Below are positions 1 to 64,000 of a DNA stretch of 64,000 nucleotides, one piece after another. A program made the position numbers and the translations under genes. The notes under the pieces are model-generated. The model saw only the letters and a program-made list of their open reading frames with translations, made no database searches and was not told the DNA's origin. Each line of letters opens with the position of its first letter. The first letter of the stretch is position 1. Source of the DNA: Neopararhizobium haloflavum (GTDB lineage: Bacteria > Pseudomonadota > Alphaproteobacteria > Rhizobiales > Rhizobiaceae); NCBI RefSeq assembly GCF_002750855.1, contig NZ_NWUC01000004.1:124001-188000 (forward strand), in the 5' to 3' direction.

Positions 1-722
1 GCCACCACCGTCACCGCATAGGTTTCGAAGAGGTCGGCTGCCATGCCGGCACAGTCACCGACATTGTCGCCGACATTGTCGGCAATCGTCGCGGGGTTGC
101 GCGGATCATCCTCAGGAATGCCGGCCTCGACCTTGCCGACGAGATCGCCGCCCACGTCGGCCCCCTTGGTGAAGATGCCGCCGCCGAGACGGGCGAAGAT
201 CGAGATCAGGGATGCACCGAAGCCAAGGGCAACGAGGGCATCGATCACCACGCGATCGGATGATTCATATCCCAGTCCACCGGTGAGAATTGCGTAGTAG
301 ACGGAAACGCCCAGCAGAGCGAGACCGGCGACCAGCATGCCGGTGATCGCACCGGACTTGAACGCGATGTCGAGACCGGCCGAAAGGCTGTGCGATGCCG
401 CCTGCGCGGTGCGCACATTGGCGCGGACCGAGACGTGCATGCCGATGAACCCTGCCAGTCCGGACAGTACGGCACCAATCAGGAAGCCGAAGGCTGCGGT
501 TCCTCCCAACAGCCACCATGTGATCGCGAAGACGACCGCGCCGACGATCGCAATCGTAGTGTATTGGCGGGTGAGATAGGCCTGCGCGCCTTCTCGAATA
601 GCGCCCGCAATCTCCTGCATGCGCTCATTGCCCTGGTCAGCTGCCAGCACCGATTGCGTCGCCCAGATGGCATATGCAACCGACAGCAGCCCGCAGGCGA
701 TGACGGCGATAAGAATTGTCAT
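1..722 (-). CDS. hppA: Membrane-bound proton-translocating pyrophosphatase, N-terminal third (partial)
   Basis: Integral membrane pump that couples hydrolysis of pyrophosphate to proton export across the inner membrane. About 240 codons are present; the rest lies before base 1. The frame opens [20 protein letters not shown], a first membrane helix, followed by further hydrophobic spans. Near the window edge it carries the family hallmarks [23 protein letters not shown] and NVGDNVGD, the pyrophosphate and magnesium-binding loops. The start is supported by a strong AGGAGG nine bases before the ATG. The residue that separates potassium-dependent from independent types is not in view. The 160 bases upstream hold its own leader, after the end of the ATP-grasp gene on the same strand. 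Confidence 0.95.
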
Positions 723-882
723 TCGCTGAATTCCTCCTGATTGGACCGGACTTGATCCCCCAATACCGGCCGATGACCATGCCGCAGCGCGCCGCTAAGC
801 GCGACGCTCTGCCGCATTGGGCGCGATGATTGCTGCACCGCATGAGGGCCGTCAAGTAGTCAATGCACTCAGGAGGAGGGGT

Positions 883-1926
883 TCAGAGCGTCGCAAGCGC
901 TCTGTTGGAGATCGTCCGATTGGCGGCATGAACCTCTCGCTTGCGCTCAAGTGCCTCGATCACCGCGCCCGGAAAATCGGCCTCGTACATCTGGCTCATG
1001 CTCCACAAGCCGCCGGGCGTATAGACATTGATCTCGAGGATCTTGTCGCCGACGATATCGAGCCCGACGAGGAACATACCGTCCTGGATCAGTTTGGGGC
1101 GCACCAGTTCGGCAACCTCCAGCATGGTGTCCGTCACCTTGACCTTCTCGGCCGTGCCCTGGACGTGGATGTTGGAACGCACTTCGCCCTTTGCCGGCAC
1201 GCGGCGGAGCGCGGCAAACTTGCCACCAAGCTCCAGCGGCTTGCCGTTCATGACGAACAGGCGGACATCGCCCGACTTGGCCTCGGGAATGTATCCCTGG
1301 GCGATCAGATAGCCTTCGCCGCTCACCGCCTCGAATATCTGGTTGAGGTTGGCATCGGTCGGAGTGTCGACCTTGAAGACATTCTTCCCGCCCGAACCCT
1401 GAAGCGGCTTGACGATAACGCCCTTGGGCTGGTTCTCGATGAATGACTTGATCTCGTCGATGCTCTTGGAGATCAGGGTTTCGGGCCGTACGCGCTCCGG
1501 AAAGCCCTGGAAGTAGAGCTTGTTCTGGGCGAGAGCGAGCCCGTCCGGATCGTTGACGACAAGCACGCCGCGTTCGCTGGCCAGTCGCCCGAACATGGCG
1601 CCGACATGCGCTGCCCACGGCCTTTCGTAAGCGTCATCCGACGGATCGTTGCGCAAAAAGAGAACGTCGAGATCGGCGACGTCGATGGTCTCGATCTTGG
1701 TACCATCGCCGTGAAGGTCCTTGTGCAGGGTCTCCGGCTTCTTGTATTTGGCACGCGGCAGACTGACGGCCCGCACCATCAACGAATCATCCGGGCGCAG
1801 GACGAAATCGCCGGGCGTGACGTAGTATATCTCGTGGCCGCGATTGAGTGCTGCCAATGCCAGCACCGTCGTGGTGAAGTGCGGGGCTTCGCCCTCGATC
1901 GAATTGATAAAAAAAACAATGCGCAT
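883..1926 (-). CDS. GshB-like ATP-grasp ligase (annotated glutathione synthetase)
   Basis: A 347-residue ATP-grasp enzyme of the glutathione synthetase/RimK type. Visible parts are an N-terminal pre-ATP-grasp domain (MRIVFFINSIEGE), the lid and nucleotide segment IVKPLQGSGGKNVF, GDVRLFVMNGKPL, and the metal-binding GLDIVGDKILEINVYTP. Housekeeping GshB usually ends this core with EINVTSP and is about 315 residues long. Here the acceptor-side motif is altered and there is a C-terminal extension. The ATG shares one base with the stop of the DUF1704 gene (TGATG), so the two are translationally coupled. By family it should join a carboxylate to an amine using ATP. Given its partners I infer that the substrate is not simply gamma-glutamylcysteine plus glycine. 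Glutathione synthesis itself remains possible. Confidence 0.85.
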   Translation of the reverse strand: MRIVFFINSIEGEAPHFTTTVLALAALNRGHEIYYVTPGDFVLRPDDSLMVRAVSLPRAKYKKPETLHKDLHGDGTKIETIDVADLDVLFLRNDPSDDAYERPWAAHVGAMFGRLASERGVLVVNDPDGLALAQNKLYFQGFPERVRPETLISKSIDEIKSFIENQPKGVIVKPLQGSGGKNVFKVDTPTDANLNQIFEAVSGEGYLIAQGYIPEAKSGDVRLFVMNGKPLELGGKFAALRRVPAKGEVRSNIHVQGTAEKVKVTDTMLEVAELVRPKLIQDGMFLVGLDIVGDKILEINVYTPGGLWSMSQMYEADFPGAVIEALERKREVHAANRTISNRALATL

Positions 1927-3821
1927 CAGAAGTCCTCGGTTGCGGCCATGTCGACCGGTGACAGTCCGTCCCGCGCACGCTGAAGACGCGCTTCGGCCTG
2001 TGAATGATTGAGAAAGAGCGGTGTGAGGACGGGCGCCTTGAGAAGGCCGCGTTCGCCAAGCTCCTGCATGATGTGAAAATGCGATGCCGCGATCTTGCCC
2101 ATCCAGAAAGGCTCGAGCGCGCCACCGGCTCGCAGGTGATCCAGCACCTGATAAAGGCCACGCAGATAGATCGCGTCCTTTGCAAGCCCTCCGGAGCGAT
2201 GGACGCGGACGCAGATGCCGAAGGCGTCGCGGGCGGAGAAGCCATGCTCCTTGACTAGAAGGTCGTAGACCTCCTGAAAGGCCGCGCCATCGAGCATCGC
2301 CGCGCAGGCAACGACCCTCGCCGCCACAAGACGCAACCGCCGGACAGTCATCCCGCCGACGAGATACTCGGCAAAAACGGCAAGCCCTTCCTGAACACCC
2401 TCATAACCGGCCAGCCCGCTTCGAAAGATCCAGAGACCCTGCGATGAGCCGTTGAAATAGGTCAGGAGATGCACGCCGATCTCGTGACTGAGAAGGGCCT
2501 CGACGCGGTTGCGCAACAGCATCGTATCGCGTGCAATCAGGAGACGCCTGCCCGACACCATGAGCCCGGCCGGCAGATCGTCGCGGAGTTCGATCGTCGC
2601 GTCGAAACCTGGGCAGGCCGCGTTGTAACGCTCGATCATCTTCGCTGCTGCGCTTGCGACATGGTGGCAATCGACGTGATCCACCGGCTCGCTCGTTCCA
2701 CCGGCCTGCGCCTCCGTTTCGCGTAGAATTGCGTGGGCAGCGCGTTGCAAGCTGGAGCGAACCGAACCGTAAAGCGCCCGTCCGACCTCGCGAAACCGCG
2801 GCGTGTCGCGCGCGGCAAGCATGGTCAGCTGCAGGTCCAACTCCTGCTGTTTCTCGCGATAGAGAGCATGAAGGACCGGGTCCTCGAAATGATCGAACGG
2901 GATGGAGAAGAGCCGCCTCTTCGCTTCGTCGATGCGGATCGTGAGCGGTCGATAGAGCAACCGTGGCTCACGCTGATATCCTCCCGACTGAAACTCCTGC
3001 CAGGCCGCAGCGGAATTGATCGGTGTCGCCGCGAGGAGAAAATCAAACATCGACGCGATCTCGTCGATGCTGCGGTCGGCACTGCGTACCGCGTCGACAA
3101 ACACCTGGCGTCCGAGCGCGCGATGGGTGGTCAGCTTCAGATGCGATGCCTGTTCGATGAATGCGGCGATCGCCTTGAGGCCAGCGTCGTAGATGTTCGC
3201 CACGACCCGCTCACGAAGGGCCGGATAGATGCCACCGTCGCCGGGGGTCCGGTAGATCGGCGCGAAGCTTACGGAGAGACAGACGAAGCGCGTCAGGGAA
3301 CTGAGCGACTGACCACCTTTCCCCTCCTCGCTCGCGCAGCGTTCGATGCGTGGCGAGCGGAACTTCGCCTTGACCGCCTCGGCCGCGCTCTCGAAGGCAT
3401 CGGCCGCGGCCTGGGCGGCGGGTGCCCGAGGCGCTGAAAGGATGATCTCGAAGGGAGGCAGATATGGCGCGTCGTCGGTCAGGAGCGCGTCTTGACCCAA
3501 TTCGTCTACGCTGAGGACAATGAAGGCTCCGAACCGCTCGGCCATGGCACCGCCGATTACGTCGATTACCTCCGCCGCTCGCTCGATGCTGCCGGCAACG
3601 ACATAGGATGCGTTTGCCATGGCGATCTGGCGGGCCGCGTCCGCCGCGTGCTCACCCATCACATGGACACACACGAAGGGTACGGGCCGATCGACATGGA
3701 CGCGGCCGCCGTCCTCAAGTTCCAGGCGGACTGGCTTGCCGGACTTCAACCCTTCTTCCAACGCATCGCGCCAAGCTTCGTCCACGCGGGCCGGCCGGCC
3801 ATCATCAGGTCGCGCACTCAT
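1926..3821 (-). CDS. DUF1704/MATCAP-family metallopeptidase (QEGLA-motif protein)
   Basis: A 631-residue protein of the family usually called 'flavohemoglobin expression-modulating QEGLA motif protein'. An N-terminal domain (residues 1 to about 190) precedes a long helical linker and a C-terminal catalytic domain. That domain holds HEIGVH at residues 446-451 (an HExxxH zinc motif) and, 26 residues on, QEGLAVFAE (477-485) with a candidate third zinc ligand. The same architecture occurs in the eukaryotic MATCAP tyrosine carboxypeptidases, so a carboxypeptidase-like cleavage is the best prediction. It overlaps the upstream amidohydrolase gene by four bases (ATGA) and the downstream ATP-grasp gene by one. 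No signal peptide or membrane span is evident, so it is probably cytoplasmic. The substrate is unknown. Confidence 0.88.
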   Translation of the reverse strand: MSARPDDGRPARVDEAWRDALEEGLKSGKPVRLELEDGGRVHVDRPVPFVCVHVMGEHAADAARQIAMANASYVVAGSIERAAEVIDVIGGAMAERFGAFIVLSVDELGQDALLTDDAPYLPPFEIILSAPRAPAAQAAADAFESAAEAVKAKFRSPRIERCASEEGKGGQSLSSLTRFVCLSVSFAPIYRTPGDGGIYPALRERVVANIYDAGLKAIAAFIEQASHLKLTTHRALGRQVFVDAVRSADRSIDEIASMFDFLLAATPINSAAAWQEFQSGGYQREPRLLYRPLTIRIDEAKRRLFSIPFDHFEDPVLHALYREKQQELDLQLTMLAARDTPRFREVGRALYGSVRSSLQRAAHAILRETEAQAGGTSEPVDHVDCHHVASAAAKMIERYNAACPGFDATIELRDDLPAGLMVSGRRLLIARDTMLLRNRVEALLSHEIGVHLLTYFNGSSQGLWIFRSGLAGYEGVQEGLAVFAEYLVGGMTVRRLRLVAARVVACAAMLDGAAFQEVYDLLVKEHGFSARDAFGICVRVHRSGGLAKDAIYLRGLYQVLDHLRAGGALEPFWMGKIAASHFHIMQELGERGLLKAPVLTPLFLNHSQAEARLQRARDGLSPVDMAATEDF

Positions 3822-4684
3822 TGCGAACCCAAAGCTTGCTCCAGCACCGGCAGCGACGTGCGGATCATCTGGCGCAGATCATCGAGAACGACCCGGTCCG
3901 GCTGCCCCGTCCATTCGTCCATGAACATTTTCTTGAATTCGATGGCGATGGCGCAGCCCGTGGTCGGAAAGTTGGTGTGCACGAATCGCGTCTGCTCTCC
4001 CTTGCCCTGGAACGCCACGTTTTCCCGGACATCGGGCGCGCGTCCGGCCAGGCGAGACGACCGCAAGTGCTCGATGAAGGGATCGACGACGCCTGCCCAG
4101 CGCGCCCGATCCATGGAGAACGTGCCGATGTTGATTTCCGGGGCTTCGACTTCGTCCCTCGGCGGCGCGTCGGGTCCATCGCGGCGATGATTGTAGCTGT
4201 GAATGTCGAGCAGGACGAAGTGGCCGTGACGGCGCTGCATCCGCTCCAGAGTGAAGCGCAACATGGCGTAATATTCATCGTAGGATGACAGCGACGCCTC
4301 GACTTCGGAAGCCGACGGCTGCTCCTTCCAGACCTTGAGGCCCCATGATTGCTCGGGGCGCACATAGATCGCCTCGTCGCGCGCCCTGTTCAGGTCGAAC
4401 TCGAACCTGGAATGGTGGCAGATGATCCGATTGGGGACATCGCGCGTAGTGTACTCTGTGAAGGGATCCTCTTCGCGAAGGCGGTCCTGCTCGCCAAGCG
4501 CCAAATCGTCGGCGACCTCCGGGCGGACCGCATGCCCATTGTGGATGGCGGTCGCGATAACGGGCGCTTCGCCGGTATGGATGGTCCACCAATCTCCCGC
4601 TTCATGCGGTAGTCCGACGTCATCGCCGGGGTCGTTTGCTACGTGTATGGTCAATTCGCTGTCCTCGCTTGCGCCTTGCAGCAT
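3818..4684 (-). CDS. N-formylglutamate amidohydrolase-family protein
   Basis: A 288-residue member of the HutG-like N-formylglutamate amidohydrolase family, which hydrolyses N-acyl or amide bonds on glutamate-type substrates. Recognisable segments are HNGH (48-51), EEDPFTE (71-77), SRFEFDLNRAR (92-102) and LDIHSYNHR (158-166), where the histidines and acidic residues are expected to bind metal. It is not next to histidine-utilisation genes, so a role in histidine breakdown is unlikely. It is the first gene of the three-gene cassette and overlaps the DUF1704 start by four bases. The chosen ATG lacks a clear Shine-Dalgarno and follows an in-frame stop. No promoter is obvious in the 80 bases after the MFS gene, so it may be read through from that operon. 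Confidence 0.85.
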   Translation of the reverse strand: MLQGASEDSELTIHVANDPGDDVGLPHEAGDWWTIHTGEAPVIATAIHNGHAVRPEVADDLALGEQDRLREEDPFTEYTTRDVPNRIICHHSRFEFDLNRARDEAIYVRPEQSWGLKVWKEQPSASEVEASLSSYDEYYAMLRFTLERMQRRHGHFVLLDIHSYNHRRDGPDAPPRDEVEAPEINIGTFSMDRARWAGVVDPFIEHLRSSRLAGRAPDVRENVAFQGKGEQTRFVHTNFPTTGCAIAIEFKKMFMDEWTGQPDRVVLDDLRQMIRTSLPVLEQALGSQ

Positions 4685-4764
4685 CTAGCGGCTGCATTGG
4701 GCGCCTTGGAAACGGAGGACGAGAGTCGACAGTTCCGCGATCGAACGTCACGGATTGTGAACAA

Positions 4765-6021
4765 TCACTGCCCGTGAAGGCGTTTATCCGCGGCAACCTG
4801 CAATGCCAGAACCAGGAGGCAGGCACCGGCGACCGGCCAGACGAGGAAAGCGAGACTCTCCCAGCCCCACACATTGAGGACCACGCCGGATGCCAGCGAC
4901 GCGAGCGCCACAAGCGAGAAAAGGACCGTGTCGTGGAAGCCCTGCACCTTGTTCTTTTCCGACGGCCTGTAGGTCGCAGTCACCATTGCCGTCGAACCGA
5001 TGAAGCCGAAGTTCCAGCCAAGACCGAGAAGTATCAGCGAAAGCCAGAAGTTCCATAGCTCGATGCCGGCATAGGCGACGGCGGCGCAGATGATGAGGAT
5101 AACCAGACCCGTCGATACGACCGCCGTCTGTCCGAAGCGCACGATCAACCGCCCCGTGAAGAAGCTCGGCGCGAACATCGCCATCACGTGCCATTGGATG
5201 CCGAGCGTCGCGAGGTCCGGCGAGAAGCCGCAGGCGACCATGGCGAGAGGCGCGCCGGTCATCAGGAACGTCATGAGCGTGTAGGAGCCGACACTGCATG
5301 TCAGAGCCGTGAGGAAGCGACGCTGGGATACGATCTCGACAAGTGGTCGTGCCGGGCTTTCCGCCTCGTCGGACGCATCGCCCGCGACAGCTTCCGGAAT
5401 CCTTAGGAAGGAAAGGATGATCATTCCGATGAGGCCGAGCGCGATCAGGGCGACATAGACACCGGCAAAGGGCACGGTCGGGAAAGCCTGTCGGGTGAAG
5501 ATCACCGTTTGCGGCCCGATGATCGCGGCAAAGACGCCGCCGGCCAGCACCCAGGAGATGGCCTTGGGCTTGAAGGATGGCGGCGCGCCATCGGCAGCGG
5601 CAAAGCGATATTGCTGAACGAATGCCCCGCCGATCCCGACGATGAGCAGACCGAAGGCGAAGAACCAGAATTCATGCATGAAGAGTGCCAGCGCAGCCAG
5701 CCCTCCGCCGATGCCAGTGACGGCAGCGCCGCTCATGAATCCCAGCCGGCGGCCGACGCCGCGCATGATCCAGGCGGCGCCAAGGGCGCCGATCGCCAAC
5801 CCCACGTTGAAACCGGTGACAGGCGCCGTCGCCAGGGACTTGTCTGTGCTCAGGAGATAATCGCCGGCCAGCCCGCCCATCGATATGCTGATCGGGGCGG
5901 CCGCGCCGACGACGGCCTGCGCGGCACACAGGACAAGCGCGTTGCGCTTGGCTAGCGATCGCCCGACGCTGCCGGTCCGCAGCCGGTCGCCGGTCTCGAC
6001 GTTGGCCGCGGCATCCGTCAT
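4765..6021 (-). CDS. MFS transporter, last gene of the riboflavin operon
   Basis: A 418-residue protein with about twelve hydrophobic spans, a short polar N-terminus and a central polar loop (around residues 210-230, acidic, rich in Glu, Ala and Asp). It is a member of the major facilitator superfamily. Its substrate cannot be told from sequence. The start overlaps the nusB stop by four bases (ATGA), so it is made together with the glyA-nrdR-ribDEH-nusB series. That placement makes a flavin or a metabolite linked to this operon a reasonable guess, but only a guess. Most family members export or import small organic compounds by proton exchange. Confidence 0.85.
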
Positions 6022-6560
6022 TCGTCGCGGCCGGACTTCTTGATCCGGCCGCTGGCGGGCCTCGTTTCGGGACGATAGCGCCGCGCGAGACGATCGAGTA
6101 CGGCGTTGACGATTTTCGGTTCCTCGCCCTCATAGAAGGCGCGGGCAATATCGACGTACTCGGTGACGATCACGGCGATTGGCACGTCCTTGCGCTCCGA
6201 CAATTCCAGCGTGCCGGCGCGCAGGATGGCCCGCAGCGTGGAATCAAGGCGCGAGAGCGGCCAGTCCATGGTCAATGCAGACGCTATGATCGGGTCGAGA
6301 CGGCGCTGACCGGCGACGACGCCGGAAACGATCGAGCGGAACCAGGCCGCATCAGCCTGACGGTAGGTTTCGCCATCGATCTCCCGGCCAAGGCGATGGG
6401 TCTCGTATTCGGCCACGACCTCGGTCAAGCCCGTGCCGCCGACGTCCATCTGATAGAGCGCCTGAACGGCAGCGAGCCGTGCGGCACCGCGCTGGTTCGC
6501 CGGCTTGACCTCGGGCTCTCTCGGCGCTTCCCCGCCGCTGTGCGTTTCGTCTGTGCTCAC
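6018..6560 (-). CDS. nusB: Transcription antitermination factor NusB
   Basis: A 180-residue all-helical RNA-binding protein that acts with NusE (S10) at boxA sites to prevent premature termination, mainly in rRNA operons. The core is clear: [14 protein letters not shown] near residue 27, [16 protein letters not shown], the [15 protein letters not shown] helix and the closing [12 protein letters not shown]. The N-terminal 25 residues and the basic C-terminal tail are extensions common in alphaproteobacterial NusB. It overlaps ribH by four bases upstream and the MFS gene by four bases downstream, so it lies in a translationally coupled chain. The ribH-nusB pairing is widespread in bacteria. Confidence 0.95.
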
Positions 6561-7015
6561 TTGTCGTTCAGCCTGTTCTTCATGGCGATCATGGTGAGAG
6601 CGGCACGCGCCGCAAAGCCTCCTTTGTCCTTGTCATCCTGGCGCGCGCGCGCCCATGCCTGCGCTTCGTTCTCGACCGTCAGGATGCCGTTGCCGATCGC
6701 AAGCGATTCGCTGACCGCAAGGTCGGTCAGCGCCCGGCACGACTCGTTGGCGACGATCTCGAAATGGTAGGTCTCGCCGCGGATGACGGTGCCAAGAGCG
6801 ACGTAGCCGTCGTATCGCTCCCCGCCTTCGTCTTCAGCATCGAGCGCCATGGCGATCGTCGCCGGAATTTCGAGAGCACCCGGCACGGTGACGACATCAT
6901 AGCTGGCGCCTGCCTTGTCCAGCGCTGCCTTGGCGCCCGCCAGAAGCGCATCGGACAAATCATCATAAAAACGTGCTTCGACGACCAACACATGCGTTCT
7001 TGACGTTTTCGCCAT
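6557..7015 (-). CDS. ribH: 6,7-dimethyl-8-ribityllumazine synthase
   Basis: Penultimate enzyme of riboflavin synthesis. It condenses the ribityl-aminouracil intermediate with 3,4-dihydroxy-2-butanone 4-phosphate and usually assembles as a hollow icosahedral or decameric complex in the cytoplasm. The 152-residue protein shows [11 protein letters not shown] and [14 protein letters not shown], where the histidine is the catalytic base region. I start it at [17 protein letters not shown] because an AAAGGACC element lies just upstream. An in-frame extension of 27 residues before it is unlike the family. The gap of about 115 bases before ribE holds no recognisable riboswitch. The stop overlaps nusB. 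Confidence 0.94.
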
Positions 7016-7129
7016 GACGATACGGTCCTTTCCGGGGGACGACGGGCGGCTCTGGGGTGTGGCGCGGGACAAACCACGCCGATACGCCGATGGCAAGCAG
7101 TTTCGCGCCCGACCGGGCCGATCCGCGCT

Positions 7130-7741
7130 TTATCGTGGCGCAAATTCGGCAAGGCGCGCGGCATAGCGAGCCATTTGGTCAATCTCAAGATTGACCCGAT
7201 CACCAGTTCGGCGCTCACCCCATGTGGTAGCTTCAAGCGAGTGCCGGATGAGGAGCACGTCGAACCGCGAGCCTTCGACACCATTGACCGTCAGCGACGT
7301 GCCATCCAGCGAGATGGATCCCTTTCGGGCGATGAAGGGAGCAAGACTGTCTGGCGCCTCAATGAGAAAGCGGGCCGCCTCTCCCTCGCCCGTGACGGAA
7401 ATGATCGTGGCGGTGGCATCGACGTGACCGGAAACGAGGTGCCCACCCAGTTCGTCACCGATTTTAAGCGATCGTTCGAGATTGACCCGTGTGCCCGCTC
7501 GCCATGTGCCGATCGTGGTCAGGCGTAGCGCCTCTTCCCAGGCCTCGACCTCGAACCAGGCTTCGTTCGGCCCGTTGTCGGGAAGGGCCGTCACCGTCAG
7601 ACAAGGGCCGCCACACGCAATTGACGCTCCGATGTCGATGGTATCGGTATCGTAGCTCGTCGCCATGCGAATGCGAACGCCGCCGGCGACCGGGGTGATG
7701 GCCGAGACCGCGCCAACGTCCGTAACGATACCCGTGAACAT
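7130..7741 (-). CDS. ribE: Riboflavin synthase alpha subunit
   Basis: Final enzyme of riboflavin synthesis. It dismutates two molecules of ribityllumazine to riboflavin and the aminouracil precursor. The 203-residue protein opens with the family signature [12 protein letters not shown] and has two tandem lumazine-binding repeats. The second begins around residue 97 with GGHLVSGHVDATA, and its SLTVNGVEG matches the first repeat's CLTVTAL. The start codon shares one base with the ribD stop (TGATG). It sits in the order ribD-ribE-ribH, as in many alphaproteobacteria, with the ribBA function presumably elsewhere. In some nomenclatures this gene is called ribC. Confidence 0.95.
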   Translation of the reverse strand: MFTGIVTDVGAVSAITPVAGGVRIRMATSYDTDTIDIGASIACGGPCLTVTALPDNGPNEAWFEVEAWEEALRLTTIGTWRAGTRVNLERSLKIGDELGGHLVSGHVDATATIISVTGEGEAARFLIEAPDSLAPFIARKGSISLDGTSLTVNGVEGSRFDVLLIRHSLEATTWGERRTGDRVNLEIDQMARYAARLAEFAPR

Positions 7742-8853
7742 CAGCGCTGCCTCTCCAGTTCGATGAAATCGTCCGGCCCGTAGCGCGCGCTTCGGACGCA
7801 GCGGAAGCCATGCAGAGGGGAGGACGCCGTGAAGGGCGCGTCGATGCCTTCCGCGCCAATCGAGCCTGAACCGGTAAACAGAGCGATCCTGTCGACGAGA
7901 TCGTCACGCAGGAAAGCGGCAGCAATTGCGCCTCCTCCCTCCACGAGAAGCGTCGCTATCCCTCGCGCGCTCAGGTCGTCCAGAAGTTCCGGCAACGCGA
8001 TGCGGCCGTTGTGCTGCGCGCAGGCGATGAATTCGACACCGTCCTCCCGCAGCGTCTTCTGCGCCGCCCGGTCTGCCGTGGTCGCAACAAGCAGCGGCAC
8101 CTGCCGGCTCGATCGGACCAGACGTGACGTCCGCGCAAGGCGTATCTCGTCGTCAAGCACGATGCGCATCGGCGAACGCTCCTCGAGGCCGGGAAGCCTG
8201 CAGGTCAATTCGGGATCGTCTTCCAATGCGGTGCCGATGCCGATGAGGATGGCATCGCTCTCGCTGCGCAGGAGATGCGACTGGCGACGTGCGATATCAG
8301 CGGTGATGGCGATCTGCCCCGCGCCTCGTCGACCAATTTTGGCGTCGGCAGAAATTGCAAGCTTCAGCGTGACATGCGGGCGACTTCTCGTCCTTTGCAT
8401 GAGATAGCCGGCCAGGGCGTGCTCGGATTGGCGGGACAAAACGCCAGATACCGTCTCAACACCGGCGGCCTCGAGGATGGCAAATCCCTTGCCCATAACA
8501 CGGTGGTCCGGGTCCATGGTGGCCGCGACCAGACGCCGGATGCCGGAACGGGCAAGCGCTTCGGCGCACGGTGGCGTGCGGCCATGGTGGGCGCAGGGCT
8601 CCAGCGTGACATAGGCGGTCGCCCCCCTCGCCCGCTCACCCGCCTCGCCAAGCGCTTCCGCCTCGGCATGCGGCCGACCGCCACGCGCCGTTATCCCGCG
8701 TCCGACGATGTGCGGTCCGGCGCCATCGTCGCGGACAATCAGCGTCGCGACGGAAGGATTCGATCCGGTCAGCCCGCTGTGGCGCAGCGAAAATCGGATC
8801 GCGGCTGCCATGAAGCGGCGATCCACATCGCCCGCCTTGCTGTCGTCAGCCAT
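7741..8853 (-). CDS. ribD: Bifunctional riboflavin-biosynthesis deaminase/reductase RibD
   Basis: Carries out the deamination and side-chain reduction steps that follow GTP cyclohydrolase II. The N-terminal cytidine-deaminase-like domain shows the zinc site HAEAEAL and [11 protein letters not shown] (His plus two Cys). The C-terminal half is a dihydrofolate-reductase-like NADPH domain ([14 protein letters not shown], and [14 protein letters not shown] near the end). I choose the third possible methionine (MADDSKAGD), which reduces overlap with nrdR to a few bases. Starting six residues earlier is also possible. Total length of about 370 residues fits the family. It is coupled to ribE downstream. 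Confidence 0.94.
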
Positions 8854-9331
8854 TTCGCTCATGCCCGGCATCGCCGTTTATCTGAGCGCTCAACTCAGCG
8901 ATGACCTTTTCGAAGTCCTCGGCGCCGCTGAAATCGCGGTAGACCGAGGCGTAGCGCACGAAAGCCACGTCATCGAGGGCCTTCAGCGCCTCGATGACCA
9001 TCAGACCGATCTGTTCCGAGGGCACGTCCTGCTCGCCCGAACTTTCGAGCCGGCGAACGATGCCGGAGACGGCCCGCTCGATCCGTTCCCGGTCGACAGG
9101 CCGTTTGCGCAGCGCGATCTCGAACGAGCGCATGAGCTTGTCGCGGTCGAAGGGCACCCGCCGTCCGGTCTTCTTGAGGACCGTCAGTTCGCGCAGTTGC
9201 ACTCGCTCGAATGTGGTGAATCGTCCGCCGCAATTGGGACAGACGCGCCGCCGACGGATGGCGGTACCATCCTCGGCGGGACGCGAATCCTTGACCTGGC
9301 TGTCTTCCGACGAACAGTAGGGGCAGCGCAT
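8846..9331 (-). CDS. nrdR: Transcriptional repressor NrdR
   Basis: A 161-residue repressor of ribonucleotide reductase genes. The N-terminal zinc ribbon is clear: [17 protein letters not shown], then [17 protein letters not shown], giving four cysteines in two CxxC pairs. The following ATP-cone domain (from [16 protein letters not shown]) senses ATP/dATP and sets oligomer state and DNA binding at NrdR boxes. It begins seven bases after the glyA stop and is followed by ribD with a short overlap. The glyA-nrdR-ribD order is conserved across many Hyphomicrobiales. Its own targets cannot be seen here because no nrd operon lies in the window. Confidence 0.96.
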
Positions 9332-9338
9332 CCTGCAA

Positions 9339-10658
9339 CTAACCGAGATGCGGGTAGAGCGGGAAGCGGTCCGTGAGGGCGACGACCTTTTCCTTCACCG
9401 CCTGTTCGACCTGGGCGTTGCCCTCATCGGAATTGGCAACCTTGAGGCCGTCCAGGACTTCCACGATCAATTCGCCGATTTCCCGGAACTCGGCGGCACC
9501 AAAACCGCGCGTCGTTCCTGCCGGCGTGCCGAGGCGGATGCCGGATGTCACGAAGGGCTTTTCGGGGTCGAACGGAATGCCGTTCTTGTTGCAGGTGATA
9601 AAGGCACGGCCGAGACCGGCCTCGGCGCGCTTGCCGGTCGCGTTCTTCTTGCGCAGATCGACCAGCATCAGATGGTTGTCCGTTCCGCCCGAGACGATGT
9701 CGAGACCATTGTCGACCAGCGTCTTGGCCAGAACCTTGGCATTGGCGGCGACATTGGCGGCATAATCCTTGAAGCCCGGCGTCAGCGCCTCGCCGAAGGC
9801 AACGGCCTTGGCGGCGATGACATGCATGAGCGGACCGCCCTGCAGGCCTGGAAAGACGGCCGAGTTGATCTTCTTGGCAACGTCCTCGTCGTTGGTCAGG
9901 ATCAGGCCGCCGCGTGGGCCGCGCAAGGACTTGTGCGTCGTCGACGTCACGACATGGGCATGGGGCACCGGCGAAGGGTGCACGCCTCCGGCGACAAGAC
10001 CGGCAATGTGGGCCATATCGACCATCAGCCAGGCGCCCACCGCATCTGCGATCTCACGGAACCGCTTCCAGTCCCACACGCGCGAATAGGCCGTGCCGCC
10101 GGCCAGAATGAGCTTCGGCTTGTGCTCGTGGGCGAGCCGCTCGACCTCGTCCATGTCGAGCAGATTGTCGTCTTCCCTCACGCCGTAGGAGACGACATTG
10201 AACCACTTGCCGGACATGTTGACGGGCGAGCCGTGGGTGAGGTGCCCACCGGAATTCAGATCGAGCCCCATGAAGGTGTCACCCGGTTTCAGCAACGCAA
10301 GGAAGACCGCCTGGTTCATCTGGCTGCCGGAGTTCGGCTGAACGTTTGCGAAGCCTGCGCCGAAGAGTTCCTTCGCACGGTCGATGGCCAGCTGTTCGGC
10401 CACGTCGACGAACTGGCAACCGCCATAATAACGCTTGCCGGGGTATCCCTCGGCATATTTGTTCGTCATGACCGAGCCCTGCGCGTCCAGAACGGCACGC
10501 GAGACGATGTTTTCGGATGCGATCAACTCGATCTCGTGGCGCTGGCGCCCAAGTTCCTTGGTGATGGCGCCGAAGATCTCGGGGTCGGCTTCCGAGAGAG
10601 GACGATTGAAGAATGCATCGGAGAAACGCGTGGCCGAAGCCGAAGAAGCGTTGGACAT
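9339..10658 (-). CDS. glyA: Serine hydroxymethyltransferase
   Basis: A pyridoxal-phosphate enzyme that interconverts serine and glycine while moving a one-carbon unit to tetrahydrofolate. It feeds purines, thymidylate and methionine. The 439-residue protein carries the [11 protein letters not shown] substrate segment near residue 40, the [11 protein letters not shown] loop, and the cofactor lysine in [12 protein letters not shown]. An AAGGAC element lies before the ATG. It heads the minus-strand run that continues through nrdR, the rib genes and nusB. The 103 bases between it and the AraC gene contain its probable promoter, with no riboswitch I can recognise. Confidence 0.97.
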
Positions 10659-10761
10659 GGGCTCAGTCCTTTTTCGATTTGGCGTGGCGCCGTCTTAGCG
10701 CCGAGTATCCTCAAGGGCAATAACCGGTTCGCCATCTGCCATGCGTCGCGAGGGCGCGGGA

Positions 10762-11649
10762 TCAGGCCGCTCTTGGTCCAGTATGGCCGAGGCGGTAGCT
10801 TTTGCGGAAGTCGCGCGGCGTCATCGCTCGACGCGATTTGAAGATCCGGTTGAACAAAGCGAGATTGGCAAAGCCGACATCCCCGGCGATCACGCGGATC
10901 GGTCGTTCCGTGCCAATGAGCAGCGAGCAGGCGTGACCGATACGAAGCTGTGTCAGATATTCGAGCGGTGTCAGGCGCGTGTGGCGGCGAAACATGCGAT
11001 GAAGCGCAGATTCACTCATACAGGCGAGCGCGGCGAGATCGCCGACAGCGATCGGCTCGGTGTGACGGGTATGGAGATGCTGCAGCACCCTTTCGATACG
11101 CGGCTCGCCGATGCTCGACGCAGGCGGCATCTGATGGCGCGGGCTGGCAAGCGGTGTACGATGCACATCCCGCGTCAACTGGGCCAGGACGGCGAGCAAG
11201 CGGACCAGCCGCTGATCTGCCGGCAGTTCCGGCAAGGCTTCAAGGTCGGGGCGGACTTCAGCCGCCGTCTTCTTGGAGAAACGCACAGCCCGCCCGGCTT
11301 CGGCAAGCAATGCATTCAATGCGTTGAACTCGACGAAGAGTTCGATCAGCGACGCGGCCCACTCCTTGGTGAACTGCACGACAATGGCGCGGTGCGGGCC
11401 GGTGGCATCCAGCGTCCCGCTGGACGCCCAACTATGGGCAAGACCCGGCCCGAGCAGCACCAGATCCTCGTTCGCATAGGATCCGATATGGTCGCCGACA
11501 TAGCGGTGCCCGCGACTGTTCAGCGTCAAAGTCAATTCAAACTCGGGATGATGATGCCACTCGAAGGGGATACCGTCATCGAGGCGCCTGTCGAGAAATG
11601 CCCAAGACGCCCCATCGGACTGCCTGATCTTTTCGAGAAACGGTTTCAA
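10762..11649 (-). CDS. AraC-family transcriptional regulator
   Basis: An N-terminal cupin-type sensing domain (EWHHHPEFELTLTL, then VGDHIGSYANEDLVLLGPGLAHSW) joins a C-terminal double helix-turn-helix (AVGDLAALACMSESALHRMF and the SLLIGTERPIRVIAGDVGFA region). There is no in-frame ATG at the front. I place the start at a TTG preceded by GGTGG, just before KPFLEKIRQSDG. A TTG 63 bases further up is open but adds a cysteine-rich stretch that looks non-coding. It is divergent from the phytanoyl-CoA-dioxygenase-like gene across a short intergenic region, so it probably controls that gene and itself. The histidine cluster in the cupin suggests a small ligand, not identified. Confidence 0.85.
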   Translation of the reverse strand: MKPFLEKIRQSDGASWAFLDRRLDDGIPFEWHHHPEFELTLTLNSRGHRYVGDHIGSYANEDLVLLGPGLAHSWASSGTLDATGPHRAIVVQFTKEWAASLIELFVEFNALNALLAEAGRAVRFSKKTAAEVRPDLEALPELPADQRLVRLLAVLAQLTRDVHRTPLASPRHQMPPASSIGEPRIERVLQHLHTRHTEPIAVGDLAALACMSESALHRMFRRHTRLTPLEYLTQLRIGHACSLLIGTERPIRVIAGDVGFANLALFNRIFKSRRAMTPRDFRKSYRLGHTGPRAA

Positions 11650-11783
11650 TCGGCCACCAATCGCAGGCAAACAGCAAGGAAACGGACACCAGTATCGTAT
11701 CACTATTGGCAATCATCAGACAACATCGCCCCGCCGTCCCGATCTAGGCTCTTTCATCACAACCGCATTTCGGGAGAGAGACG

Positions 11784-12752
11784 ATGCAGACTGCAGCCCA
11801 CATGACAGCGCCGGTGGACCAGGATGGACACGGCGATCATCCCACAGCGATGGGCGTGACGACCCAATTGAAGGACATTGAAAAGCGCCTCCCCTTGAGA
11901 GTGCTCAGCGAAAGCGACTGGCACCATTGGATCACCCGCGGATACGTCATCATCAAGAGTGCCGTTCCACGTTCCCAATGCGATGCAGTCATAGACATGC
12001 TTTGGGATTTCCAGGAGATGGACCGGAATGATCCAAACACCTGGTATCGACCTCAGCTGCGCGACTACAAGATGAAAGAGCTGAACAATGCGGGCATGGT
12101 GGAGGTCTATAATCACCAGACGCTCTGGGAGAACCGCCAGAGCGAGAGGGTCTACAACGCCTTCGTCGACATCTGGGACCGGGAAAATCTCTGGGTCGCG
12201 ATCGACCGCGCCAATCTCAATCCGCCGAACAAGGCGGCCCGCGCCGCTGCCCAGGAGAACGGCTTCATCCATTTCGACGTCGACAGCTCTGCCCGCCCCT
12301 TCCCGATCGGCGTTCAGGGCGTTCTGTCTCTTGCACCCCAGAACAGGGAGACCGGCGGCTTCCAATGCGTACCGGATCTTTTTGCAGAGCTCGAAGCATG
12401 GTGCGAGCGCCAGCCCGCCGACCGCAATCCGTTCAAGCCGGATATAACGGGCTACGACATCGTCAACATCGACATGGAGCCGGGCGACCTCCTCATCTTC
12501 AACAGCCTGTTGCCGCACGGCGTCAGACCGAACCGATCGGAGAACAAGGTGCGAATGGCTCAGTATATCTCCATGTTTCCCGGCGATCCCGACAATGCCA
12601 AGATCAGAGACGAACGCATCCGGCTCTGGCGCGAGCGTGAGGCGCCGCATGGCGATCCTTTTCCCGGCGACCCGCGCGGGAAGGAAAAGTCAAACCCCGT
12701 CGCTACCTTGACGCCGCTTGGGCGTAAACTGCTTGGACTGGATCGCTGGTAA
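11784..12752 (+). CDS. Phytanoyl-CoA dioxygenase (PhyH)-family oxygenase
   Basis: A 322-residue putative Fe(II)/2-oxoglutarate-dependent oxygenase. The iron facial triad can be assigned as H163 and D165 in HFDVDS plus H245 in LLPHGVRPN, with R257 a likely 2-oxoglutarate-binding arginine. A jelly-roll core is suggested by PGDLLIFNSLLPHG. A GGGAGAGAG lies just before the ATG. The substrate is unknown; the family hydroxylates or halogenates lipids, amino acids and natural products. It faces an AraC regulator and is followed 92 bases later by a glutathione S-transferase. This points to an inducible catabolic or detoxification function, which is inference. Confidence 0.85.
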   Translation: MQTAAHMTAPVDQDGHGDHPTAMGVTTQLKDIEKRLPLRVLSESDWHHWITRGYVIIKSAVPRSQCDAVIDMLWDFQEMDRNDPNTWYRPQLRDYKMKELNNAGMVEVYNHQTLWENRQSERVYNAFVDIWDRENLWVAIDRANLNPPNKAARAAAQENGFIHFDVDSSARPFPIGVQGVLSLAPQNRETGGFQCVPDLFAELEAWCERQPADRNPFKPDITGYDIVNIDMEPGDLLIFNSLLPHGVRPNRSENKVRMAQYISMFPGDPDNAKIRDERIRLWREREAPHGDPFPGDPRGKEKSNPVATLTPLGRKLLGLDRW

Positions 12753-12844
12753 GACCGAGGCAATGGGCCGGCGCGACCGGATCGTGCCGGCTGAAGGCAC
12801 TTTCGGTGCGCGCTATGAATGGTTGAAAACCGGAGGACGCCGCC

Positions 12845-13519
12845 ATGACGTTACAGCTTCACCATCACCCGCTCGCCTCCTACTGCCAGAAAGTGCTGAT
12901 CGCGCTCCATGAAAACGATCACCCCTTCGAAAGGGTGATCGTGGACCTTGCCGACATGGATCAGGCCGCCGCCTTCTCCCGCATTTCACCGATGATGAAG
13001 ATGCCTGCTCTGGTCGATACCGAGCGCGGCGAGACGGTGCTGGAATCCACCTTGATCATCGAATATTTGCATGCCCATCATGCCGGTCCGGCGCCCCTCA
13101 TTCCGACTGATCAGAAAGCGGCGCGACACGCGCGCTATTTCGATCGCATCTTTGACAACTACGTCGAAACGCCGATGCAGACGATCGTCTTCGACCGGCT
13201 ACGGCCTGAAGGCAAGCATGATCCTTTCGGCGTGGAACAGGCGCACACGCAGTTGGCAACCGCCTACACATATCTGGAGAGCCAAATCCCGCAGAGTGGC
13301 TGGATTGCCGGCCCCTTCTCCATGGCCGAATGCTCCGCCGGGCCAGCGCTCTTCTACGGGCATATCGTGAGCCCCATCCCGGCTGAATTGCCGCGATGCC
13401 GGACCTATCTGAAGCGGTTGATGGAACGCCCATCCTTCGCAAGGGTCCTCAAGGAGGCAGAGCCCTATTTCGCGATGTTCCCATTTCGCGAGCACATGAG
13501 CCGCGCGCTCGACCTGTAA
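12845..13519 (+). CDS. Glutathione S-transferase family protein (first of three)
   Basis: A 224-residue soluble GST. The thioredoxin-like N-terminal domain begins MTLQLHHHPLASYCQKVLIA, has the cis-proline region KMPALVDTERG and the ESTLIIEYL segment that contacts the gamma-glutamyl group. An alpha-helical C-terminal domain follows. The active position falls at Ser/Tyr-Cys in ASYCQK, so chemistry could be serine or cysteine type. The gene has GGAGGACGCCGCC before its ATG. It follows the PhyH-like oxygenase on the same strand, and the two may act on the same compound. A hairpin after its stop separates it from the convergent L,D-transpeptidase. Confidence 0.9.
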   Translation: MTLQLHHHPLASYCQKVLIALHENDHPFERVIVDLADMDQAAAFSRISPMMKMPALVDTERGETVLESTLIIEYLHAHHAGPAPLIPTDQKAARHARYFDRIFDNYVETPMQTIVFDRLRPEGKHDPFGVEQAHTQLATAYTYLESQIPQSGWIAGPFSMAECSAGPALFYGHIVSPIPAELPRCRTYLKRLMERPSFARVLKEAEPYFAMFPFREHMSRALDL

Positions 13520-13521
13520 AG

Positions 13522-13551
13522 CGAAACGACCGCACGAAGGCGGCCGTTTCG
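13522..13551. terminator. Hairpin between convergent GST and L,D-transpeptidase genes
   Basis: The arm CGAAACG pairs perfectly with CGTTTCG. After one A/C mismatch a second helix, CCGC with GCGG, encloses a six-base loop. It lies two bases after the GST stop and about 24 bases after the end of the transpeptidase gene. This is the expected place for a terminator serving both directions. There is no strong T run on either side, so its efficiency is uncertain. Confidence 0.5.
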
Positions 13552-13575
13552 AATTCCCAATGGCATTGAAAAGGC

Positions 13576-14850
13576 TCAGCCTTCCTGCATCGCCAGTTCG
13601 GGCGCACCGTCGCGCTGATAGATATCGTCGCGGAACTGAACGACGCGGTCTGATGTTGCCCAGGCAGTGACGTAGGTAAAATAGACCGGCACCGGGTTGT
13701 TGACCGCGATCGGCGTGATCTCGCGCGAGGCGATGACCTGCTCCATACGCTGGCGATCCCAATCGGGATTGTTCTGCAGGATCCAGAGCGACAGATCGCG
13801 CACGTTCTGCACACGCACGCAGCCTGACGAATCGAAGCGCACCTCGTTGAAGAAGAGGTTCTGCTGCGGCGTGTCGTGCATATAGACGGCGTGCGCGTTG
13901 TGGAAGTTGATCTTGGTCGACGCCATCGCGTTGATCTTGCCGGGATCCTGACGGAACATGAGATCGGGCGCCTCGGCAGCATTCCAATCCACCGAACTTG
14001 GCGGGACCTCGTTGCCCTGGCCGTCGAACAACCGAATGTTGTTGTCCGTCAGGTAGTTCGGATCCTTGCGCATGAGCGGCATGATGTCCTTCTCGATGAT
14101 CGAGCGCGGCGCCGTCCATGTCGGGTTCAGAATGACTTCGTGAATTTCGGAATTGAGGATCGGTGTCTGCCGATCGATCTTGCCAACCACGGCAGTGTGC
14201 CGAGAGGCGACACGTCCGTCCTGGACAGCCTCGATGTGGGCAGCGGGAATGTTGACCGTCACATGACGCTGGCCGAGATCGCCAGCCATCGACTGCAGGC
14301 GTACGACGTTGGTTTCAAGCTGCCCGAGACGAATATCGGCAGGCACGTTCAAGGCCGCGTAGGACAATTCGCCCATCACGCCGTCCGGCGGCAGCCCGTG
14401 GCGCGCCTGGAAACGCTTCACCGCGCCGTCGACATAGGTGTCGAAAGCGCTCGACATTCCGGCATCAAGCGGCAGGTCGCCGGAAACCATCAGGCGGCGA
14501 CGCAAGGCGGTGACGTCGGGATGGTCGACGCCTAGTTGCAGCTTGTTGACCGCCGGAACGGTGTTCCATCCGCCATTCTGGACAATCTGCTGATAGTCGA
14601 CCAGCGCGCCCTGGGCATATTGCAGCGTCTGCGCGCTCAAGGTCGGAACACGGGTACTCACCTGCTCGACGGCCCGCGTGCCGCGCGCGTCGAACTGGTC
14701 GTCCCAATGGCCCCGCCTCGGGGAACTCAGGATCGTATCCAACACCGTCTGGCCGTGCGCTGCTCCGGCAATGGCGGTTGCCCCAACCGCCGCCGCGCTT
14801 GAAAGAAATGCCCTGCGTGAGAGGCGCTCAATTTCGCTTTGCTTCGACAT
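13576..14850 (-). CDS. Tat-exported L,D-transpeptidase (YkuD domain)
   Basis: Cross-links peptidoglycan through 3-3 bonds, or attaches proteins to it, in the periplasm. The 424-residue protein starts MSKQSEIERLSRRAFLSSAA. The SRRAFL box followed by a hydrophobic stretch and AHG is a twin-arginine signal. A peptidoglycan-binding module (about 110-170, ending GVMGELSYAALNVP) precedes the catalytic YkuD domain with H325, S342, G343 and C344 in MHDTP...SSGCVR. The frame stays open upstream for 73 codons, but that part has no family resemblance. The LdtR-type regulator is the next gene upstream on the same strand, matching the ldtR-ldtP pairing described in rhizobial relatives. Confidence 0.92.
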   Translation of the reverse strand: MSKQSEIERLSRRAFLSSAAAVGATAIAGAAHGQTVLDTILSSPRRGHWDDQFDARGTRAVEQVSTRVPTLSAQTLQYAQGALVDYQQIVQNGGWNTVPAVNKLQLGVDHPDVTALRRRLMVSGDLPLDAGMSSAFDTYVDGAVKRFQARHGLPPDGVMGELSYAALNVPADIRLGQLETNVVRLQSMAGDLGQRHVTVNIPAAHIEAVQDGRVASRHTAVVGKIDRQTPILNSEIHEVILNPTWTAPRSIIEKDIMPLMRKDPNYLTDNNIRLFDGQGNEVPPSSVDWNAAEAPDLMFRQDPGKINAMASTKINFHNAHAVYMHDTPQQNLFFNEVRFDSSGCVRVQNVRDLSLWILQNNPDWDRQRMEQVIASREITPIAVNNPVPVYFTYVTAWATSDRVVQFRDDIYQRDGAPELAMQEG

Positions 14851-15212
14851 GCCTATTGTACCATCAAGATTCGGTTGCGATGGGGCGGCTGCCCGAGCCT
14901 GAGATGCTACCATCGCTATGGTTAACGAAACGAGACGTCCAGGACGGCCCCGACCCAGTCCGCAACTCACTTTTTCGCGAGGTGCACGGCGTTGGCGAAC
15001 CGAACGGTGTTTGCTCAAACCGTTGCAAGGCCCGGAAGGACCTGGGTCGCCTGAGGCGAGCGATGTCATCGCAATATGGCTAATTCATGTTGGCAATGGT
15101 GCGCGGGCACGGCTGCAAGGGAGCGGTCGCGGAGCGTCGCACAATTGCAACAGATAAAACTGCGGCGGCCCGGCCGCCGAGCGGCCGGGCCGAGCCGAAT
15201 GTCGATGGGAGA
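14851..15212. other. Intergenic region between the L,D-transpeptidase start and the ldtR end
   Basis: About 360 bases with no convincing gene on either strand. It contains the GC-rich hairpin after ldtR (separate entry) and must contain the promoter and any LdtR-binding site of the transpeptidase gene. I could not assign a definite -35/-10 pair or operator by eye. Confidence 0.6.
15166..15192 (-). terminator. Rho-independent terminator candidate after ldtR
   Basis: A perfect 12-base-pair stem, CGGCCCGGCCGC with GCGGCCGGGCCG, encloses a three-base loop. It lies 21 bases beyond the ldtR stop. Read on the minus strand it is followed a few bases later by a GTTTTATCTGTTG stretch, a moderate T-rich tract. 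It should insulate the transpeptidase gene from ldtR transcription. Confidence 0.65.
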
Positions 15213-15725
15213 TCAGAGGCGATAGAGTATCTGGTCGTTCCAGAAACGGTCCAGTCGCTGCATCAGCTTGTTCATGCGCTCGAATTCTTCGGTGCCGATG
15301 CCGCCGACCTGCTCGATCGATCCGATATGACGGTCATAGAGCGCTGAAACAACGGTGGCGATATCCTGCCCCTTCTCCGTCAAGCTGACGCGGACCGAGC
15401 GGCGGTCAACCCGTGAGCGCTGATGATTGATGAAGCCGAGGTCGACGAGCTTCTTGAGATTGTAGGAAACGTTAGAGCCCAGATAGTAGCCGCGCGAGCG
15501 AAGTTCGCCGGCCGTCAGTTCCGCGTTGCCGATGTTGAAGAGAAGCAGGGCCTGGACGGCGTTGATGTCGCTGCGTCCCTTGCGGTCGAATTCGTCCTTG
15601 ATGACGTCGAGCAGTCGGCGATGCAGCCTTTCGACCAGTTGGAGCGACTCCATGTAGAGACCGCGCAGCGCGTCGGAACGCGGATCGTTGGAGCTTTCTG
15701 CCTGCTTCAGCTTCGTCTGTGCCAT
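15213..15725 (-). CDS. ldtR: LdtR-type MarR-family transcriptional regulator
   Basis: A 170-residue winged helix-turn-helix regulator. The recognition part is AGELRSRGYYLGSNVSYNLK and the wing DRRSVRVSLTEKG. The dimerisation helices flank it, from SLQLVERLHRRLLDVI and at the C-terminus (ERMNKLMQRLDRFWNDQILY). It closely resembles LdtR of rhizobia and Liberibacter, which controls L,D-transpeptidase expression and osmotic and stress tolerance. The adjacent transpeptidase gene supports this. The symbol rests on resemblance and context. It is separated from the DUF6163 gene upstream by 131 relatively AT-rich bases that probably hold its promoter. Confidence 0.88.
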   Translation of the reverse strand: MAQTKLKQAESSNDPRSDALRGLYMESLQLVERLHRRLLDVIKDEFDRKGRSDINAVQALLLFNIGNAELTAGELRSRGYYLGSNVSYNLKKLVDLGFINHQRSRVDRRSVRVSLTEKGQDIATVVSALYDRHIGSIEQVGGIGTEEFERMNKLMQRLDRFWNDQILYRL

Positions 15726-15856
15726 GATACCCGTGCCTCACTGTTGTCGTTGTGACGGCTTTTGTTCTGCCGCCTTGAACGTGACACTACCGAGGACCGA
15801 TAAAATTGGACTTAAAAGCTAGCATTAACAGCGCCTTACTGATCACCCACCGACGA

Positions 15857-16294
15857 TCAGAGTGAATCAACCCTTACTGCTCGCCGCGCCCGTCGCTTCT
15901 CGACATAGAGAATGACCCGGAACGTCGCATAGATCAGCGCAACGGCGGCATGGATTGCGGGGACCAGCGGATGGTCACCGAAGCGGTCTGGAAACCCCAG
16001 ATACATCACCGTTTCGCCGATAGCCGCGACAAACCAGATCACCGGGCCCCACGAGACCGGCATCCACAGCCCGACCGCAGCAACCGGCAGCAGAACCGCC
16101 AGCGCGGTCGAAGCGACCTGCCAGTGTGCCTCCATCAGGTCGAACCGCCACATTTCGTTCTGAATACCGCTCAGGAGCGCCCAATAGCGCAGTCCCGCAA
16201 CGAGACAGCCGAGCGCGACCAGCCGCTGAAAATAAAGAAACAACCGGAACGCCAGTGTCTCTTTGGGACGGCGCTCGGCTTCGAACGTGATCAC
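15857..16294 (-). CDS. DUF6163-family membrane protein
   Basis: A 145-residue protein with four predicted membrane spans, roughly residues 17-45, 58-82, 83-100 and 112-132. It has a basic C-terminal tail (EKRRARRAVRVDSL). I recognise it as the small rhizobial membrane protein assigned to DUF6163, for which no function is known. It is divergent from hemB and sits just before ldtR on the same strand. Because this arrangement recurs in relatives, a part in envelope physiology is plausible. The sequence itself gives no catalytic motif. Confidence 0.75.
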   Translation of the reverse strand: MITFEAERRPKETLAFRLFLYFQRLVALGCLVAGLRYWALLSGIQNEMWRFDLMEAHWQVASTALAVLLPVAAVGLWMPVSWGPVIWFVAAIGETVMYLGFPDRFGDHPLVPAIHAAVALIYATFRVILYVEKRRARRAVRVDSL

Positions 16295-16479
16295 TGGGCT
16301 TTCCCCGCACTGATTGGAGAGGGCTCGTGTGCCACAAGGTCGGCGCCGACTTCAAGGCTTTCCGTGCGCCGGCATATCGACGCGTCAGCGGCGGCATTTT
16401 CCGTGAAGGTTGGAACGGCGAGGCGGAAGGTGATAAAGCCGCCGCGAATGGTTGAAACGCAGCCAGCATGGAGACGACG

Positions 16480-17514
16480 ATGAACAGGTATGTGCAGGCA
16501 AATTCGTCCAGCGCGGCGTCGGTGGACGAAATCACGGGGCATCGTCGTCTGCGGCGCAACCGCAAGGCCGACTGGACACGCCGGATGGTTCAGGAAAACC
16601 GCCTGACTGTCGACGACCTGATCTGGCCGATTTTCCTCATTCCCGGTCACAATCGGCGCGAGCGCATCGAGGCGATGCCCGGCGTGGAGAGGCTGACCGT
16701 CGATCAGGCAGTGAAGGAGGCGCGGCGGGCTGCAGATCTCGGGATACCCGCCCTTGCCACCTTCCCCAATATCGCGCTCGACCTGCGCGACGATATCGGA
16801 TCGAACAGTCTTGCCGCTGACAATCTGATCAATGAGGCGACGCGTACGATCAAGAAAGCGGTGCCGGAGATCGGCATCATCACCGATGTCGCGCTCGATC
16901 CGTTCACCAGCCACGGCCATGACGGCATCCTGAAGGATGGCAGGATCCTCAATGACGAGACCGTCGCTCAGATTTCGGCGGCCGCGGTCGTCCAGGCCGA
17001 TGCGGGCGCCGACATAATCGCGCCCTCGGATATGATGGATGGACGCATCGGCGCGATCCGTCGCGCTCTCGACAGCGCCGGACACCATGACGTTGGCATC
17101 ATGTCCTATGCGACGAAGTTCGCCTCAGCCTTCTATGGTCCCTATCGCGAAGCTATCGGTACCGGTGGGCTGCTCAAGGGTGACAAGCGGACCTACTACA
17201 TCGATCCGGCCAATTCCGACGAAGCGGTACGGGAGGCGGCACTCGATGTCGAGGAAGGGGCGGACATGCTGATGGTCAAGCCCGGCCTGCCCTATCTCGA
17301 CATTGTCCAGCGGCTCAAGGACACCTTCGCGATGCCGACATACGCCTATCAGGTCTCCGGCGAATACGCGATGATCCGCGCCGCGGCAGCCAATGGCTGG
17401 ATCGATGGCGAGATGGTGATGATGGAGAGCCTCCTGGCCTTCAAGAGGGCGGGCTGTGACGGCATTTTGACCTATTTCGCGCCTGAGGTCGCCGAACGGC
17501 TTGCCCGAACGTAA
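16480..17514 (+). CDS. hemB: Delta-aminolevulinic acid dehydratase (porphobilinogen synthase)
   Basis: Condenses two 5-aminolevulinate molecules to porphobilinogen in haem synthesis. Active-site lysines are visible in YATKFASAFYGPYR and MVKPGLPYLDI, and the phosphate-like loop in PSDMMDGRIGAIR. The metal region reads DVALDPFTSHGHDG. It lacks the cysteine cluster of zinc enzymes and so belongs to the magnesium-type found in alphaproteobacteria and plants. I start at MNRYVQAN because GGAGACGACG precedes it. A methionine four codons earlier would swallow that site. The gene is divergent from DUF6163 and followed 70 bases on by an RDD protein. Confidence 0.96.
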   Translation: MNRYVQANSSSAASVDEITGHRRLRRNRKADWTRRMVQENRLTVDDLIWPIFLIPGHNRRERIEAMPGVERLTVDQAVKEARRAADLGIPALATFPNIALDLRDDIGSNSLAADNLINEATRTIKKAVPEIGIITDVALDPFTSHGHDGILKDGRILNDETVAQISAAAVVQADAGADIIAPSDMMDGRIGAIRRALDSAGHHDVGIMSYATKFASAFYGPYREAIGTGGLLKGDKRTYYIDPANSDEAVREAALDVEEGADMLMVKPGLPYLDIVQRLKDTFAMPTYAYQVSGEYAMIRAAAANGWIDGEMVMMESLLAFKRAGCDGILTYFAPEVAERLART

Positions 17515-17584
17515 GACCGGACGGGATTGCAAAGCTGCTAATGTATTCCCACATCGTCGGTGACGATTATCGAGGGATTGGACC

Positions 17585-18058
17585 ATGTCGACGCAAACAA
17601 TCGGCGAAGAAGCAGCGCCGCTTCCTGCTCTGGATGACCGGCGATCTTACGAAGGGGTACGCACCCGGCGCATGCTCGCATTCGTCATCGACTATGCGAT
17701 CGTCCTCCTGCTTTGCATTCCCGTCGCGGTGATCATCTTCTTCGTCGGTCTTTTGACGCTTGGCCTTGGCTTTGCGCTTTACGGGATCCTGTTCGCGCTC
17801 GTCGCTCTCCCCTATGTCGGCTTTACGATGGGCGGACCGAAACAGGCGACGCCGGGCATGCAGATCATGGGCATCATGATCGCCCGCACCGATGGGCAGC
17901 CGGTCGACTCCATGCTGGCGGGTTTACACGCTGTCGTCTTCTGGGCACTCAACGTGTTCCTCACGCCACTCATCCTGCTTGCCAGCCTGTTTCTGGACCG
18001 CAAGCGACTCGTCCACGACATGCTCCTTGGCACCGTGGTCCTGCGCTCTCAGGTTTAA
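17585..18058 (+). CDS. RDD-family membrane protein
   Basis: A 157-residue inner-membrane protein. The defining arginine and aspartates occur in RRMLAFVIDYAIVLL at the first span, with further spans around residues 60-80 and 112-135 and the family segment QATPGMQIMGIMI. RDD proteins are of uncertain function; some have been linked to sodium or proton exchange and stress. It lies between hemB and the SLC13 permease on the same strand, with no overlap, so an operon is possible but not shown. Confidence 0.85.
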   Translation: MSTQTIGEEAAPLPALDDRRSYEGVRTRRMLAFVIDYAIVLLLCIPVAVIIFFVGLLTLGLGFALYGILFALVALPYVGFTMGGPKQATPGMQIMGIMIARTDGQPVDSMLAGLHAVVFWALNVFLTPLILLASLFLDRKRLVHDMLLGTVVLRSQV

Positions 18059-18186
18059 GAACGCGGCAGAAGGCGTCGGCTCGGAAAACTATTCCGCGAT
18101 GGCGCGCCACATTTGACACCCCGGTGCTATGTCGCGGCAGGGTGACGGCATAATGTGGCGCCGAACGGATACGGGGCTGCCGAGCC

Positions 18187-20028
18187 ATGGGCGACATTCA
18201 TCTCTGGGCGACCTATGCCGTGGTCGCCCTCTCCATCATCGGCTATGCGCTCGAACGCCTGCCGCTCGAAGCCGTGGCGATTGCCAGCCTGGCAGCCTTG
18301 CTGGTGCTGTTCGGCCTCTTCCCCTATTCAGCACCGGACGGGACGGTTCTGTCGGCCGACAGACTGCTGGTGGGGTTTGCCAACCCGGCGTTGATCACCG
18401 TTCTTGCACTTCTGATCGTCGGCCAAGGTCTGTTCGCCACCGATGCCATGGAGGCGCCAGCGCGCTATCTCGGCAGGCTGGGCGGGGCGAGCAGCGAACG
18501 GGCGATGATCATCGTGCTGGTTTCGGCCGGTGTCCTCAGCGCCTTCCTGAACAATACACCCGTGGTGGTCATCTTCATTCCGATCCTCACCGTGATCGCC
18601 GCGCAACGCGCGCATCAAGGCTACAAGGTCTTCATGCCGCTCTCCTTCATCACCATCCTTGGTGGCATGACGACCCTGATGGGCTCGTCGACCAACCTGA
18701 TTGCGGCAGGCGTCGCGCGTGAATACGGCATCCCGATCGGCTTCTTCGATATCACCGCCATGGGCGCGATGCTGGCCGTGGTCGGCGGCACCTACGTGCT
18801 CTTCATCATGCCGCGGCTGTTGAAGGAACGGCACTCCCCGATCGTGCGGGAAACCCAGCCGAGCGGCACGCAGTTCATCGGCGAGATAACGCTGAGCGCG
18901 GACCATCCCTATATCGGCATGGAAGCCAAGGGCGGGATGTTTCCTGCGCTGAGTGAAATGACGCTGCGGCTCCTGATCCGGCGCGACGTGCCCTTCCTGC
19001 CGCCATACGATGCGATCGCACTTGAGGAGGGCGACAGGCTCGTGGTGACCGGCACGCGCAAGGCGTTCTCGCAAGCGCTGGCAACCGGCAGCAAGGACAT
19101 GATCGGCATCGTCACAGAGGCCGATATTGCCGACGCCGATCCAGACAGCCGGCCGGGCCAACGTCCCGGACCAGACTACCACCTGGCCGAAGCGGTGATC
19201 GCGCCTGGCTCCCGATTCGCCGGACGGACCATCCAGATGTCGGGCATCCGCGCGGCGCTCGGCGTTGCTGTGCTCGGCGTACAGCGCAAGAGCCGCATGG
19301 CACGAAGCGGCCTTGCCGCCATCCGGCTCGAACCCGGCGACACGCTTTTGCTTGGCGGCACGTCTCGTGAGATCTCCAACCTGCGCGGAAATCACGACAT
19401 CCTGCTGCTCGAGCACTCCGCCGAGCCGGTTCCGCAGACGCGCAAGGCCATTTTCGCCGTGTGGATCTTCATATGGATCGTGCTTCTGTCGGCATTCGAG
19501 GCGATGCCGATCGTCGCCGCCTCGGTGATCGGTGCGGCGTTGATGCTGGCGGCCGGCTGTCTGACGCTGCATCAGGCCTCGCGCGCATTCGACCGCCAGA
19601 TCTTCCTGCTCGTCGGGTCCTCGATCGCCATGGCGACCGCTATGGAGGCGACCGGGGGTGCGGCACTGATCGCCGAAGGCGCGGTGACGCTCTTTGCCGA
19701 CAGCGCACCTGCCGTCGTTCTTTCAGCGATGTTCCTCGTCATCGCCATCATGACGAACATCCTGTCCAACAACGCGACCGCGGTTCTCTTCACGCCGATC
19801 ATGATCGGCATCGCCGAACGGGTCGGGGTGCCGTCGCACGCTTTCGTCGTTGCAGTCATTTTTGCCGCCAACGCATCGTTCGCCACACCCATCGGCTACC
19901 AGACGAACCTCCTCGTGATGGGGCCGGGCCACTACCGCTTCAGCGACTTTCTCAAGGCGGGCGGGCCACTCGTGCTCATCATTTGGTTGACGTTTTCGCT
20001 GCTTGCGCCATGGTATTACGATCTTTGA
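18187..20028 (+). CDS. SLC13/DASS-type permease with two TrkA-C (RCK_C) domains
   Basis: A 613-residue membrane transporter. Two membrane halves carry the paired family signatures: NNTPVVVIFIPI and GSSTNLIAAG in the first, NILSNNATAVLFTPI and PIGYQTNLLVMGPG in the second. Between them, around residues 205-395, are two soluble regulatory TrkA-C domains (VTGTRKAFSQAL and LEPGDTLLLGG mark their ends). Relatives carry sulphate, phosphate, dicarboxylates or cations, so the substrate is unassigned. The ATG follows CCGAGCC, a poor ribosome site. The bpt gene begins 24 bases after its stop, suggesting co-transcription. Confidence 0.9.
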   Translation: MGDIHLWATYAVVALSIIGYALERLPLEAVAIASLAALLVLFGLFPYSAPDGTVLSADRLLVGFANPALITVLALLIVGQGLFATDAMEAPARYLGRLGGASSERAMIIVLVSAGVLSAFLNNTPVVVIFIPILTVIAAQRAHQGYKVFMPLSFITILGGMTTLMGSSTNLIAAGVAREYGIPIGFFDITAMGAMLAVVGGTYVLFIMPRLLKERHSPIVRETQPSGTQFIGEITLSADHPYIGMEAKGGMFPALSEMTLRLLIRRDVPFLPPYDAIALEEGDRLVVTGTRKAFSQALATGSKDMIGIVTEADIADADPDSRPGQRPGPDYHLAEAVIAPGSRFAGRTIQMSGIRAALGVAVLGVQRKSRMARSGLAAIRLEPGDTLLLGGTSREISNLRGNHDILLLEHSAEPVPQTRKAIFAVWIFIWIVLLSAFEAMPIVAASVIGAALMLAAGCLTLHQASRAFDRQIFLLVGSSIAMATAMEATGGAALIAEGAVTLFADSAPAVVLSAMFLVIAIMTNILSNNATAVLFTPIMIGIAERVGVPSHAFVVAVIFAANASFATPIGYQTNLLVMGPGHYRFSDFLKAGGPLVLIIWLTFSLLAPWYYDL

Positions 20029-20052
20029 GGCAGTCCGCAGTTTCCGTTCGAC

Positions 20053-20802
20053 ATGACCCACCAGCCTGTTCAGTCGCCGCAGTTCTTCCTCACCGCGCCC
20101 TCGCCCTGCCCATATCTGGAGGGCGAGTTCGAGCGCAAGGTCTTCACGCACCTGGTCGGTGAAAAGGCCGGCGATCTCAACGATCTGCTCACACAGGGTG
20201 GATTCCGCCGCTCGCAGAACATCGCCTATCGTCCGGCCTGCGAAACATGCAGAGCCTGCGTTTCGGTGCGTATCCTGGCACAAGAGTTCCGGCCGACCCG
20301 GTCGATGCGGCGAATCATCAATCGCAACGTCGACCTGGTGGTGAACGAATATACGGCCGAGCCGTCCAGCGAGCAGTATTCGCTGTTTCGCACGTATCTC
20401 GATGCGCGCCACCGCAAGGGTGGCATGTCGGACATGACCGTGCTCGATTATGCGATGATGGTCGAGGACTCCCATGTCGAGACGAAAATCATCGAGTATC
20501 GGCTGCCGGACCCCGACAGCGCTTTCACCGGCAAATCGGTCGGCCCGCTGATCGCCGTCGCTCTCTCGGATGTGATGGGCGACGGCATGTCCATGGTCTA
20601 CTCCTTTTTCGACCCCGATTACGAGGACCGTTCGCTCGGCACCTACATGATCCTTGACCATATCGAGCGCACGCGCCGCCTCGGGCAGCCACACGTCTAT
20701 CTGGGCTACTGGGTCAGCGGATCCCGAAAGATGGACTACAAGACCAAATTCCAGCCGCAAGAACACCTTTGCGCGCGCGGTTGGGAGCGGTATCAGCCCT
20801 GA
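20053..20802 (+). CDS. bpt: Aspartate/glutamate leucyltransferase (N-end-rule aminoacyl-tRNA-protein transferase)
   Basis: Adds leucine from tRNA to proteins with exposed N-terminal Asp or Glu, marking them for ClpS/ClpAP. The 249-residue protein has the ATE N-terminal domain with PCPYLEGE and the cysteine segment [15 protein letters not shown]. The C-terminal GNAT-like domain includes [23 protein letters not shown] and HVYLGYWV. Length and motifs match alphaproteobacterial Bpt, which resembles eukaryotic Ate1 in sequence. It lies 24 bases after the SLC13 permease and 20 before the EamA transporter, a run that may be one transcript. Confidence 0.93.
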
Positions 20803-20822
20803 GGCCCGACTGGCGCGGTGCC

Positions 20823-21803
20823 ATGGTTGCACGGCGGTTCCATCGCAGCCATAAGGAGCGGTATCCCCACACCATCCGAACGGTCTTCTTCTTGGTCGAT
20901 ATCCCCCCTTCTGCCCGCGCCGATCACCGCAAGGGCCTGCTGATCACCGCGATCGGCGGCCTCGTCCTCACGATCGACATACCGGTCCTGCGTCTCGGCG
21001 ACGGCGATGTGTGGTCCGTTCTCCTGATAAGAAGCGGCGGTATGGCGCTGATGGCGCTCGTGGCCTGGGCTTCCTACAGGCTCGTGACGGGGCGCCGGCT
21101 GGTGATGATGCCGGGACGGGCAAGCTGGGCCGTCGCCCTGCTCTACGGCGTTTCCGCGATCACCTTCATCACGGCGGTCTTCAACACCTCGACGGCCAAC
21201 GTCGTCTTCATCCTCGCCTTCAACACGATGTTCGCGGCCATCCTGTCATGGCTTTTCCTGGGGGAACGCCCTGCCCCGGCTACCTTTGCAGCCATGGCGG
21301 CGATGATCGTCGGCGTGACGATCATCGTTTGGGATGGCATCGGGCTTGGCAACACGTTCGGTGACCTTGCGGCGCTTTGCTCGTCGCTGATCATGTCGGG
21401 GGCCATCACGATCAGCCGCGCCGTCAAGCGCGACATGGGATTTGCCCCGCTCGTCGCCAATGTCCTGCCCGCACTCGTTGCGCTCGCAATCGTTTCGCAA
21501 TCCGGCTTTTCGATCGATCACCCCGGTTGGATCGTCTTCAACGGCCTCGTCATCATGCCCGTCGCATTCTGGTGCCTGGCGACCGGACCGAAATACATCT
21601 CCGCACCGGAAGTCGCGATGTTCTTCCTGCTCGAAACGGTCATGGCACCCATCTGGGTCTGGATCATCTTCCTGGAGGCGCCGACCTCTGCAACGCTGAT
21701 CGGCGGGCTCATCATGATCACGGCGCTTGTCGCCCACTCGATCTGGCAGCTTGGGGGTGGCTGGCGGCCCATCCGGGCCAAGGTGCCGCGCCGACCGATG
21801 TGA
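20823..21803 (+). CDS. EamA/DMT-family transporter
   Basis: A 326-residue inner-membrane protein with about ten hydrophobic spans arranged as two EamA repeats. The first includes TVFNTSTANVVFILAF-like helices (VFNTSTANVVFILAFN here) and WLFLGERP; the second includes GLVIMPVAFWCLATG and IIFLEAP. Such drug/metabolite transporters usually export small metabolites. I start at MVARRFHRSH, 20 bases after bpt; an upstream methionine would overlap bpt. The stop is nine bases from the convergent MliC-like gene, with no obvious hairpin between. Confidence 0.87.
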   Translation: MVARRFHRSHKERYPHTIRTVFFLVDIPPSARADHRKGLLITAIGGLVLTIDIPVLRLGDGDVWSVLLIRSGGMALMALVAWASYRLVTGRRLVMMPGRASWAVALLYGVSAITFITAVFNTSTANVVFILAFNTMFAAILSWLFLGERPAPATFAAMAAMIVGVTIIVWDGIGLGNTFGDLAALCSSLIMSGAITISRAVKRDMGFAPLVANVLPALVALAIVSQSGFSIDHPGWIVFNGLVIMPVAFWCLATGPKYISAPEVAMFFLLETVMAPIWVWIIFLEAPTSATLIGGLIMITALVAHSIWQLGGGWRPIRAKVPRRPM

Positions 21804-21812
21804 AGGCCCCGG

Positions 21813-22169
21813 TCACTGGCAGGCGGTGTGCACCATTTCCTCTTCGCCATCGGGGCCCATCTGCAGGAAGCCCTCGTTCTGGTGCGACCACCACACATAG
21901 CGCTCGTCGCCGGACGTGGTTGCGTAGCGCGCTCCAGAGCCGCTGACGACGTTCTCCATGACCAGAAGTTCGTCGTCCACCTTCACCACGGCCAGCGCCA
22001 GGCCGTCCTTCATGTTGATATAGGCGACGTCGATCGCCGTCCCGTCGGCGCAGGTGTAGCCGTAGACCGCGCTTGCATATCCGGGAGACGCGTCCTGAGA
22101 GGCGGCGGCGGCGTGAGCGCCGATGAAGATGGCCGTTGCCGCCAACAGACCCGTCAAAAATCGAAACAT
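21813..22169 (-). CDS. MliC-like exported protein (C-type lysozyme inhibitor family)
   Basis: A 118-residue protein with a signal peptide (MFRFLTGLLAATAIFIGAHA, cleavage near AAAAS). The mature part reads YGYTCADGTAIDVAYIN, VSGSGARYATTSGDERYVWWS and ends MVHTACQ. This pattern matches the MliC fold, where two cysteines pair and the SGSGARY loop inserts into lysozyme. There is no lipobox cysteine, so it is predicted to be soluble in the periplasm, unlike lipoprotein MliC. It lies 84 bases after parC on the same strand. Confidence 0.72.
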   Translation of the reverse strand: MFRFLTGLLAATAIFIGAHAAAASQDASPGYASAVYGYTCADGTAIDVAYINMKDGLALAVVKVDDELLVMENVVSGSGARYATTSGDERYVWWSHQNEGFLQMGPDGEEEMVHTACQ

Positions 22170-22253
22170 CGGCCGATCCCCCTCGCTTCCATCCTGATCA
22201 TGTCGCAGCCTGTCGGGTCGAGCCGGCAGAAATGCGGCAGCATGCTACGCCGC

Positions 22254-24503
22254 CTAACCGAACCGTCCGCTTCGCGGAAAGCCCTTGGGCGCGATGCGTC
22301 CCGCCTGGGCTCGATCGCCCATCCATTCCAGCAGTTCGGCTTCGCCCCGCGTAAACGAGCGCCCCGCCGAGTCACTCCACGACAATCCATCGGCCATCGT
22401 GAAGCATTTGACGTCGCCGACCCCGCCATCCTTGTAGCGCTGGAGGCGAACCCCCTTGCCGCGCGACATCTCCGGTACCTGTACAAGGGGAAATACGAGC
22501 AGCTTGCGGTTTTCGCCGATGACGGCGACATGATCGCCTGAGACCGGAACGACCAGGCATGTCTCGTCCGGAGTGCGAACGTTCATCACCTGCTTGCCCT
22601 TGCGTGTGTTGGCGACCATGTCGCGTTCGCCGATGACAAAGCCGTTGCCGGCCTTCGACACCAGGAACACCCTTTTCTGCGGATCGTGGACGAACGCCGT
22701 GACGATGTCCTGGTCGGTCTCCATTTCCACCATGATGCGGACGGGCTCGCCATGACCGCGCCCGCCTGGCAGCTTGTCGGCGCCAAGGGTGAAGGCCTTG
22801 CCGCCGGTCGTCACCAGCAGAAGCTTGTCGGTGGTCTGGGCAAAAAATGACAGTTTGAGCTTGTCGCCATCCTTGAAGGCCAATGCGCCAAGGTCGCTGA
22901 TGTGACCCTTCAACGCCCTGATCCAGCCCTTTTCCGACAGGACGACGGTGATCGGCTCCTTCTCGATCATCGCCTGCTGGATTGCCTCCATATCGGTTTC
23001 CGGTGCATCCGCGAACTGGCTGCGGCGCCGGCCGATCTGTGTTTCCTTGCCGAAGGTCTTCTTGACGTCGCGGATTTGCCAGGCCACGGCCTGCCACTGC
23101 TTGCGGTCCGACGCCAACAGGCCTTCGATCTTGGCCTTCTCTTCCGCCAGATCGTCGAATTCCTTGCGGATCTCGATTTCTTCGAGCTTGCGCAACTGGC
23201 GCAGACGCATGTTGAGGACGGACTCGGCCTGCAGATCCGTCAGTTCGAACCGGCGCATCAGCTCCTGCTTCGGTTCGTCCTCCTCCCGGATGATGCGGAT
23301 GACCTCATCAAGATTGAGGTAGGCGATCAGCAGGCCGCCCAGGATTTCCAACCGCCGCTCGATGGCCGCGAGGCGATGACGAGAGCGGCGCTGCAGCACT
23401 TCCTTGCGGTGCTCGAGCCATTCGCGCAGTACTTCCGGCAGCGACATGACCTTCGGCACACGGCCGCGGCTCAGCACGTTGAGATTCAGCGGGATGCGGC
23501 TTTCCAGTTCGGTCAGCCGGAACAGCGATTCCATCAGCAGCATCGGATCGACCGAGCGCGACTTGGGTACCAGTATCAGGCGGATGTCTTCGGCCGATTC
23601 ATCGCGCACATCGTCGAGGAGCGGCAGCTTGCGTGCCAGAAGCAGCTCGGCGATCTTTTCGACCAGCCGCGACTTCTGGACCATGTAGGGGATCTCGGTG
23701 ACGACGATCTGGTAGCCGCCGCGGCCTGTGTCCTCCGTCTCCCACTTCGCACGCACCCGGAAGCCGCCGCGCCCGGTGCGGTAGGATTCGATGATCGAAT
23801 TCCGGCTTTCAATGATAAGGCCGCCCGTCGGAAGGTCTGGACCGGGCACGAACTCGACCAGTTCCTCGACGCCGGCATGGGGGTTCTCGATGAGATGCAG
23901 CGCCGCGTCGCACAGCTCGGCCGCGTTGTGCGGCGGGATCGAGGTCGCCATGCCAACGGCGATGCCTGTGGCGCCGTTGGCGAGCAGATTCGGAAATGCG
24001 CCGGGAAGGACGACGGGTTCGCTGTTCTCCTCGTCATAGGTCGTGCGGAAATCCACCGCATCCTCGTCTATGCCTTCCAGAATGAGTTCGGCGGCGGCCG
24101 TCATCTTCGATTCGGTGTAACGCATCGCCGCCGGGTTATCGCCGTCGATGTTGCCGAAATTGCCCTGGCCGTTGACGAGCGGATAGCGGACGGCAAAATC
24201 CTGCGCCAATCTGACCAGGGCATCGTAGATCGACTGGTCGCCGTGAGGATGGAAGTTGCCCATCACTTCCCCGACGATCTTCGCGCATTTGCGGAACGAG
24301 CCGCCCGAACGAAGACCCATCTCGCTCATGGCGTAGATGATGCGCCGGTGGACAGGCTTCAGACCGTCGCGCACATCGGGCAGCGCCCGATGCATGATCG
24401 TCGAAAGCGCGTAGGCGAGATAGCGCTCCTCCAGCGCCTTTTTCAGATCGATCGGCTCGGCGTCGTTGGGGCCGGAACCCGGCGGAACAAGGCTTTTTCC
24501 CAT
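22254..24503 (-). CDS. parC: DNA topoisomerase IV subunit A
   Basis: Breakage-reunion subunit of topoisomerase IV, which decatenates daughter chromosomes. The 749-residue protein shows the winged-helix start ([19 protein letters not shown]), the catalytic tyrosine in [11 protein letters not shown], the coiled-coil gate region ([17 protein letters not shown]) and a degenerate C-terminal beta-propeller. It lacks the GyrA box expected of GyrA, and its length suits ParC of alphaproteobacteria. The neighbouring parE is not in the window. It is divergent from an unknown exported protein across about 200 bases in which I see no other gene. Confidence 0.95.
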
Positions 24504-24706
24504 GGCAAGGGCTTAGCGGCTCGCGCGAGTCGCGACAAGGTCAAGCCGGAAAATGCAGGCCACTCATCACCCTTGTCCACACCGTGCAATACGCAGCATC
24601 CGGCCTCCTTTGGCATTTTCCCGTTGCCCTGCCCCCTCTTGCGCCCCAACTATGACGCGTAGCCGGCGGCGAAAGCCGTGTTCTGTTCCATTCGAAAGGT
24701 CCCCTG

Positions 24707-25891
24707 ATGAACGTCTACCGCAGTGCTCTCCTGACCAGCATGACGGCGACGGGCGCCTTGCTTGCTGCCGCGATGCCGACGCTGGCGCTTGAAACCGAAC
24801 CGTTCATGGAAAAGCTCGAAGCGGCCATGGAGGCGGACCACACCGCCCTCACCTATGGGCAAGCCAGGGTCGAAGGCGACTCCATCGTCCTTTCGGACGT
24901 AACGTTCGATATAACGAACGGCGAAAGCTATCGCTTCGAAAGCATGACGTTCGATGGTGTTTCCGAGACCGACGGCGGCGGCTACTCCGTCGACCAGGTC
25001 CGCACGCCTGACATCGAGATCGAACGCGAAAAGGTGCGCGTCGTGGTGGCCGACATCACCGTCGATGGCCTGCAGATTCCAGCCACACCCTCTACCGACC
25101 CTTCCGATCTCGATGGGCAGCTCCTCTATGAGCGCGCCCACATGGGCCCGATAACCGTCGATCATCAAGAAGCCCAATTGCTACGCGCCGACGAGTTCGT
25201 GATGGACATCGCCCGCAAGAGCGAAACGAAAGGTTTCGACTCGATGGTGCGGCTTGAGGGCATCTTCCTGAATCTGGAGGCCATCGAGGACCCAAAGGCT
25301 CGCGCCGCACTCGATACGCTCGGATATTCGACGCTGACGGGCCGCGCCTCGATCAATGCCAGTTGGGACATGGAGGCTGGCGATATCGAGCTCAGCGATT
25401 ACACGATCGATCTCAACGAGGTCGGCCAAATGTCGATCCTCATCGGTCTTTCCGGCTATACGACGGAAATGGCCGCGCAGTTCGAGGAGATCGGGGCGCG
25501 CATGACGGAAGCGACGGAGGAAGCCGACGGACAGGCGATGCTGGCGCTGCTTGAGCAGTTGACGCTCAATTCCGCATCCATTCGCTTCGACGATGACGGC
25601 GTGACCGGCAAGCTTCTCGATTATTTCGGCAGCCAGCAAGGTGTCGGCGGCGAGGAGATGGCCATGGCCGTCAGCGGGATGCTCCCGCTCTTTCTCGGAC
25701 GCCTGCAGAACCCGGCGTTCCAGCAGCAGGTTTCAACTGCCGTCAGCGCGTTTCTCGCCGACCCGCAAAGCCTGGCGATACGTGCCGATCCGCAGGAACC
25801 GCTGCCTCTCACGACGCTTTTCGAGACGGGCAGCACGGCGCCGCAAACGTTGCCGGATGTTCTCGACGTGACCGTTTCCGCCAACGATTGA
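24707..25891 (+). CDS. Exported protein of unknown function
   Basis: A 394-residue protein with a signal sequence (basic start, then LLTSMTATGALLAAAMPTLALE, cleavage near ALA-LE). The mature part is acidic and rich in short beta-like segments, with repeated patterns such as VEGDSIVLSDVTFD and VDGLQIPA that recall AsmA or DUF2125-type proteins of the periplasm. I do not recognise a named family with certainty. It is divergent from parC and convergent with aspS, and stands as a single-gene unit ended by a perfect hairpin. An AAAGGTCCCCTG lies before the ATG. Confidence 0.75.
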   Translation: MNVYRSALLTSMTATGALLAAAMPTLALETEPFMEKLEAAMEADHTALTYGQARVEGDSIVLSDVTFDITNGESYRFESMTFDGVSETDGGGYSVDQVRTPDIEIEREKVRVVVADITVDGLQIPATPSTDPSDLDGQLLYERAHMGPITVDHQEAQLLRADEFVMDIARKSETKGFDSMVRLEGIFLNLEAIEDPKARAALDTLGYSTLTGRASINASWDMEAGDIELSDYTIDLNEVGQMSILIGLSGYTTEMAAQFEEIGARMTEATEEADGQAMLALLEQLTLNSASIRFDDDGVTGKLLDYFGSQQGVGGEEMAMAVSGMLPLFLGRLQNPAFQQQVSTAVSAFLADPQSLAIRADPQEPLPLTTLFETGSTAPQTLPDVLDVTVSAND

Positions 25892-25904
25892 GGCGGAAAA
25901 GGAC

Positions 25905-25935
25905 AACGCCGCCGGTGAACGAGACCGGCGGCGTT
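25905..25935. terminator. Bidirectional terminator between the exported-protein gene and aspS
   Basis: A perfect 12-base-pair stem, AACGCCGCCGGT with ACCGGCGGCGTT, with a seven-base loop, sits in the 49-base gap between two convergent genes. On the plus strand it ends GTTTCTGG, and on the minus strand it is followed by GTCCTTTTCC. Both are short T tracts, so it can serve both genes. Confidence 0.75.
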
Positions 25936-25940
25936 TCTGG

Positions 25941-27731
25941 TCAGTCGTCCTTCTTTGGAGGAATGACGCGAAGACCGAGTTCCAGAAGCTGATTGGGCAT
26001 CGCCTCGGATGGCGCGCTCATCAAAAGGTCCTGGGCCTGCTGATTCATCGGGAACATGGTGACTTCACGCAGGTTCTTCGCGCCGACCAGCAGCATGATG
26101 ATGCGATCGATCCCGGCGGCCATCCCGCCATGCGGCGGTGCGCCGTACTGGAACGCGCGATAAAGGCCGCCGAAACGCTCCTCCACGACGGACGCGTCCA
26201 GCCCGACAAGGCCGAATGCCTTCACCATCAGTTCCGGAATATGGTTGCGGATACCGCCGGACGCGATTTCGAAGCCGTTGCAAACCATGTCGTATTGGTA
26301 TGCCTTGATCGACAACGGGTCATCGCCTTCCAGGACCTCCATTCCGCCCTGCGGCATCGAGAACGGATTGTGGGCGAAATCGACCTTCTTGTTGTCCTCA
26401 TCCCACTCGTAGAACGGAAAGTCGACGACCCAGCAGAGTGCAAAGCGGTCGCGGTCGATCAGGTTGAGCTCTTCGCCGACACGCACACGCGCATCGCCGG
26501 CGAAATCGTAGAATTTGGCCGGATCGCCGGCAACGAAGAAACACGCGTCGCCATCGTCGAGGCCAAGCTGACTGCGGATCGCCTCGGTGCGCTCGGCGCC
26601 GATGTTCTTGGCCAGCGGACCTGCCCCCGTAATCTCCTCGCCTTCCTTGCGCCAGAAAATGTAGCCGAGGCCCGGCTGTCCTTCGCCCTGCGCCCATGAA
26701 TTCATGCGATCGCAAAAAGCGCGCGAGCCGCCGGTCTTGGCCGGGATCGCCCAGACCTCGGCCTTCGGATCGTTCGCCAGGATGTTGGCGAAGACCTTGA
26801 AGCCGGAGTCGCGGAAGTGGTCGGAAACGGCCTCCATGACGATGGGATTGCGCAGGTCGGGCTTGTCGGAGCCATACTTACGGATTGCTTCGGCGTAGGG
26901 GATGCGCGGGAACACCTCCGTCACCGGCTTGCCGTCGGCAAACTCCTCGAAGACGCCGCGCAGCACCGGCTCCATGGTCGACAGCACATCGTCCTGCTCG
27001 ACAAAGCTCATCTCGAGGTCGAGCTGGTAGAATTCGCCCGGCAACCGGTCGGCGCGCGGATCTTCGTCCCGAAAGCACGGTGCGATCTGGAAATAACGGT
27101 CGAAGCCGGACGCCATGATCAGTTGCTTGTACTGCTGCGGCGCCTGCGGAAGCGCGTAGAATTTGCCCTGGTGTATCCGGCTAGGCACCAGAAAATCCCG
27201 TGCGCCTTCCGGCGAGGAAGCCGTCAGGATCGGTGTCGAGAATTCCGTGAAGCCGACGTCGGCCATGCGGCGGCGCATCGCGGCGATGATTTTTGAGCGC
27301 TGGACGATGTTCCTGTGCAGCGTCTCGCGTCGAAGGTCGAGGAACCGGTAACGAAGGCGCACGTCTTCCGGATAGTCTGGCTCACCAAAGACCGGCAACG
27401 GCAGTTCCCTGGCCGCGGAAAGCACCTCTATCTCGTCGGCATAGATCTCGATCTCGCCCGTCGGCATCTTGGCGTTCACCGTCTCCTCGGTCCGCGCCTT
27501 CACCCGGCCATCGATGCGGATGACCCATTCGCCGCGCACCTTTTCGGCGTCCTTGAAGGCGGAAGAATCCGGATCGGCGACGACCTGAGTCACACCATAG
27601 TGGTCGCGCAGATCGATGAAGAGCACGCCGCCATGATCGCGCACGCGATGGACCCAGCCGGAGAGCCGGACGGTGGCGCCGACATCGGATTTGCGAAGAG
27701 CGGCGCAGGTGTGGCTGCGATAACGGTGCAT
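25941..27731 (-). CDS. aspS: Aspartyl-tRNA synthetase
   Basis: Charges tRNA with aspartate. The 596-residue class II synthetase begins with the OB-fold anticodon domain ([29 protein letters not shown]). It has motif 2 in [19 protein letters not shown] and motif 3 near the C-terminus ([15 protein letters not shown]). The bacterial GAD insertion domain lies between (around residues 290-420). Alphaproteobacterial enzymes of this type often also charge tRNA-Asn, with GatCAB correcting the product, but that cannot be decided here. It is divergent from rnd across 170 bases. Confidence 0.96.
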
Positions 27732-27901
27732 CGTATGTCCTGAACGTTATTTTTGGGTTTTGCGGCGCGCTATCGCGATCGACACGCACCCTTGGAATCC
27801 GCGCGGGACAAGCGCATGATGACTTCGATTTGTCAAGGATAGCAGGCAGGGGCAACCGTCAATCCGGTTGCAAAGCGGCGCGCCTCTTATATAGAGCGGT
27901 G

Positions 27902-29053
27902 ATGGATATCATTACCTCGACCGCCGCCCTGCGAGCCGCCTGCGAAGACTTCGCCCGCTCCGACTTTCTCACCATCGACACGGAATTCCTTCGCGAGACG
28001 ACGTTCTGGCCGGAATTGTGCCTGATCCAGATGGCGACGCCCGACCGCGCCGTGATCGTCGATCCGCTCGCCGAGGGCATCGACCTTGCCCCCTTCTTCG
28101 CGCTGATGGGAGACGCCTCGGTGACGAAGGTCTTCCATGCGGCCCGTCAGGATATCGAGATCATCTTCCATCTCGGAAACCTCATTCCGCACCCGATCTT
28201 CGATACGCAGGTCGCGGCCATGGTTTGCGGATTCGGCGACAGCGTCTCCTACGACCAGCTCGTGAACCGAATTACCGGCAACCAGATCGACAAGACCTCA
28301 CGATTCACAGACTGGAGCCGGCGCCCTCTCAGCGAGAAGCAACTGGAGTATGCGCTGGCCGACGTGACGCATCTGCGAGATGTCTACCGCCACTTGCAGG
28401 CCGAACTGGAGCGCGAGGGCCGCACGCACTGGCTTAAGGAGGAAATGGACGTCCTGGAATCGCAAGAGACCTATGACCTTCACCCCGACGATGCGTGGAA
28501 GCGCTTGCGCATGCGGGTGAAGAAGCCGCGCGAACTGGCGATCATGCAGAGCGTTGCCGCGTGGCGCGAGCGCGAGGCGCGCGGACGCAATGTGCCGCGT
28601 GGCCGGGTCCTCAAGGACGATGCCATCTACGAGATCGCCCAACAGGCACCGCGCGACGCGGAGGCGTTGTCCCGGCTTCGCACCATCCAGCGCGGCTGGG
28701 AACGCTCGCAGGCCGGCCAGGCAGTCGTCGCGGCCGTGAACACGGCGCTGGATATCCCGAAAGAGGAGATGCCACGGCTTAGACGGCCGAAACAGCTGCC
28801 CGAAGGCACAGGCGCGGCAACCGAACTGCTCAAGGTGCTTCTCAAGCTGATCACGGAGCGCGAAGGCGTCGCGCCCAAGATCATTGCCAATGCGGATGAC
28901 CTGGAACAGATCGCGGCGGAGGGCGAAGAGGCCGAGGTCGCGGCGCTCAAGGGCTGGCGACGCGAGATGTTCGGCAATCACGCACTCGATCTCATTTCCG
29001 GCCGGCTGGCCTTGCGTTTCGTCGAAAAGCGCATCGAGACTATGACGCTATAG
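27902..29053 (+). CDS. rnd: Ribonuclease D
   Basis: A 3'-5' exoribonuclease that trims tRNA and other small RNA precursors. The 383-residue protein has the DEDD motifs: FLTIDTEFLRE (D and E), HAARQDIEI (D) and YALADVTHLRDVY (Y and D). An HRDC domain follows around residues 205-290. I start at MDIITSTAALRAACEDF, where the fold begins. The frame extends 24 codons upstream without family resemblance. It is divergent from aspS and ends six bases from the convergent membrane-protein gene. Confidence 0.94.
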   Translation: MDIITSTAALRAACEDFARSDFLTIDTEFLRETTFWPELCLIQMATPDRAVIVDPLAEGIDLAPFFALMGDASVTKVFHAARQDIEIIFHLGNLIPHPIFDTQVAAMVCGFGDSVSYDQLVNRITGNQIDKTSRFTDWSRRPLSEKQLEYALADVTHLRDVYRHLQAELEREGRTHWLKEEMDVLESQETYDLHPDDAWKRLRMRVKKPRELAIMQSVAAWREREARGRNVPRGRVLKDDAIYEIAQQAPRDAEALSRLRTIQRGWERSQAGQAVVAAVNTALDIPKEEMPRLRRPKQLPEGTGAATELLKVLLKLITEREGVAPKIIANADDLEQIAAEGEEAEVAALKGWRREMFGNHALDLISGRLALRFVEKRIETMTL

Positions 29054-29059
29054 AGCAGT

Positions 29060-30760
29060 TCAGTCGGGGCGCGCCGGCCGGCGCCGTGTCCACACGGAGA
29101 GCGCGAGCAGCGCAAGGATCCCGACAAGGCTGGCACCATGGCCGAAACGTTCCTGCCAGAGCGGCGTCATGGTGAGCGCGATGCGGTGACGCCCTGGCGG
29201 AACGCCGACCGTCAGCGCCGGCACATCGGCGGACAGTTCACCGAGCGTTGCCGCCGGCCCACCTTCGTCCACATCCCACCCCGTATAGACGAATTTGCGC
29301 ACGAGAATTCGCAGATCCGTATCAGCGGTGACCGCCAACGCGATCGCCCGTGGCTCCCAGCGCTCGACCTGGACTGTCCCCGCGCCGGCGACGACGGCCG
29401 CATCGACGCCGTCCGGCAGCAGGGTCTCCAGATCATCCGGCGCGGCCAGCCGGTATTCCGGCGCGTCGAATGGGATGGCGATGACCTTCTCGATCGGCGT
29501 GTACCACGCCGGCAGATCGCGCAGCAGCGGGACGGTCAGGCTCGTGAAGAGGCCGATATTGACGAAGAGCAGCACCGCGAGGCTCACAGCGCTGACCGTC
29601 GCCCCGAACGCTGCGCCAAGATGCCGCCCGCGCGGCCATGCAGCGAGCGACAAGCCGACGGCCAGGGCCATGAGCAGTGTCTGCACGACCATCATGCGCC
29701 AGGGGAACTGGATCTTGTTGAGCGGCGTGTCCCACTGCCAGAAGAAGGTGCTCGGCGCAGCCATCAGGAAACTCACCGCGAGCACGGCCACGAGGACGGC
29801 CAGGGCCGTGAAGCGGTGCAGCGCGTTTTCGCCGAACAGCGCCATTGCGGCACAGGCAAGACAAACCAGAAGCTGCGCCGAAAAGGCGTAGGTCAGACTG
29901 CGCTCGATCTCGGGATCGCGCCAAGGCTGCCCGAAGAACAGCCATTCCTCGCTGAAGAAGTGCGGCTCGAACAGCATCGCATTGTTGATGTAGCCCTGAT
30001 GGCTAAGGGCCGTGCCGAGGTAGAAGCCGGCAAGGCATGCGCCGAGCAGGCAGGCGAGAAGGATTTCTCGCAACGCATCGACGCGCCTGTCGCGCAGATC
30101 GAGGACACCGGCGTAGGCCACATAGAACGGTACCAGCACCAGCGATGACGGCGCATGCGTCAACAAGAGCCCGGCGATCGAAAGGGGCAAGCCGATGCGG
30201 ACGGCGAGCCGCCGCTCTCGCGCGATGTGGAGCAGCATCAAGGTGAGCGGCGGCCAGACAAAGGCCGCGAGTTCGGCAAGGGCGAAGCGGTGATACGCGT
30301 CGACATAGAGGTGATAGGGGCTGAGCACGTACGCCAGGGCGCCGAGACATGCGGCGAACATTCGACCGTCCAGCGCCCGCACAAGCCAGAAATAGGCTGC
30401 CGCACCCGAAATGGCCATGGTCAGCGCGATTACCCAGGCGAGCCGTGCCGGTATGGCTTCAGGGTCGGGAGCGACTATGCCCAGCGCAGCACCGAGATAG
30501 TGCACCACCGGCGGATAGATGAAGAAGGCGGGGCTGCCGAAGCCGTAGTTCAGATCCGACAGCCAGCGCGGATAGAGATCGCCGGAAAAAAGCATCTGGG
30601 CGAACTGATGCTGCCACAGGGCATGGATCAGCGCGTCATGTGCGGGGAACATGTTCTCCTTGACGAGAAGCGGTGCCACCGATGCAACGGCCACGAGGCA
30701 GATCAGAAGCAGATAGACTGGCGTTCGCGGGCGCGTCGTGGTTGTCATCAAGGCCTGCAT
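29060..30760 (-). CDS. PTPS-related multi-spanning membrane protein (GT-C-like)
   Basis: A 566-residue protein with about a dozen hydrophobic spans and a C-terminal extracytoplasmic domain followed by one last span (GHGASLVGILALLALSVW). The first loop contains HDALIHALWQ and YPRWLSDLNYGFGSPAFFIYPP, the hallmark of the '6-pyruvoyl-tetrahydropterin synthase related' membrane family, which resembles GT-C glycosyltransferases. No pterin chemistry is implied by that name. A histidine-aspartate pair in the first loop would be the catalytic candidate if it is a lipid-linked sugar transferase. A start four codons in (MTTTTRPRTP) is equally likely. No sugar-pathway neighbours are present. Confidence 0.75.
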   Translation of the reverse strand: MQALMTTTTRPRTPVYLLLICLVAVASVAPLLVKENMFPAHDALIHALWQHQFAQMLFSGDLYPRWLSDLNYGFGSPAFFIYPPVVHYLGAALGIVAPDPEAIPARLAWVIALTMAISGAAAYFWLVRALDGRMFAACLGALAYVLSPYHLYVDAYHRFALAELAAFVWPPLTLMLLHIARERRLAVRIGLPLSIAGLLLTHAPSSLVLVPFYVAYAGVLDLRDRRVDALREILLACLLGACLAGFYLGTALSHQGYINNAMLFEPHFFSEEWLFFGQPWRDPEIERSLTYAFSAQLLVCLACAAMALFGENALHRFTALAVLVAVLAVSFLMAAPSTFFWQWDTPLNKIQFPWRMMVVQTLLMALAVGLSLAAWPRGRHLGAAFGATVSAVSLAVLLFVNIGLFTSLTVPLLRDLPAWYTPIEKVIAIPFDAPEYRLAAPDDLETLLPDGVDAAVVAGAGTVQVERWEPRAIALAVTADTDLRILVRKFVYTGWDVDEGGPAATLGELSADVPALTVGVPPGRHRIALTMTPLWQERFGHGASLVGILALLALSVWTRRRPARPD

Positions 30761-30883
30761 CGAATGGTTGGCGTCGTGAAGGCTGTATAGAATGGGCAGG
30801 TCCCCGGGGCCAGAGACGGCCGGCGCCGCCCGTCAATAGCGCGCTTGTCGAGCCGCCCGCCACGCCCCAACTGGCAACTGCCA

Positions 30884-32416
30884 TCAAGCCCGATCTTCAA
30901 AGCGGAATGAGAGCGTTCTGCCGGTCAATTTCGCCAGTTGCTGAAGCCGGCCCTCAAGACGTTCGCCCTCGAACGGTCCCAAACCTTTCGGCACCACGAA
31001 GACCAGCGATCCCGCCGCGCCATCTTCGCCTCGTTCGACCTTCAGGCGGGGGATGACACCCGGCATCGAAGCGGAGAAGAGATAGACGACCCGGAGCAGA
31101 CCGCCGAGCAGCTTGGCGCATTCAAGCAGACGCGGCGTCGCCACTGCGGCGAGCGGGCTCGTCGAGCCGTTGTCGTTGAGCCCTTCGAACCGATAGTAGT
31201 TGGCCAGCGCGATATAGGCTCGGCCGGCATGCGTGATGCCGGTGAACGAGCCGTGAGCGATAATATTGAGCGCCTGCAATCCGCGATAGTCAGGATGGGC
31301 CCGCCAGCTGATATCCGCCATCAGGCAGGCGGCGCGCCGGTAGCGCCCCTCCTCCTCGGTCTCGTCCATGCCGAACGCTTCGAACACGCCGCCGGTCCAG
31401 TCCGCCAGTTCCCGCGCGTGTTCGGGCGAGCGGGCGCGCAATATCGCCAGTTCGCCGGCAGCGGCCAGCAGCGGATCGCGGGCTTTCTCTTCATCGTCGA
31501 GCAGCGAAAAGAGGTAGCCTTCCCTCACCCCGAGCGCGGAAAAGGCAACCGACTTCGGCTTCATCCTTGTCAGCGTCTCGCGCAGGGAGACCGCGCCGAA
31601 TGGCAGAAGGTTGCGCCGGCTCTTGGACACCACGCGCATGGCGTCATGCTTGGCATATTTTCCGCGAATGACGTCGCCGAGAAAATCTTCGGCCTCGGAC
31701 GCCGACAATTGGTAGGCCTGCATCATGTGCAACGGATAATCCGTCACCTCCATGTGCAGGCGCGCGAGGTTTCGCCAGGTGCCGCCGACGCAATAGAAGG
31801 TGCGATCGTGTCCAGCCTCCAGCATGTCGGCTTTTTCGATGTGCTCGCGCGCGAACCGGGCGGCCTTGCCAACGTCGTTGTTGGACATTTCCGCAAGACG
31901 AAGCCCGCCAAGCGGCAGGGTGATGCCGTGTCCGATGCGGTCGGCCAGAACGTCGACCAGTTCGAGCGAGCCCCCGCCGAGGTCACCGGCGATTCCATCA
32001 GGATCATGAAAGCCCGAAATTATGCCATAGGCGGAATAGCGCGCTTCCTCCTCGCCGGTGAGGATGCGAATCTGCGTGCCAAGGATCGCCTCGGCTTCTT
32101 CCACAAAGGCGGGTCCGTTCTCCGCCTCTCTGGCAGCGGCGGTAGCAAGGACATGGATGCGCGTCGCCCTCGCCTGTTCGGAGAGCGCGCGAAAACGACG
32201 CAGCGCCGAGAGCGCGCGCGCGATCCCCTCCTCGTCCATACGGCCATTCTGGGCGAGCCCGCGCCCCAGCCCGCACAGAACTTTCTCGTTGAAGAATACG
32301 GCCGGCGAACGGCTGAGGCCTTCGTAAACCACGAGGCGAACCGAGTTCGATCCGATATCGATGACCGAAATCGGATGAATGCCCGGCAAGCGTCCGCGCG
32401 CTTCAGATTCCACCAT
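30884..32416 (-). CDS. ppx: Exopolyphosphatase (Ppx/GppA family)
   Basis: Removes terminal phosphates from inorganic polyphosphate or from pppGpp. The 510-residue protein has the sugar-kinase/actin-like core: SVIDIGSNSVRLVVYEG near residue 18 (phosphate loop 1), ILTGEEEARYSAYG and GDLGGGSLELVDV (loop 2). A helical C-terminal part resembles the HD-like domain of Ppx. It begins 12 bases after the ppk1 stop on the same strand, so synthesis and breakdown of polyphosphate are encoded together. Confidence 0.93.
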   Translation of the reverse strand: MVESEARGRLPGIHPISVIDIGSNSVRLVVYEGLSRSPAVFFNEKVLCGLGRGLAQNGRMDEEGIARALSALRRFRALSEQARATRIHVLATAAAREAENGPAFVEEAEAILGTQIRILTGEEEARYSAYGIISGFHDPDGIAGDLGGGSLELVDVLADRIGHGITLPLGGLRLAEMSNNDVGKAARFAREHIEKADMLEAGHDRTFYCVGGTWRNLARLHMEVTDYPLHMMQAYQLSASEAEDFLGDVIRGKYAKHDAMRVVSKSRRNLLPFGAVSLRETLTRMKPKSVAFSALGVREGYLFSLLDDEEKARDPLLAAAGELAILRARSPEHARELADWTGGVFEAFGMDETEEEGRYRRAACLMADISWRAHPDYRGLQALNIIAHGSFTGITHAGRAYIALANYYRFEGLNDNGSTSPLAAVATPRLLECAKLLGGLLRVVYLFSASMPGVIPRLKVERGEDGAAGSLVFVVPKGLGPFEGERLEGRLQQLAKLTGRTLSFRFEDRA

Positions 32417-32428
32417 AGAGTGCTTGCT

Positions 32429-34663
32429 TCAAGACTTGTTGCCAGAGACCCATCCGGCAATCAGTTTCGGGGCGCTGGAATTCAGGGCTTCTCCGCGCCC
32501 GGACAGGCTCGGATTGGTCATGAAGTAGACCTGCGCATTGAACGGTTCTTCACCCGGGCGCACCTCCATCCGGCGTGACGTCCCGTCCTGCAATATCTCG
32601 TAGCTCTGCTGATTATCAATGAGGTTCCCGAGCATAATCTGCGAAAGCACCTGCTCATGCACGGTCTTGTTGGTGAGTGGAACGAGCGTCTCGACGCGGC
32701 GATCCAGGTTGCGCGGCATCATGTCGGCCGAACCGATATAGACGAAGGCGTTTTCCGAAGGCAACCCATGACCGTTGCCGAAGCAGAAGACGCGGCTGTG
32801 CTCGAGGAACCGCCCGACGATCGACTTGACGCGGATGCGTTCCGACAGCCCCTGCACCTGCGGGCGAAGGCAGCAAATGCCGCGAATGACGAGGTCGATC
32901 TCGACGCCCGCCTGGCTCGCCCGGTAGAGCGCATCGATGATGTTGGGGTCCACCAGCGCGTTCATCTTCATCCAGATCGCCGCGGGCCGCCCAGCCTTCG
33001 CATGGCCGATCTCGCCCTCGATATGTTCAAGGATGCGTGCGCGCAGGGTCAGCGGCGAGACGGCAAGGCGCATGCTCTCCTGCGGCTCGCCATAACCCGT
33101 GATGAAATTGAATACGTGGGCGACGTCCTGGGCAATCCTCTCGTCGCAGGTGAAGAATGACAGGTCCGTGTAGATCTTGGCCGTCACGGGATGATAGTTG
33201 CCGGTGCCGAGATGGCAGTAGCTGACGAGGCCTCTGTCTTCCTTGCGCACGACGAGCGACATCTTGGCGTGGGTCTTCAACTCGATGAAGCCGAAAACCA
33301 CCTGCACCCCTGCGCGCTCCAAGTCGCGGGCCCAGCGGATGTTGGCCTCCTCATCGAAGCGCGCCTTCAGTTCGACAAGGGCCGTCACCGACTTTCCCGC
33401 GTCGGACGCGTCGATCAGCGCCCTGACGATCGGGCTGTCGTTGGAGGTGCGGTAGAGGGTCTGCTTGATGGCGAGTACGTTGGGGTCGCGTGCCGCCTGG
33501 AAAAGAAACTGGGCCACCACATCGAATGATTCGTATGGGTGGTGGATGACGATGTCCTTTTCCTTGATCGCCGCCAGGCAATCGCCGGCGTGATCGCGCA
33601 CACGCTCGGGAAAACGCGCATTGTAGGGCTCGAAGCGCAGATCCTCGCGCGGCGCCTTGACGATCTCGGATATCGTATTGAGCGCAAGCAGGCCCGGCAG
33701 GACGGCAACGCGGTTCGCTGCCACGTTGAGCTCGTGCACGACGAACTGGCGCAGCGTCTGTGGCATTTCGGAGTCGAATTCGATCCGGATGACCGACCCG
33801 CGCCGCCGTCGTTTCAATGCGCTCTCGAACAGCCGGACAAGGTCCTCCGCCTCCTCCTCCAGTTCGATATCGCTATCGCGGATGATGCGGAAAGTGCCGG
33901 AGCCCTTGACTTCATATCCGGGAAACAGCCGGCCGATGAAGAGGCCGATGACGTCCTCCATCGTGATGTAGCGGATGCGCTGTGTGCTGTCGGGCAGCCT
34001 TATGAACCGGTCGAGCGCCGTTGGGATGCGCAGCAACGCGGTCATCGGCTCGCGATCGGACTTGCTGACGAGCTGGAGGCCGATCGAGAAGCCGAGATTG
34101 GGAATGAACGGGAACGGGTGCGCCGGGTCGATCGACAATGGGGTTAGGACGGGGAAGATCGACCGCAGGAATTCGTCTTCGAGCCAGGACCGGTCGTCTG
34201 CCGACAATTTGTCGGCGCGTACGATGTGGATATCCTCCTTGGCGAGATACTGCTGCAGCACGGCCAGAGACGCCTGCTGCTCCAGCTGCAGCTTGTCGAT
34301 CTCGCTCAGCACCATCTCCAATTGCTCGTTCGGCGTGCGCCCATCGGCGGAGCGGTTCGAGATGCCTTCGCGCACCTGACCTTCGAGGCCGGCCACACGG
34401 ACCATGAAGAATTCATCGAGATTGGCAGCCGAAATCGACAGGAAGCGCACCCGCTCCAGAAGTGGATGCGAGACGTTCTGGGTCTCCTCGAGCACACGCC
34501 TGTTGAACTGCAGCCACGAAAACTCGCGGTTGACGAAACGTTCCGGGCTGGCAAACAGCGCCTCGTCCAGCTCACTGGCCGACAACCCGGCCTCCCTGTC
34601 GCCTGGCTCCAGACTGTCTGCCTCGATACCGCTCAACGTCGTGTCTTCGTCTGTCTCGTTCAT
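32429..34663 (-). CDS. ppk1: Polyphosphate kinase 1
   Basis: Builds polyphosphate chains from ATP. The 744-residue protein starts [12 protein letters not shown] and has an acidic leader of about 40 residues before the family's opening [19 protein letters not shown]. The catalytic histidine lies in [15 protein letters not shown], and downstream phospholipase-D-like motifs include [15 protein letters not shown]. The frame is open 30 codons further upstream, but that part is arginine- and cysteine-rich without similarity. It follows hdaA by 86 bases and precedes ppx by 12. Confidence 0.95.
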
Positions 34664-34749
34664 CGGTGTGGCCCGGCCTGGTCTCCTCGTGGTGCGTCGT
34701 CGATATCGGAAACTAGCGAAGAATACATGACAACACCAACGAAGCCGGC

Positions 34750-35439
34750 TCAAGCCTCGTTCCGCAGCGCCAGCGCCTCGGCGGCAAGTTGCGTCGTGAT
34801 TTTCTGACGACGGGCAAGGGCGAGACGGTCGATCTCCGCCACCACCGCGCTTGCCGCGTCGAAGGATCGCTCCATCCGCGCCACGAGATAGGCGACGACG
34901 CGAGGTTCGACGACAATCTGGCGGTCGGAGAACAGCTTGACGATGACCTGGCTCAAGAGATCGTCATCTGGCTCGCCGATCTCCGCGACCGTGGCCGCTT
35001 TCAACCGGGAGCGAAGATCCGGCAAGGTGACGGGCCATGCCGCTGGCCAAAGGCGTCCGGTCATCAGCATGGTGGTGCCGTGCTGGCGCACCGTATTGAG
35101 CAGATGAAAGAGCCGCGTCTCGTCGAGCGGCTGACGATCGACGTCCTCGACGAGGACATGGCGATCCGCAGCGGCCGCGATGTCGAGGGCTTCGGCCCTC
35201 AGCGTGACGGCATCGGATCGCTGCTGCCAGATGGTCGCGAGGTGAGTCTTGCCGGCACCGCGCGGTCCGCACAGGACGATGATCGGAGACGCCCAGTCCG
35301 GCCATCTGTCGATGATCGAGATGGCGGCCGTCAGCGGATCGGAGATGATCAGATCCTCGCGCGTGCGGGCAACGCCATGCCCGAGATCGAGCGGCAGTTG
35401 TTCGGGCCCCTTGCGCGTGTGCGCCCTGCTGGCGGCCAT
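34750..35439 (-). CDS. hdaA: HdaA-type regulator of replication initiation (DnaA AAA+ homologue)
   Basis: A 229-residue protein that in relatives promotes hydrolysis of DnaA-bound ATP after initiation, preventing over-replication. The N-terminal QLPLDL (residues 14-19) is a sliding-clamp-binding motif. A Walker A follows as [11 protein letters not shown], a Walker B-like HVLVEDVDR and a lid helical region, while the DnaA DNA-binding domain IV is absent. It starts four bases after the AI-2E-family permease stop, and ppk1 lies 86 bases downstream. This neighbourhood is conserved in many alphaproteobacteria. Confidence 0.92.
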
Positions 35440-35443
35440 GGTT

Positions 35444-36577
35444 CTACTCCGGCTTCCGCTTCTGAACCGGCTCGACAGGTGTCGGCCCGGTCAGCGGCGC
35501 ACGAGGCGCGAAAAGATCGCTTTCCAGATATCGGCGCAGCGCAAAGCGCACCAGAACGCCGACAGCCGCGGCGGCGGGCACCGCGATCAGCATGCCGAGA
35601 AACCCGAACAGCGAGGCGAAGGCGAAGAGTGCGAACATGAGCCAGACGGGATGCAGACCGACGCTCGATCCGACAAGCTTCGGCTGCAGGATGTTGCCCT
35701 CAAGGAACTGCCCCGCAAAGAACACCCCGGCCGTGGCCAGTATCCAGATGTAGTCCGGCCAGAACTGCACCACCGCGACGCCGACCGAGAGAATGAGCCC
35801 GATCATCGAGCCGACATAAGGAATAAAGCTGATCAGGCCGGCAAACATGCCGATCAGCAGACCGAAATTGAGGCCGACAAGACTCAAGCCGATGGCGTAG
35901 AACAGGCCAAGGATAATGCAGACCGTGCCCTGCCCCCGCACGAACCCGGCGATGGCGCGATCCATGTCGCGCGCAATCTCGCGGACATCCTCGACGTGGT
36001 TTCGTGGAACCCAGCTGTCGACCTTCTCGACCATGCGGTCCCAGTCGAGCAGGAGATAAAAGGCGACCACCGGCGTGATCACGAGAAGGGCGACGATGTT
36101 GATCACCGCCATGGAGGATGTCCAGATCTGACCGGCAAGTGTGCCGACCAGACCGGCGCCTTGCGAAATCAGGCCCGTGAAGCTCTCACGCAGACCGGCG
36201 ATCTGCTCCTCCACCCAAGGTGGCAGCAGGTTGCCATCGGCCTTGGTGATGAGATCCTGCAGTTGCGCAACATATTCCGGCAAACGCTGGCCGAACTCGG
36301 CCGCCTGGCTGATCAGTACGGGAATGACGATCATCAGCGTCAGGACAAAGACAAGGATGAAGGCAAACAGGATGAGAATGGTCGCCATCAAGCGGCTGAC
36401 GCCCAAGCGCTGGAGGCGGTCCGCTACGGGATCAAGGAAATAGGCCAGCGCCATGCCGGCGACGAAAGGCAGCAGAATATCGCGAAAAAGAACAAGAAAT
36501 CCGATCGATACGACGAGTGCGATGAGCCAGAACGTGGCTTGCATGCGCAGCGAAGCTCGATTGAACTGAGTGGCCAT
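35444..36577 (-). CDS. AI-2E-family (PerM/TqsA-like) membrane transporter
   Basis: A 377-residue protein with about eight membrane spans and a large loop around residues 125-230. Family features include FVAGMALAYFLDPVADRLQRLG near residue 40 and the C-terminal LVGSSVGLHPVWLMFALFAF. The family exports autoinducer-2 in one case and is uncharacterised in most. I begin at MATQFNRASLRM because AGTGAGG lies just upstream and the start falls 11 bases after the preceding gene. A longer frame would overlap that gene. It is followed four bases later by hdaA. Confidence 0.88.
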   Translation of the reverse strand: MATQFNRASLRMQATFWLIALVVSIGFLVLFRDILLPFVAGMALAYFLDPVADRLQRLGVSRLMATILILFAFILVFVLTLMIVIPVLISQAAEFGQRLPEYVAQLQDLITKADGNLLPPWVEEQIAGLRESFTGLISQGAGLVGTLAGQIWTSSMAVINIVALLVITPVVAFYLLLDWDRMVEKVDSWVPRNHVEDVREIARDMDRAIAGFVRGQGTVCIILGLFYAIGLSLVGLNFGLLIGMFAGLISFIPYVGSMIGLILSVGVAVVQFWPDYIWILATAGVFFAGQFLEGNILQPKLVGSSVGLHPVWLMFALFAFASLFGFLGMLIAVPAAAAVGVLVRFALRRYLESDLFAPRAPLTGPTPVEPVQKRKPE

Positions 36578-36588
36578 GCTTCGCCTCA

Positions 36589-37134
36589 CTATTCTGCGTC
36601 GAATGACCCCGACATGTGACGCAGCCAGTCCATGAGATAGGCCGCTGCCGACAGCACGGTCAAGACTGCCACCGCGCAAAGCAGGATAAAGCGAAGGTCG
36701 CCGATCTCAGCCGAAAAGGCCAGTTCAGCAAGCACGAGCAGTGCGAGCGCGATCTGGAAAGCCGTGTTGGCCTTCGACACGAGAATTGGGCGCATGGCGA
36801 CAGGCTTGTGCAGCAGCGAGGAGACGACGACCGCGGCCATGATGAGCAGATCGCGCGAGACGACCATGACAACAAGCCAAAGCGGCAACTCGCCGAGATA
36901 GCCGAGCATGACGAAAACGCTGACGAGCAGGAGCTTGTCGGCGATCGGATCGAGATAGGCGCCCAGTTCCGATCTCTGATCGAAATGCCGGGCGATGAAG
37001 CCGTCGATCCCGTCGGATATGCCGGCGGCAAGGAAGAGCGCGAACGCAAGATCGAGATTGCCCAGCAGCATGGCGTAGACAAAGGCCGGCACGCACAGCA
37101 GCCTGGCGACCGTAATGAAATTGGGTATCGTCAT
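36589..37134 (-). CDS. CDP-alcohol phosphatidyltransferase family protein
   Basis: A 181-residue inner-membrane enzyme that transfers a phosphatidyl group from CDP-diacylglycerol to an alcohol. The core CDP-alcohol motif is seen in SDGIDGFIARHFDQRSELGAYLDPIADKLLL, cut by family spacing into D-G-x-x-A-R, G and D-x-x-x-D. About five hydrophobic spans are present. A second enzyme of this family (the more canonical PgsA) is encoded at 48.1 kb, so this one may make a different lipid such as cardiolipin or act on another alcohol. It heads the run to the permease and hdaA and is divergent from purM. Confidence 0.87.
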   Translation of the reverse strand: MTIPNFITVARLLCVPAFVYAMLLGNLDLAFALFLAAGISDGIDGFIARHFDQRSELGAYLDPIADKLLLVSVFVMLGYLGELPLWLVVMVVSRDLLIMAAVVVSSLLHKPVAMRPILVSKANTAFQIALALLVLAELAFSAEIGDLRFILLCAVAVLTVLSAAAYLMDWLRHMSGSFDAE

Positions 37135-37338
37135 CGCTTGTCTCTACGAGGCGGACGCGATCGGGCGCAAGGTATGCCTCATGCACATCAATTCGGGCCT
37201 TTTCCGGTACGTTGCAAGTGCACCGCTGCAACGTGAGCGGCAAATCCACGGCTTCGCTTCGTGCGTTCCCTTGCGCTTGCCCGGCGGCCATGGCATTGCC
37301 ACGCCATCATTTCAGAGCGGCGTGATGGGAGTTCGACG

Positions 37339-38412
37339 ATGAGCGAGGCCGAGGGCGCGAAGGGCCTGACCTACGCCGATGCGGGGGTCGACATCGACGC
37401 CGGCAACCTGATGGTGGACAAGATCAAGCCGCTCGTGCGGTCAACGCGGCGCAAGGGAGCGGATGGCGAAATCGGCGGCTTCGGCGGTCTGTTCGACTTG
37501 AAGGCCGCCGGCTTTTCCGACCCGATCCTCGTGGCTGCCAATGACGGCGTCGGTACGAAGCTGAAGGTGGCCATCGAAGCTGGAAAGCACGACACGGTCG
37601 GCATCGACCTCGTCGCGATGTGCGTCAACGACCTCGTCGTTCAGGGTGCGGAGCCGCTGTTCTTCCTCGACTATTTCGCGACCGGCAAGCTCGACCCCGA
37701 GCAAGGCGCCGCCATTGTCGGCGGCATCGCCGAAGGCTGCCGCATGGCAGGCTGCGCGCTGATCGGCGGAGAGACCGCTGAAATGCCGGGCATGTACGCC
37801 GCGGGCGACTACGATCTTGCCGGCTTCGCGGTCGGGGCGGCAGAGCGCGGCTCGTTGCTTCCCAGTGCCAATCTGGCCAAGGGCGACGTGATCCTCGGAC
37901 TTGCTTCGTCGGGTCTCCATTCCAACGGCTATTCGCTGGCGCGCAAGGTGGTGCAGAAATCGGGCCTCGCCTGGATCGACCCGGTGACTTTCGGCGAAGG
38001 CATCACCCTTGCCGACGCGCTTTTGACGCCGACGCGCATCTATGTGAAGCCGCTCCTGGCGGCAATCCGCGAGACAGGCGCCATCAAGGCCATGGCGCAT
38101 ATCACCGGTGGCGGCTTTCCGGAGAACATTCCACGGGTATTGCCGCACACCCTGTCCGCCGAAATCGATCTCGATCGCATCTCGCCGTCGGATGTCTTCT
38201 CCTGGCTCGCTGAAACTGGCGGCATTGCCCCGCATGAGATGCTGCGCACCTTCAACTGCGGGATCGGCATGGTCATCGTGGTCGCACAAGAAGACGCAAG
38301 CGCGGTCATCGCAAGCCTGACGGCGCATGACGAGGTGGTGGTGCCGCTGGGGCGCGTGGTCGAGCGCGGCGAGAGCCAGGGCGTGATCTATACGGGACAT
38401 CTGGCACTGTGA
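37339..38412 (+). CDS. purM: Phosphoribosylformylglycinamidine cyclo-ligase
   Basis: Fifth step of purine synthesis: ATP-dependent closure of the imidazole ring to give AIR. The 357-residue protein opens [19 protein letters not shown] and carries GGFGGLFDL, the ATP-binding [14 protein letters not shown], and [21 protein letters not shown]. The chosen ATG avoids a 26-codon upstream stretch without similarity. The purN GTG lies within the last bases of purM (GTGA), so the two are coupled. The 204 bases upstream, shared with the divergent CDP-alcohol transferase gene, contain no other gene. Confidence 0.96.
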
Positions 38413-39080
38413 CAGCGGTCGAAAAACGACGCGTTGCCGTACTGATCTCCGGCCGCGGCTCGAACATGGAGGCTCTCTACCGTGCCTGCACGATGAGCGA
38501 TCATCCGGCCGAAATCATCGCGGTGCTTTCGGACAGATCAGATGCGGCAGGGCTTGAATTCGCGCGTTCGGAAGGACTGGTGGCCACCGCCGTGCCGCGC
38601 AGCGGCTTTTCCAGCAAGGCCGAACACGAAGCGGCGATGCTCTCGGCTCTTGATGAGGCGCGCCCGGATTTCGTCTGCCTGGCCGGCTATATGCGGCTGC
38701 TCTCGGCCGATTTCGTGGACCGTTTTTCCGGTCGGATGATCAACATTCATCCCTCCTTGCTGCCGCTCTATCCCGGTCTCGACACCCATCAGCGTGCGCT
38801 CGACGCCGGCGCGCTCGTTCACGGCTGCAGCGTGCATTTCGTCACAGCCGGCATGGATGAGGGGCCGGTGCTCGCGCAGGCTGTGGTTCCGGTCCTGCCA
38901 ACCGACGATTCGTCGACGCTGGCGGCCCGCGTCCTCAAGGCCGAACATCGGCTCTACCCGCATGCCCTGAGGCTTCTGGCATCTGGAGCGGCGCGAATGG
39001 ACAAGGCAGGCCGCGTCCAGCTTTCAGGTGACATCGCCAGCGATGGTGATGCATTGCTGATCTCGCCAGGGCACGCCTGA
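38409..39080 (+). CDS. purN: Phosphoribosylglycinamide formyltransferase
   Basis: Transfers a formyl group from 10-formyltetrahydrofolate to GAR in purine synthesis. The 223-residue protein starts with GTG overlapping the purM stop. Motifs are [16 protein letters not shown] for phosphate binding, [13 protein letters not shown] with the catalytic histidine, and [19 protein letters not shown] with the catalytic aspartate. The order purM-purN is standard. It ends 18 bases from the convergent molybdopterin oxidoreductase gene. Confidence 0.95.
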
Positions 39081-39098
39081 AGGCAGTGCAGCCGGCCT

Positions 39099-41216
39099 TC
39101 AACCAACCTTCAGCCAGACGTGGTTGTCGTGAAATGCGGCACCGCCATAGGGCGCCACAGCATCGGCCCCCGTCAGTACGTTGATCCCTTCGCCGTCGAC
39201 ATGGGCCTTGTTCGGCCATATGCCCTCCGCGATCAGGACGCCCGGCTTGACGGCATCGGTGACGACGGCTTGAAGCCGAACGGAACCGCGTTCATTGCCG
39301 AGCCGCACCAGCATGCCGTCCTTGATCGAATGCGTTCTCGCATCTTGCGATGAGATCATGACCGTCGGCCGTCCCTCTCGCCTGGAGGAACCGCTTGTTT
39401 CCGTGAACGTCGAATTCAGGAACGAACGCGCTGGAGAGGTCGCCAGGCGGAAAGGATGATCCGCATCCGCCACCTCGATCAGATCCACATGGTCGGGAAA
39501 AGCCGGGAGACGGCGGTAGTCACCGAGAATACCGACGTTCTCAGGAGGCCGGTTCGGGGCCGCCGTACCGGTCCAATCCGGCCGAAAGCGAAATTTTCCA
39601 TCTGGGAAACCGAATCCGTCGAGATGATGGGATGTGCGGAAGTCCGGTTGGCAGTCGATCCACTTTTCCCCTGTGAGCTCATCGAAGCCGATCCTGCCGC
39701 CGGCCTTCAACATGCGATCGATGAGTGTTCGGGCGCCAAGGCCGAAACCCGGCTTGTCGGCAACGCCGAGACGCTCGGCAAGTCCCTCGATGACCTGAAG
39801 ATTGCTGCGCACCGTTTCAGGCGGATCGACCAGTTTCGGTCCGAGTACGATGTGCTGCTGGCCGCCGCCGCGATAAATGTCGTCGTGCTCCAGAAACATC
39901 GTCGCCGGCAGGACGAGGTCTGCCATGGCGGCTGTTTCGGTCATGAAATGCTCGTGAACCGCGACGAAGAGGTCGTCTCGCGCAAGTCCGTCTCGCACCA
40001 GACGCTGTTCGGGCGCCACGTTGGCAGGGTTGGTGTTCTGGATCAGCATCGCCGAGACGGGCGGGCCGTGACGCAGCGCTTCGGCATCGCCGGTCAGCAC
40101 GCGGCCGATCTGCGACTGGTCGAGGCTGCGAATGCTCGGATCCTTCAATCCGGCACCGATGATCTCCGACTTGTCCATCCCGAAGATGTCGCTGTTGGAG
40201 TGGAATGCGCCACCACCCTCGTACTGCCAGGATCCGGTCACCGAGGCGATCGACAGCGCGGCGTGCATGTTGACGGCCCCGTTTCGACTGCGGGTAAAGC
40301 CATAGCCGAGGCGAAGATAGGTCCGCTTTGTCCGACCGATAAGGCGGGCGAATTCCTCGATCTCGCTGACTGACAGCCCGGTGATGCCCGACGCCCATTC
40401 GGGAGTTCGCGTCGCAAGATGGGTCTCCAGACCATCCGGATCGTCCGTATGGGCCTTGAGGAACGCGCGGTCGGCATAGCCTTCGCGGAAGAGAACGTGC
40501 ATCACGGCGCAGGCGAGCGCACCGTCCGTGCCTGGCCGCACGAGAAGCTTGACGTCCGCCTGCTTCATCGTCGGATTGTCATAGACGTCGATGACGACGA
40601 TCCTGGCGCCACGCTCCTTGCGCGCACGGATCGCGTGGGTCATCACGTTGACCTGCGTTGCGACGGCATTGGTGCCCCAGATCACGACGCAGTCGGACTT
40701 GGCCATCTCACGCGGGTCAGGACCGACCAGCTTGCCGGCACCCATGACATAGCCCGTCCAGGCCATGTTGGTGCAGATCGAATCGAACTGGCCGGAATAC
40801 CGGCGCGCGTGGCGCAGGCGATGGATCGAATCGCGCTGCACGAGCCCCATCGTACCGGCATAGAAATAGGGCCACACGGCTTCGGAGCCATGCCGGGCCT
40901 CGGCCTTCAGGAATTTGTCGGCGACGAGATCGAGTGCATCGCTCCAGTCGATCCGCTTCCAGCCGCCCTCACCCTTCTCGCCGACGCGGCGCATCGGGTG
41001 AAGCAGACGGTCCGGGTGATGGATCCGCTCGGCGTAGCGCGCCACCTTGGCGCAAATGACGCCGGCGGTGTAGCTGTTGGCTGGATCGCCTCGAACGCGG
41101 CCGATCGTGCGATCGTCGAGCAGTTCGACTTCCAGCGCGCAGGTCGAGGGACAATCATGCGGACAGGCCGAATGGCCGATCCGAGTCAGGGCCGAGATGG
41201 GTGTCGCTTCATTCAT
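39099..41216 (-). CDS. Molybdopterin (bis-MGD) oxidoreductase with N-terminal 4Fe-4S site
   Basis: A 705-residue enzyme of the DMSO-reductase superfamily. C18, C22, C26 and C55 (in CPHDCPSTC and VICAK) form the 4Fe-4S site. Molybdopterin-binding segments follow (TNMAWTGYVMGAGKL, ADVKLLVRPGTDGALA), with a C-terminal MopB domain (LLIAEGIWPNKA-like region VLIAEGIWPNK). No signal peptide or twin arginine is seen, so it should be cytoplasmic. No partner subunits lie nearby, so the electron acceptor and substrate are unknown. I start at MNEATPISAL; the 26 residues before it in frame lack similarity. It is divergent from rlmJ. Confidence 0.88.
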   Translation of the reverse strand: MNEATPISALTRIGHSACPHDCPSTCALEVELLDDRTIGRVRGDPANSYTAGVICAKVARYAERIHHPDRLLHPMRRVGEKGEGGWKRIDWSDALDLVADKFLKAEARHGSEAVWPYFYAGTMGLVQRDSIHRLRHARRYSGQFDSICTNMAWTGYVMGAGKLVGPDPREMAKSDCVVIWGTNAVATQVNVMTHAIRARKERGARIVVIDVYDNPTMKQADVKLLVRPGTDGALACAVMHVLFREGYADRAFLKAHTDDPDGLETHLATRTPEWASGITGLSVSEIEEFARLIGRTKRTYLRLGYGFTRSRNGAVNMHAALSIASVTGSWQYEGGGAFHSNSDIFGMDKSEIIGAGLKDPSIRSLDQSQIGRVLTGDAEALRHGPPVSAMLIQNTNPANVAPEQRLVRDGLARDDLFVAVHEHFMTETAAMADLVLPATMFLEHDDIYRGGGQQHIVLGPKLVDPPETVRSNLQVIEGLAERLGVADKPGFGLGARTLIDRMLKAGGRIGFDELTGEKWIDCQPDFRTSHHLDGFGFPDGKFRFRPDWTGTAAPNRPPENVGILGDYRRLPAFPDHVDLIEVADADHPFRLATSPARSFLNSTFTETSGSSRREGRPTVMISSQDARTHSIKDGMLVRLGNERGSVRLQAVVTDAVKPGVLIAEGIWPNKAHVDGEGINVLTGADAVAPYGGAAFHDNHVWLKVG

Positions 41217-41311
41217 GCTTTTCCTATAGTCGAGTTCGATCAGGCGAACCAAACAATTCCCGTGAAGCAAGCATCCGGCTTGCCGATCAAACACCGTCAG
41301 CGACCCACCCG

Positions 41312-42178
41312 ATGAATTACCGGCACATCTATCACGCAGGCAATTTCGCCGACGTTCTCAAGCATGCAGTCCTGGCTCGGCTGGTGACCTATCTGAAGGG
41401 CAAGGATAAGGCATTCAGGGTGATCGATACCCACGCCGGCATCGGTGTCTACGATCTCTCCTCCCCGCAGGCTCAGCGCACCGGCGAGTGGCTCAGCGGA
41501 ATCGGCGCCCTGATGGACAGCACGCCGACACCCGAGGCAGCCGCCCTGCTCTCGCCCTATATGGACTGCATCCGCGATCTCAATCCTGATGGGGGCGTGA
41601 CGCTCTATCCCGGTTCGCCCAAGCTTGCCCGCATGCTGATGCGCAAGCAGGATCGTCTGTCCGCGATCGAGTTGCATCCCGACGATTCGCGTGTGCTGCA
41701 GGCTGCCTTCGACGGCGACTATCAAACGCGGGTCATCCATCTCGACGGGTGGCTGGCACTCGGGGCGCATGTCCCGCCGAAGGAAAAGCGCGGCCTCGTA
41801 CTCGTCGATCCACCATTCGAGCAGCCGGGCGAATTCGACCGCATGGTCGATGGCCTCGCCCGCGCACTGCGACGCTGGCGCGGTGGCACCTATTGTCTCT
41901 GGTATCCGATCAAGAGCGACAGTCCCGACAAAACGTTTCACCAACGCATCTGCGCCCTGGATCTTCCTGACGTTCTGGCCGTGGAACACTGGGTCCGCGA
42001 GCGCACCGCGCCAACAGGACTGAGCGGATCGGGAATGGTGATCATCAATCCGCCCTACACGCTCGCCGACGAACTCACCGTCATGCTGCCAGCGCTCGAA
42101 CAGGCGCTCAACCGTGATGACCGGGCCGGCAGCCGCGTGTGGAACCTCGCCTCATATCGTGCAGGCCGGCAACAGTGA
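41312..42178 (+). CDS. rlmJ: 23S rRNA (adenine(2030)-N6)-methyltransferase RlmJ
   Basis: Methylates A2030 of 23S rRNA using S-adenosylmethionine. The 288-residue protein begins with the diagnostic MNYRHIYHAGNFADVLKHAVL. It has the SAM-binding VIDTHAGIGVYDL and the amino-methylase motif VLVDPPFEQPGEF. These match the E. coli protein closely in pattern. The frame opens 37 codons earlier, but that part overlaps the divergent oxidoreductase promoter and is not conserved. It is separated by 97 bases from the small exported-protein gene. Confidence 0.94.
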   Translation: MNYRHIYHAGNFADVLKHAVLARLVTYLKGKDKAFRVIDTHAGIGVYDLSSPQAQRTGEWLSGIGALMDSTPTPEAAALLSPYMDCIRDLNPDGGVTLYPGSPKLARMLMRKQDRLSAIELHPDDSRVLQAAFDGDYQTRVIHLDGWLALGAHVPPKEKRGLVLVDPPFEQPGEFDRMVDGLARALRRWRGGTYCLWYPIKSDSPDKTFHQRICALDLPDVLAVEHWVRERTAPTGLSGSGMVIINPPYTLADELTVMLPALEQALNRDDRAGSRVWNLASYRAGRQQ

Positions 42179-42275
42179 GAGTTTAATCGCCAAGAACGCG
42201 GCCTTCCTGCCTTGACGCTTGCATCAGCGGCACCGCATTCTCCCCCTGATTGATCGAATATCGGAGTCGCGTTCC

Positions 42276-42701
42276 ATGAAAAAGTCCGCCTCGACCCTGC
42301 TGGCGCTCTGCCTGACGGCGATCTGCCTGCAACCGGCCCGGGCGGCCGACTACATTGTGGCACCGACAACCGCTTCGATCTGTAACGAGCATCGGGTTCT
42401 TTCCCGCATCGTGTCGCGATTCGACTATGCGGACGACAATCTGCTTCACACTGGCCTCGCCATTGCCGATTTCTCGGCGATTCAGCAGACGCGCTATGAG
42501 CCGCGCACCGAAAAGAACCTGGTCGAGCGCCACTATTGCCGCGCCTATGCCAACATGACGGACAACCGGTCGCGTCCGATCTGGTTCCTGATCGAGGGCG
42601 ACATGGGTTATGCCGGCATCATCGGCGACAACGTGGAATTCTGCGTCGCCGGCCTCGATCCGCTTCGCGTCTACGGGGCGGACTGCAAGTCGCTGCAGTG
42701 A
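42276..42701 (+). CDS. Small exported cysteine-containing protein of unknown function
   Basis: A 141-residue protein with a classical signal peptide (MKKSASTLLALCLTAICLQP, cleavage after ARA). The mature part of about 118 residues contains four cysteines (in SICNEH, RHYCRAY, VEFCVAG and ADCKSLQ), which could form two disulphides. It also holds an aromatic-rich core (IWFLIEGDMGYAGIIGDN). No family is recognised. Its stop overlaps the GTG start of the RNase T2 gene (GTGA). The two are therefore translated together and both exported, which suggests a functional link. Confidence 0.8.
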   Translation: MKKSASTLLALCLTAICLQPARAADYIVAPTTASICNEHRVLSRIVSRFDYADDNLLHTGLAIADFSAIQQTRYEPRTEKNLVERHYCRAYANMTDNRSRPIWFLIEGDMGYAGIIGDNVEFCVAGLDPLRVYGADCKSLQ

Positions 42702-43375
42702 TTGCGCGCGGACATCGGTCGGCACCGCCGGGCTATAACGGCGCAGCAGTCGCGGCCATCGCCGTCCTTTGCCTCTGCCCGCCTGCACTTGGTCAGGCGC
42801 AATCCGCTTCGTTCGATTTCTACGTCCTGGCACTCTCCTGGTCGCCCAGCTTCTGCCGCAGCGACGAAGGCGGCGGAAACGCCTTTCAATGTGGCGAGCA
42901 ATCGACGGACTACGGATTCGTCGTGCACGGGCTGTGGCCGCAGCATGAGCACGGCTATCCCGAACATTGCGAGAGCCGCCATCCCGATCGGGTGCCCGAG
43001 GAGACGGGCAAGCCCTATTTCGACATCATGCCGGGCATGGGCCTGATCGGTCACCAGTGGAGAAAGCACGGCAGTTGTACGGGGCTGTCGCCGCAAAGCT
43101 ATCTCGAAGCAACGCGCGAAGCCCGTGACGCGGTTCACGTCCCAGCGAGCCTGCAATCCATGCGCGGCGACATGCGGGTTGACCCGCAGGCCGTGGAGGC
43201 CGCCTTCATCGGTGCCAACCCCGGGCTTGAAGCCAACGGCATCGCGGTGACGTGCGACCGGGACAATCTGCGTGAGATACGCATCTGCCTCACCAAGGAG
43301 CTTGGCTTCCGCTCCTGTCCGGAGGTCGATGCCGACGGGTGCAGGCGCCACGACATCGGGTTTCCCGGCCGCTGA
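42698..43375 (+). CDS. Ribonuclease T2-family secreted endoribonuclease
   Basis: A 225-residue enzyme expected to cut RNA through a 2',3'-cyclic intermediate in the periplasm or outside the cell. The two catalytic segments are HGLWPQHEHG and GHQWRKHGSC, each with the essential histidine, and FDFYVLALSWSPSFC marks the fold start. The GTG start overlapping the preceding stop gives a signal sequence (AAVAAIAVLCLCPPALG). Several further cysteines (FQCGEQ, EHCES, TCDRD, ICLTK, SCPE) fit a disulphide-rich exported protein. A GST follows 64 bases later. Confidence 0.9.
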   Translation: MIARGHRSAPPGYNGAAVAAIAVLCLCPPALGQAQSASFDFYVLALSWSPSFCRSDEGGGNAFQCGEQSTDYGFVVHGLWPQHEHGYPEHCESRHPDRVPEETGKPYFDIMPGMGLIGHQWRKHGSCTGLSPQSYLEATREARDAVHVPASLQSMRGDMRVDPQAVEAAFIGANPGLEANGIAVTCDRDNLREIRICLTKELGFRSCPEVDADGCRRHDIGFPGR

Positions 43376-43439
43376 AGCGATCGGTCGATTGGTCTAAGCT
43401 TCGTCCACCGAATCAACTCCATTCGAAAGGACGACGGTC

Positions 43440-44036
43440 TTGCGCATCCTCTATTCGCCTGCCTCCCCCTACTCGGCCAAGGTCCGCATGGCTGCCACCT
43501 ATGCCGGTCTCGCCTTTACGTCGACGAAGACGGAAACGGGTAAGGAGCCAGCAGAACTCATCGACAACAACCCGCTTGGGAAGATCCCGACGCTGGTGGC
43601 GGATACGGGACAGGCCGTCTTCGACAGCCGCGCGATCATGCAATATCTCGACCGTGAAAGCGGTCGCAAACTCTATCCGCGCAATGCGGGCAAACGCACG
43701 GAAGCAGAGGTTCTCGAAGCGTTGTGTGACGGAATCTGCGATTGCCTGCTGGCCATCGTCTACGAACGGCGCTTCAGGCCTGAGGAAAAGGTTCACCAGG
43801 AATGGATCGACAAGCAGTGGCGCAAGGCCGAGCGCGGGCTGGATTACCTCAACGCCAATATGCCGCGGACAACCAAGACGCTGCACGCCGGCCACTTCGC
43901 GCTTGCCGGGATGCTCGGCTACCTCGCACTTCGCTTCGACGGAGATTGGGAACGCGGTCGGGCGAAGCTGAAGAACTGGCCGCAAAAATTTGAAAAGTTC
44001 TTCCCGGCCCATGCCGAGCTCAAGCCGCAGGCCTGA
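43440..44036 (+). CDS. Glutathione S-transferase family protein (second of three)
   Basis: A 198-residue GST with a TTG start preceded by GAAAGGACGACGG. The N-terminal thioredoxin fold reads LRILYSPASPYSAKVRMAA, with the serine in SPYSAK as the likely thiol-activating residue. It has GKIPTLVADTG and DSRAIMQYLD for glutathione binding, and then a helical domain. There is no in-frame ATG nearby. The gene follows RNase T2 on the same strand but is probably independent. It is followed by a hairpin that also ends the outer-membrane protein gene on the other strand. Confidence 0.88.
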   Translation: MRILYSPASPYSAKVRMAATYAGLAFTSTKTETGKEPAELIDNNPLGKIPTLVADTGQAVFDSRAIMQYLDRESGRKLYPRNAGKRTEAEVLEALCDGICDCLLAIVYERRFRPEEKVHQEWIDKQWRKAERGLDYLNANMPRTTKTLHAGHFALAGMLGYLALRFDGDWERGRAKLKNWPQKFEKFFPAHAELKPQA

Positions 44037-44044
44037 GACATATC

Positions 44045-44082
44045 AATAAAAAAGCCGGGACCCAGAAGGATCCCGGCTCTCA
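44045..44082 (-). terminator. Terminator of the outer-membrane barrel gene
   Basis: The arm AGCCGGGA pairs with TCCCGGCT, continued by CC/GG with one bulged A, around a short loop. Read on the minus strand, the direction of the barrel gene, the stem is followed by CTTTTTTATT, a strong T tract. It lies shortly after the GST stop and may also slow plus-strand transcription. Confidence 0.8.
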
Positions 44083-44119
44083 AGCCAGCCGCGACGGGAG
44101 GCATCGCGGCGACGCCTTA

Positions 44120-44764
44120 TCAGAACTTCAGGCCAACACCTGCGCGAACGCTGTGCTCGTCATAACCCGAAGAGAACGTGCCGGTGCCCGGCAGCGTGTA
44201 GTCTTCAGCACCGTAGTCGGTGTAGCGGTATTCGACGCGGGCCGTGATGTTGTCCGTCACGAAGCCTTCGACACCACCGCCGACGGTGTAACCGACCGAC
44301 GTGTTGGAATCGGAGCCGAGTTCGTTGCCGTACTCGATATCAGCGGCTGCAACACCACCCGTGGCGTAGACCATGAACGGGTTGAAGGTGTAGCCAACGC
44401 GGCCGCGAACCGAACCGAAGACGCCCGGATCTGCGGAAACGAAGTCGTTGCCGCCTTCGACACCCGAATAGCCGACGTCGCCTTCAACACCGAACACGAA
44501 GTTGTCGACCTGCCAGTTGTAACCGGCATAGGCGCCACCCGAGAGGTCCTCGGCGTCATCGTCTTCGATCGCTTCGTAGTCACCCCAGTTGTAGCCGAGG
44601 AAGACACCGGCGTAAGGGCCGGTCCACAGCTGAACCGGAGCCGGCTCGATCTGCGGGGCAGCCGGCGGTGCCGGCGGTTCCATGATGGCGTCGGCAGCAT
44701 AAGCGGATGCCGCGAAGGGCAGCACCATGGCAGTTGCCAGACCGGCCAGTTTCAATGCACGCAT
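44120..44764 (-). CDS. Outer-membrane beta-barrel protein, Omp25/OmpW-like
   Basis: A 214-residue exported protein. The signal peptide MRALKLAGLATAMVLPFAAS ends at AYA-AD. A proline-rich spacer (MEPPAPPAAPQIEPAP) precedes an eight-stranded barrel with alternating hydrophobic and aromatic residues (WTGPYAGVFLGYNWG, GGAYAGYNWQV, GSVRGRVGYTFNPF). It ends with the C-terminal phenylalanine typical of outer-membrane proteins (RAGVGLKF). I start at the second methionine because AGGAG lies seven bases before it, against one base for the first. Proteins of this type in Hyphomicrobiales tether or shape the outer membrane. Confidence 0.9.
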   Translation of the reverse strand: MRALKLAGLATAMVLPFAASAYAADAIMEPPAPPAAPQIEPAPVQLWTGPYAGVFLGYNWGDYEAIEDDDAEDLSGGAYAGYNWQVDNFVFGVEGDVGYSGVEGGNDFVSADPGVFGSVRGRVGYTFNPFMVYATGGVAAADIEYGNELGSDSNTSVGYTVGGGVEGFVTDNITARVEYRYTDYGAEDYTLPGTGTFSSGYDEHSVRAGVGLKF

Positions 44765-45103
44765 TTCCATACTCCTAAATTCGAACCCATCCGAGCTTCG
44801 CCCGAATGGTTGGACGTTTGTCGTTCTTGTACCCCGCCCTTGCGAGCTCTAACTCGCTTCCGAATGCGGCAGGGACCGAGCCGGAATGTGGAGATTCAGT
44901 GACGGGCCGATGCTTTGCCGGGCGTGAGGCAAATATGCAACAAACCTCTTTGCGTCCCTGAATTCCCTCGTTCATGCGACTGCGAAGACAAAGCGCCGCC
45001 GCCCCCTTTGTTCCGCACCGTCGATGTCTATATTGGGCACTGTTGCCACAATCACACACCTGGCTGATCCAAGTCGGCTGGAAGTTTCAAAGAAGACGCG
45101 TCC
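44765..45103. other. Intergenic region between divergent outer-membrane protein and SDR genes
   Basis: About 340 bases holding the long leader and promoter of the barrel gene on one side and that of the SDR-uvrC run on the other. I see no convincing small gene, RNA or repeat in it. Confidence 0.5.
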
Positions 45104-45868
45104 ATGCAGGCAAGGCTCAGACACGCACTCGTCACTGGCGGTGCCAAACGGATCGGCAGGGCAATTGCCTCGGATCTGGCGAAAAGCGGCTACGCGGTAT
45201 CGGTCCATGCCAACGGATCGCTGGCGGAGGCCGACGCTCTCGCAGCCTGCCTGAACAAGAACGGCGGACGGGCGCAGGTGGTCGGCGGAGATCTGTTCGA
45301 CGGGCAAGCGCCTCAAAGCATACTCTCCCAGGCAGCGTCGAATTTCGGCCCCGTCGACCTTCTCATCAACAATGCGTCCGTTTTTGCCGACGACACGGCC
45401 ACGGAGTTTGACGAGGCGACGTTCAATCGGCATTTCGACATCCACGTCAAAGCGCCGCTTCGCCTTTCCGCCGCGCTTGTCGGCGCCCTTCCTTCCGGTC
45501 AGTCTGCGCTCATCGTCAACGTGATCGATCAGCGAGTCTGGGCGCTCAATCCCCGCTTCTTCTCCTACACTCTGTCAAAATCGACGCTTTGGACGGCGAC
45601 GCAAACCTTGGCGCAGGCACTCGCTCCGCACATCCGCGTCAATGCGATCGGCCCCGGGCCAACCCTTGCCAACGACCGTCAATCGGAGGAGGATTTCGAG
45701 CGTCAGAGCCGCGCCGTCCTACTTGGCCACGGCCCCGACCTTGACGAGTTCGGCCGCACGATCCGCTATCTCGCCGACACACCGTCGATCACCGGCCAGA
45801 TGATCGCACTCGATGGAGGGCAGCACCTTGCGTGGGAAACGCCGGATGTTGCAGACATCACGGAATGA
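45104..45868 (+). CDS. Short-chain dehydrogenase/reductase, pteridine-reductase-like
   Basis: A 254-residue NAD(P)H-dependent reductase. The cofactor loop is [12 protein letters not shown]; the arginine in this TGxxxRIG form is typical of pteridine reductases and FolM rather than ordinary TGxxxGIG enzymes. The catalytic YTLSKSTL (Tyr and Lys) and NNASVF are present, and the C-terminus has [14 protein letters not shown]. It may reduce dihydropterins or dihydrofolate, but other substrates are possible. The stop overlaps the uvrC start by four bases (ATGA). Confidence 0.88.
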
Positions 45869-47973
45869 GCCACCGCAACCGTAACTCGTCACCAAAGACC
45901 AGTGTCTCGCCCAAGGCCGGGCCGCCGGAAGCGAACCCTGAGGAAGAGGGGCTCGCCGGCGGCATCATCTATGACGGCGACAGTGAGGCGGGAGATGAAG
46001 AGGATGCACCCGGGCCGGCTGACGATATCGCCAGCGCGAAGGCGCCAGCAATGGACTGGGAAAACATCAGCGTGACACAACCCGGCACGAGCGGGCCGGA
46101 AGTCATTCAGTCCTTCGTCAAGCGCCTGCCTAACCAGCCGGGCGTCTATCGCATGTTCAACGCCAAAGGCGATGTGCTCTACGTCGGCAAGGCCCGGAGC
46201 CTGAAAAAGCGCGTCGCGAACTATGCTCAGGGGCGTGGCCATTCCAATCGCATCACTCGCATGATCCGCGAAACGGCGCATATGGAATTCGTGACGACGC
46301 GCACGGAAACCGAGGCGCTGCTGCTCGAAGCGAATCTTATCAAGCGATTGCGCCCACGCTTCAACGTCCTGCTTCGTGACGACAAGTCGTTTCCCTACAT
46401 CCTCATCACCGGCGACCACGAGGCGCCGGCAATCTTCAAGCATCGCGGCGCGCGCGCCCGCAAGGGCGACTATTTCGGGCCGTTCGCGTCGGCCGGCGCC
46501 GTGGGACGCACCATCAACTCGTTGCAGCGGGCTTTCCTGCTCCGCACATGCACCGATTCGGTCTACGAAGGGCGGACACGGCCCTGCCTGCTCTACCAGA
46601 TCAAGCGCTGCTCGGCGCCTTGCACCGGCGAGATCGGCCTCGATGATTATGCCGGCCTGGTGAAGGAGGCGGAAAACTTCCTGTCCGGGAAGAGCCAGAC
46701 GGTGAAGGCGCACATGGCCGACGCGATGCAGGCGGCATCCGATGACCTCGATTTCGAACGCGCGGCCGTCTTTCGCGACCGCCTGGCCGCGCTCAGTCAT
46801 GTGCAAAGTCACCAGGGCATCAATCCGCGCACCGTGGAGGAGGCCGATGTCTTCGCCATCCATCTTGGCGGCGGCATCGCGTGCGTCCAGGTCTTCTTCT
46901 TCAGGACAGGCCAGAACTGGGGCAACCGCGCCTATTTCCCGAAAGTCGACCCTCAGATGAGCAGCGCGGAGATTCTCTCTTCCTTCCTATCCCAGTTCTA
47001 CGACGACAAGCCGGTCGCGCGGCAGGTGCTGCTGTCCGAACCGATCGAGGACCAGACGCTTCTGGCCGACGCGCTCAGCCTCAACGGGGGGCGCCGTGTG
47101 GTCGTCGTGGCGCCGCAGCGCGGCGAGAAGCGCGAACTCGTCGACCACGCGCTCGCCAATGCGCGCGAAGCGCATGGACGGCAGATCGCGGAGACGGCTT
47201 CACAGGCGCGTCTGCTCAAGGGTCTGGCGGAAACATTCGGGCTGGAGCGCGTGCCAAGAAGAATCGAGGTCTACGACAATTCGCATATCATGGGCACGAA
47301 CGCCGTCGGCGCAATGATCGTCGCCGGCGCCGGCGGGTTCACCAAGGCGCACTACCGCAAGTTCAACATCCGCTCGACCGATATCACACCGGGCGACGAT
47401 TTCGGCATGATGCGCGAAGTCATCCAGCGCCGTTTCTCGCGGCTCTTGAAGGAAAATGGCGCCGAACCGTCCGCTCCTGATTCGGAGAACGACGACGAAA
47501 CCGTCATGCCTGCCTGGCCCGATCTTATCCTGATCGATGGCGGCCAGGGCCAGATGAGTGCGGTACGCTCGATTCTGGATGAACTCGGGATCCGGCAAAG
47601 GGTAACGGCGATCGGCGTCGCCAAGGGAATGGACAGGGAAGCAGGGCGCGAACGCTTTTTCATGGACGGCCGGGAGCCGTTCTCGCTGCCTCCGCGTGAT
47701 CCGGTGCTCTATTTTGTGCAGCGGCTGCGCGACGAGGCGCACCGCTTCGCCATCGGCTCCCATAGGGCGCGGCGCAAGAAGGAAATGGTCAAGAATCCCC
47801 TTGATGAGATCGGTGGGATCGGGCCTTCACGCAAACGTGCTCTGCTTCACCATTTCGGGACGGCGAAGGCTGTTTCACGCGCCGGCCAAAGTGACCTTGC
47901 GGCTGTCGAGGGCATTTCGCGGGCAATGGCCGAGTTGATCTACAACCATTTTCACGAGGACAGGAAGAATTGA
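45865..47973 (+). CDS. uvrC: UvrABC system protein C
   Basis: Nuclease subunit of nucleotide-excision repair that makes both incisions around a lesion. The 702-residue protein carries the GIY-YIG domain ([22 protein letters not shown]), a UVR motif around residues 290-320 ([18 protein letters not shown]), the RNase-H-like second nuclease domain ([17 protein letters not shown] and [13 protein letters not shown]) and a C-terminal HhH pair ([17 protein letters not shown]). An acidic low-complexity N-terminus of about 80 residues makes it longer than the usual 610. The start overlaps the SDR stop. Confidence 0.96.
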
Positions 47974-48066
47974 ACCTGCCTCGAACCACACCGCCGGAAA
48001 AAATCGCGGTTGACGCGGAAGGGTCCGGGCGCTCATTTGGCGCACACCGCAATGCAGAAGGTGCCG

Positions 48067-48651
48067 ATGGCCTCGCCTGTCTACAACATTCCCAACATGC
48101 TGACTTACGGCCGGATATTGGCGGTCCCGCTGATCGTGCTCTGCTTCTTCATCGAGGGACGCCTGCACGGATCCGATTTTGCGCGCTGGACGGCGCTGAT
48201 CCTGTTCGCGGTCGCATCGATCACGGACTGGCTTGACGGTTACCTTGCGCGGCTGTGGGACCAGTCGTCCAACATCGGGCGCATGCTTGATCCGATCGCC
48301 GACAAACTGCTGGTGGCATCGGTGCTGCTGCTGATGGCGGCGGACGGAACGATCGCCGGCTGGACGATCTGGGCGGCGATCATCATCCTTTGCCGTGAGA
48401 TCCTCGTATCGGGCCTGCGCGAATATCTCGCCGCGCTCAAAGTGAGCGTGCCCGTGACGAAGATCGCAAAATGGAAGACGACCATCCAGATGGTCGCGCT
48501 TGGTTTCCTGCTGGCAGGACCGGCCGGCGACAAGGTGCTGCCCTATACGACAGAGATCGGTATCGTGATGCTTTGGATTGCGGCACTCATCACCATCTAT
48601 ACAGGGTACGACTATTTCCGTGCCGGTCTGAAGCACGTGGTGAACGAATGA
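48067..48651 (+). CDS. pgsA: CDP-diacylglycerol--glycerol-3-phosphate 3-phosphatidyltransferase
   Basis: Makes phosphatidylglycerol phosphate, the committed step to phosphatidylglycerol and cardiolipin. The 194-residue membrane protein has NIPNMLTYGRILAVPLIVL at the front and the CDP-alcohol motif TDWLDGYLARLWDQSSNIGRMLDPIADKLL (D-G-x-x-A-R, G, D-x-x-x-D). I start at MASPVYNIPNML because GAAGGTG lies just before it; a methionine five codons earlier is open. The stop overlaps moaD by four bases. The uvrC-pgsA-moaD-moaE order is common in alphaproteobacteria. Confidence 0.92.
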   Translation: MASPVYNIPNMLTYGRILAVPLIVLCFFIEGRLHGSDFARWTALILFAVASITDWLDGYLARLWDQSSNIGRMLDPIADKLLVASVLLLMAADGTIAGWTIWAAIIILCREILVSGLREYLAALKVSVPVTKIAKWKTTIQMVALGFLLAGPAGDKVLPYTTEIGIVMLWIAALITIYTGYDYFRAGLKHVVNE

Positions 48652-48905
48652 AGACGAAACTGGTTTATTTCGCCTGGGTGCGCGAGCGCATCGGACGATC
48701 CGACGAGGAGATCGAGGTTCCCGACGGCGTCGTGACCGTTGGCGAATTGTTGAATCATCTCAAGGCGCGCGGCGAGGAATATGAAGCGGCGCTTCAATAT
48801 CCAGAAGCGATCCGCGTTGCCATCGACCACGAGCATGTCGGCCATGGCGAGCCGCTGGGTACGCCGCGCGAGATTGCCCTCTTCCCGCCGATGACCGGAG
48901 GCTGA
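48648..48905 (+). CDS. moaD: Molybdopterin synthase sulphur-carrier subunit
   Basis: An 85-residue ubiquitin-like protein whose C-terminal Gly-Gly (PPMTGG) is thiocarboxylated and donates sulphur to precursor Z. It begins MKTKLVYFAWVRERIG, typical of MoaD, with ATG overlapping the pgsA stop (ATGA). It is followed two bases later by moaE, its partner in molybdopterin synthase. The cofactor is needed by the molybdopterin oxidoreductase encoded at 39-41 kb, among others. Confidence 0.95.
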   Translation: MKTKLVYFAWVRERIGRSDEEIEVPDGVVTVGELLNHLKARGEEYEAALQYPEAIRVAIDHEHVGHGEPLGTPREIALFPPMTGG

Positions 48906-48907
48906 CG

Positions 48908-49384
48908 ATGGCGATGCGGCCAGAAATCCGCGTTCAGCGCGAGGATTTCGACGTGACTGAAGAAGTCCGCCGCATGACCAACGCTCGCACCGATGTCGGA
49001 GCGGTGGTGACCTTCTGCGGTTTATGCCGCGACGACGGCGGCTCGCTTTCGGCGCTGGAACTCGAACACTACCCCGGCATGGCCGAAGCCCAGATGCGCC
49101 GCATTGCCGAAGAAGCGGGCGAACGTTGGCTGTTGAGTGGGCTGACGGCGGTTCATCGCTTCGGTCTCATACGGCCGGGCGAGAACATCGTGCTTGTCGT
49201 GGCGGCATCAATGCACCGTCAAGCGGCCTTCGACGGTGCCAATTTCATGATGGACTATTTGAAGACCAGCGCACCCTTCTGGAAGAAAGAGCATCTGCTC
49301 TCAGGTGCCAGCGGATCCTGGGTGGAGGCAAAGGACACCGACGACGCGGCCCTTCGGCGCTGGCGCGGCTCCGCAGCGGACTGA
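48908..49384 (+). CDS. moaE: Molybdopterin synthase catalytic subunit
   Basis: Large subunit of molybdopterin synthase, which converts precursor Z to molybdopterin with sulphur carried by MoaD. The 158-residue protein has GAVVTFCGLCRD, LELEHYPGMAEAQM, the HRFG loop and KTSAPFWKKE, which contains the active-site lysines. It follows moaD after two bases. The gap of 131 bases before cysH contains no other gene. Confidence 0.95.
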   Translation: MAMRPEIRVQREDFDVTEEVRRMTNARTDVGAVVTFCGLCRDDGGSLSALELEHYPGMAEAQMRRIAEEAGERWLLSGLTAVHRFGLIRPGENIVLVVAASMHRQAAFDGANFMMDYLKTSAPFWKKEHLLSGASGSWVEAKDTDDAALRRWRGSAAD

Positions 49385-49515
49385 TTTTTCGGTGGGGCGC
49401 CAACCCGCCCAAGAGTTTTCCAAACCCCGACCCTTTGCCGGCATACCGTGCCTCGTCTTTCGGCGCTGCCATCGGCAATCTCGCTGCCTGAAGCGAAGAC
49501 CCGATAAGGTGAGCC

Positions 49516-50265
49516 ATGACGCCAGACGAAGCCCAGACGCTGATCGATGAAATCGCCAGCCAATTCGCTGCCAGGACGCTGGAAGAGCGTCTGGCCTGGC
49601 TTCACGATAGCGGGCGCCGCATCGTTTTCACCACCAGCCTTGGTATCGAAGATCAGGTGGTCACGGATGGACTGGCAAGCGCCCTGCCTTCCGCTTCTAT
49701 CGTCACGCTCGATACCGGAAGGCTGTTCGACGAGACGCTTGCGCTCATTACCGAGACCGAACGCCATTACGGGATCGCTATCGAGCGCTTCAAGCCAGAA
49801 GCCGAGAAGATCGACAGGTTCGTCGCGACTTATGGCCTGAACGGATTTTACGAAAGCGTCGCTGCTCGTCACGCCTGCTGCGGCGTGCGAAAGGTGGAAC
49901 CGCTCGGCCGCGCGCTGGCTGGCGCGGATGTCTGGATCACCGGCTTGCGGCGCGGTCAATCGGCAGCGCGCGGCGCCGTCGCATTTGCGGAGTGGGATTC
50001 GGATCACGAAGTGCTTAAGGTCAACCCGCTGGCTGACTGGTCGCTTGCCGAGATCAGGCAACGGGTTCAGGATCGCGCGATCCCGATCAACCCGCTGCAC
50101 GCGCGCGGATATCCCTCGATCGGCTGCGCGCCATGCACCCGCGCCGTCAAACCGGGAGAGGATGAGCGCGCGGGCCGCTGGTGGTGGGAGAACGACACGC
50201 AGCGCGAATGCGGATTGCACGTCGCCGGCGCAGCATCGGAACTGCCAGCGCGACAGAACGCATGA
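49516..50265 (+). CDS. cysH: Phosphoadenylyl/adenylyl-sulphate reductase
   Basis: Reduces activated sulphate to sulphite in assimilation. The 249-residue protein has the TSLGIEDQVV loop, LDTGRLFDETL, and two cysteine pairs, C121-C122 (ACCGVRKVEPL) and C204/C207 (GCAPCTRAV). These bind a 4Fe-4S cluster and mark the APS-reductase type. The catalytic cysteine is C232 in ECGLHV. No other sulphate genes are adjacent. A strong bidirectional terminator follows. Confidence 0.94.
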   Translation: MTPDEAQTLIDEIASQFAARTLEERLAWLHDSGRRIVFTTSLGIEDQVVTDGLASALPSASIVTLDTGRLFDETLALITETERHYGIAIERFKPEAEKIDRFVATYGLNGFYESVAARHACCGVRKVEPLGRALAGADVWITGLRRGQSAARGAVAFAEWDSDHEVLKVNPLADWSLAEIRQRVQDRAIPINPLHARGYPSIGCAPCTRAVKPGEDERAGRWWWENDTQRECGLHVAGAASELPARQNA

Positions 50266-50288
50266 TCGGACTTCACGACTGATCTCAC

Positions 50289-50320
50289 AAAAAAGCCGGA
50301 GCACCCGCCCCGGCTTTTTT
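50289..50320. terminator. Bidirectional rho-independent terminator between cysH and ndk
   Basis: A perfect 11-base-pair stem, AAAAAAGCCGG with CCGGCTTTTTT, closes a ten-base loop. It carries a T run on the plus strand and, by symmetry, on the minus strand. It lies between two convergent genes and is the clearest terminator in the window. Confidence 0.92.
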
Positions 50321-50363
50321 CGAGTCATTTCAGAACTTTGCGCGCTTGTCCCGCAGTTCTGAT

Positions 50364-50786
50364 TCAGCCGACGACTTCCGTGCCGGAGAACCAGTAGGCG
50401 ATTTCCTCGGCTGCCGTTTCCGGCGCGTCCGAACCATGGACCGAATTCTCTCCGATGGAGATTGCATAGGTCTTGCGGACGGTGCCTTCGGCGGCATCCT
50501 TCGGATTGGTCGCGCCCATGACTTCGCGGTTCTTGGCGATCGCATTCTCGCCTTCGAGAACCTGGACAACGGTCGGACCGGACGACATGAATTCCGTCAG
50601 TTCCTGGAAGAACGGACGTTCCTTGTGCACGGCGTAGAAGCCTTCGGCTTCGCGCAGGCTCATCCATACGCGCTTGGACGCAACGACGCGCAGGCCGGCG
50701 TCTTCCAGCATCTTGGTAATGGCGCCAGTGAGGTTACGCTTGGTGGCGTCGGGCTTGATCATCGAAAAGGTGCGTTCGATAGCCAT
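50364..50786 (-). CDS. ndk: Nucleoside diphosphate kinase
   Basis: Moves the terminal phosphate of ATP to other nucleoside diphosphates through a phosphohistidine. The 140-residue protein starts [15 protein letters not shown] and contains [16 protein letters not shown]. The phospho-accepting H117 lies in [13 protein letters not shown]. Length and motifs are standard. An AAGGAT lies ahead of the ATG. It is a single gene, convergent with cysH and separated by 81 bases from the GST upstream. Confidence 0.97.
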
Positions 50787-50867
50787 TGTCTATCCTTGTT
50801 GATCTTGGGAGTGTCGGGAAGATTGGCGGCCTCCATAGCCGCCGCGCCCGGCAATGACAAGTCCCGC

Positions 50868-51560
50868 TCAGGCCGCCGCCGGCGTCTTTCGGCCCAGGCC
50901 ATCATGCAGATCAAGGCAGCGATCGAACCAGTCGAGCACGGGATCGTCCCGCTCCAGCAGCGGATCTGGCGATACGATACGGATCCATTGCAGTGAACCG
51001 AAGACGATGTAATCCGCGAAAAGCGGGGTCTGGCCTCCGATATATGGCTGGTGGGCGAACATCGCGCGCAGCGGTTGCAGCCGGCCGCGCAATTCGGGCA
51101 GTTTTTCCACACCCCGCTCTTTGGCCTCGCTGAGCGTAGCCCCGAAGCGCGCTTCGCGCGATTTGCGGAAATAAGTCTGGTCCGTTGGAGACAGGCAATC
51201 GTGGATATCCATGACCGCGGCCATTCCGAGCACGGCGTTCAACTGGGTCTGCGTCCAGCTTTCCACGAAGCGCGCCATCGCTTCGCCACCCGGCCCGCCG
51301 AAAAGCGCGGGGCGATCAGGATGGGTCTTTTCCAGATACAGGGCGATCTGGAAGGAATCCGACACGATACGCTCGCCATCGCGGATGACCGGAACGGTCT
51401 TGCCGGCGCCTTCGATGCCGGTGATCCCGGTGAATGGCGTCTTGACGCTCGTCCAATCGAGCCCCTTGTGGGCAAGCGCCATCGCCACCTTCCAGCAATG
51501 CGGGCTGAAAGGTCGCGTCTCGTCCTTGCCCACGAGTTCATAAAGGGTGATCGTCATCAT
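50868..51560 (-). CDS. Glutathione S-transferase family protein (third of three)
   Basis: A 230-residue GST. The N-terminal domain reads TLYELVGKDETRPFSPHCWKVAMAL, with the serine of FSPHCW at the expected thiol-activating position, as in beta-etherase-like GSTs. GKTVPVIRDGE and SDSFQIALYLEKT form the glutathione site, and a helical C-terminal domain follows. Its similarity to LigE/LigF-type enzymes is by pattern only. It is divergent from the DinB gene across about 90 bases. Confidence 0.87.
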   Translation of the reverse strand: MMTITLYELVGKDETRPFSPHCWKVAMALAHKGLDWTSVKTPFTGITGIEGAGKTVPVIRDGERIVSDSFQIALYLEKTHPDRPALFGGPGGEAMARFVESWTQTQLNAVLGMAAVMDIHDCLSPTDQTYFRKSREARFGATLSEAKERGVEKLPELRGRLQPLRAMFAHQPYIGGQTPLFADYIVFGSLQWIRIVSPDPLLERDDPVLDWFDRCLDLHDGLGRKTPAAA

Positions 51561-51652
51561 GAGCCTTTCGATTGCCCGAGTTGATGCTCCCCTTCTGGCA
51601 CAGCCGGCGGCACACGACTAGTTTTGGCGGCGCGCAACCGGAGCGATGAACG

Positions 51653-52162
51653 ATGAAGAACCATTTCGCGATGTTCGCGGCCTATAATGCCTGGGCCAAT
51701 CTTCGCCTTTATGACGCTGTCGGAACGCTGAGTGACGAAGAACAAAACCGCGACCTTTCGGGTTTCTTCCTGTCGATCATCGGGACACTCAACCACATCC
51801 TCGTGGCCGACCGGATCTGGATGAAGCGATTTTCCGGCGAAGGCGATGCGCCCTTGGCGCTCGATACCATCCTTCATGAGGAGTGTTCTGCGCTGCGCAA
51901 GGCACGCATCGCAGAAGACGAGCGCATCGGTGATTGGCTATCGGCCCTGGATGAGCAAAGCCTTGGCGACATTTTCACCTATGTCACAGCCACGGACCAG
52001 CGAACGATCAGCCAGCCGCTCGCACCAGCCCTTGCCCACGTCTTCAATCATCAGACCCACCACCGCGGACAGGTCCATGGGATGCTCTCGCAGCTCGGCA
52101 GGACGCCGCCCTCGCTCGACCTGGTCTACTTTCAACGGCAAACCGGCCTTGCGAATACCTAA
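51653..52162 (+). CDS. DinB-family metal-binding protein
   Basis: A 169-residue four-helix-bundle protein. The metal-binding histidines typical of the family are in GTLNHILVADRIW and in NHQTHHRGQVHGML. It begins MKNHFAMFAAYNAWANLRL, a usual opening for this group. Some relatives are thiol-dependent S-transferases (bacillithiol or mycothiol), but here no thiol can be inferred. The neighbouring GST on the other strand is suggestive only. Its last four bases overlap the end of the convergent EamA gene. Confidence 0.88.
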   Translation: MKNHFAMFAAYNAWANLRLYDAVGTLSDEEQNRDLSGFFLSIIGTLNHILVADRIWMKRFSGEGDAPLALDTILHEECSALRKARIAEDERIGDWLSALDEQSLGDIFTYVTATDQRTISQPLAPALAHVFNHQTHHRGQVHGMLSQLGRTPPSLDLVYFQRQTGLANT

Positions 52163-53004
52163 CGCTGCATTCGCAGCAATACCGCGCCCGACAGCGTGAC
52201 GAAGGTCGACACGATCTTGACGAGGTTGATGCGTTCCTTGAGGAAGACCGCGCCGATGGCGAGGGCAAAAATGACACTGGTTTCGCGCAAGGCGGAGACC
52301 AGCGCGATCGGTGCCTGGGTAAAGGCCCAGGTAATCAGGGCGTAGGCAACGAACGACAGCGGCCCCCCGATCATCAGCGAGCGCGCGCAACGCGTCAGCG
52401 CCTTTGGAACCACGTCGCGTCGCACCACCGTGAGCGCGATGGCCATCATGATGCAGTTGATGAGCGAACTTGCGCCGTAAAATGACAGGCTATCGCCGGC
52501 AATGCGCGCGCCCGCACCGTCGTTCAGGGAATAGCCCGAGATGAAAAGGCCCGTCATCAGCGCAAGTCCGCAGGACAGAAGGTCGAGCCGCCCGTCGCTT
52601 CGTGCGGTCAGTACGAGACTGGCAAGACCGGACGCGATCAGTATCACGGCGAGCGTCTCCACGAATGTAAGGGTCTCGCCGAGGAGCAGGCTGGCCAGCA
52701 TGGCGGTGATCAGCGGAGCCACACCACGGGCGATGGGATAGACCTGGCTCAGATCCCCCACGCGATAGGCGTTCATCAGAAAGCAGAAATAGCCCGTATG
52801 GAGGACGGCAGAGGACAGCACGAATGGCCACGCAGCGGCCGGCGGCCAACCCGCATGGAGCAAGGCAGCGATGGCCAGCGGCGCGCTTCCGATTGATACG
52901 GCCAGTGCGCCAGCCGTCTTGTCGACCTCGAATTTCAAAAGCGCGTTCCAGGTCGCATGCAAGACGGCGGCGAGCAGAACGACGATGAGAACGGAAGTGG
53001 GCAT
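52159..53004 (-). CDS. EamA/DMT-family transporter
   Basis: A 281-residue membrane protein with about ten spans in two EamA repeats. MPTSVLIVVLLAAVLHATWNALLKFEVDK opens the first, with VGDLSQVYPIARGVAPL in it. SLVGA-like helices and ALRETSVIFALAIGAVFLKERI close the second. The HATWNALLK start is typical of a subgroup that moves polyamine-like or phosphonate-related compounds, though the substrate is not established. It lies downstream of the TetR regulator with an inverted repeat between them. Confidence 0.87.
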   Translation of the reverse strand: MPTSVLIVVLLAAVLHATWNALLKFEVDKTAGALAVSIGSAPLAIAALLHAGWPPAAAWPFVLSSAVLHTGYFCFLMNAYRVGDLSQVYPIARGVAPLITAMLASLLLGETLTFVETLAVILIASGLASLVLTARSDGRLDLLSCGLALMTGLFISGYSLNDGAGARIAGDSLSFYGASSLINCIMMAIALTVVRRDVVPKALTRCARSLMIGGPLSFVAYALITWAFTQAPIALVSALRETSVIFALAIGAVFLKERINLVKIVSTFVTLSGAVLLRMQR

Positions 53005-53045
53005 GAACAGGCTTTCGATACGAACTCACCCGTCATAGACCCCTT

Positions 53046-53074
53046 CGCCCATGCACGGAAGCCGTGCATGGGCG
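53046..53074. repeat. Perfect 13-base inverted repeat between the TetR and EamA genes
   Basis: CGCCCATGCACGG is followed after AAG by CCGTGCATGGGCG, a perfect 13-base-pair stem with a three-base loop. It lies just after the TetR gene on the minus strand and before the EamA start. There is no T run on the minus strand, so it is either a weak terminator or an mRNA processing/stability element. Confidence 0.6.
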
Positions 53075-53095
53075 TTGCGAGAGAAGGAGAGCTGT

Positions 53096-53734
53096 TTAGG
53101 CAGGCTCGCGCTCATAGGCCACAAGGGGCGGCGTGAACAACAGCTTGATGTAGCTGCGGAAGGCCATGATCTGCTGCTCCAGTATGCGCGGATCGTCCAG
53201 CGCCTTTGACATGATTATCCCGCCATCGACCACGCAGGAGAGCATCGCCCCCACACGGTCAAGTTCGATCGCATCGCGAGGGGCGTAGCTTGCGTCTATG
53301 CGCGCCAGCGCCGAGCGAAAACGATCGTTCCAGCGCATCACGGCCGTCTGATAGATGGCCCGAATTTCCCGGTCGAATAGACGTTCCTGGTAGCAATAGG
53401 TCGCAATCAGGCAACCGGGATGGCCGTTGGGCAGATCCGCCATCGCCTCTGCGAGAAGCTTCAGTCCGATCAGGAAGGACTGGAGCGGATCGTCGGAAAG
53501 TTCATCGGCTCGTCCGAAAAGATCATCGAAAATCCGGTCATTCTCGGCGATATATCGGACCAGCATGGCCTTCGCGAGTTCGTTCTTGTCCTTGAAATGG
53601 TAGAAGAATCCACTCTTGGTGATGCCGGCCGCCGCGATCACTTCCTCAATCGAGGTCGCGCCGAAGCCTTTCGCAAGGACCGCCTGTTCGGCAATCTCAA
53701 GAATGCGCTCACGCGTTTCGCTGCCACGCGCCAT
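53096..53734 (-). CDS. TetR-family transcriptional regulator
   Basis: A 212-residue repressor. The helix-turn-helix runs from RILEIAEQAVLAKGF to SIEEVIAAAGITKSGFFYHFKDKNELAKAM. The C-terminal ligand and dimer domain contains GCLIATYCYQERLFDREIRAIY. I start at MARGSETRERIL, which has GGGGAG seven bases ahead. An ATG nine codons earlier falls inside the candidate operator. It is divergent from the homocysteine S-methyltransferase-like gene. It may also govern the EamA gene 91 bases downstream. Confidence 0.9.
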   Translation of the reverse strand: MARGSETRERILEIAEQAVLAKGFGATSIEEVIAAAGITKSGFFYHFKDKNELAKAMLVRYIAENDRIFDDLFGRADELSDDPLQSFLIGLKLLAEAMADLPNGHPGCLIATYCYQERLFDREIRAIYQTAVMRWNDRFRSALARIDASYAPRDAIELDRVGAMLSCVVDGGIIMSKALDDPRILEQQIMAFRSYIKLLFTPPLVAYEREPA

Positions 53735-53750
53735 GCCTCCACTCCCCGAA

Positions 53751-53771
53751 AACTGTACCATCGGTCAAGTT
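53751..53771. promoter_or_regulatory. Candidate TetR-family operator
   Basis: AACTGTACC, three bases, then GGTCAAGTT: a 9-3-9 palindrome matching at seven of nine positions. The GACCGAT/ATCGGTC-like centre is common for TetR-family operators. It lies 17 bases before the TetR start codon, overlapping its probable promoter. The half-site ACTTGACC recurs at 53865-53872, ahead of the divergent gene. Confidence 0.5.
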
Positions 53772-53957
53772 ATGGCAGCGGGCATCGTACCACACCACGG
53801 CATGTGAATGCCTCAGCGAAGTGCAAGCTTCGGAGCAACAAGGGCTTTTCTTGGCGTGATGCCGACTTGACCATGAGCTTGCTAGTTTCGCCCCGGCAAA
53901 CGGGCACAATTCCGGCACTCCGCCCACCGAATTGGGCGTCAACCGGGAGACCCTGCA

Positions 53958-54908
53958 ATGACGAGGTATCGCCACCATCTGCCACAGCTTGCTGGCGGCA
54001 CGTTTCTGACCGACGGCGGGATGGAAACCACCCTGATATTCCACGATGGCATCGATCTTCCGCATTTCGCGGCATTCATCCTTCTGGACACAGCGGAAGG
54101 CCGCCAGGCGCTTGACGCCTATTATCGCCGCTATCTCAACCTGGCACGCGCCCAGGGCACTGGCTTCATTCTCGACAGTGCGACCTGGCGGGCGAATCCG
54201 GACTGGGGCGAAAAGCTCGGCTACGATGCCGTACGGCTGGCCGACGCGAACCGGCGATCGATCGACATGCTGGCCGCGATCCGCGAAGACTTCGACCGTC
54301 CGGGTGCCGCGCACGTGATCAGCGGCGCGATCGGTCCACGCGGCGACGGCTACAAGGCCGGTCGAATGAATGCGGCGGAAGCCGAAGACTACCATTCCGC
54401 CCAGATCGCCGCGTTCGCCTCAACGGAGGCAGACATGGTGAGCGGCTTCACGATTACCAATGTCGAGGAAGCGGTCGGCATCGCCCGCGCGGCGGCGGCA
54501 CGCGCCATGCCCGTCGTCATCTCCTTCACGGTCGAAACCGACGGACGCCTCATCACCGGCCCCACGATTGCCGAAGCGATCGAGCAGACCGACGAGGCGA
54601 CGCTGGCGGCACCGGCTTACTACATGATCAACTGCGCGCATCCGACCCATTTCGCAGATCAGTTGGCCAGATCGGGCCGTTGGCGAGCACGCATCGGAGG
54701 GCTGCGCGCGAATGCCTCCACCAAGAGCCATGCGGAGCTTGACGAATCGCCAACGCTCGATCCCGGCGATCCGCACGACCTTGGTGAGCGGTACCGTCAG
54801 TTGATGCGTCTCCTGCCCTCGCTGCGGGTGATGGGCGGTTGTTGCGGCACGGATCACCGGCATCTGGCAGCGATCTGCGAAGCTTGCCTCCCAGCAAGGG
54901 CTGCCTGA
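53958..54908 (+). CDS. Homocysteine S-methyltransferase-family protein
   Basis: A 316-residue zinc-dependent methyltransferase. The zinc cysteines are C226 in INCAHPTHF and C295-C296 in GGCCGTDHRH, and the barrel starts FLTDGGMETTLIFHDG. The family uses S-methylmethionine, betaine or similar donors to methylate homocysteine or other thiols and selenols. GAMETTL-type openings also occur in demethylases of methylated compounds. The exact donor is unknown. Regulation by the divergent TetR protein is likely. Confidence 0.88.
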   Translation: MTRYRHHLPQLAGGTFLTDGGMETTLIFHDGIDLPHFAAFILLDTAEGRQALDAYYRRYLNLARAQGTGFILDSATWRANPDWGEKLGYDAVRLADANRRSIDMLAAIREDFDRPGAAHVISGAIGPRGDGYKAGRMNAAEAEDYHSAQIAAFASTEADMVSGFTITNVEEAVGIARAAAARAMPVVISFTVETDGRLITGPTIAEAIEQTDEATLAAPAYYMINCAHPTHFADQLARSGRWRARIGGLRANASTKSHAELDESPTLDPGDPHDLGERYRQLMRLLPSLRVMGGCCGTDHRHLAAICEACLPARAA

Positions 54909-54940
54909 CAGAGCTGCATCTTGCCGCAACCTTTTGCTCG

Positions 54941-54974
54941 ATCAATCTGCGCGGACTGCCCACGCAGATTGATC
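54941..54974. repeat. Perfect 12-base inverted repeat before the ABC-F gene
   Basis: GATCAATCTGCG and CGCAGATTGATC form a perfect 12-base-pair stem around a ten-base loop. It lies 32 bases after the methyltransferase stop and 66 before the ABC-F start. There is no T run after it. It may be a terminator, or a leader structure or operator for the ABC-F gene. Confidence 0.6.
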
Positions 54975-55040
54975 CGTTCACCCCCGCAGCATCAGGCAAG
55001 AGGCTTGCCATCCGCGCGTGCCTCAGCCAATACGCCCGAC

Positions 55041-56939
55041 ATGTTGCAGCTATCGGAAATTTCCATTCGCATCGCAGGCCGACTCCTGATCGATCAGGCT
55101 TCGCTGACGTTGCCGGCAGGGACCAAGGCCGGTCTCGTCGGGCGCAACGGTACAGGCAAATCGACGCTCTTTCGGGCCATAACGGGCGAGCTTTCTCCCG
55201 AATCGGGAACCGTATCGGTTCCAAGGCAAGCGCGGATCGGACAGGTCGCGCAGGAAGCGCCCGGCACCGAAGAGGCACTGATCGACATCGTTCTCGCCGC
55301 CGACAAGGAGCGTGCCCGGCTCCTCGCCGAGGCAGAGCATGCCAGCGATGCCCATCGCATCGCGGAAATCCAGACCCGACTCGTGGATATCGACGCCCAT
55401 TCGGCCGAAGCACGCGCGGCAAGCATTCTTGCCGGCCTTGGATTCGATGAAGCGGCGCAGCGACGCCCGGCCTCCAGCTTTTCGGGCGGCTGGCGCATGC
55501 GCGTCTCCCTCGCTTCTGTCCTGTTTGCAGAGCCTGACCTGCTGCTTCTCGACGAGCCGACCAACTATCTCGACCTTGAAGGGACGCTGTGGCTGGAGGA
55601 CTATGTCCGGCGCTATCCCCACACGGTGGTTATCATCAGCCACGACCGGGACCTTTTGAATCGGGCGGTCAACGCGATCGTCAATCTGGAGCATCGCAAG
55701 CTCACCTTCTATCGCGGCCCTTACGACCAGTTCGCGCGGCAGAAGGCCGAGGCGGAAGAGCTGCAGATGAAGATGCGCTCCAAGCAGCAGGCGCAGCGCA
55801 AGCACATGGAAGCCTTCGTCGACCGATTTCGCTACAAGGCGTCCAAGGCACGTCAGGCCCAGTCCCGCATCAAGGCGCTCGAGCGCATGGGTGAGATCGC
55901 AGCCGTCTCGCACGAGCATGTGCACGGGTTCAAGTTTCCCGATCCGGTCAAGGCGGCCGCCTCTCCCATCATCGCCATAGAGAGCGGGTCGGTCGGCTAT
56001 TCGCCGGAAGCGCCCGTCCTGAAGCAGTTGAACCTGCGGATCGACGCGGATGACCGCATCGCGCTGCTCGGCGCCAACGGCAATGGCAAATCGACGTTCG
56101 CCAAGCTGCTCTCCGACCGTCTGCAGCTCGAAACCGGCAAGATGACCGTCTTTGCGGGCCTCAAGATCGGCTTTTTCGCGCAACATCAGCTTGACGATCT
56201 CGTTCCAGACGAGAGCGCCGTCTACCATGTCAGGCGGCTGGTGCCGGACCAGCCGGAGGCGAAGGTGCGTGCGCGCGTAGCGCAGATGGGACTGGCGACC
56301 GAAAAGATGGATACCCCTGCGCGCGACCTCTCGGGTGGAGAAAAGGCGCGTCTCCTGATGGGGCTTGCGACGTTCGACGGGCCCAACCTCCTCATCCTGG
56401 ATGAGCCGACCAACCATCTCGATATCGACAGCCGACAGGCATTGGTCGAGGCGCTGAACACGTTCGATGGCGCCGTGATCCTCATTGCCCACGATCGCCA
56501 CCTTATCGAAGCAACAGTCGATCGGCTCTGGATCGTCGGTGGCGGCACCGTTACCGCCTACGATGGAGATCTCGACGATTACCGCAATCTCATCATCGGC
56601 GGACCGCTGAAGAATTCCGACAAGCGTCGGCTTGCGGAGGAAGCGGCCGAGGAAGAGACGAAGTCGAAGGCTGTGCAACGCAAGATGGCTGCCGACAGGC
56701 GCCGTGAACTGGCGCCGCTGAAGAAGCAGATCACAGCACTCGAGACGCGGACCGTGTCGCTGGAAAAACGGATACGGGAAATCGACCGGCAGTTGGCCGA
56801 CCCATCCGGCTACGGTAACGCTGACAAGATCGCGTCGCTCGGTAAGGAACGCTCCGACTGCGAACGCGCGCTGGTGGAGGCGGAGGAGCGCTGGCTGGAG
56901 CTCTCGGCAGATTACGACGAAGCGCTCTCAGCGCCGTGA
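55041..56939 (+). CDS. ABC-F family ATPase
   Basis: A 632-residue soluble protein with two ABC ATPase domains and no membrane part. Walker A motifs are GRNGTGKST and GANGNGKST. Signatures are FSGGWRMR and LSGGEKAR, and Walker B motifs LLLLDEPTNYLDL and LLILDEPTNHLDI. The inter-domain linker (around 240-290, charged helices with KQQAQRKHMEAF) is the P-site tRNA-interaction motif region. A C-terminal coiled coil follows (about 540-630). It resembles YheS/Uup-type factors that act on the ribosome. Starting at MLQLSEISIRIAG avoids an unrelated upstream stretch. Confidence 0.93.
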   Translation: MLQLSEISIRIAGRLLIDQASLTLPAGTKAGLVGRNGTGKSTLFRAITGELSPESGTVSVPRQARIGQVAQEAPGTEEALIDIVLAADKERARLLAEAEHASDAHRIAEIQTRLVDIDAHSAEARAASILAGLGFDEAAQRRPASSFSGGWRMRVSLASVLFAEPDLLLLDEPTNYLDLEGTLWLEDYVRRYPHTVVIISHDRDLLNRAVNAIVNLEHRKLTFYRGPYDQFARQKAEAEELQMKMRSKQQAQRKHMEAFVDRFRYKASKARQAQSRIKALERMGEIAAVSHEHVHGFKFPDPVKAAASPIIAIESGSVGYSPEAPVLKQLNLRIDADDRIALLGANGNGKSTFAKLLSDRLQLETGKMTVFAGLKIGFFAQHQLDDLVPDESAVYHVRRLVPDQPEAKVRARVAQMGLATEKMDTPARDLSGGEKARLLMGLATFDGPNLLILDEPTNHLDIDSRQALVEALNTFDGAVILIAHDRHLIEATVDRLWIVGGGTVTAYDGDLDDYRNLIIGGPLKNSDKRRLAEEAAEEETKSKAVQRKMAADRRRELAPLKKQITALETRTVSLEKRIREIDRQLADPSGYGNADKIASLGKERSDCERALVEAEERWLELSADYDEALSAP

Positions 56940-56956
56940 GCGACGCCTGGTGATGC

Positions 56957-57232
56957 TCAGTGGGGCGTGATCTTCCATGCGATGTCCGCCCGCGCTTCGA
57001 CGATCGGCGCCATAGGACGGTCGAAATGCAGATTCAGTCCTCGATGCACTGCATAGTTTGCGACCATTGCTGAGATTTCCTGATCGCTCAGCGACACGTT
57101 GGGATGCCAACGCCGCACCGAAGCCAGTCCTTCGGAAATGGATACGGGCCAGTTGCCAGACTGACGATCGGCAAAAAAGGTGGCGATGGCTCTCTCGACA
57201 GCCACACGGTCAACATCTGCAGAGGCTTTCAT
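56957..57232 (-). CDS. Small protein of unknown function
   Basis: A 91-residue protein starting MKASADVDRVAVERAIATFF. It is predicted to be soluble and mostly helical, with a tryptophan-containing middle (RQSGNWPVSISEGLASVRRW) and a DQEISAMVANYAVHRG helix. No family is recognised. GGGAG lies ahead of the start, but that element is in a perfect hairpin. The frame is open 18 codons further upstream. It lies 105 AT-rich bases beyond corA on the same strand and is convergent with the ABC-F gene. Confidence 0.6.
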   Translation of the reverse strand: MKASADVDRVAVERAIATFFADRQSGNWPVSISEGLASVRRWHPNVSLSDQEISAMVANYAVHRGLNLHFDRPMAPIVEARADIAWKITPH

Positions 57233-57237
57233 GGTGC

Positions 57238-57255
57238 TCTCCCAATTGTGGGAGA
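57238..57255 (-). promoter_or_regulatory. Hairpin covering the ribosome-binding site of the small gene
   Basis: On the minus strand TCTCCCA, four bases, then TGGGAGA form a perfect seven-base-pair stem. The 3' arm contains the GGGAG element for the start codon six bases downstream. If folded, it would hide the ribosome site. Confidence 0.5.
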
Positions 57256-57337
57256 AACCATGCACCCGCTGGCAGATGAGCATCAAATCAATTTCTGTAT
57301 ACGTAAAATGACATAAACAATTGACGCTTGATAAAAT

Positions 57338-58321
57338 CTAGAGCCAACCGCGCCTCTTGAAGAAAAGATAGGGAATGACGGCAGATACTACCATCAACGC
57401 CAAAGCATATGGATAACCCAATCTCCAGCTCAATTCCGGCATGAACTCGAAATTCATGCCATAGACAGAAGCGACAAGCGTCGGCGGCAGAAAAATAACG
57501 GCAGCAACCGAAAAGATCTTGATGATTGCGTTCTGCTCGATGGAAATCATGCCCAATGTCGCATCGAGCAAGAAGGTGATCTTTTGCGATAGGAATGATG
57601 CATGATCGATCAATGAGGTGACGTCACGAGACAGCGTCTTGATGCGTGCACGGGTATCCTTGTCTGCCTTCTTTTGCACCGCGACATTCGCCAGAAAGCT
57701 GAACAGCCGGTCGAAGGTGGCAAGGCTGTCGCGGATGATCGACAAGAGATCGGCGCGGCGCCCGATCTGCCGCAGCACGCTTTGAAAGTCGCGCCCCTTT
57801 GCCGGGCCAGTCGTCGCCTTCGGGAAGATGTCGCGGGAGATGGTATCGACGCCCTGACCGGCCAGTTCGAGGATATCGGCGATGCGGTCGACCACCGCAT
57901 CGAGAAGGCCCGCGAGAACCGACAAGCCATCGTGGCATCCGTTGCTCATCCTGCTCGTGCGCTGGACATAAGCTTGGAATGCGCGCGGCTCATGATAACG
58001 CACAGTGATCAGCCGCTCCCCGGACAGAACGAAGCTCACCGGAAGGATGTCGGGATTGTCGACATCGTTGAGCGCCGGCAGCATAGCCGTCATGAATGCC
58101 GCGGTTTCGTCGGTATAGAGACGGCTGGAGGTTTCGATCTCCTCCATCTCATCGCGTGTCGGTATGTCGACCGCCAGCGCCGCCTTGATCGCAGCGTCCT
58201 CTTCAGCCGTGGGGCTGTCCAGATCGATCCAGACGCCACGGCGCAAGGTTTCGGCTGACGGCATGGCGTCGCTGTCCACCGCACGGAGTTTGCCCTCGGC
58301 CACCTCGTATACTGTGATCAT
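57338..58321 (-). CDS. corA: CorA-family magnesium transporter
   Basis: A 327-residue channel protein that takes up magnesium and related divalent ions as a pentamer. The large cytoplasmic N-terminal funnel and long stalk helix are followed by two C-terminal membrane spans. The first ends in the signature YGMNFEFMPEL and the second in VVSAVIPYLFFKRRGWL. I start at MITVYEVAEGKLRA, since GGAGAGGAACG precedes it; eight further codons upstream are open. It follows holC after 33 bases. Confidence 0.92.
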   Translation of the reverse strand: MITVYEVAEGKLRAVDSDAMPSAETLRRGVWIDLDSPTAEEDAAIKAALAVDIPTRDEMEEIETSSRLYTDETAAFMTAMLPALNDVDNPDILPVSFVLSGERLITVRYHEPRAFQAYVQRTSRMSNGCHDGLSVLAGLLDAVVDRIADILELAGQGVDTISRDIFPKATTGPAKGRDFQSVLRQIGRRADLLSIIRDSLATFDRLFSFLANVAVQKKADKDTRARIKTLSRDVTSLIDHASFLSQKITFLLDATLGMISIEQNAIIKIFSVAAVIFLPPTLVASVYGMNFEFMPELSWRLGYPYALALMVVSAVIPYLFFKRRGWL

Positions 58322-58354
58322 CGTTCCTCTCCCGCCCCTCGGCATACGGAGCCG

Positions 58355-58804
58355 TCAGGCCTTGCGCTCCCAGCGTCCGCCGGACGATTGTTGCCAATAG
58401 GTCAATCCGTGACCACTCGCCTTCAATGCCTTCCACTGAGCGCGGGCCTCATCCAGTTGCTGCTGGTCATGGCCATCGAACATGAAGACGACACGCTCGT
58501 AACCCTCGAGCGGCGGCGGACTCACCCCGTCCACCAGAAAGCGCACGGTTGCGCCATTCGCCGCGCCCTCGCCCGTCGTCAGGAGGACCGGTTGCAGGTG
58601 TGCATGCGGCTCGCCATCCAGGCCGTGCGGCAGGAAGCTTGCCTCGCGATACGTCCAGAGATGGTTATCCAGCGCATCGCGCCGTTCGGCGTTGCCCGCT
58701 TGGACCACAACGGTCCATCCCCGCTCGAGGCTTTTTTCCAGGAGCGGCGGAATCGCATCTTCTAGGCGCGATTCCGTCAGGTGATAGAAGAGGATGTCGG
58801 TCAT
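58355..58804 (-). CDS. holC: DNA polymerase III chi subunit
   Basis: A 149-residue clamp-loader accessory protein that binds single-strand-binding protein. Matching segments are MTDILFYHLTESRLEDAIPPLLEKSLERGW, seen here from the first residue, and the central LWTYREASFLPHG and VVFMFDG-type strand. It starts 18 bases after the pepA stop on the same strand. The pepA-holC pairing is widespread among proteobacteria and supports the assignment. An arginine- and lysine-containing C-terminus follows. Confidence 0.9.
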   Translation of the reverse strand: MTDILFYHLTESRLEDAIPPLLEKSLERGWTVVVQAGNAERRDALDNHLWTYREASFLPHGLDGEPHAHLQPVLLTTGEGAANGATVRFLVDGVSPPPLEGYERVVFMFDGHDQQQLDEARAQWKALKASGHGLTYWQQSSGGRWERKA

Positions 58805-58822
58805 CGGCGATGCCGGGATCGG

Positions 58823-60316
58823 CTATTTTTCGTAATGGCCACGCACGAGTTCATCGAGCAGCCGAACGCCGAAGCCCGAACCCCAGGAGCGATTGATCTC
58901 GGTCTGCGGCGAGGACATGGCCGTGCCGGCGACGTCGAGGTGGGCCCAAGGCGTTTCACCAACAAAGCGCTTCAGGAATTGCGCTGCGGTGATCGAACCT
59001 GCGAAGCGGCCACCTGTGTTCTTCATGTCGGCGAACTTGGAATCGATCATCTTGTCGTACTCCTTGCCGAGCGGCATGCGCCAGACCTTCTCCTCGGTGA
59101 CGTCGCCCGCTGCGGACAAGCGCCCAGCGAGCGTGTCGTCGTTGGAGAATAGCCCGGCGTGGTGATGACCGAGCGCGACGAGGATGGCGCCGGTGAGCGT
59201 TGCCAGATTGACCATGAACGCAGGCTTGAAACGATCGTTGCAGTACCAGAGCATGTCGCAAAGGATCAGCCGGCCTTCCGCGTCGGTGTTGATCACTTCG
59301 ATGGTCTGACCTGACATGGACGTGACGATATCGCCAGGGCGCTGCGCATCGGCATCGGGCATGTTCTCGACAAGGCCGATGATGCCGATGACGTTGGCCT
59401 TGGCCTTGCGCGCGGCGAGTGCATGCATCAATCCCGTGACGGCAGCCGCGCCGCCCATGTCGCCCTTCATGTCCTCCATGCCGGCCGACGGCTTGATCGA
59501 GATGCCGCCGGTATCGAACACGACGCCCTTTCCGATGAACGCCACCGGCTTCTCGCCCTTCTTCCCGCCGTTCCATTTCATCACGACGATGCGTGGCGGA
59601 CGGGTGGATCCCTGGGCAACCCCGAGAAACGCGCCCATGCCGAGCTTCTTCATGTCCTTTGCGTCAAGAACCTCGATCTCCACCCCGAGAGACTTCATCT
59701 GCGAGGCGCGTTCGGCGAATTCGACCGGCCCGAGGATATTGGCCGGCTCGTTGACGAGGTCGCGGGCCAGAAGGACGCCCTCGCCGACCGCTTCCAGCGC
59801 AGCGAAGGCTTTCTTGGCGGCCGACGCATCGGCGACTGCGATCTTGACGTCGACGGACTTGCCGGTCTCCTCGCCATTGTCGTCATCGTCCTTCTTGCGC
59901 GTCTTGTAGGCATCGAATTCATAGGCGCGCAGCATCATCCCTTGAGCAAACGCGGCGGCATCTTCGGCAGATACGCCGGACGGCAGATCGAGTGCGACTG
60001 TTGCCCCGCCCTTCCCCGTCTTCGCCATCGCCGTTCCGCCAAGGCGAAGCCAGTCATGCGCCTTCATGGCTTCCCGCTTGCCGGCTCCGACAACGACAAT
60101 GCGGTCGAGATCACTGTCGTGCGGCGCCAGAATCTCCACCGTCTTCATCGCCTTGCCGGAGAAATCGGCCGCCTTGAACGCCCGGTCATAGAGCGCCTGG
60201 GGAGCGATCTGCAGCGCCAGTTCACCCAGTTGACGGTCCTCGCCCGCGAGAATGACGACTGTGCCCTTGGTCGGTGCTGCGAGTTTACTGAAGGCGATGT
60301 TGGCTTTGCGGGACAT
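58823..60316 (-). CDS. pepA: Leucyl aminopeptidase (M17 family)
   Basis: Cytosolic two-metal aminopeptidase that removes N-terminal residues from peptides and forms hexamers. The 497-residue protein has the family signature [10 protein letters not shown] with metal ligands, and [23 protein letters not shown], split here as GGISIKPS and [12 protein letters not shown] start at [12 protein letters not shown]; a frame open 23 codons further is not conserved. In some bacteria PepA also binds DNA. It is divergent from lptF with about 290 bases between and followed by holC. Confidence 0.95.
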
Positions 60317-60606
60317 GCGAACTCCATGCGTCAGGAATGATCGTTTGCACGCTCTTAGCAGGCAGGCGCGCATGCCGTCCAACACTACCCGTCCGACGGC
60401 GGGCGGCGATCGGCATCAACACTTCGTTAACCAAATTTCTTTGCCCATCTTTAGCCATTTCGGCTCACTATCCCCCGACCCGCACCATGAAGGTGTTCCG
60501 GGGACGAGAAGCGCTCTTAAAGCGTTCAACGACCGCCGTCCGTGCCGAAATATCGACAATGACGCGCGGCTTGCAAATGCGCGACGAGTGATGAAAAACG
60601 TGCCTC

Positions 60607-61800
60607 ATGAAGCTCATCGAGTGGTACATCTTCAGGCGTGTCGCTGTCTCGTTCGTGGGCATGCTGACGGCGATTACGGCGATCGTCTGGATCGTTCAGG
60701 GGCTGAACCGGCTGAATATCGCCACGGACAGCGGCTCCACCATGGTGAGCTTTCTTTACGTCGCGACGCTGCTCATTCCATCCGTCGTACCGCTGATCAT
60801 GCCGTTCGCGCTGCTTCTGGCGACCGTTCAGATATTCAAGGCGATGAACTCCGATTCCGAGCTCGCGGTCATCAAGGCGTCCGGCGGGCCGAAACGGCTG
60901 ACCATCAAGCCCGTCCTGCTGCTGGCGCTCATCGCCGGTCTCGCCTCGTTCGCGCTGGAAAATGGCGTGACGCCCTATAGCCGGCAGGAATTCCGCACCT
61001 TTGTCGCCGATGTTCGCGCCAATCTTCTGACATCGCTGCTTCAGGAAGGCACGTTCCAGACGATCGATTCGGGGCTGACCGTGCATATCGCCGAACGTCT
61101 GCCCAATGGCGGGTTCGGCGGGCTCTTCATCTCCGATCGGCGCGAAACAGATGTCGAACTGTCCTATTTCGCCACGGAAGCCTCGATCGTCGAGGACGAT
61201 TACGGACGGCAACTGCTGTTCATGCGCGACGGCGAACTGCACCAGAAGGATACGGATGACGGCGCTGTATCCATCGTCAAGTTCAATTCCTACGCATTCG
61301 ACCTGTCTGCATTCGCACCGACGGCCGAGGCGTACATTGTCTATCCGAAAGATCAGACGACGGCGTACCTTCTCAATCCCGACCCTGAAAACCCGCGCTA
61401 TCAGGAAAATCCGCTGGAGTTCACGGCGGAGTTCCACAAACGCATGACGAGTTGGACGCTGCCGGTCGTCTTCGCGATGATCGCCTTGCTTCTTGCGGGG
61501 GAAGTCAGGACCGCACGCCAGGTGAGCTTTGCGCTGACCGGCAATGCGATGGCTCTTGGCATGGGCTATTTCCTGCTCGTCTACACGACGCAGGACATGG
61601 CTACAGGATCCCTGCTCGGGATATTCTCACTCTACGCCGTCCCGATTGTTGCCGTGGCGGCCATCGGATTCCTGCTGGCCACCGATCGCGCGCCTGGCAT
61701 GCCGGCAGCGGCGTCCACCGCATTGCGCCCATTTGGACGAATTGCCGACAACCTTCATCGTATCGGCAGTCGGCGCGGCGGTTCGGGGGCTGCGTCATGA
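60607..61800 (+). CDS. lptF: LPS export ABC transporter permease LptF
   Basis: One of two inner-membrane subunits of the LptB2FG machine that pulls lipopolysaccharide from the inner membrane. The 397-residue protein has three N-terminal spans (opening MKLIEWYIFRRVAVSFVGML), a periplasmic beta-jellyroll and three C-terminal spans. The coupling segment reads MNSDSELAVIKASGGP. Its stop overlaps the lptG start (ATGA). The 290 bases upstream hold a promoter shared in space with pepA; there is no obvious gene. Confidence 0.94.
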   Translation: MKLIEWYIFRRVAVSFVGMLTAITAIVWIVQGLNRLNIATDSGSTMVSFLYVATLLIPSVVPLIMPFALLLATVQIFKAMNSDSELAVIKASGGPKRLTIKPVLLLALIAGLASFALENGVTPYSRQEFRTFVADVRANLLTSLLQEGTFQTIDSGLTVHIAERLPNGGFGGLFISDRRETDVELSYFATEASIVEDDYGRQLLFMRDGELHQKDTDDGAVSIVKFNSYAFDLSAFAPTAEAYIVYPKDQTTAYLLNPDPENPRYQENPLEFTAEFHKRMTSWTLPVVFAMIALLLAGEVRTARQVSFALTGNAMALGMGYFLLVYTTQDMATGSLLGIFSLYAVPIVAVAAIGFLLATDRAPGMPAAASTALRPFGRIADNLHRIGSRRGGSGAAS

Positions 61801-62885
61801 TGGGCCGCACCCTCAGCCTCTACTTTTATTTTCGGTACCTCAAATCCATCGCCGCACTGATGCTGGGGATCGTGGCACTGATCCTCATCATCGACTTCAC
61901 ACTGCTGATCGAGCGAGTGCCCGATATCGAGGCGTTCTCGGTTTTCGACGTGATGCTCCTGGCGCTCTACCGCGCGCCGGCCTTTGCCGAACAGACCCTG
62001 CCCTTCGCCGCGCTGTTCACGGCGATCGGTGTGTTGATCAGCCTCAATAGGCGCCACGAGCTTGTGGTGGTGCGCTCGGTCGGTGTCTCGGTCTGGCAGT
62101 TCATGATGCCGATCTGTGCAGCGGCGCTGAGCGTCGGCGTCTTCGCCGTGGCTGTCTTCAATCCGCTGGCGTCCGCCGGCTTCTCCCAGGCCCAATTGCT
62201 CGAAACGACAATCTTCAGCCAGAACGCTGCGCCCTCGACCGACAACATCGTGCCGTGGCTGCGCCAGAAGAGCGGCGAGCAGGAAATGATCATCGGTGCG
62301 AACCACGCGCTCGACGGCGGCCTGATCATGAACGGCATCACCATGATCTTCTTCGACGAAGAAGGATCGGTCGATTCGCGCATCGAGGCCGAACGCGCGA
62401 CGCTCCGCGACGGCTTCTGGCAGGTGGAGAATGCGACGCGCTATCGCGCCGGGGCCCAGCCGGAGCAGGTGGGCAATCTGGACGTGCCAACGAGCGTTCG
62501 TCCCGCCTATGTCCAGGAGCGTCTGACGGACCCGGAATCGGTATCGATCTGGGCGCTTCCGGAGAAGGTCGAAGTCGCGCGTTCACTCGGGTTTTCCGCA
62601 GCGCAGTTTTCCACACAATTTCAAATTCTTCTGGCCAGACCTTTCCTGCTCGCCGCAATGGTTGTCATTGCTGCAACAGTGTCCCTCCAATTCGTACGGT
62701 TCGGGCAGGCAAGCACGGTCATTTTGGGTGGCATCGTCGCAGGGTTCATGCTTTATGTCGTCTCCGTGTTGGTGAGAACTTTCGGGGCTTCAGGGGCAAT
62801 TCCGGCATTCGTTGCAGCGTGGCTTCCAGTCGTGGTCGCCTTCGCGCTCGGCGTGACGGTTCTTCTTCACAAGGAGGACGGCTAG
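61797..62885 (+). CDS. lptG: LPS export ABC transporter permease LptG
   Basis: Partner of LptF in the LptB2FG exporter. The 362-residue protein opens MMGRTLSLYFYFRYLKSIAAL and has the same plan: three spans, a periplasmic jellyroll (residues about 135-270) and three spans. The coupling segment is NRRHELVVVRSVGVSVWQF. The start could be either of two adjacent ATGs. It is coupled to lptF upstream and touches lptD downstream, so the three are one operon. Confidence 0.94.
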   Translation: MMGRTLSLYFYFRYLKSIAALMLGIVALILIIDFTLLIERVPDIEAFSVFDVMLLALYRAPAFAEQTLPFAALFTAIGVLISLNRRHELVVVRSVGVSVWQFMMPICAAALSVGVFAVAVFNPLASAGFSQAQLLETTIFSQNAAPSTDNIVPWLRQKSGEQEMIIGANHALDGGLIMNGITMIFFDEEGSVDSRIEAERATLRDGFWQVENATRYRAGAQPEQVGNLDVPTSVRPAYVQERLTDPESVSIWALPEKVEVARSLGFSAAQFSTQFQILLARPFLLAAMVVIAATVSLQFVRFGQASTVILGGIVAGFMLYVVSVLVRTFGASGAIPAFVAAWLPVVVAFALGVTVLLHKEDG

Positions 62886-64000
62886 TGGGCGTGGTGCTCC
62901 GGCTTGGACAGAAACGACGGGTGTCGGCGTTGCGCGCAAGCGTGGCGGCGTCCGTGCTGTTGCTGTCGGGCATGGCCCTCACGCACGGTCTTCACGCGCA
63001 GGAACCGGCGCTTGCCGAACGCGAGCAGCCCGAAGGCAACCTGCTGCTGACCTCCGAAGAACTCACCTACAATCTCGACGAAGAGCGCGTCGTCGCGTCC
63101 GGCGCAGTCCAGATCGACTATGGCGGCTACCAGATGGTCGCCGACCGGGTCGAGTACGACCAGCAGACGGGGCGGCTCTACGCAGTCGGCAACATCGAGT
63201 TGATCGAGCCGGACGGCAATCGGATCTATGCCGAGGAACTGGACATCACCGACGATTTCGGTGACGGCTTCGTCAATGCCCTGCGCATCGAGACGCCCGA
63301 CAACACCCGGCTTGTCGCCGAGAGCGCCGAGCGGACCGGCGGCACGGAGACCACCCTCAACAACGGTGTCTACACCGCGTGCGAGGTCTGCGAAGAGAAC
63401 CCCGAACGTCCGCCGCTCTGGCAGATCAAGGCTCGGCGCGTCATCCAGAACGGCGAGAACCAGACGATTCGACTGGAAGGCGCGCGGTTCGAACTGTTCG
63501 GCCGGCCGATCGCCTACCTGCCCTATCTCGTCGTGCCCGATTACCAGAAGAAGCGGCAGTCCGGCTTTCTCTTTCCATCCGCGTCCTATGCGGACGATCT
63601 CGGCCTCGGCGTGACCGTTCCCTATTATTTCGCGTTGTCGCCGCACATGGACGCGACCGTATCGGTCACCGGATATTCCAATCAGGGATTTCTGACGGAA
63701 GCGGAATTCCGCCGCCGGTTCAGCAATGGCGACGTGACCTTGCGGGCCGCCGGCATCTACCAGATGTCCCCGGAAGAATTCGACGAGCGCACCGTGGACT
63801 GGGACGAAGACCTGCGCGGTCTGGTCAATTCGACCGGTCGCTTCGAGATCAATTCGCGCTGGACATTCGGCTGGGACCTGACACTGCAGTCGGACAAGAA
63901 CTTCGGCGAGACATACCGGATCGATGGCTTCGCCGAAGAGGAAGAGATTTCGGAAATCTATCTGACCGGCCTCAACGATCGAAATTATTTCGACATGCGG
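62885..64000 (+). CDS. lptD: LPS-assembly protein LptD (partial, 5' part)
   Basis: Outer-membrane protein that, with LptE, inserts lipopolysaccharide into the outer leaflet. The frame starts at a GTG overlapping the last base of lptG and runs off the end of the window after 372 codons. Two more GTGs within four codons are alternatives. A signal sequence (LRASVAASVLLLSGMALTHGLHA) precedes the LptA-like jellyroll (DEERVVASGAVQIDYGGYQM). C166 and C169 in YTACEVCEE mark the usual alphaproteobacterial cysteine pair. Barrel segments such as YFALSPHMDATVSVTGYS follow. Confidence 0.92.
   Translation, partial: MGVVLRLGQKRRVSALRASVAASVLLLSGMALTHGLHAQEPALAEREQPEGNLLLTSEELTYNLDEERVVASGAVQIDYGGYQMVADRVEYDQQTGRLYAVGNIELIEPDGNRIYAEELDITDDFGDGFVNALRIETPDNTRLVAESAERTGGTETTLNNGVYTACEVCEENPERPPLWQIKARRVIQNGENQTIRLEGARFELFGRPIAYLPYLVVPDYQKKRQSGFLFPSASYADDLGLGVTVPYYFALSPHMDATVSVTGYSNQGFLTEAEFRRRFSNGDVTLRAAGIYQMSPEEFDERTVDWDEDLRGLVNSTGRFEINSRWTFGWDLTLQSDKNFGETYRIDGFAEEEEISEIYLTGLNDRNYFDMR

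What the first reader, a model, noticed from the sequence alone, without database searches (positions are those of the whole stretch)
883..4684. Three-gene amidohydrolase / MATCAP-like peptidase / ATP-grasp ligase cassette of unknown purpose
Seen: three genes overlap by four bases and one base (ATGA, TGATG), so they are coupled. Known: the families are N-formylglutamate amidohydrolase, DUF1704/MATCAP (zinc HExxxH carboxypeptidase in eukaryotes) and GshB/RimK-type ATP-grasp ligase. Comparative genomics has noted ATP-grasp ligases next to peptidases as possible peptide-tagging or metabolite systems. Inference: the cassette adds (ligase) and removes (carboxypeptidase, amidohydrolase) a small amino-acid unit on an unknown protein tail, peptide or metabolite. 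Routine annotation as glutathione synthesis and flavohaemoglobin modulation hides this.
Basis: partly seen in the sequence, partly recalled or inferred. Interest (0 to 1): 0.78.

Follow-up and report, generated by a model that had tools for sequence, protein, structure and literature searches.

The report
Conserved ligase-hydrolase cassette linked to osmotic stress
Three coupled bacterial genes, an enzyme that makes an amide bond and two zinc enzymes that look built to cut one, are kept together in many bacterial groups and in several of them sit beside genes for salt and pressure stress, which suggests an undescribed peptide cycle hidden behind the label glutathione synthesis.

Summary
In detail: FGase (4684-3818), long DUF1704/MATCAP (3821-1926) and a GshB-like ATP-grasp ligase (1926-883) overlap by 4 and 1 bases. 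The cassette is conserved: 15 of 16 loci with an NF009110 ligase (398 genomes of the window's phylum) have DUF1704 beside it; 77 of the best 80 DUF1704 loci, from ten phyla, keep FGase-DUF1704-ligase order. FGase and DUF1704 are fused in six of the 15; the window's DUF1704 carries a dead FGase-like domain. Canonical gshA and gshB lie elsewhere, so this is not the genome's glutathione synthetase. New: the cassette lies within 10 kb of MscS channels (9 of 22 genomes) and CorA transporters (5 of 22) more often than chance; MscS repeated in 4 of 14 fresh Planctomycetota genomes (expected 0.29). In Photobacterium damselae a 'GshB' and an adjacent-tag 'QEGLA' gene rise 38- and 27-fold at low salinity. 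Best reading: a cytosolic ligase/hydrolase cycle on a small, probably acidic, peptide-type amide serving ion or osmotic adjustment. The substrate is unknown, and the osmotic link is absent at the window's own locus and weak in its kin.

The parts
3818..4684 (-). FGase: N-formylglutamate-amidohydrolase-family zinc hydrolase (288 aa), first gene
   Evidence: PF05013 88 bits; HutG model TIGR02017 only 35 of 278.75 bits. H48, E71, E72, D73, R93, D97, N99, R100, D160, H162 and E249 are invariant in 55 aligned rows
3818..3821 (-). 4-base ATGA overlap of FGase stop and DUF1704 start
   Evidence: the same overlap in 61 of 78 related loci by nearest start
1926..3821 (-). Long DUF1704/MATCAP-family protein (631 aa), second gene
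   Evidence: PF08014 and TIGR02421
3102..3821 (-). N-terminal ~240 residues of the DUF1704 protein: degenerate FGase-like domain without the catalytic residues
   Evidence: hhalign with the FGase family 94.6%, E 7e-8 for the single comparison, over 129 columns matching the C-terminal half of FGase; three unrelated control pairs near 0.1%. An earlier test with few sequences gave 57.4%. Catalytic H, E, H, E replaced in 8 of 8 rows of this type. No Pfam match to this part
1971..2999 (-). MATCAP catalytic domain (residues 275-617)
   Evidence: profile hit to MATCAP structures 7z5g and 7z6s, E 1.8e-14 and 2.1e-13
2469..2486 (-). HEIGVH (residues 446-451), HExxxH zinc motif
   Evidence: read; H446, E447, H451 in 81 of 81 aligned rows
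2379..2393 (-). QEGLA (residues 477-481); E478 is the expected third zinc ligand
   Evidence: read; Q477, E478, G479 in 81 of 81 rows; aligned with the EGLA of MATCAP
883..1926 (-). GshB-like ATP-grasp ligase of subfamily NF009110/PRK12458 (347 aa), third gene, 1-base overlap
   Evidence: 459.7 bits, cut-off 408; 33 positions shared with 17 canonical gshB rows, including K136, K173, R222, R242, R250, N252, D290, E298, N300

Best explanation
The cassette encodes one cytosolic enzymatic cycle. The ATP-grasp enzyme joins an amino acid to a carboxyl group by a GshB/RimK-type acyl-phosphate reaction. The MATCAP-type zinc carboxypeptidase removes that C-terminal unit again. The FGase-type zinc amidohydrolase removes an N-acyl (or glutamyl) group at the other end. 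FGase and DUF1704 probably act as one physical unit: they are fused, or translationally coupled, with a dead FGase copy kept as a domain. The substrate is most likely a small, acidic peptide-type metabolite, possibly glutamyl and N-acylated, and the system serves adjustment to osmotic downshift or ion imbalance. Shown here: the genes, the catalytic residues, the coupling, the fusion, the co-occurrence and the neighbour enrichment. From one paper: strong induction at low salinity of what look like the Photobacterium equivalents. Inferred: the directions of the reactions, the substrate, the complex and the osmotic role.
For: Co-occurrence: 15 of 16 NF009110 loci in 398 genomes have DUF1704 beside them; the sixteenth starts at a contig edge. 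Order kept in 77 of the best 80 DUF1704 loci. DUF1704 adjacent in 12 of 14 further Planctomycetota genomes. FGase-DUF1704 fusion in six of the 15 loci and in Photobacterium sp. DA100. One further long DUF1704 stands beside an AstE/AspA-type deacylase instead of FGase (L079). MscS within 10 kb of the cassette in 9 of 22 genomes, expected 0.60; CorA in 5 of 22, expected 0.17. Fresh set: MscS in 4 of 14, expected 0.29, P 1.5e-4. rloABC-type genes follow the ligase in four Magnetococcales-type loci; rlo is needed for hypo-osmotic growth of Pseudomonas aeruginosa (PMC12239564, passages). Photobacterium damselae at 1% NaCl: 'GshB' RS17020 up 38.42-fold, 'QEGLA' RS17025 up 27.51-fold, RimK up 52.24-fold (PMC10308900, passages). 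Genes for glutamate modification incl. K05844, a mechanosensitive channel (K03282) and a magnesium uptake system (K03284) are more frequent in brackish than marine lineages (PMC10219603, passages).
Against: No osmotic-type gene lies next to the window's own cassette: its CorA is about 53 kb away and its two MscS genes are on other contigs. In the window's kin neighbours vary: ABC transporter parts were the commonest family (9 of 103 neighbour proteins scanned, of 173 picked), and MscS hits of the in-house profile lie in only 4 of 53 loci (L082-L132, L143, L150), more than 3 kb away. MscS and CorA also lie together elsewhere in these genomes, so they are not two independent signals. The MscS link was first seen in the loci that gave the strongest P. 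Vibrio sp. HDW18 keeps the fused hydrolase without a ligase at that locus; G304 has lost the FGase catalytic residues; ligases without DUF1704 on their contig exist (G549:C120, G417:C20). No substrate is known, and ligase and hydrolases in one operon would make a futile cycle unless regulated. P. damselae itself was not read; the match rests on annotation, adjacent tags and Photobacterium sp. DA100.
Confidence: 0.42

Rival explanations
1. Protein-tail tag cycle, as tubulin tyrosine ligase and MATCAP do in eukaryotes: the ligase adds, and DUF1704 removes, a C-terminal residue on a protein, perhaps a channel encoded nearby. FGase trims a modified end.
For: DUF1704 is the family of human MATCAP/TMCP, which removes amino acids from tubulin tails (PMC10499314, passages). 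HExxxH and the third-ligand E are kept in 14 of 14 rows of A1, and MATCAP structures are hit. RimK/RimB is a bacterial ligase/peptidase pair on a protein tail (PMC12239564, passages).
Against: No partner protein of 60 aa or more is conserved across phyla; a small secreted protein recurs in 3 of 58 loci only. MscS and CorA are absent from most loci. The FGase family acts on small N-acyl amino acids (family knowledge).
Confidence: 0.2
2. A second glutathione-type enzyme: the ligase makes glutathione or a close thiol or gamma-glutamyl peptide, for instance as a ligand that gates Kef-type potassium efflux, and the two hydrolases recycle it.
For: 33 positions are shared with canonical gshB; both cassette types share a residue unlike the canonical one at only three well-kept positions, 138, 208 and 305. 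Kef-like antiporters with a TrkA-N domain lie beside two loci (L161, L079). In the midpoint-rooted drawing type B ligases stand next to canonical gshB; the true root is unknown.
Against: Below the glutathione synthase cut-offs (TIGR01380 199.3 of 299.05; PRK05246 212.8 of 272). Type A, type B and canonical gshB rows each fall on one side of a branch (support 100, 99, 98; 53, 7 and 17 rows). The genome has canonical gshA and gshB. No gshA in the cassette. Tandem ligase copies fall in distinct clades.
Confidence: 0.17
3. Catabolic or salvage cassette: FGase and DUF1704 break down N-acyl peptides taken up from outside, and the ligase stores or recycles the released amino acid.
For: Two hydrolases, variable neighbours with ABC transporters in the window's kin; hydrolase kept without ligase at the Vibrio sp. 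HDW18 locus.
Against: No conserved uptake system seen among the families tallied; a cassette-type ligase lies within 2.5 kb downstream in all of the best 80 loci by script, though L157 is rearranged, and it is multiplied in some (L144, L156, L161, G461); strong induction by salt in Photobacterium.
Confidence: 0.12
4. Amino-group carrier pathway like LysW/LysX/LysK: the ligase loads an amino acid on a small carrier protein and DUF1704 releases the product.
For: Ligase plus carboxypeptidase logic (recalled from the lysine pathway).
Against: No conserved small gene of 60 aa or more beside the cassette across phyla and almost no space between its genes; carriers under 60 aa elsewhere in the loci were not searched for.
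Confidence: 0.04

Closest known systems
RimK/RimB (bacterial alpha-glutamate ligase and retropepsin)
   Same: ATP-grasp ligase coded beside a peptidase that undoes it; RimK rises with the cassette-like genes in low salt
   Different: Different ATP-grasp subfamily (TIGR00768 78 of 143.4 bits); zinc carboxypeptidase and FGase instead of an aspartic protease
rloABC operon (retropepsin, inactive transglutaminase 7TM, ATP-grasp)
   Same: Hypo-osmotic role in P. aeruginosa; lies directly behind the cassette ligase in four Magnetococcales-type loci
   Different: Not seen at the window locus; other hydrolase types; membrane and periplasmic parts
Tubulin tyrosine ligase / MATCAP cycle
   Same: ATP-grasp type ligase (recalled for TTL) opposed by a DUF1704-family zinc carboxypeptidase
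   Different: Bacterial genes in one operon with FGase; no tubulin-like target known; kinship to MATCAP is distant (profile E 1.8e-14)
NAAG cycle (RIMKL ligase, GCPII carboxypeptidase, aspartoacylase), recalled
   Same: The same three chemistries: ligase, C-terminal exopeptidase, N-acyl-amino-acid hydrolase; one DUF1704 locus even has an AstE/AspA-type enzyme (L079)
   Different: Different families for the ligase and the exopeptidase (recalled); product unknown
Canonical glutathione synthetase GshB
   Same: ATP-grasp motifs and 33 shared positions; best solved relative 1gsa
   Different: Below curated cut-offs; separate group; a canonical copy exists elsewhere in the genome

Membership tests
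GshB (glutathione synthase equivalog) | Score over TIGR01380 or PRK05246 cut-off | tested here: not met
   199.3 of 299.05 and 212.8 of 272 bits
GshB (glutathione synthase equivalog) | Only GshB of the genome | tested here: not met
   Canonical copy at C30:222151-223074 and a gshA-type gene at C31:75429-76361
GshB (glutathione synthase equivalog) | Makes glutathione | not testable with these tools
   needs enzyme assay
NF009110/PRK12458 ligase subfamily | Score over curated cut-off | tested here: met
   459.7 bits, cut-off 408
HutG N-formylglutamate deformylase | Score over TIGR02017 cut-off | tested here: not met
   35 of 278.75 bits
FGase Pfam family PF05013 | Score over gathering cut-off | tested here: met
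   88 bits, cut-off 28.9
MATCAP/DUF1704 PF08014 | Profile score, HExxxH and third-ligand E | tested here: met
   314.8 bits; H446, E447, H451, E478 in 81 of 81 rows
MATCAP/DUF1704 PF08014 | Carboxypeptidase activity on a C-terminal tail | not testable with these tools
RimK/RimB system | RimK-family ligase with retropepsin | tested here: not met
   TIGR00768 78 of 143.4; no match of the in-house retropepsin profile in the 19 kb around the window cassette (L078)
LysW-type carrier system | Small acidic carrier protein gene nearby | tested here: inconclusive
   No conserved ORF of 60 aa or more across phyla; shorter ones not searched
NAGGN dipeptide osmolyte system | Amidotransferase and acetyltransferase-ATP-grasp genes | not tested
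   considered from memory only

The most novel reading that the evidence does not exclude
Many bacterial phyla carry an undescribed osmotic-downshift system in which a GshB-like ligase packs acidic amino acids into a small capped peptide and a MATCAP/FGase hydrolase unit unpacks it, lowering or restoring the count of osmotically active molecules together with MscS and CorA; the MATCAP detyrosinase of animals would descend from this kind of enzyme.
Probability: 0.2. Interest if true: 0.85.

Novelty: new variant of a known kind. Interest (0 to 1): 0.62.

Why it matters
If right, a widely annotated 'glutathione synthase' and 'flavohemoglobin expression-modulating' pair is really part of a conserved three-enzyme cycle with a role in salt or turgor stress. 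Transcriptome studies may have misread it as glutathione metabolism, as the Photobacterium study discussed it. It would give bacterial DUF1704 a function and MATCAP an evolutionary context, and it names a clear place to look for an unknown metabolite.

Tried and rejected
A scan of viral contigs gave one fragment, so there is no sign of a phage system. Stand-alone DUF1704 genes: in 16 neighbourhoods of 12 kb a six-frame search found DUF1704 in 16 of 16 and no cassette-type ligase, only one weak RimK-like match at the edge of L166 (32 bits), and no MscS or CorA match; they look like a separate, solo group. Glutathione synthesis alone was rejected as the main reading. A LysR (HdfR-like) regulator beside 8 of 19 loci is partly the hdfR-maoP pair of gammaproteobacteria (the E. 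coli pair is recalled), so it was not used as evidence. Papers: no held paper has two of ATP-grasp, DUF1704 and N-formylglutamate amidohydrolase; one paper holds DUF1704 and one QEGLA; the search joining KIAA0895L, ATP-grasp, MATCAP and N-formylglutamate gave only the TMCP paper. The 2009 survey of amidoligases by Iyer and colleagues is not held (its entry was seen in a reference list); it may have noted this neighbourhood, so no claim of first notice is made. S. meliloti gene numbers recalled from memory gave no paper.

Two contigs that might have added MscS neighbours to L133 and L145 proved to be other contigs by their length, so the 9 of 22 stands.
Full report
OBSERVATION. The window holds three genes on the - strand in the order FGase, DUF1704, ATP-grasp, with overlaps of 4 bases and 1 base exactly as described. 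Family scores are clear. The FGase is not HutG (35 of 278.75 bits), and the ligase is subfamily NF009110 (459.7, cut-off 408), below the cut-offs of true glutathione synthase.

CONSERVATION. In 398 genomes of the window's phylum (Pseudomonadota, inferred from named relatives) PF08014 occurs in 47 and NF009110 over its cut-off in 14 genomes, 16 loci. In 15 of these 16 a DUF1704 gene is adjacent; the sixteenth (G109) begins 48 bases from a contig end. An FGase is fused or within about 3 kb in 12 of those 15; two of the other three (G113:C47, G173) are cut by contig ends, and none was found at G113:C16. Of these 80, 77 have FGase and ligase in order within 2.5 kb on the same strand by script; in L153, L157 and L159 no FGase was found upstream, L153 being at a contig edge and L157 rearranged; L150 is counted though its genes are split. 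They come from ten phyla: Pseudomonadota, Myxococcota (L157 only, not in order), Campylobacterota, Calditrichota, Planctomycetota, Acidobacteriota, Gemmatimonadota, Verrucomicrobiota, Poribacteria and Bacteroidota. In 392 genomes of the phylum of G415 (Planctomycetota), NF009110 is over the cut-off in 16; of the 14 not seen before, 12 have DUF1704 beside it; in G682 and G595 it is on other contigs, in G595 with both genes at contig ends.

ARCHITECTURE. Two forms exist. Type A (window) has a separate FGase and a long DUF1704, mostly 600-700 aa. Type B has one protein with FGase fused to DUF1704, the ligase gene upstream. The N-terminal part of type A DUF1704 is itself FGase-like: hhalign 94.6%, E 7e-8 for one comparison, three control pairs near 0.1%; a first test with few sequences gave only 57.4%. 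Its catalytic H, E, H and E are gone in 8 of 8 type A rows and kept in 5 of 6 type B rows; G304 lost the last two of them at least. HExxxH and the third-ligand E are kept in 14 of 14. This argues that FGase and DUF1704 work as a unit. In one further locus (L079) a long DUF1704 stands beside an AstE/AspA-type deacylase instead of FGase.

LIGASE. In a tree of 77 rows type A (53), type B (7) and canonical gshB (17) each fall on one side of a branch (support 100, 99, 98); with no outgroup it cannot tell which two are closest (which replaces). They share 33 positions, and at 138, 208 and 305 both cassette types carry one residue unlike the canonical one: the chemistry looks intact, and the substrate may be related. 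Tandem ligase copies in L144, L156 and L161 fall partly in distinct clades, and Winogradskyella L160 carries a type A and a type B ligase, which suggests more than one ligation step in some species (inference).

GLUTATHIONE. The genome has another gshB and a gshA-type gene, so the cassette is not needed for ordinary glutathione synthesis.

CONTEXT. Clustering of neighbours in 58 loci showed MscS-type channels and CorA transporters beside cassettes of distant phyla, confirmed by Pfam for those scanned. In the Phycisphaerae locus L156 the order is FGase, DUF1704, three ligases, MscS, CorA, the MscS gene overlapping the last ligase by 4 bases. Small MscS-like genes follow the ligase in Luteimonas and the fusion in G304. 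Statistics with whole-genome copy numbers: 16 loci of the window's phylum, MscS within 10 kb in 5 (expected 0.34) and CorA in 3 (expected 0.07) (four of the five MscS cases are in families f48 and f58, whose ligases group together). In 22 genomes of other loci, MscS in 9 (expected 0.60) and CorA in 5 (expected 0.17). These sets include the loci in which the link was first seen. In 14 fresh Planctomycetota genomes MscS is near in 4 (expected 0.29, P 1.5e-4). MscS and CorA also lie together elsewhere in these genomes, so they count as one signal. In the window's own genome the link is absent and in its kin it is weak: 4 of 53 loci, more than 3 kb away. In four Magnetococcales-type loci the rloABC-type genes follow the ligase.

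EXPRESSION AND LITERATURE. In P. aeruginosa rlo genes control hypo-osmotic tolerance (PMC12239564, passages). In P. damselae at 1% NaCl 'GshB' RS17020 rises 38.42-fold, 'QEGLA' RS17025 27.51-fold and RimK 52.24-fold; the authors discuss the first as glutathione synthetase (PMC10308900, passages). That this pair is a type B cassette is inferred from adjacent tags and from Photobacterium sp. DA100, where ligase and fusion overlap. Brackish lineages carry more glutamate-modifying enzymes, a mechanosensitive channel and a magnesium uptake gene than marine ones (PMC10219603, passages). MATCAP/TMCP enzymes remove amino acids from tubulin tails (PMC10499314, passages).

EXCEPTIONS. Vibrio sp. HDW18 keeps the fused hydrolase without a ligase at that locus. 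G549:C120 and G417:C20 have ligases without DUF1704 on the contig, and G682:C310 has a sub-cut-off ligase directly behind an MscS gene.

READING. Solid: a conserved three-enzyme cassette that is not the genome's glutathione synthetase. Likely: FGase and DUF1704 act together and oppose the ligase. Plausible: an osmotic or ion role. Open: the substrate.

Noticed in passing
L079 (G093:C24), 8158-11110: Long DUF1704 beside an AstE/AspA-type deacylase, with a Kef-like antiporter and an MscS gene nearby; no NF009110-type ligase seen there.
   Followed up: partly
L156, 9920-13155; L161, 9851-14941; G461:C57:3595-6733: Two or three cassette-type ligases in tandem, in L156 and L161 partly of distinct clades.
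   Followed up: partly
L188 (G682:C310), 4487-9364: A large MscS gene directly followed by a lone ligase related to the cassette ligase (309.6 bits with the in-house profile), no DUF1704 seen there.
   Followed up: no
L068, L071, L074: Small secreted-looking proteins of 90-124 aa near three cassettes; of the two scanned, no Pfam match over a cut-off.
   Followed up: no
L150 (Rhizobium sp. RCAM05350 plasmid): All three cassette genes are split into more than one frame; left in pieces.
   Followed up: no
window 1-722, - strand: Start of a gene that looks like a membrane proton-pumping pyrophosphatase (recognised by eye, no family search).
   Followed up: no
window 57353-58237, - strand: The genome's only CorA match lies in the window but about 53 kb from the cassette.
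   Followed up: no
genomes of families f44, f46, f53, f76: Stand-alone DUF1704 genes of about 390-430 aa and more form a separate group without the ligase in the 16 neighbourhoods read; function unknown.
   Followed up: partly
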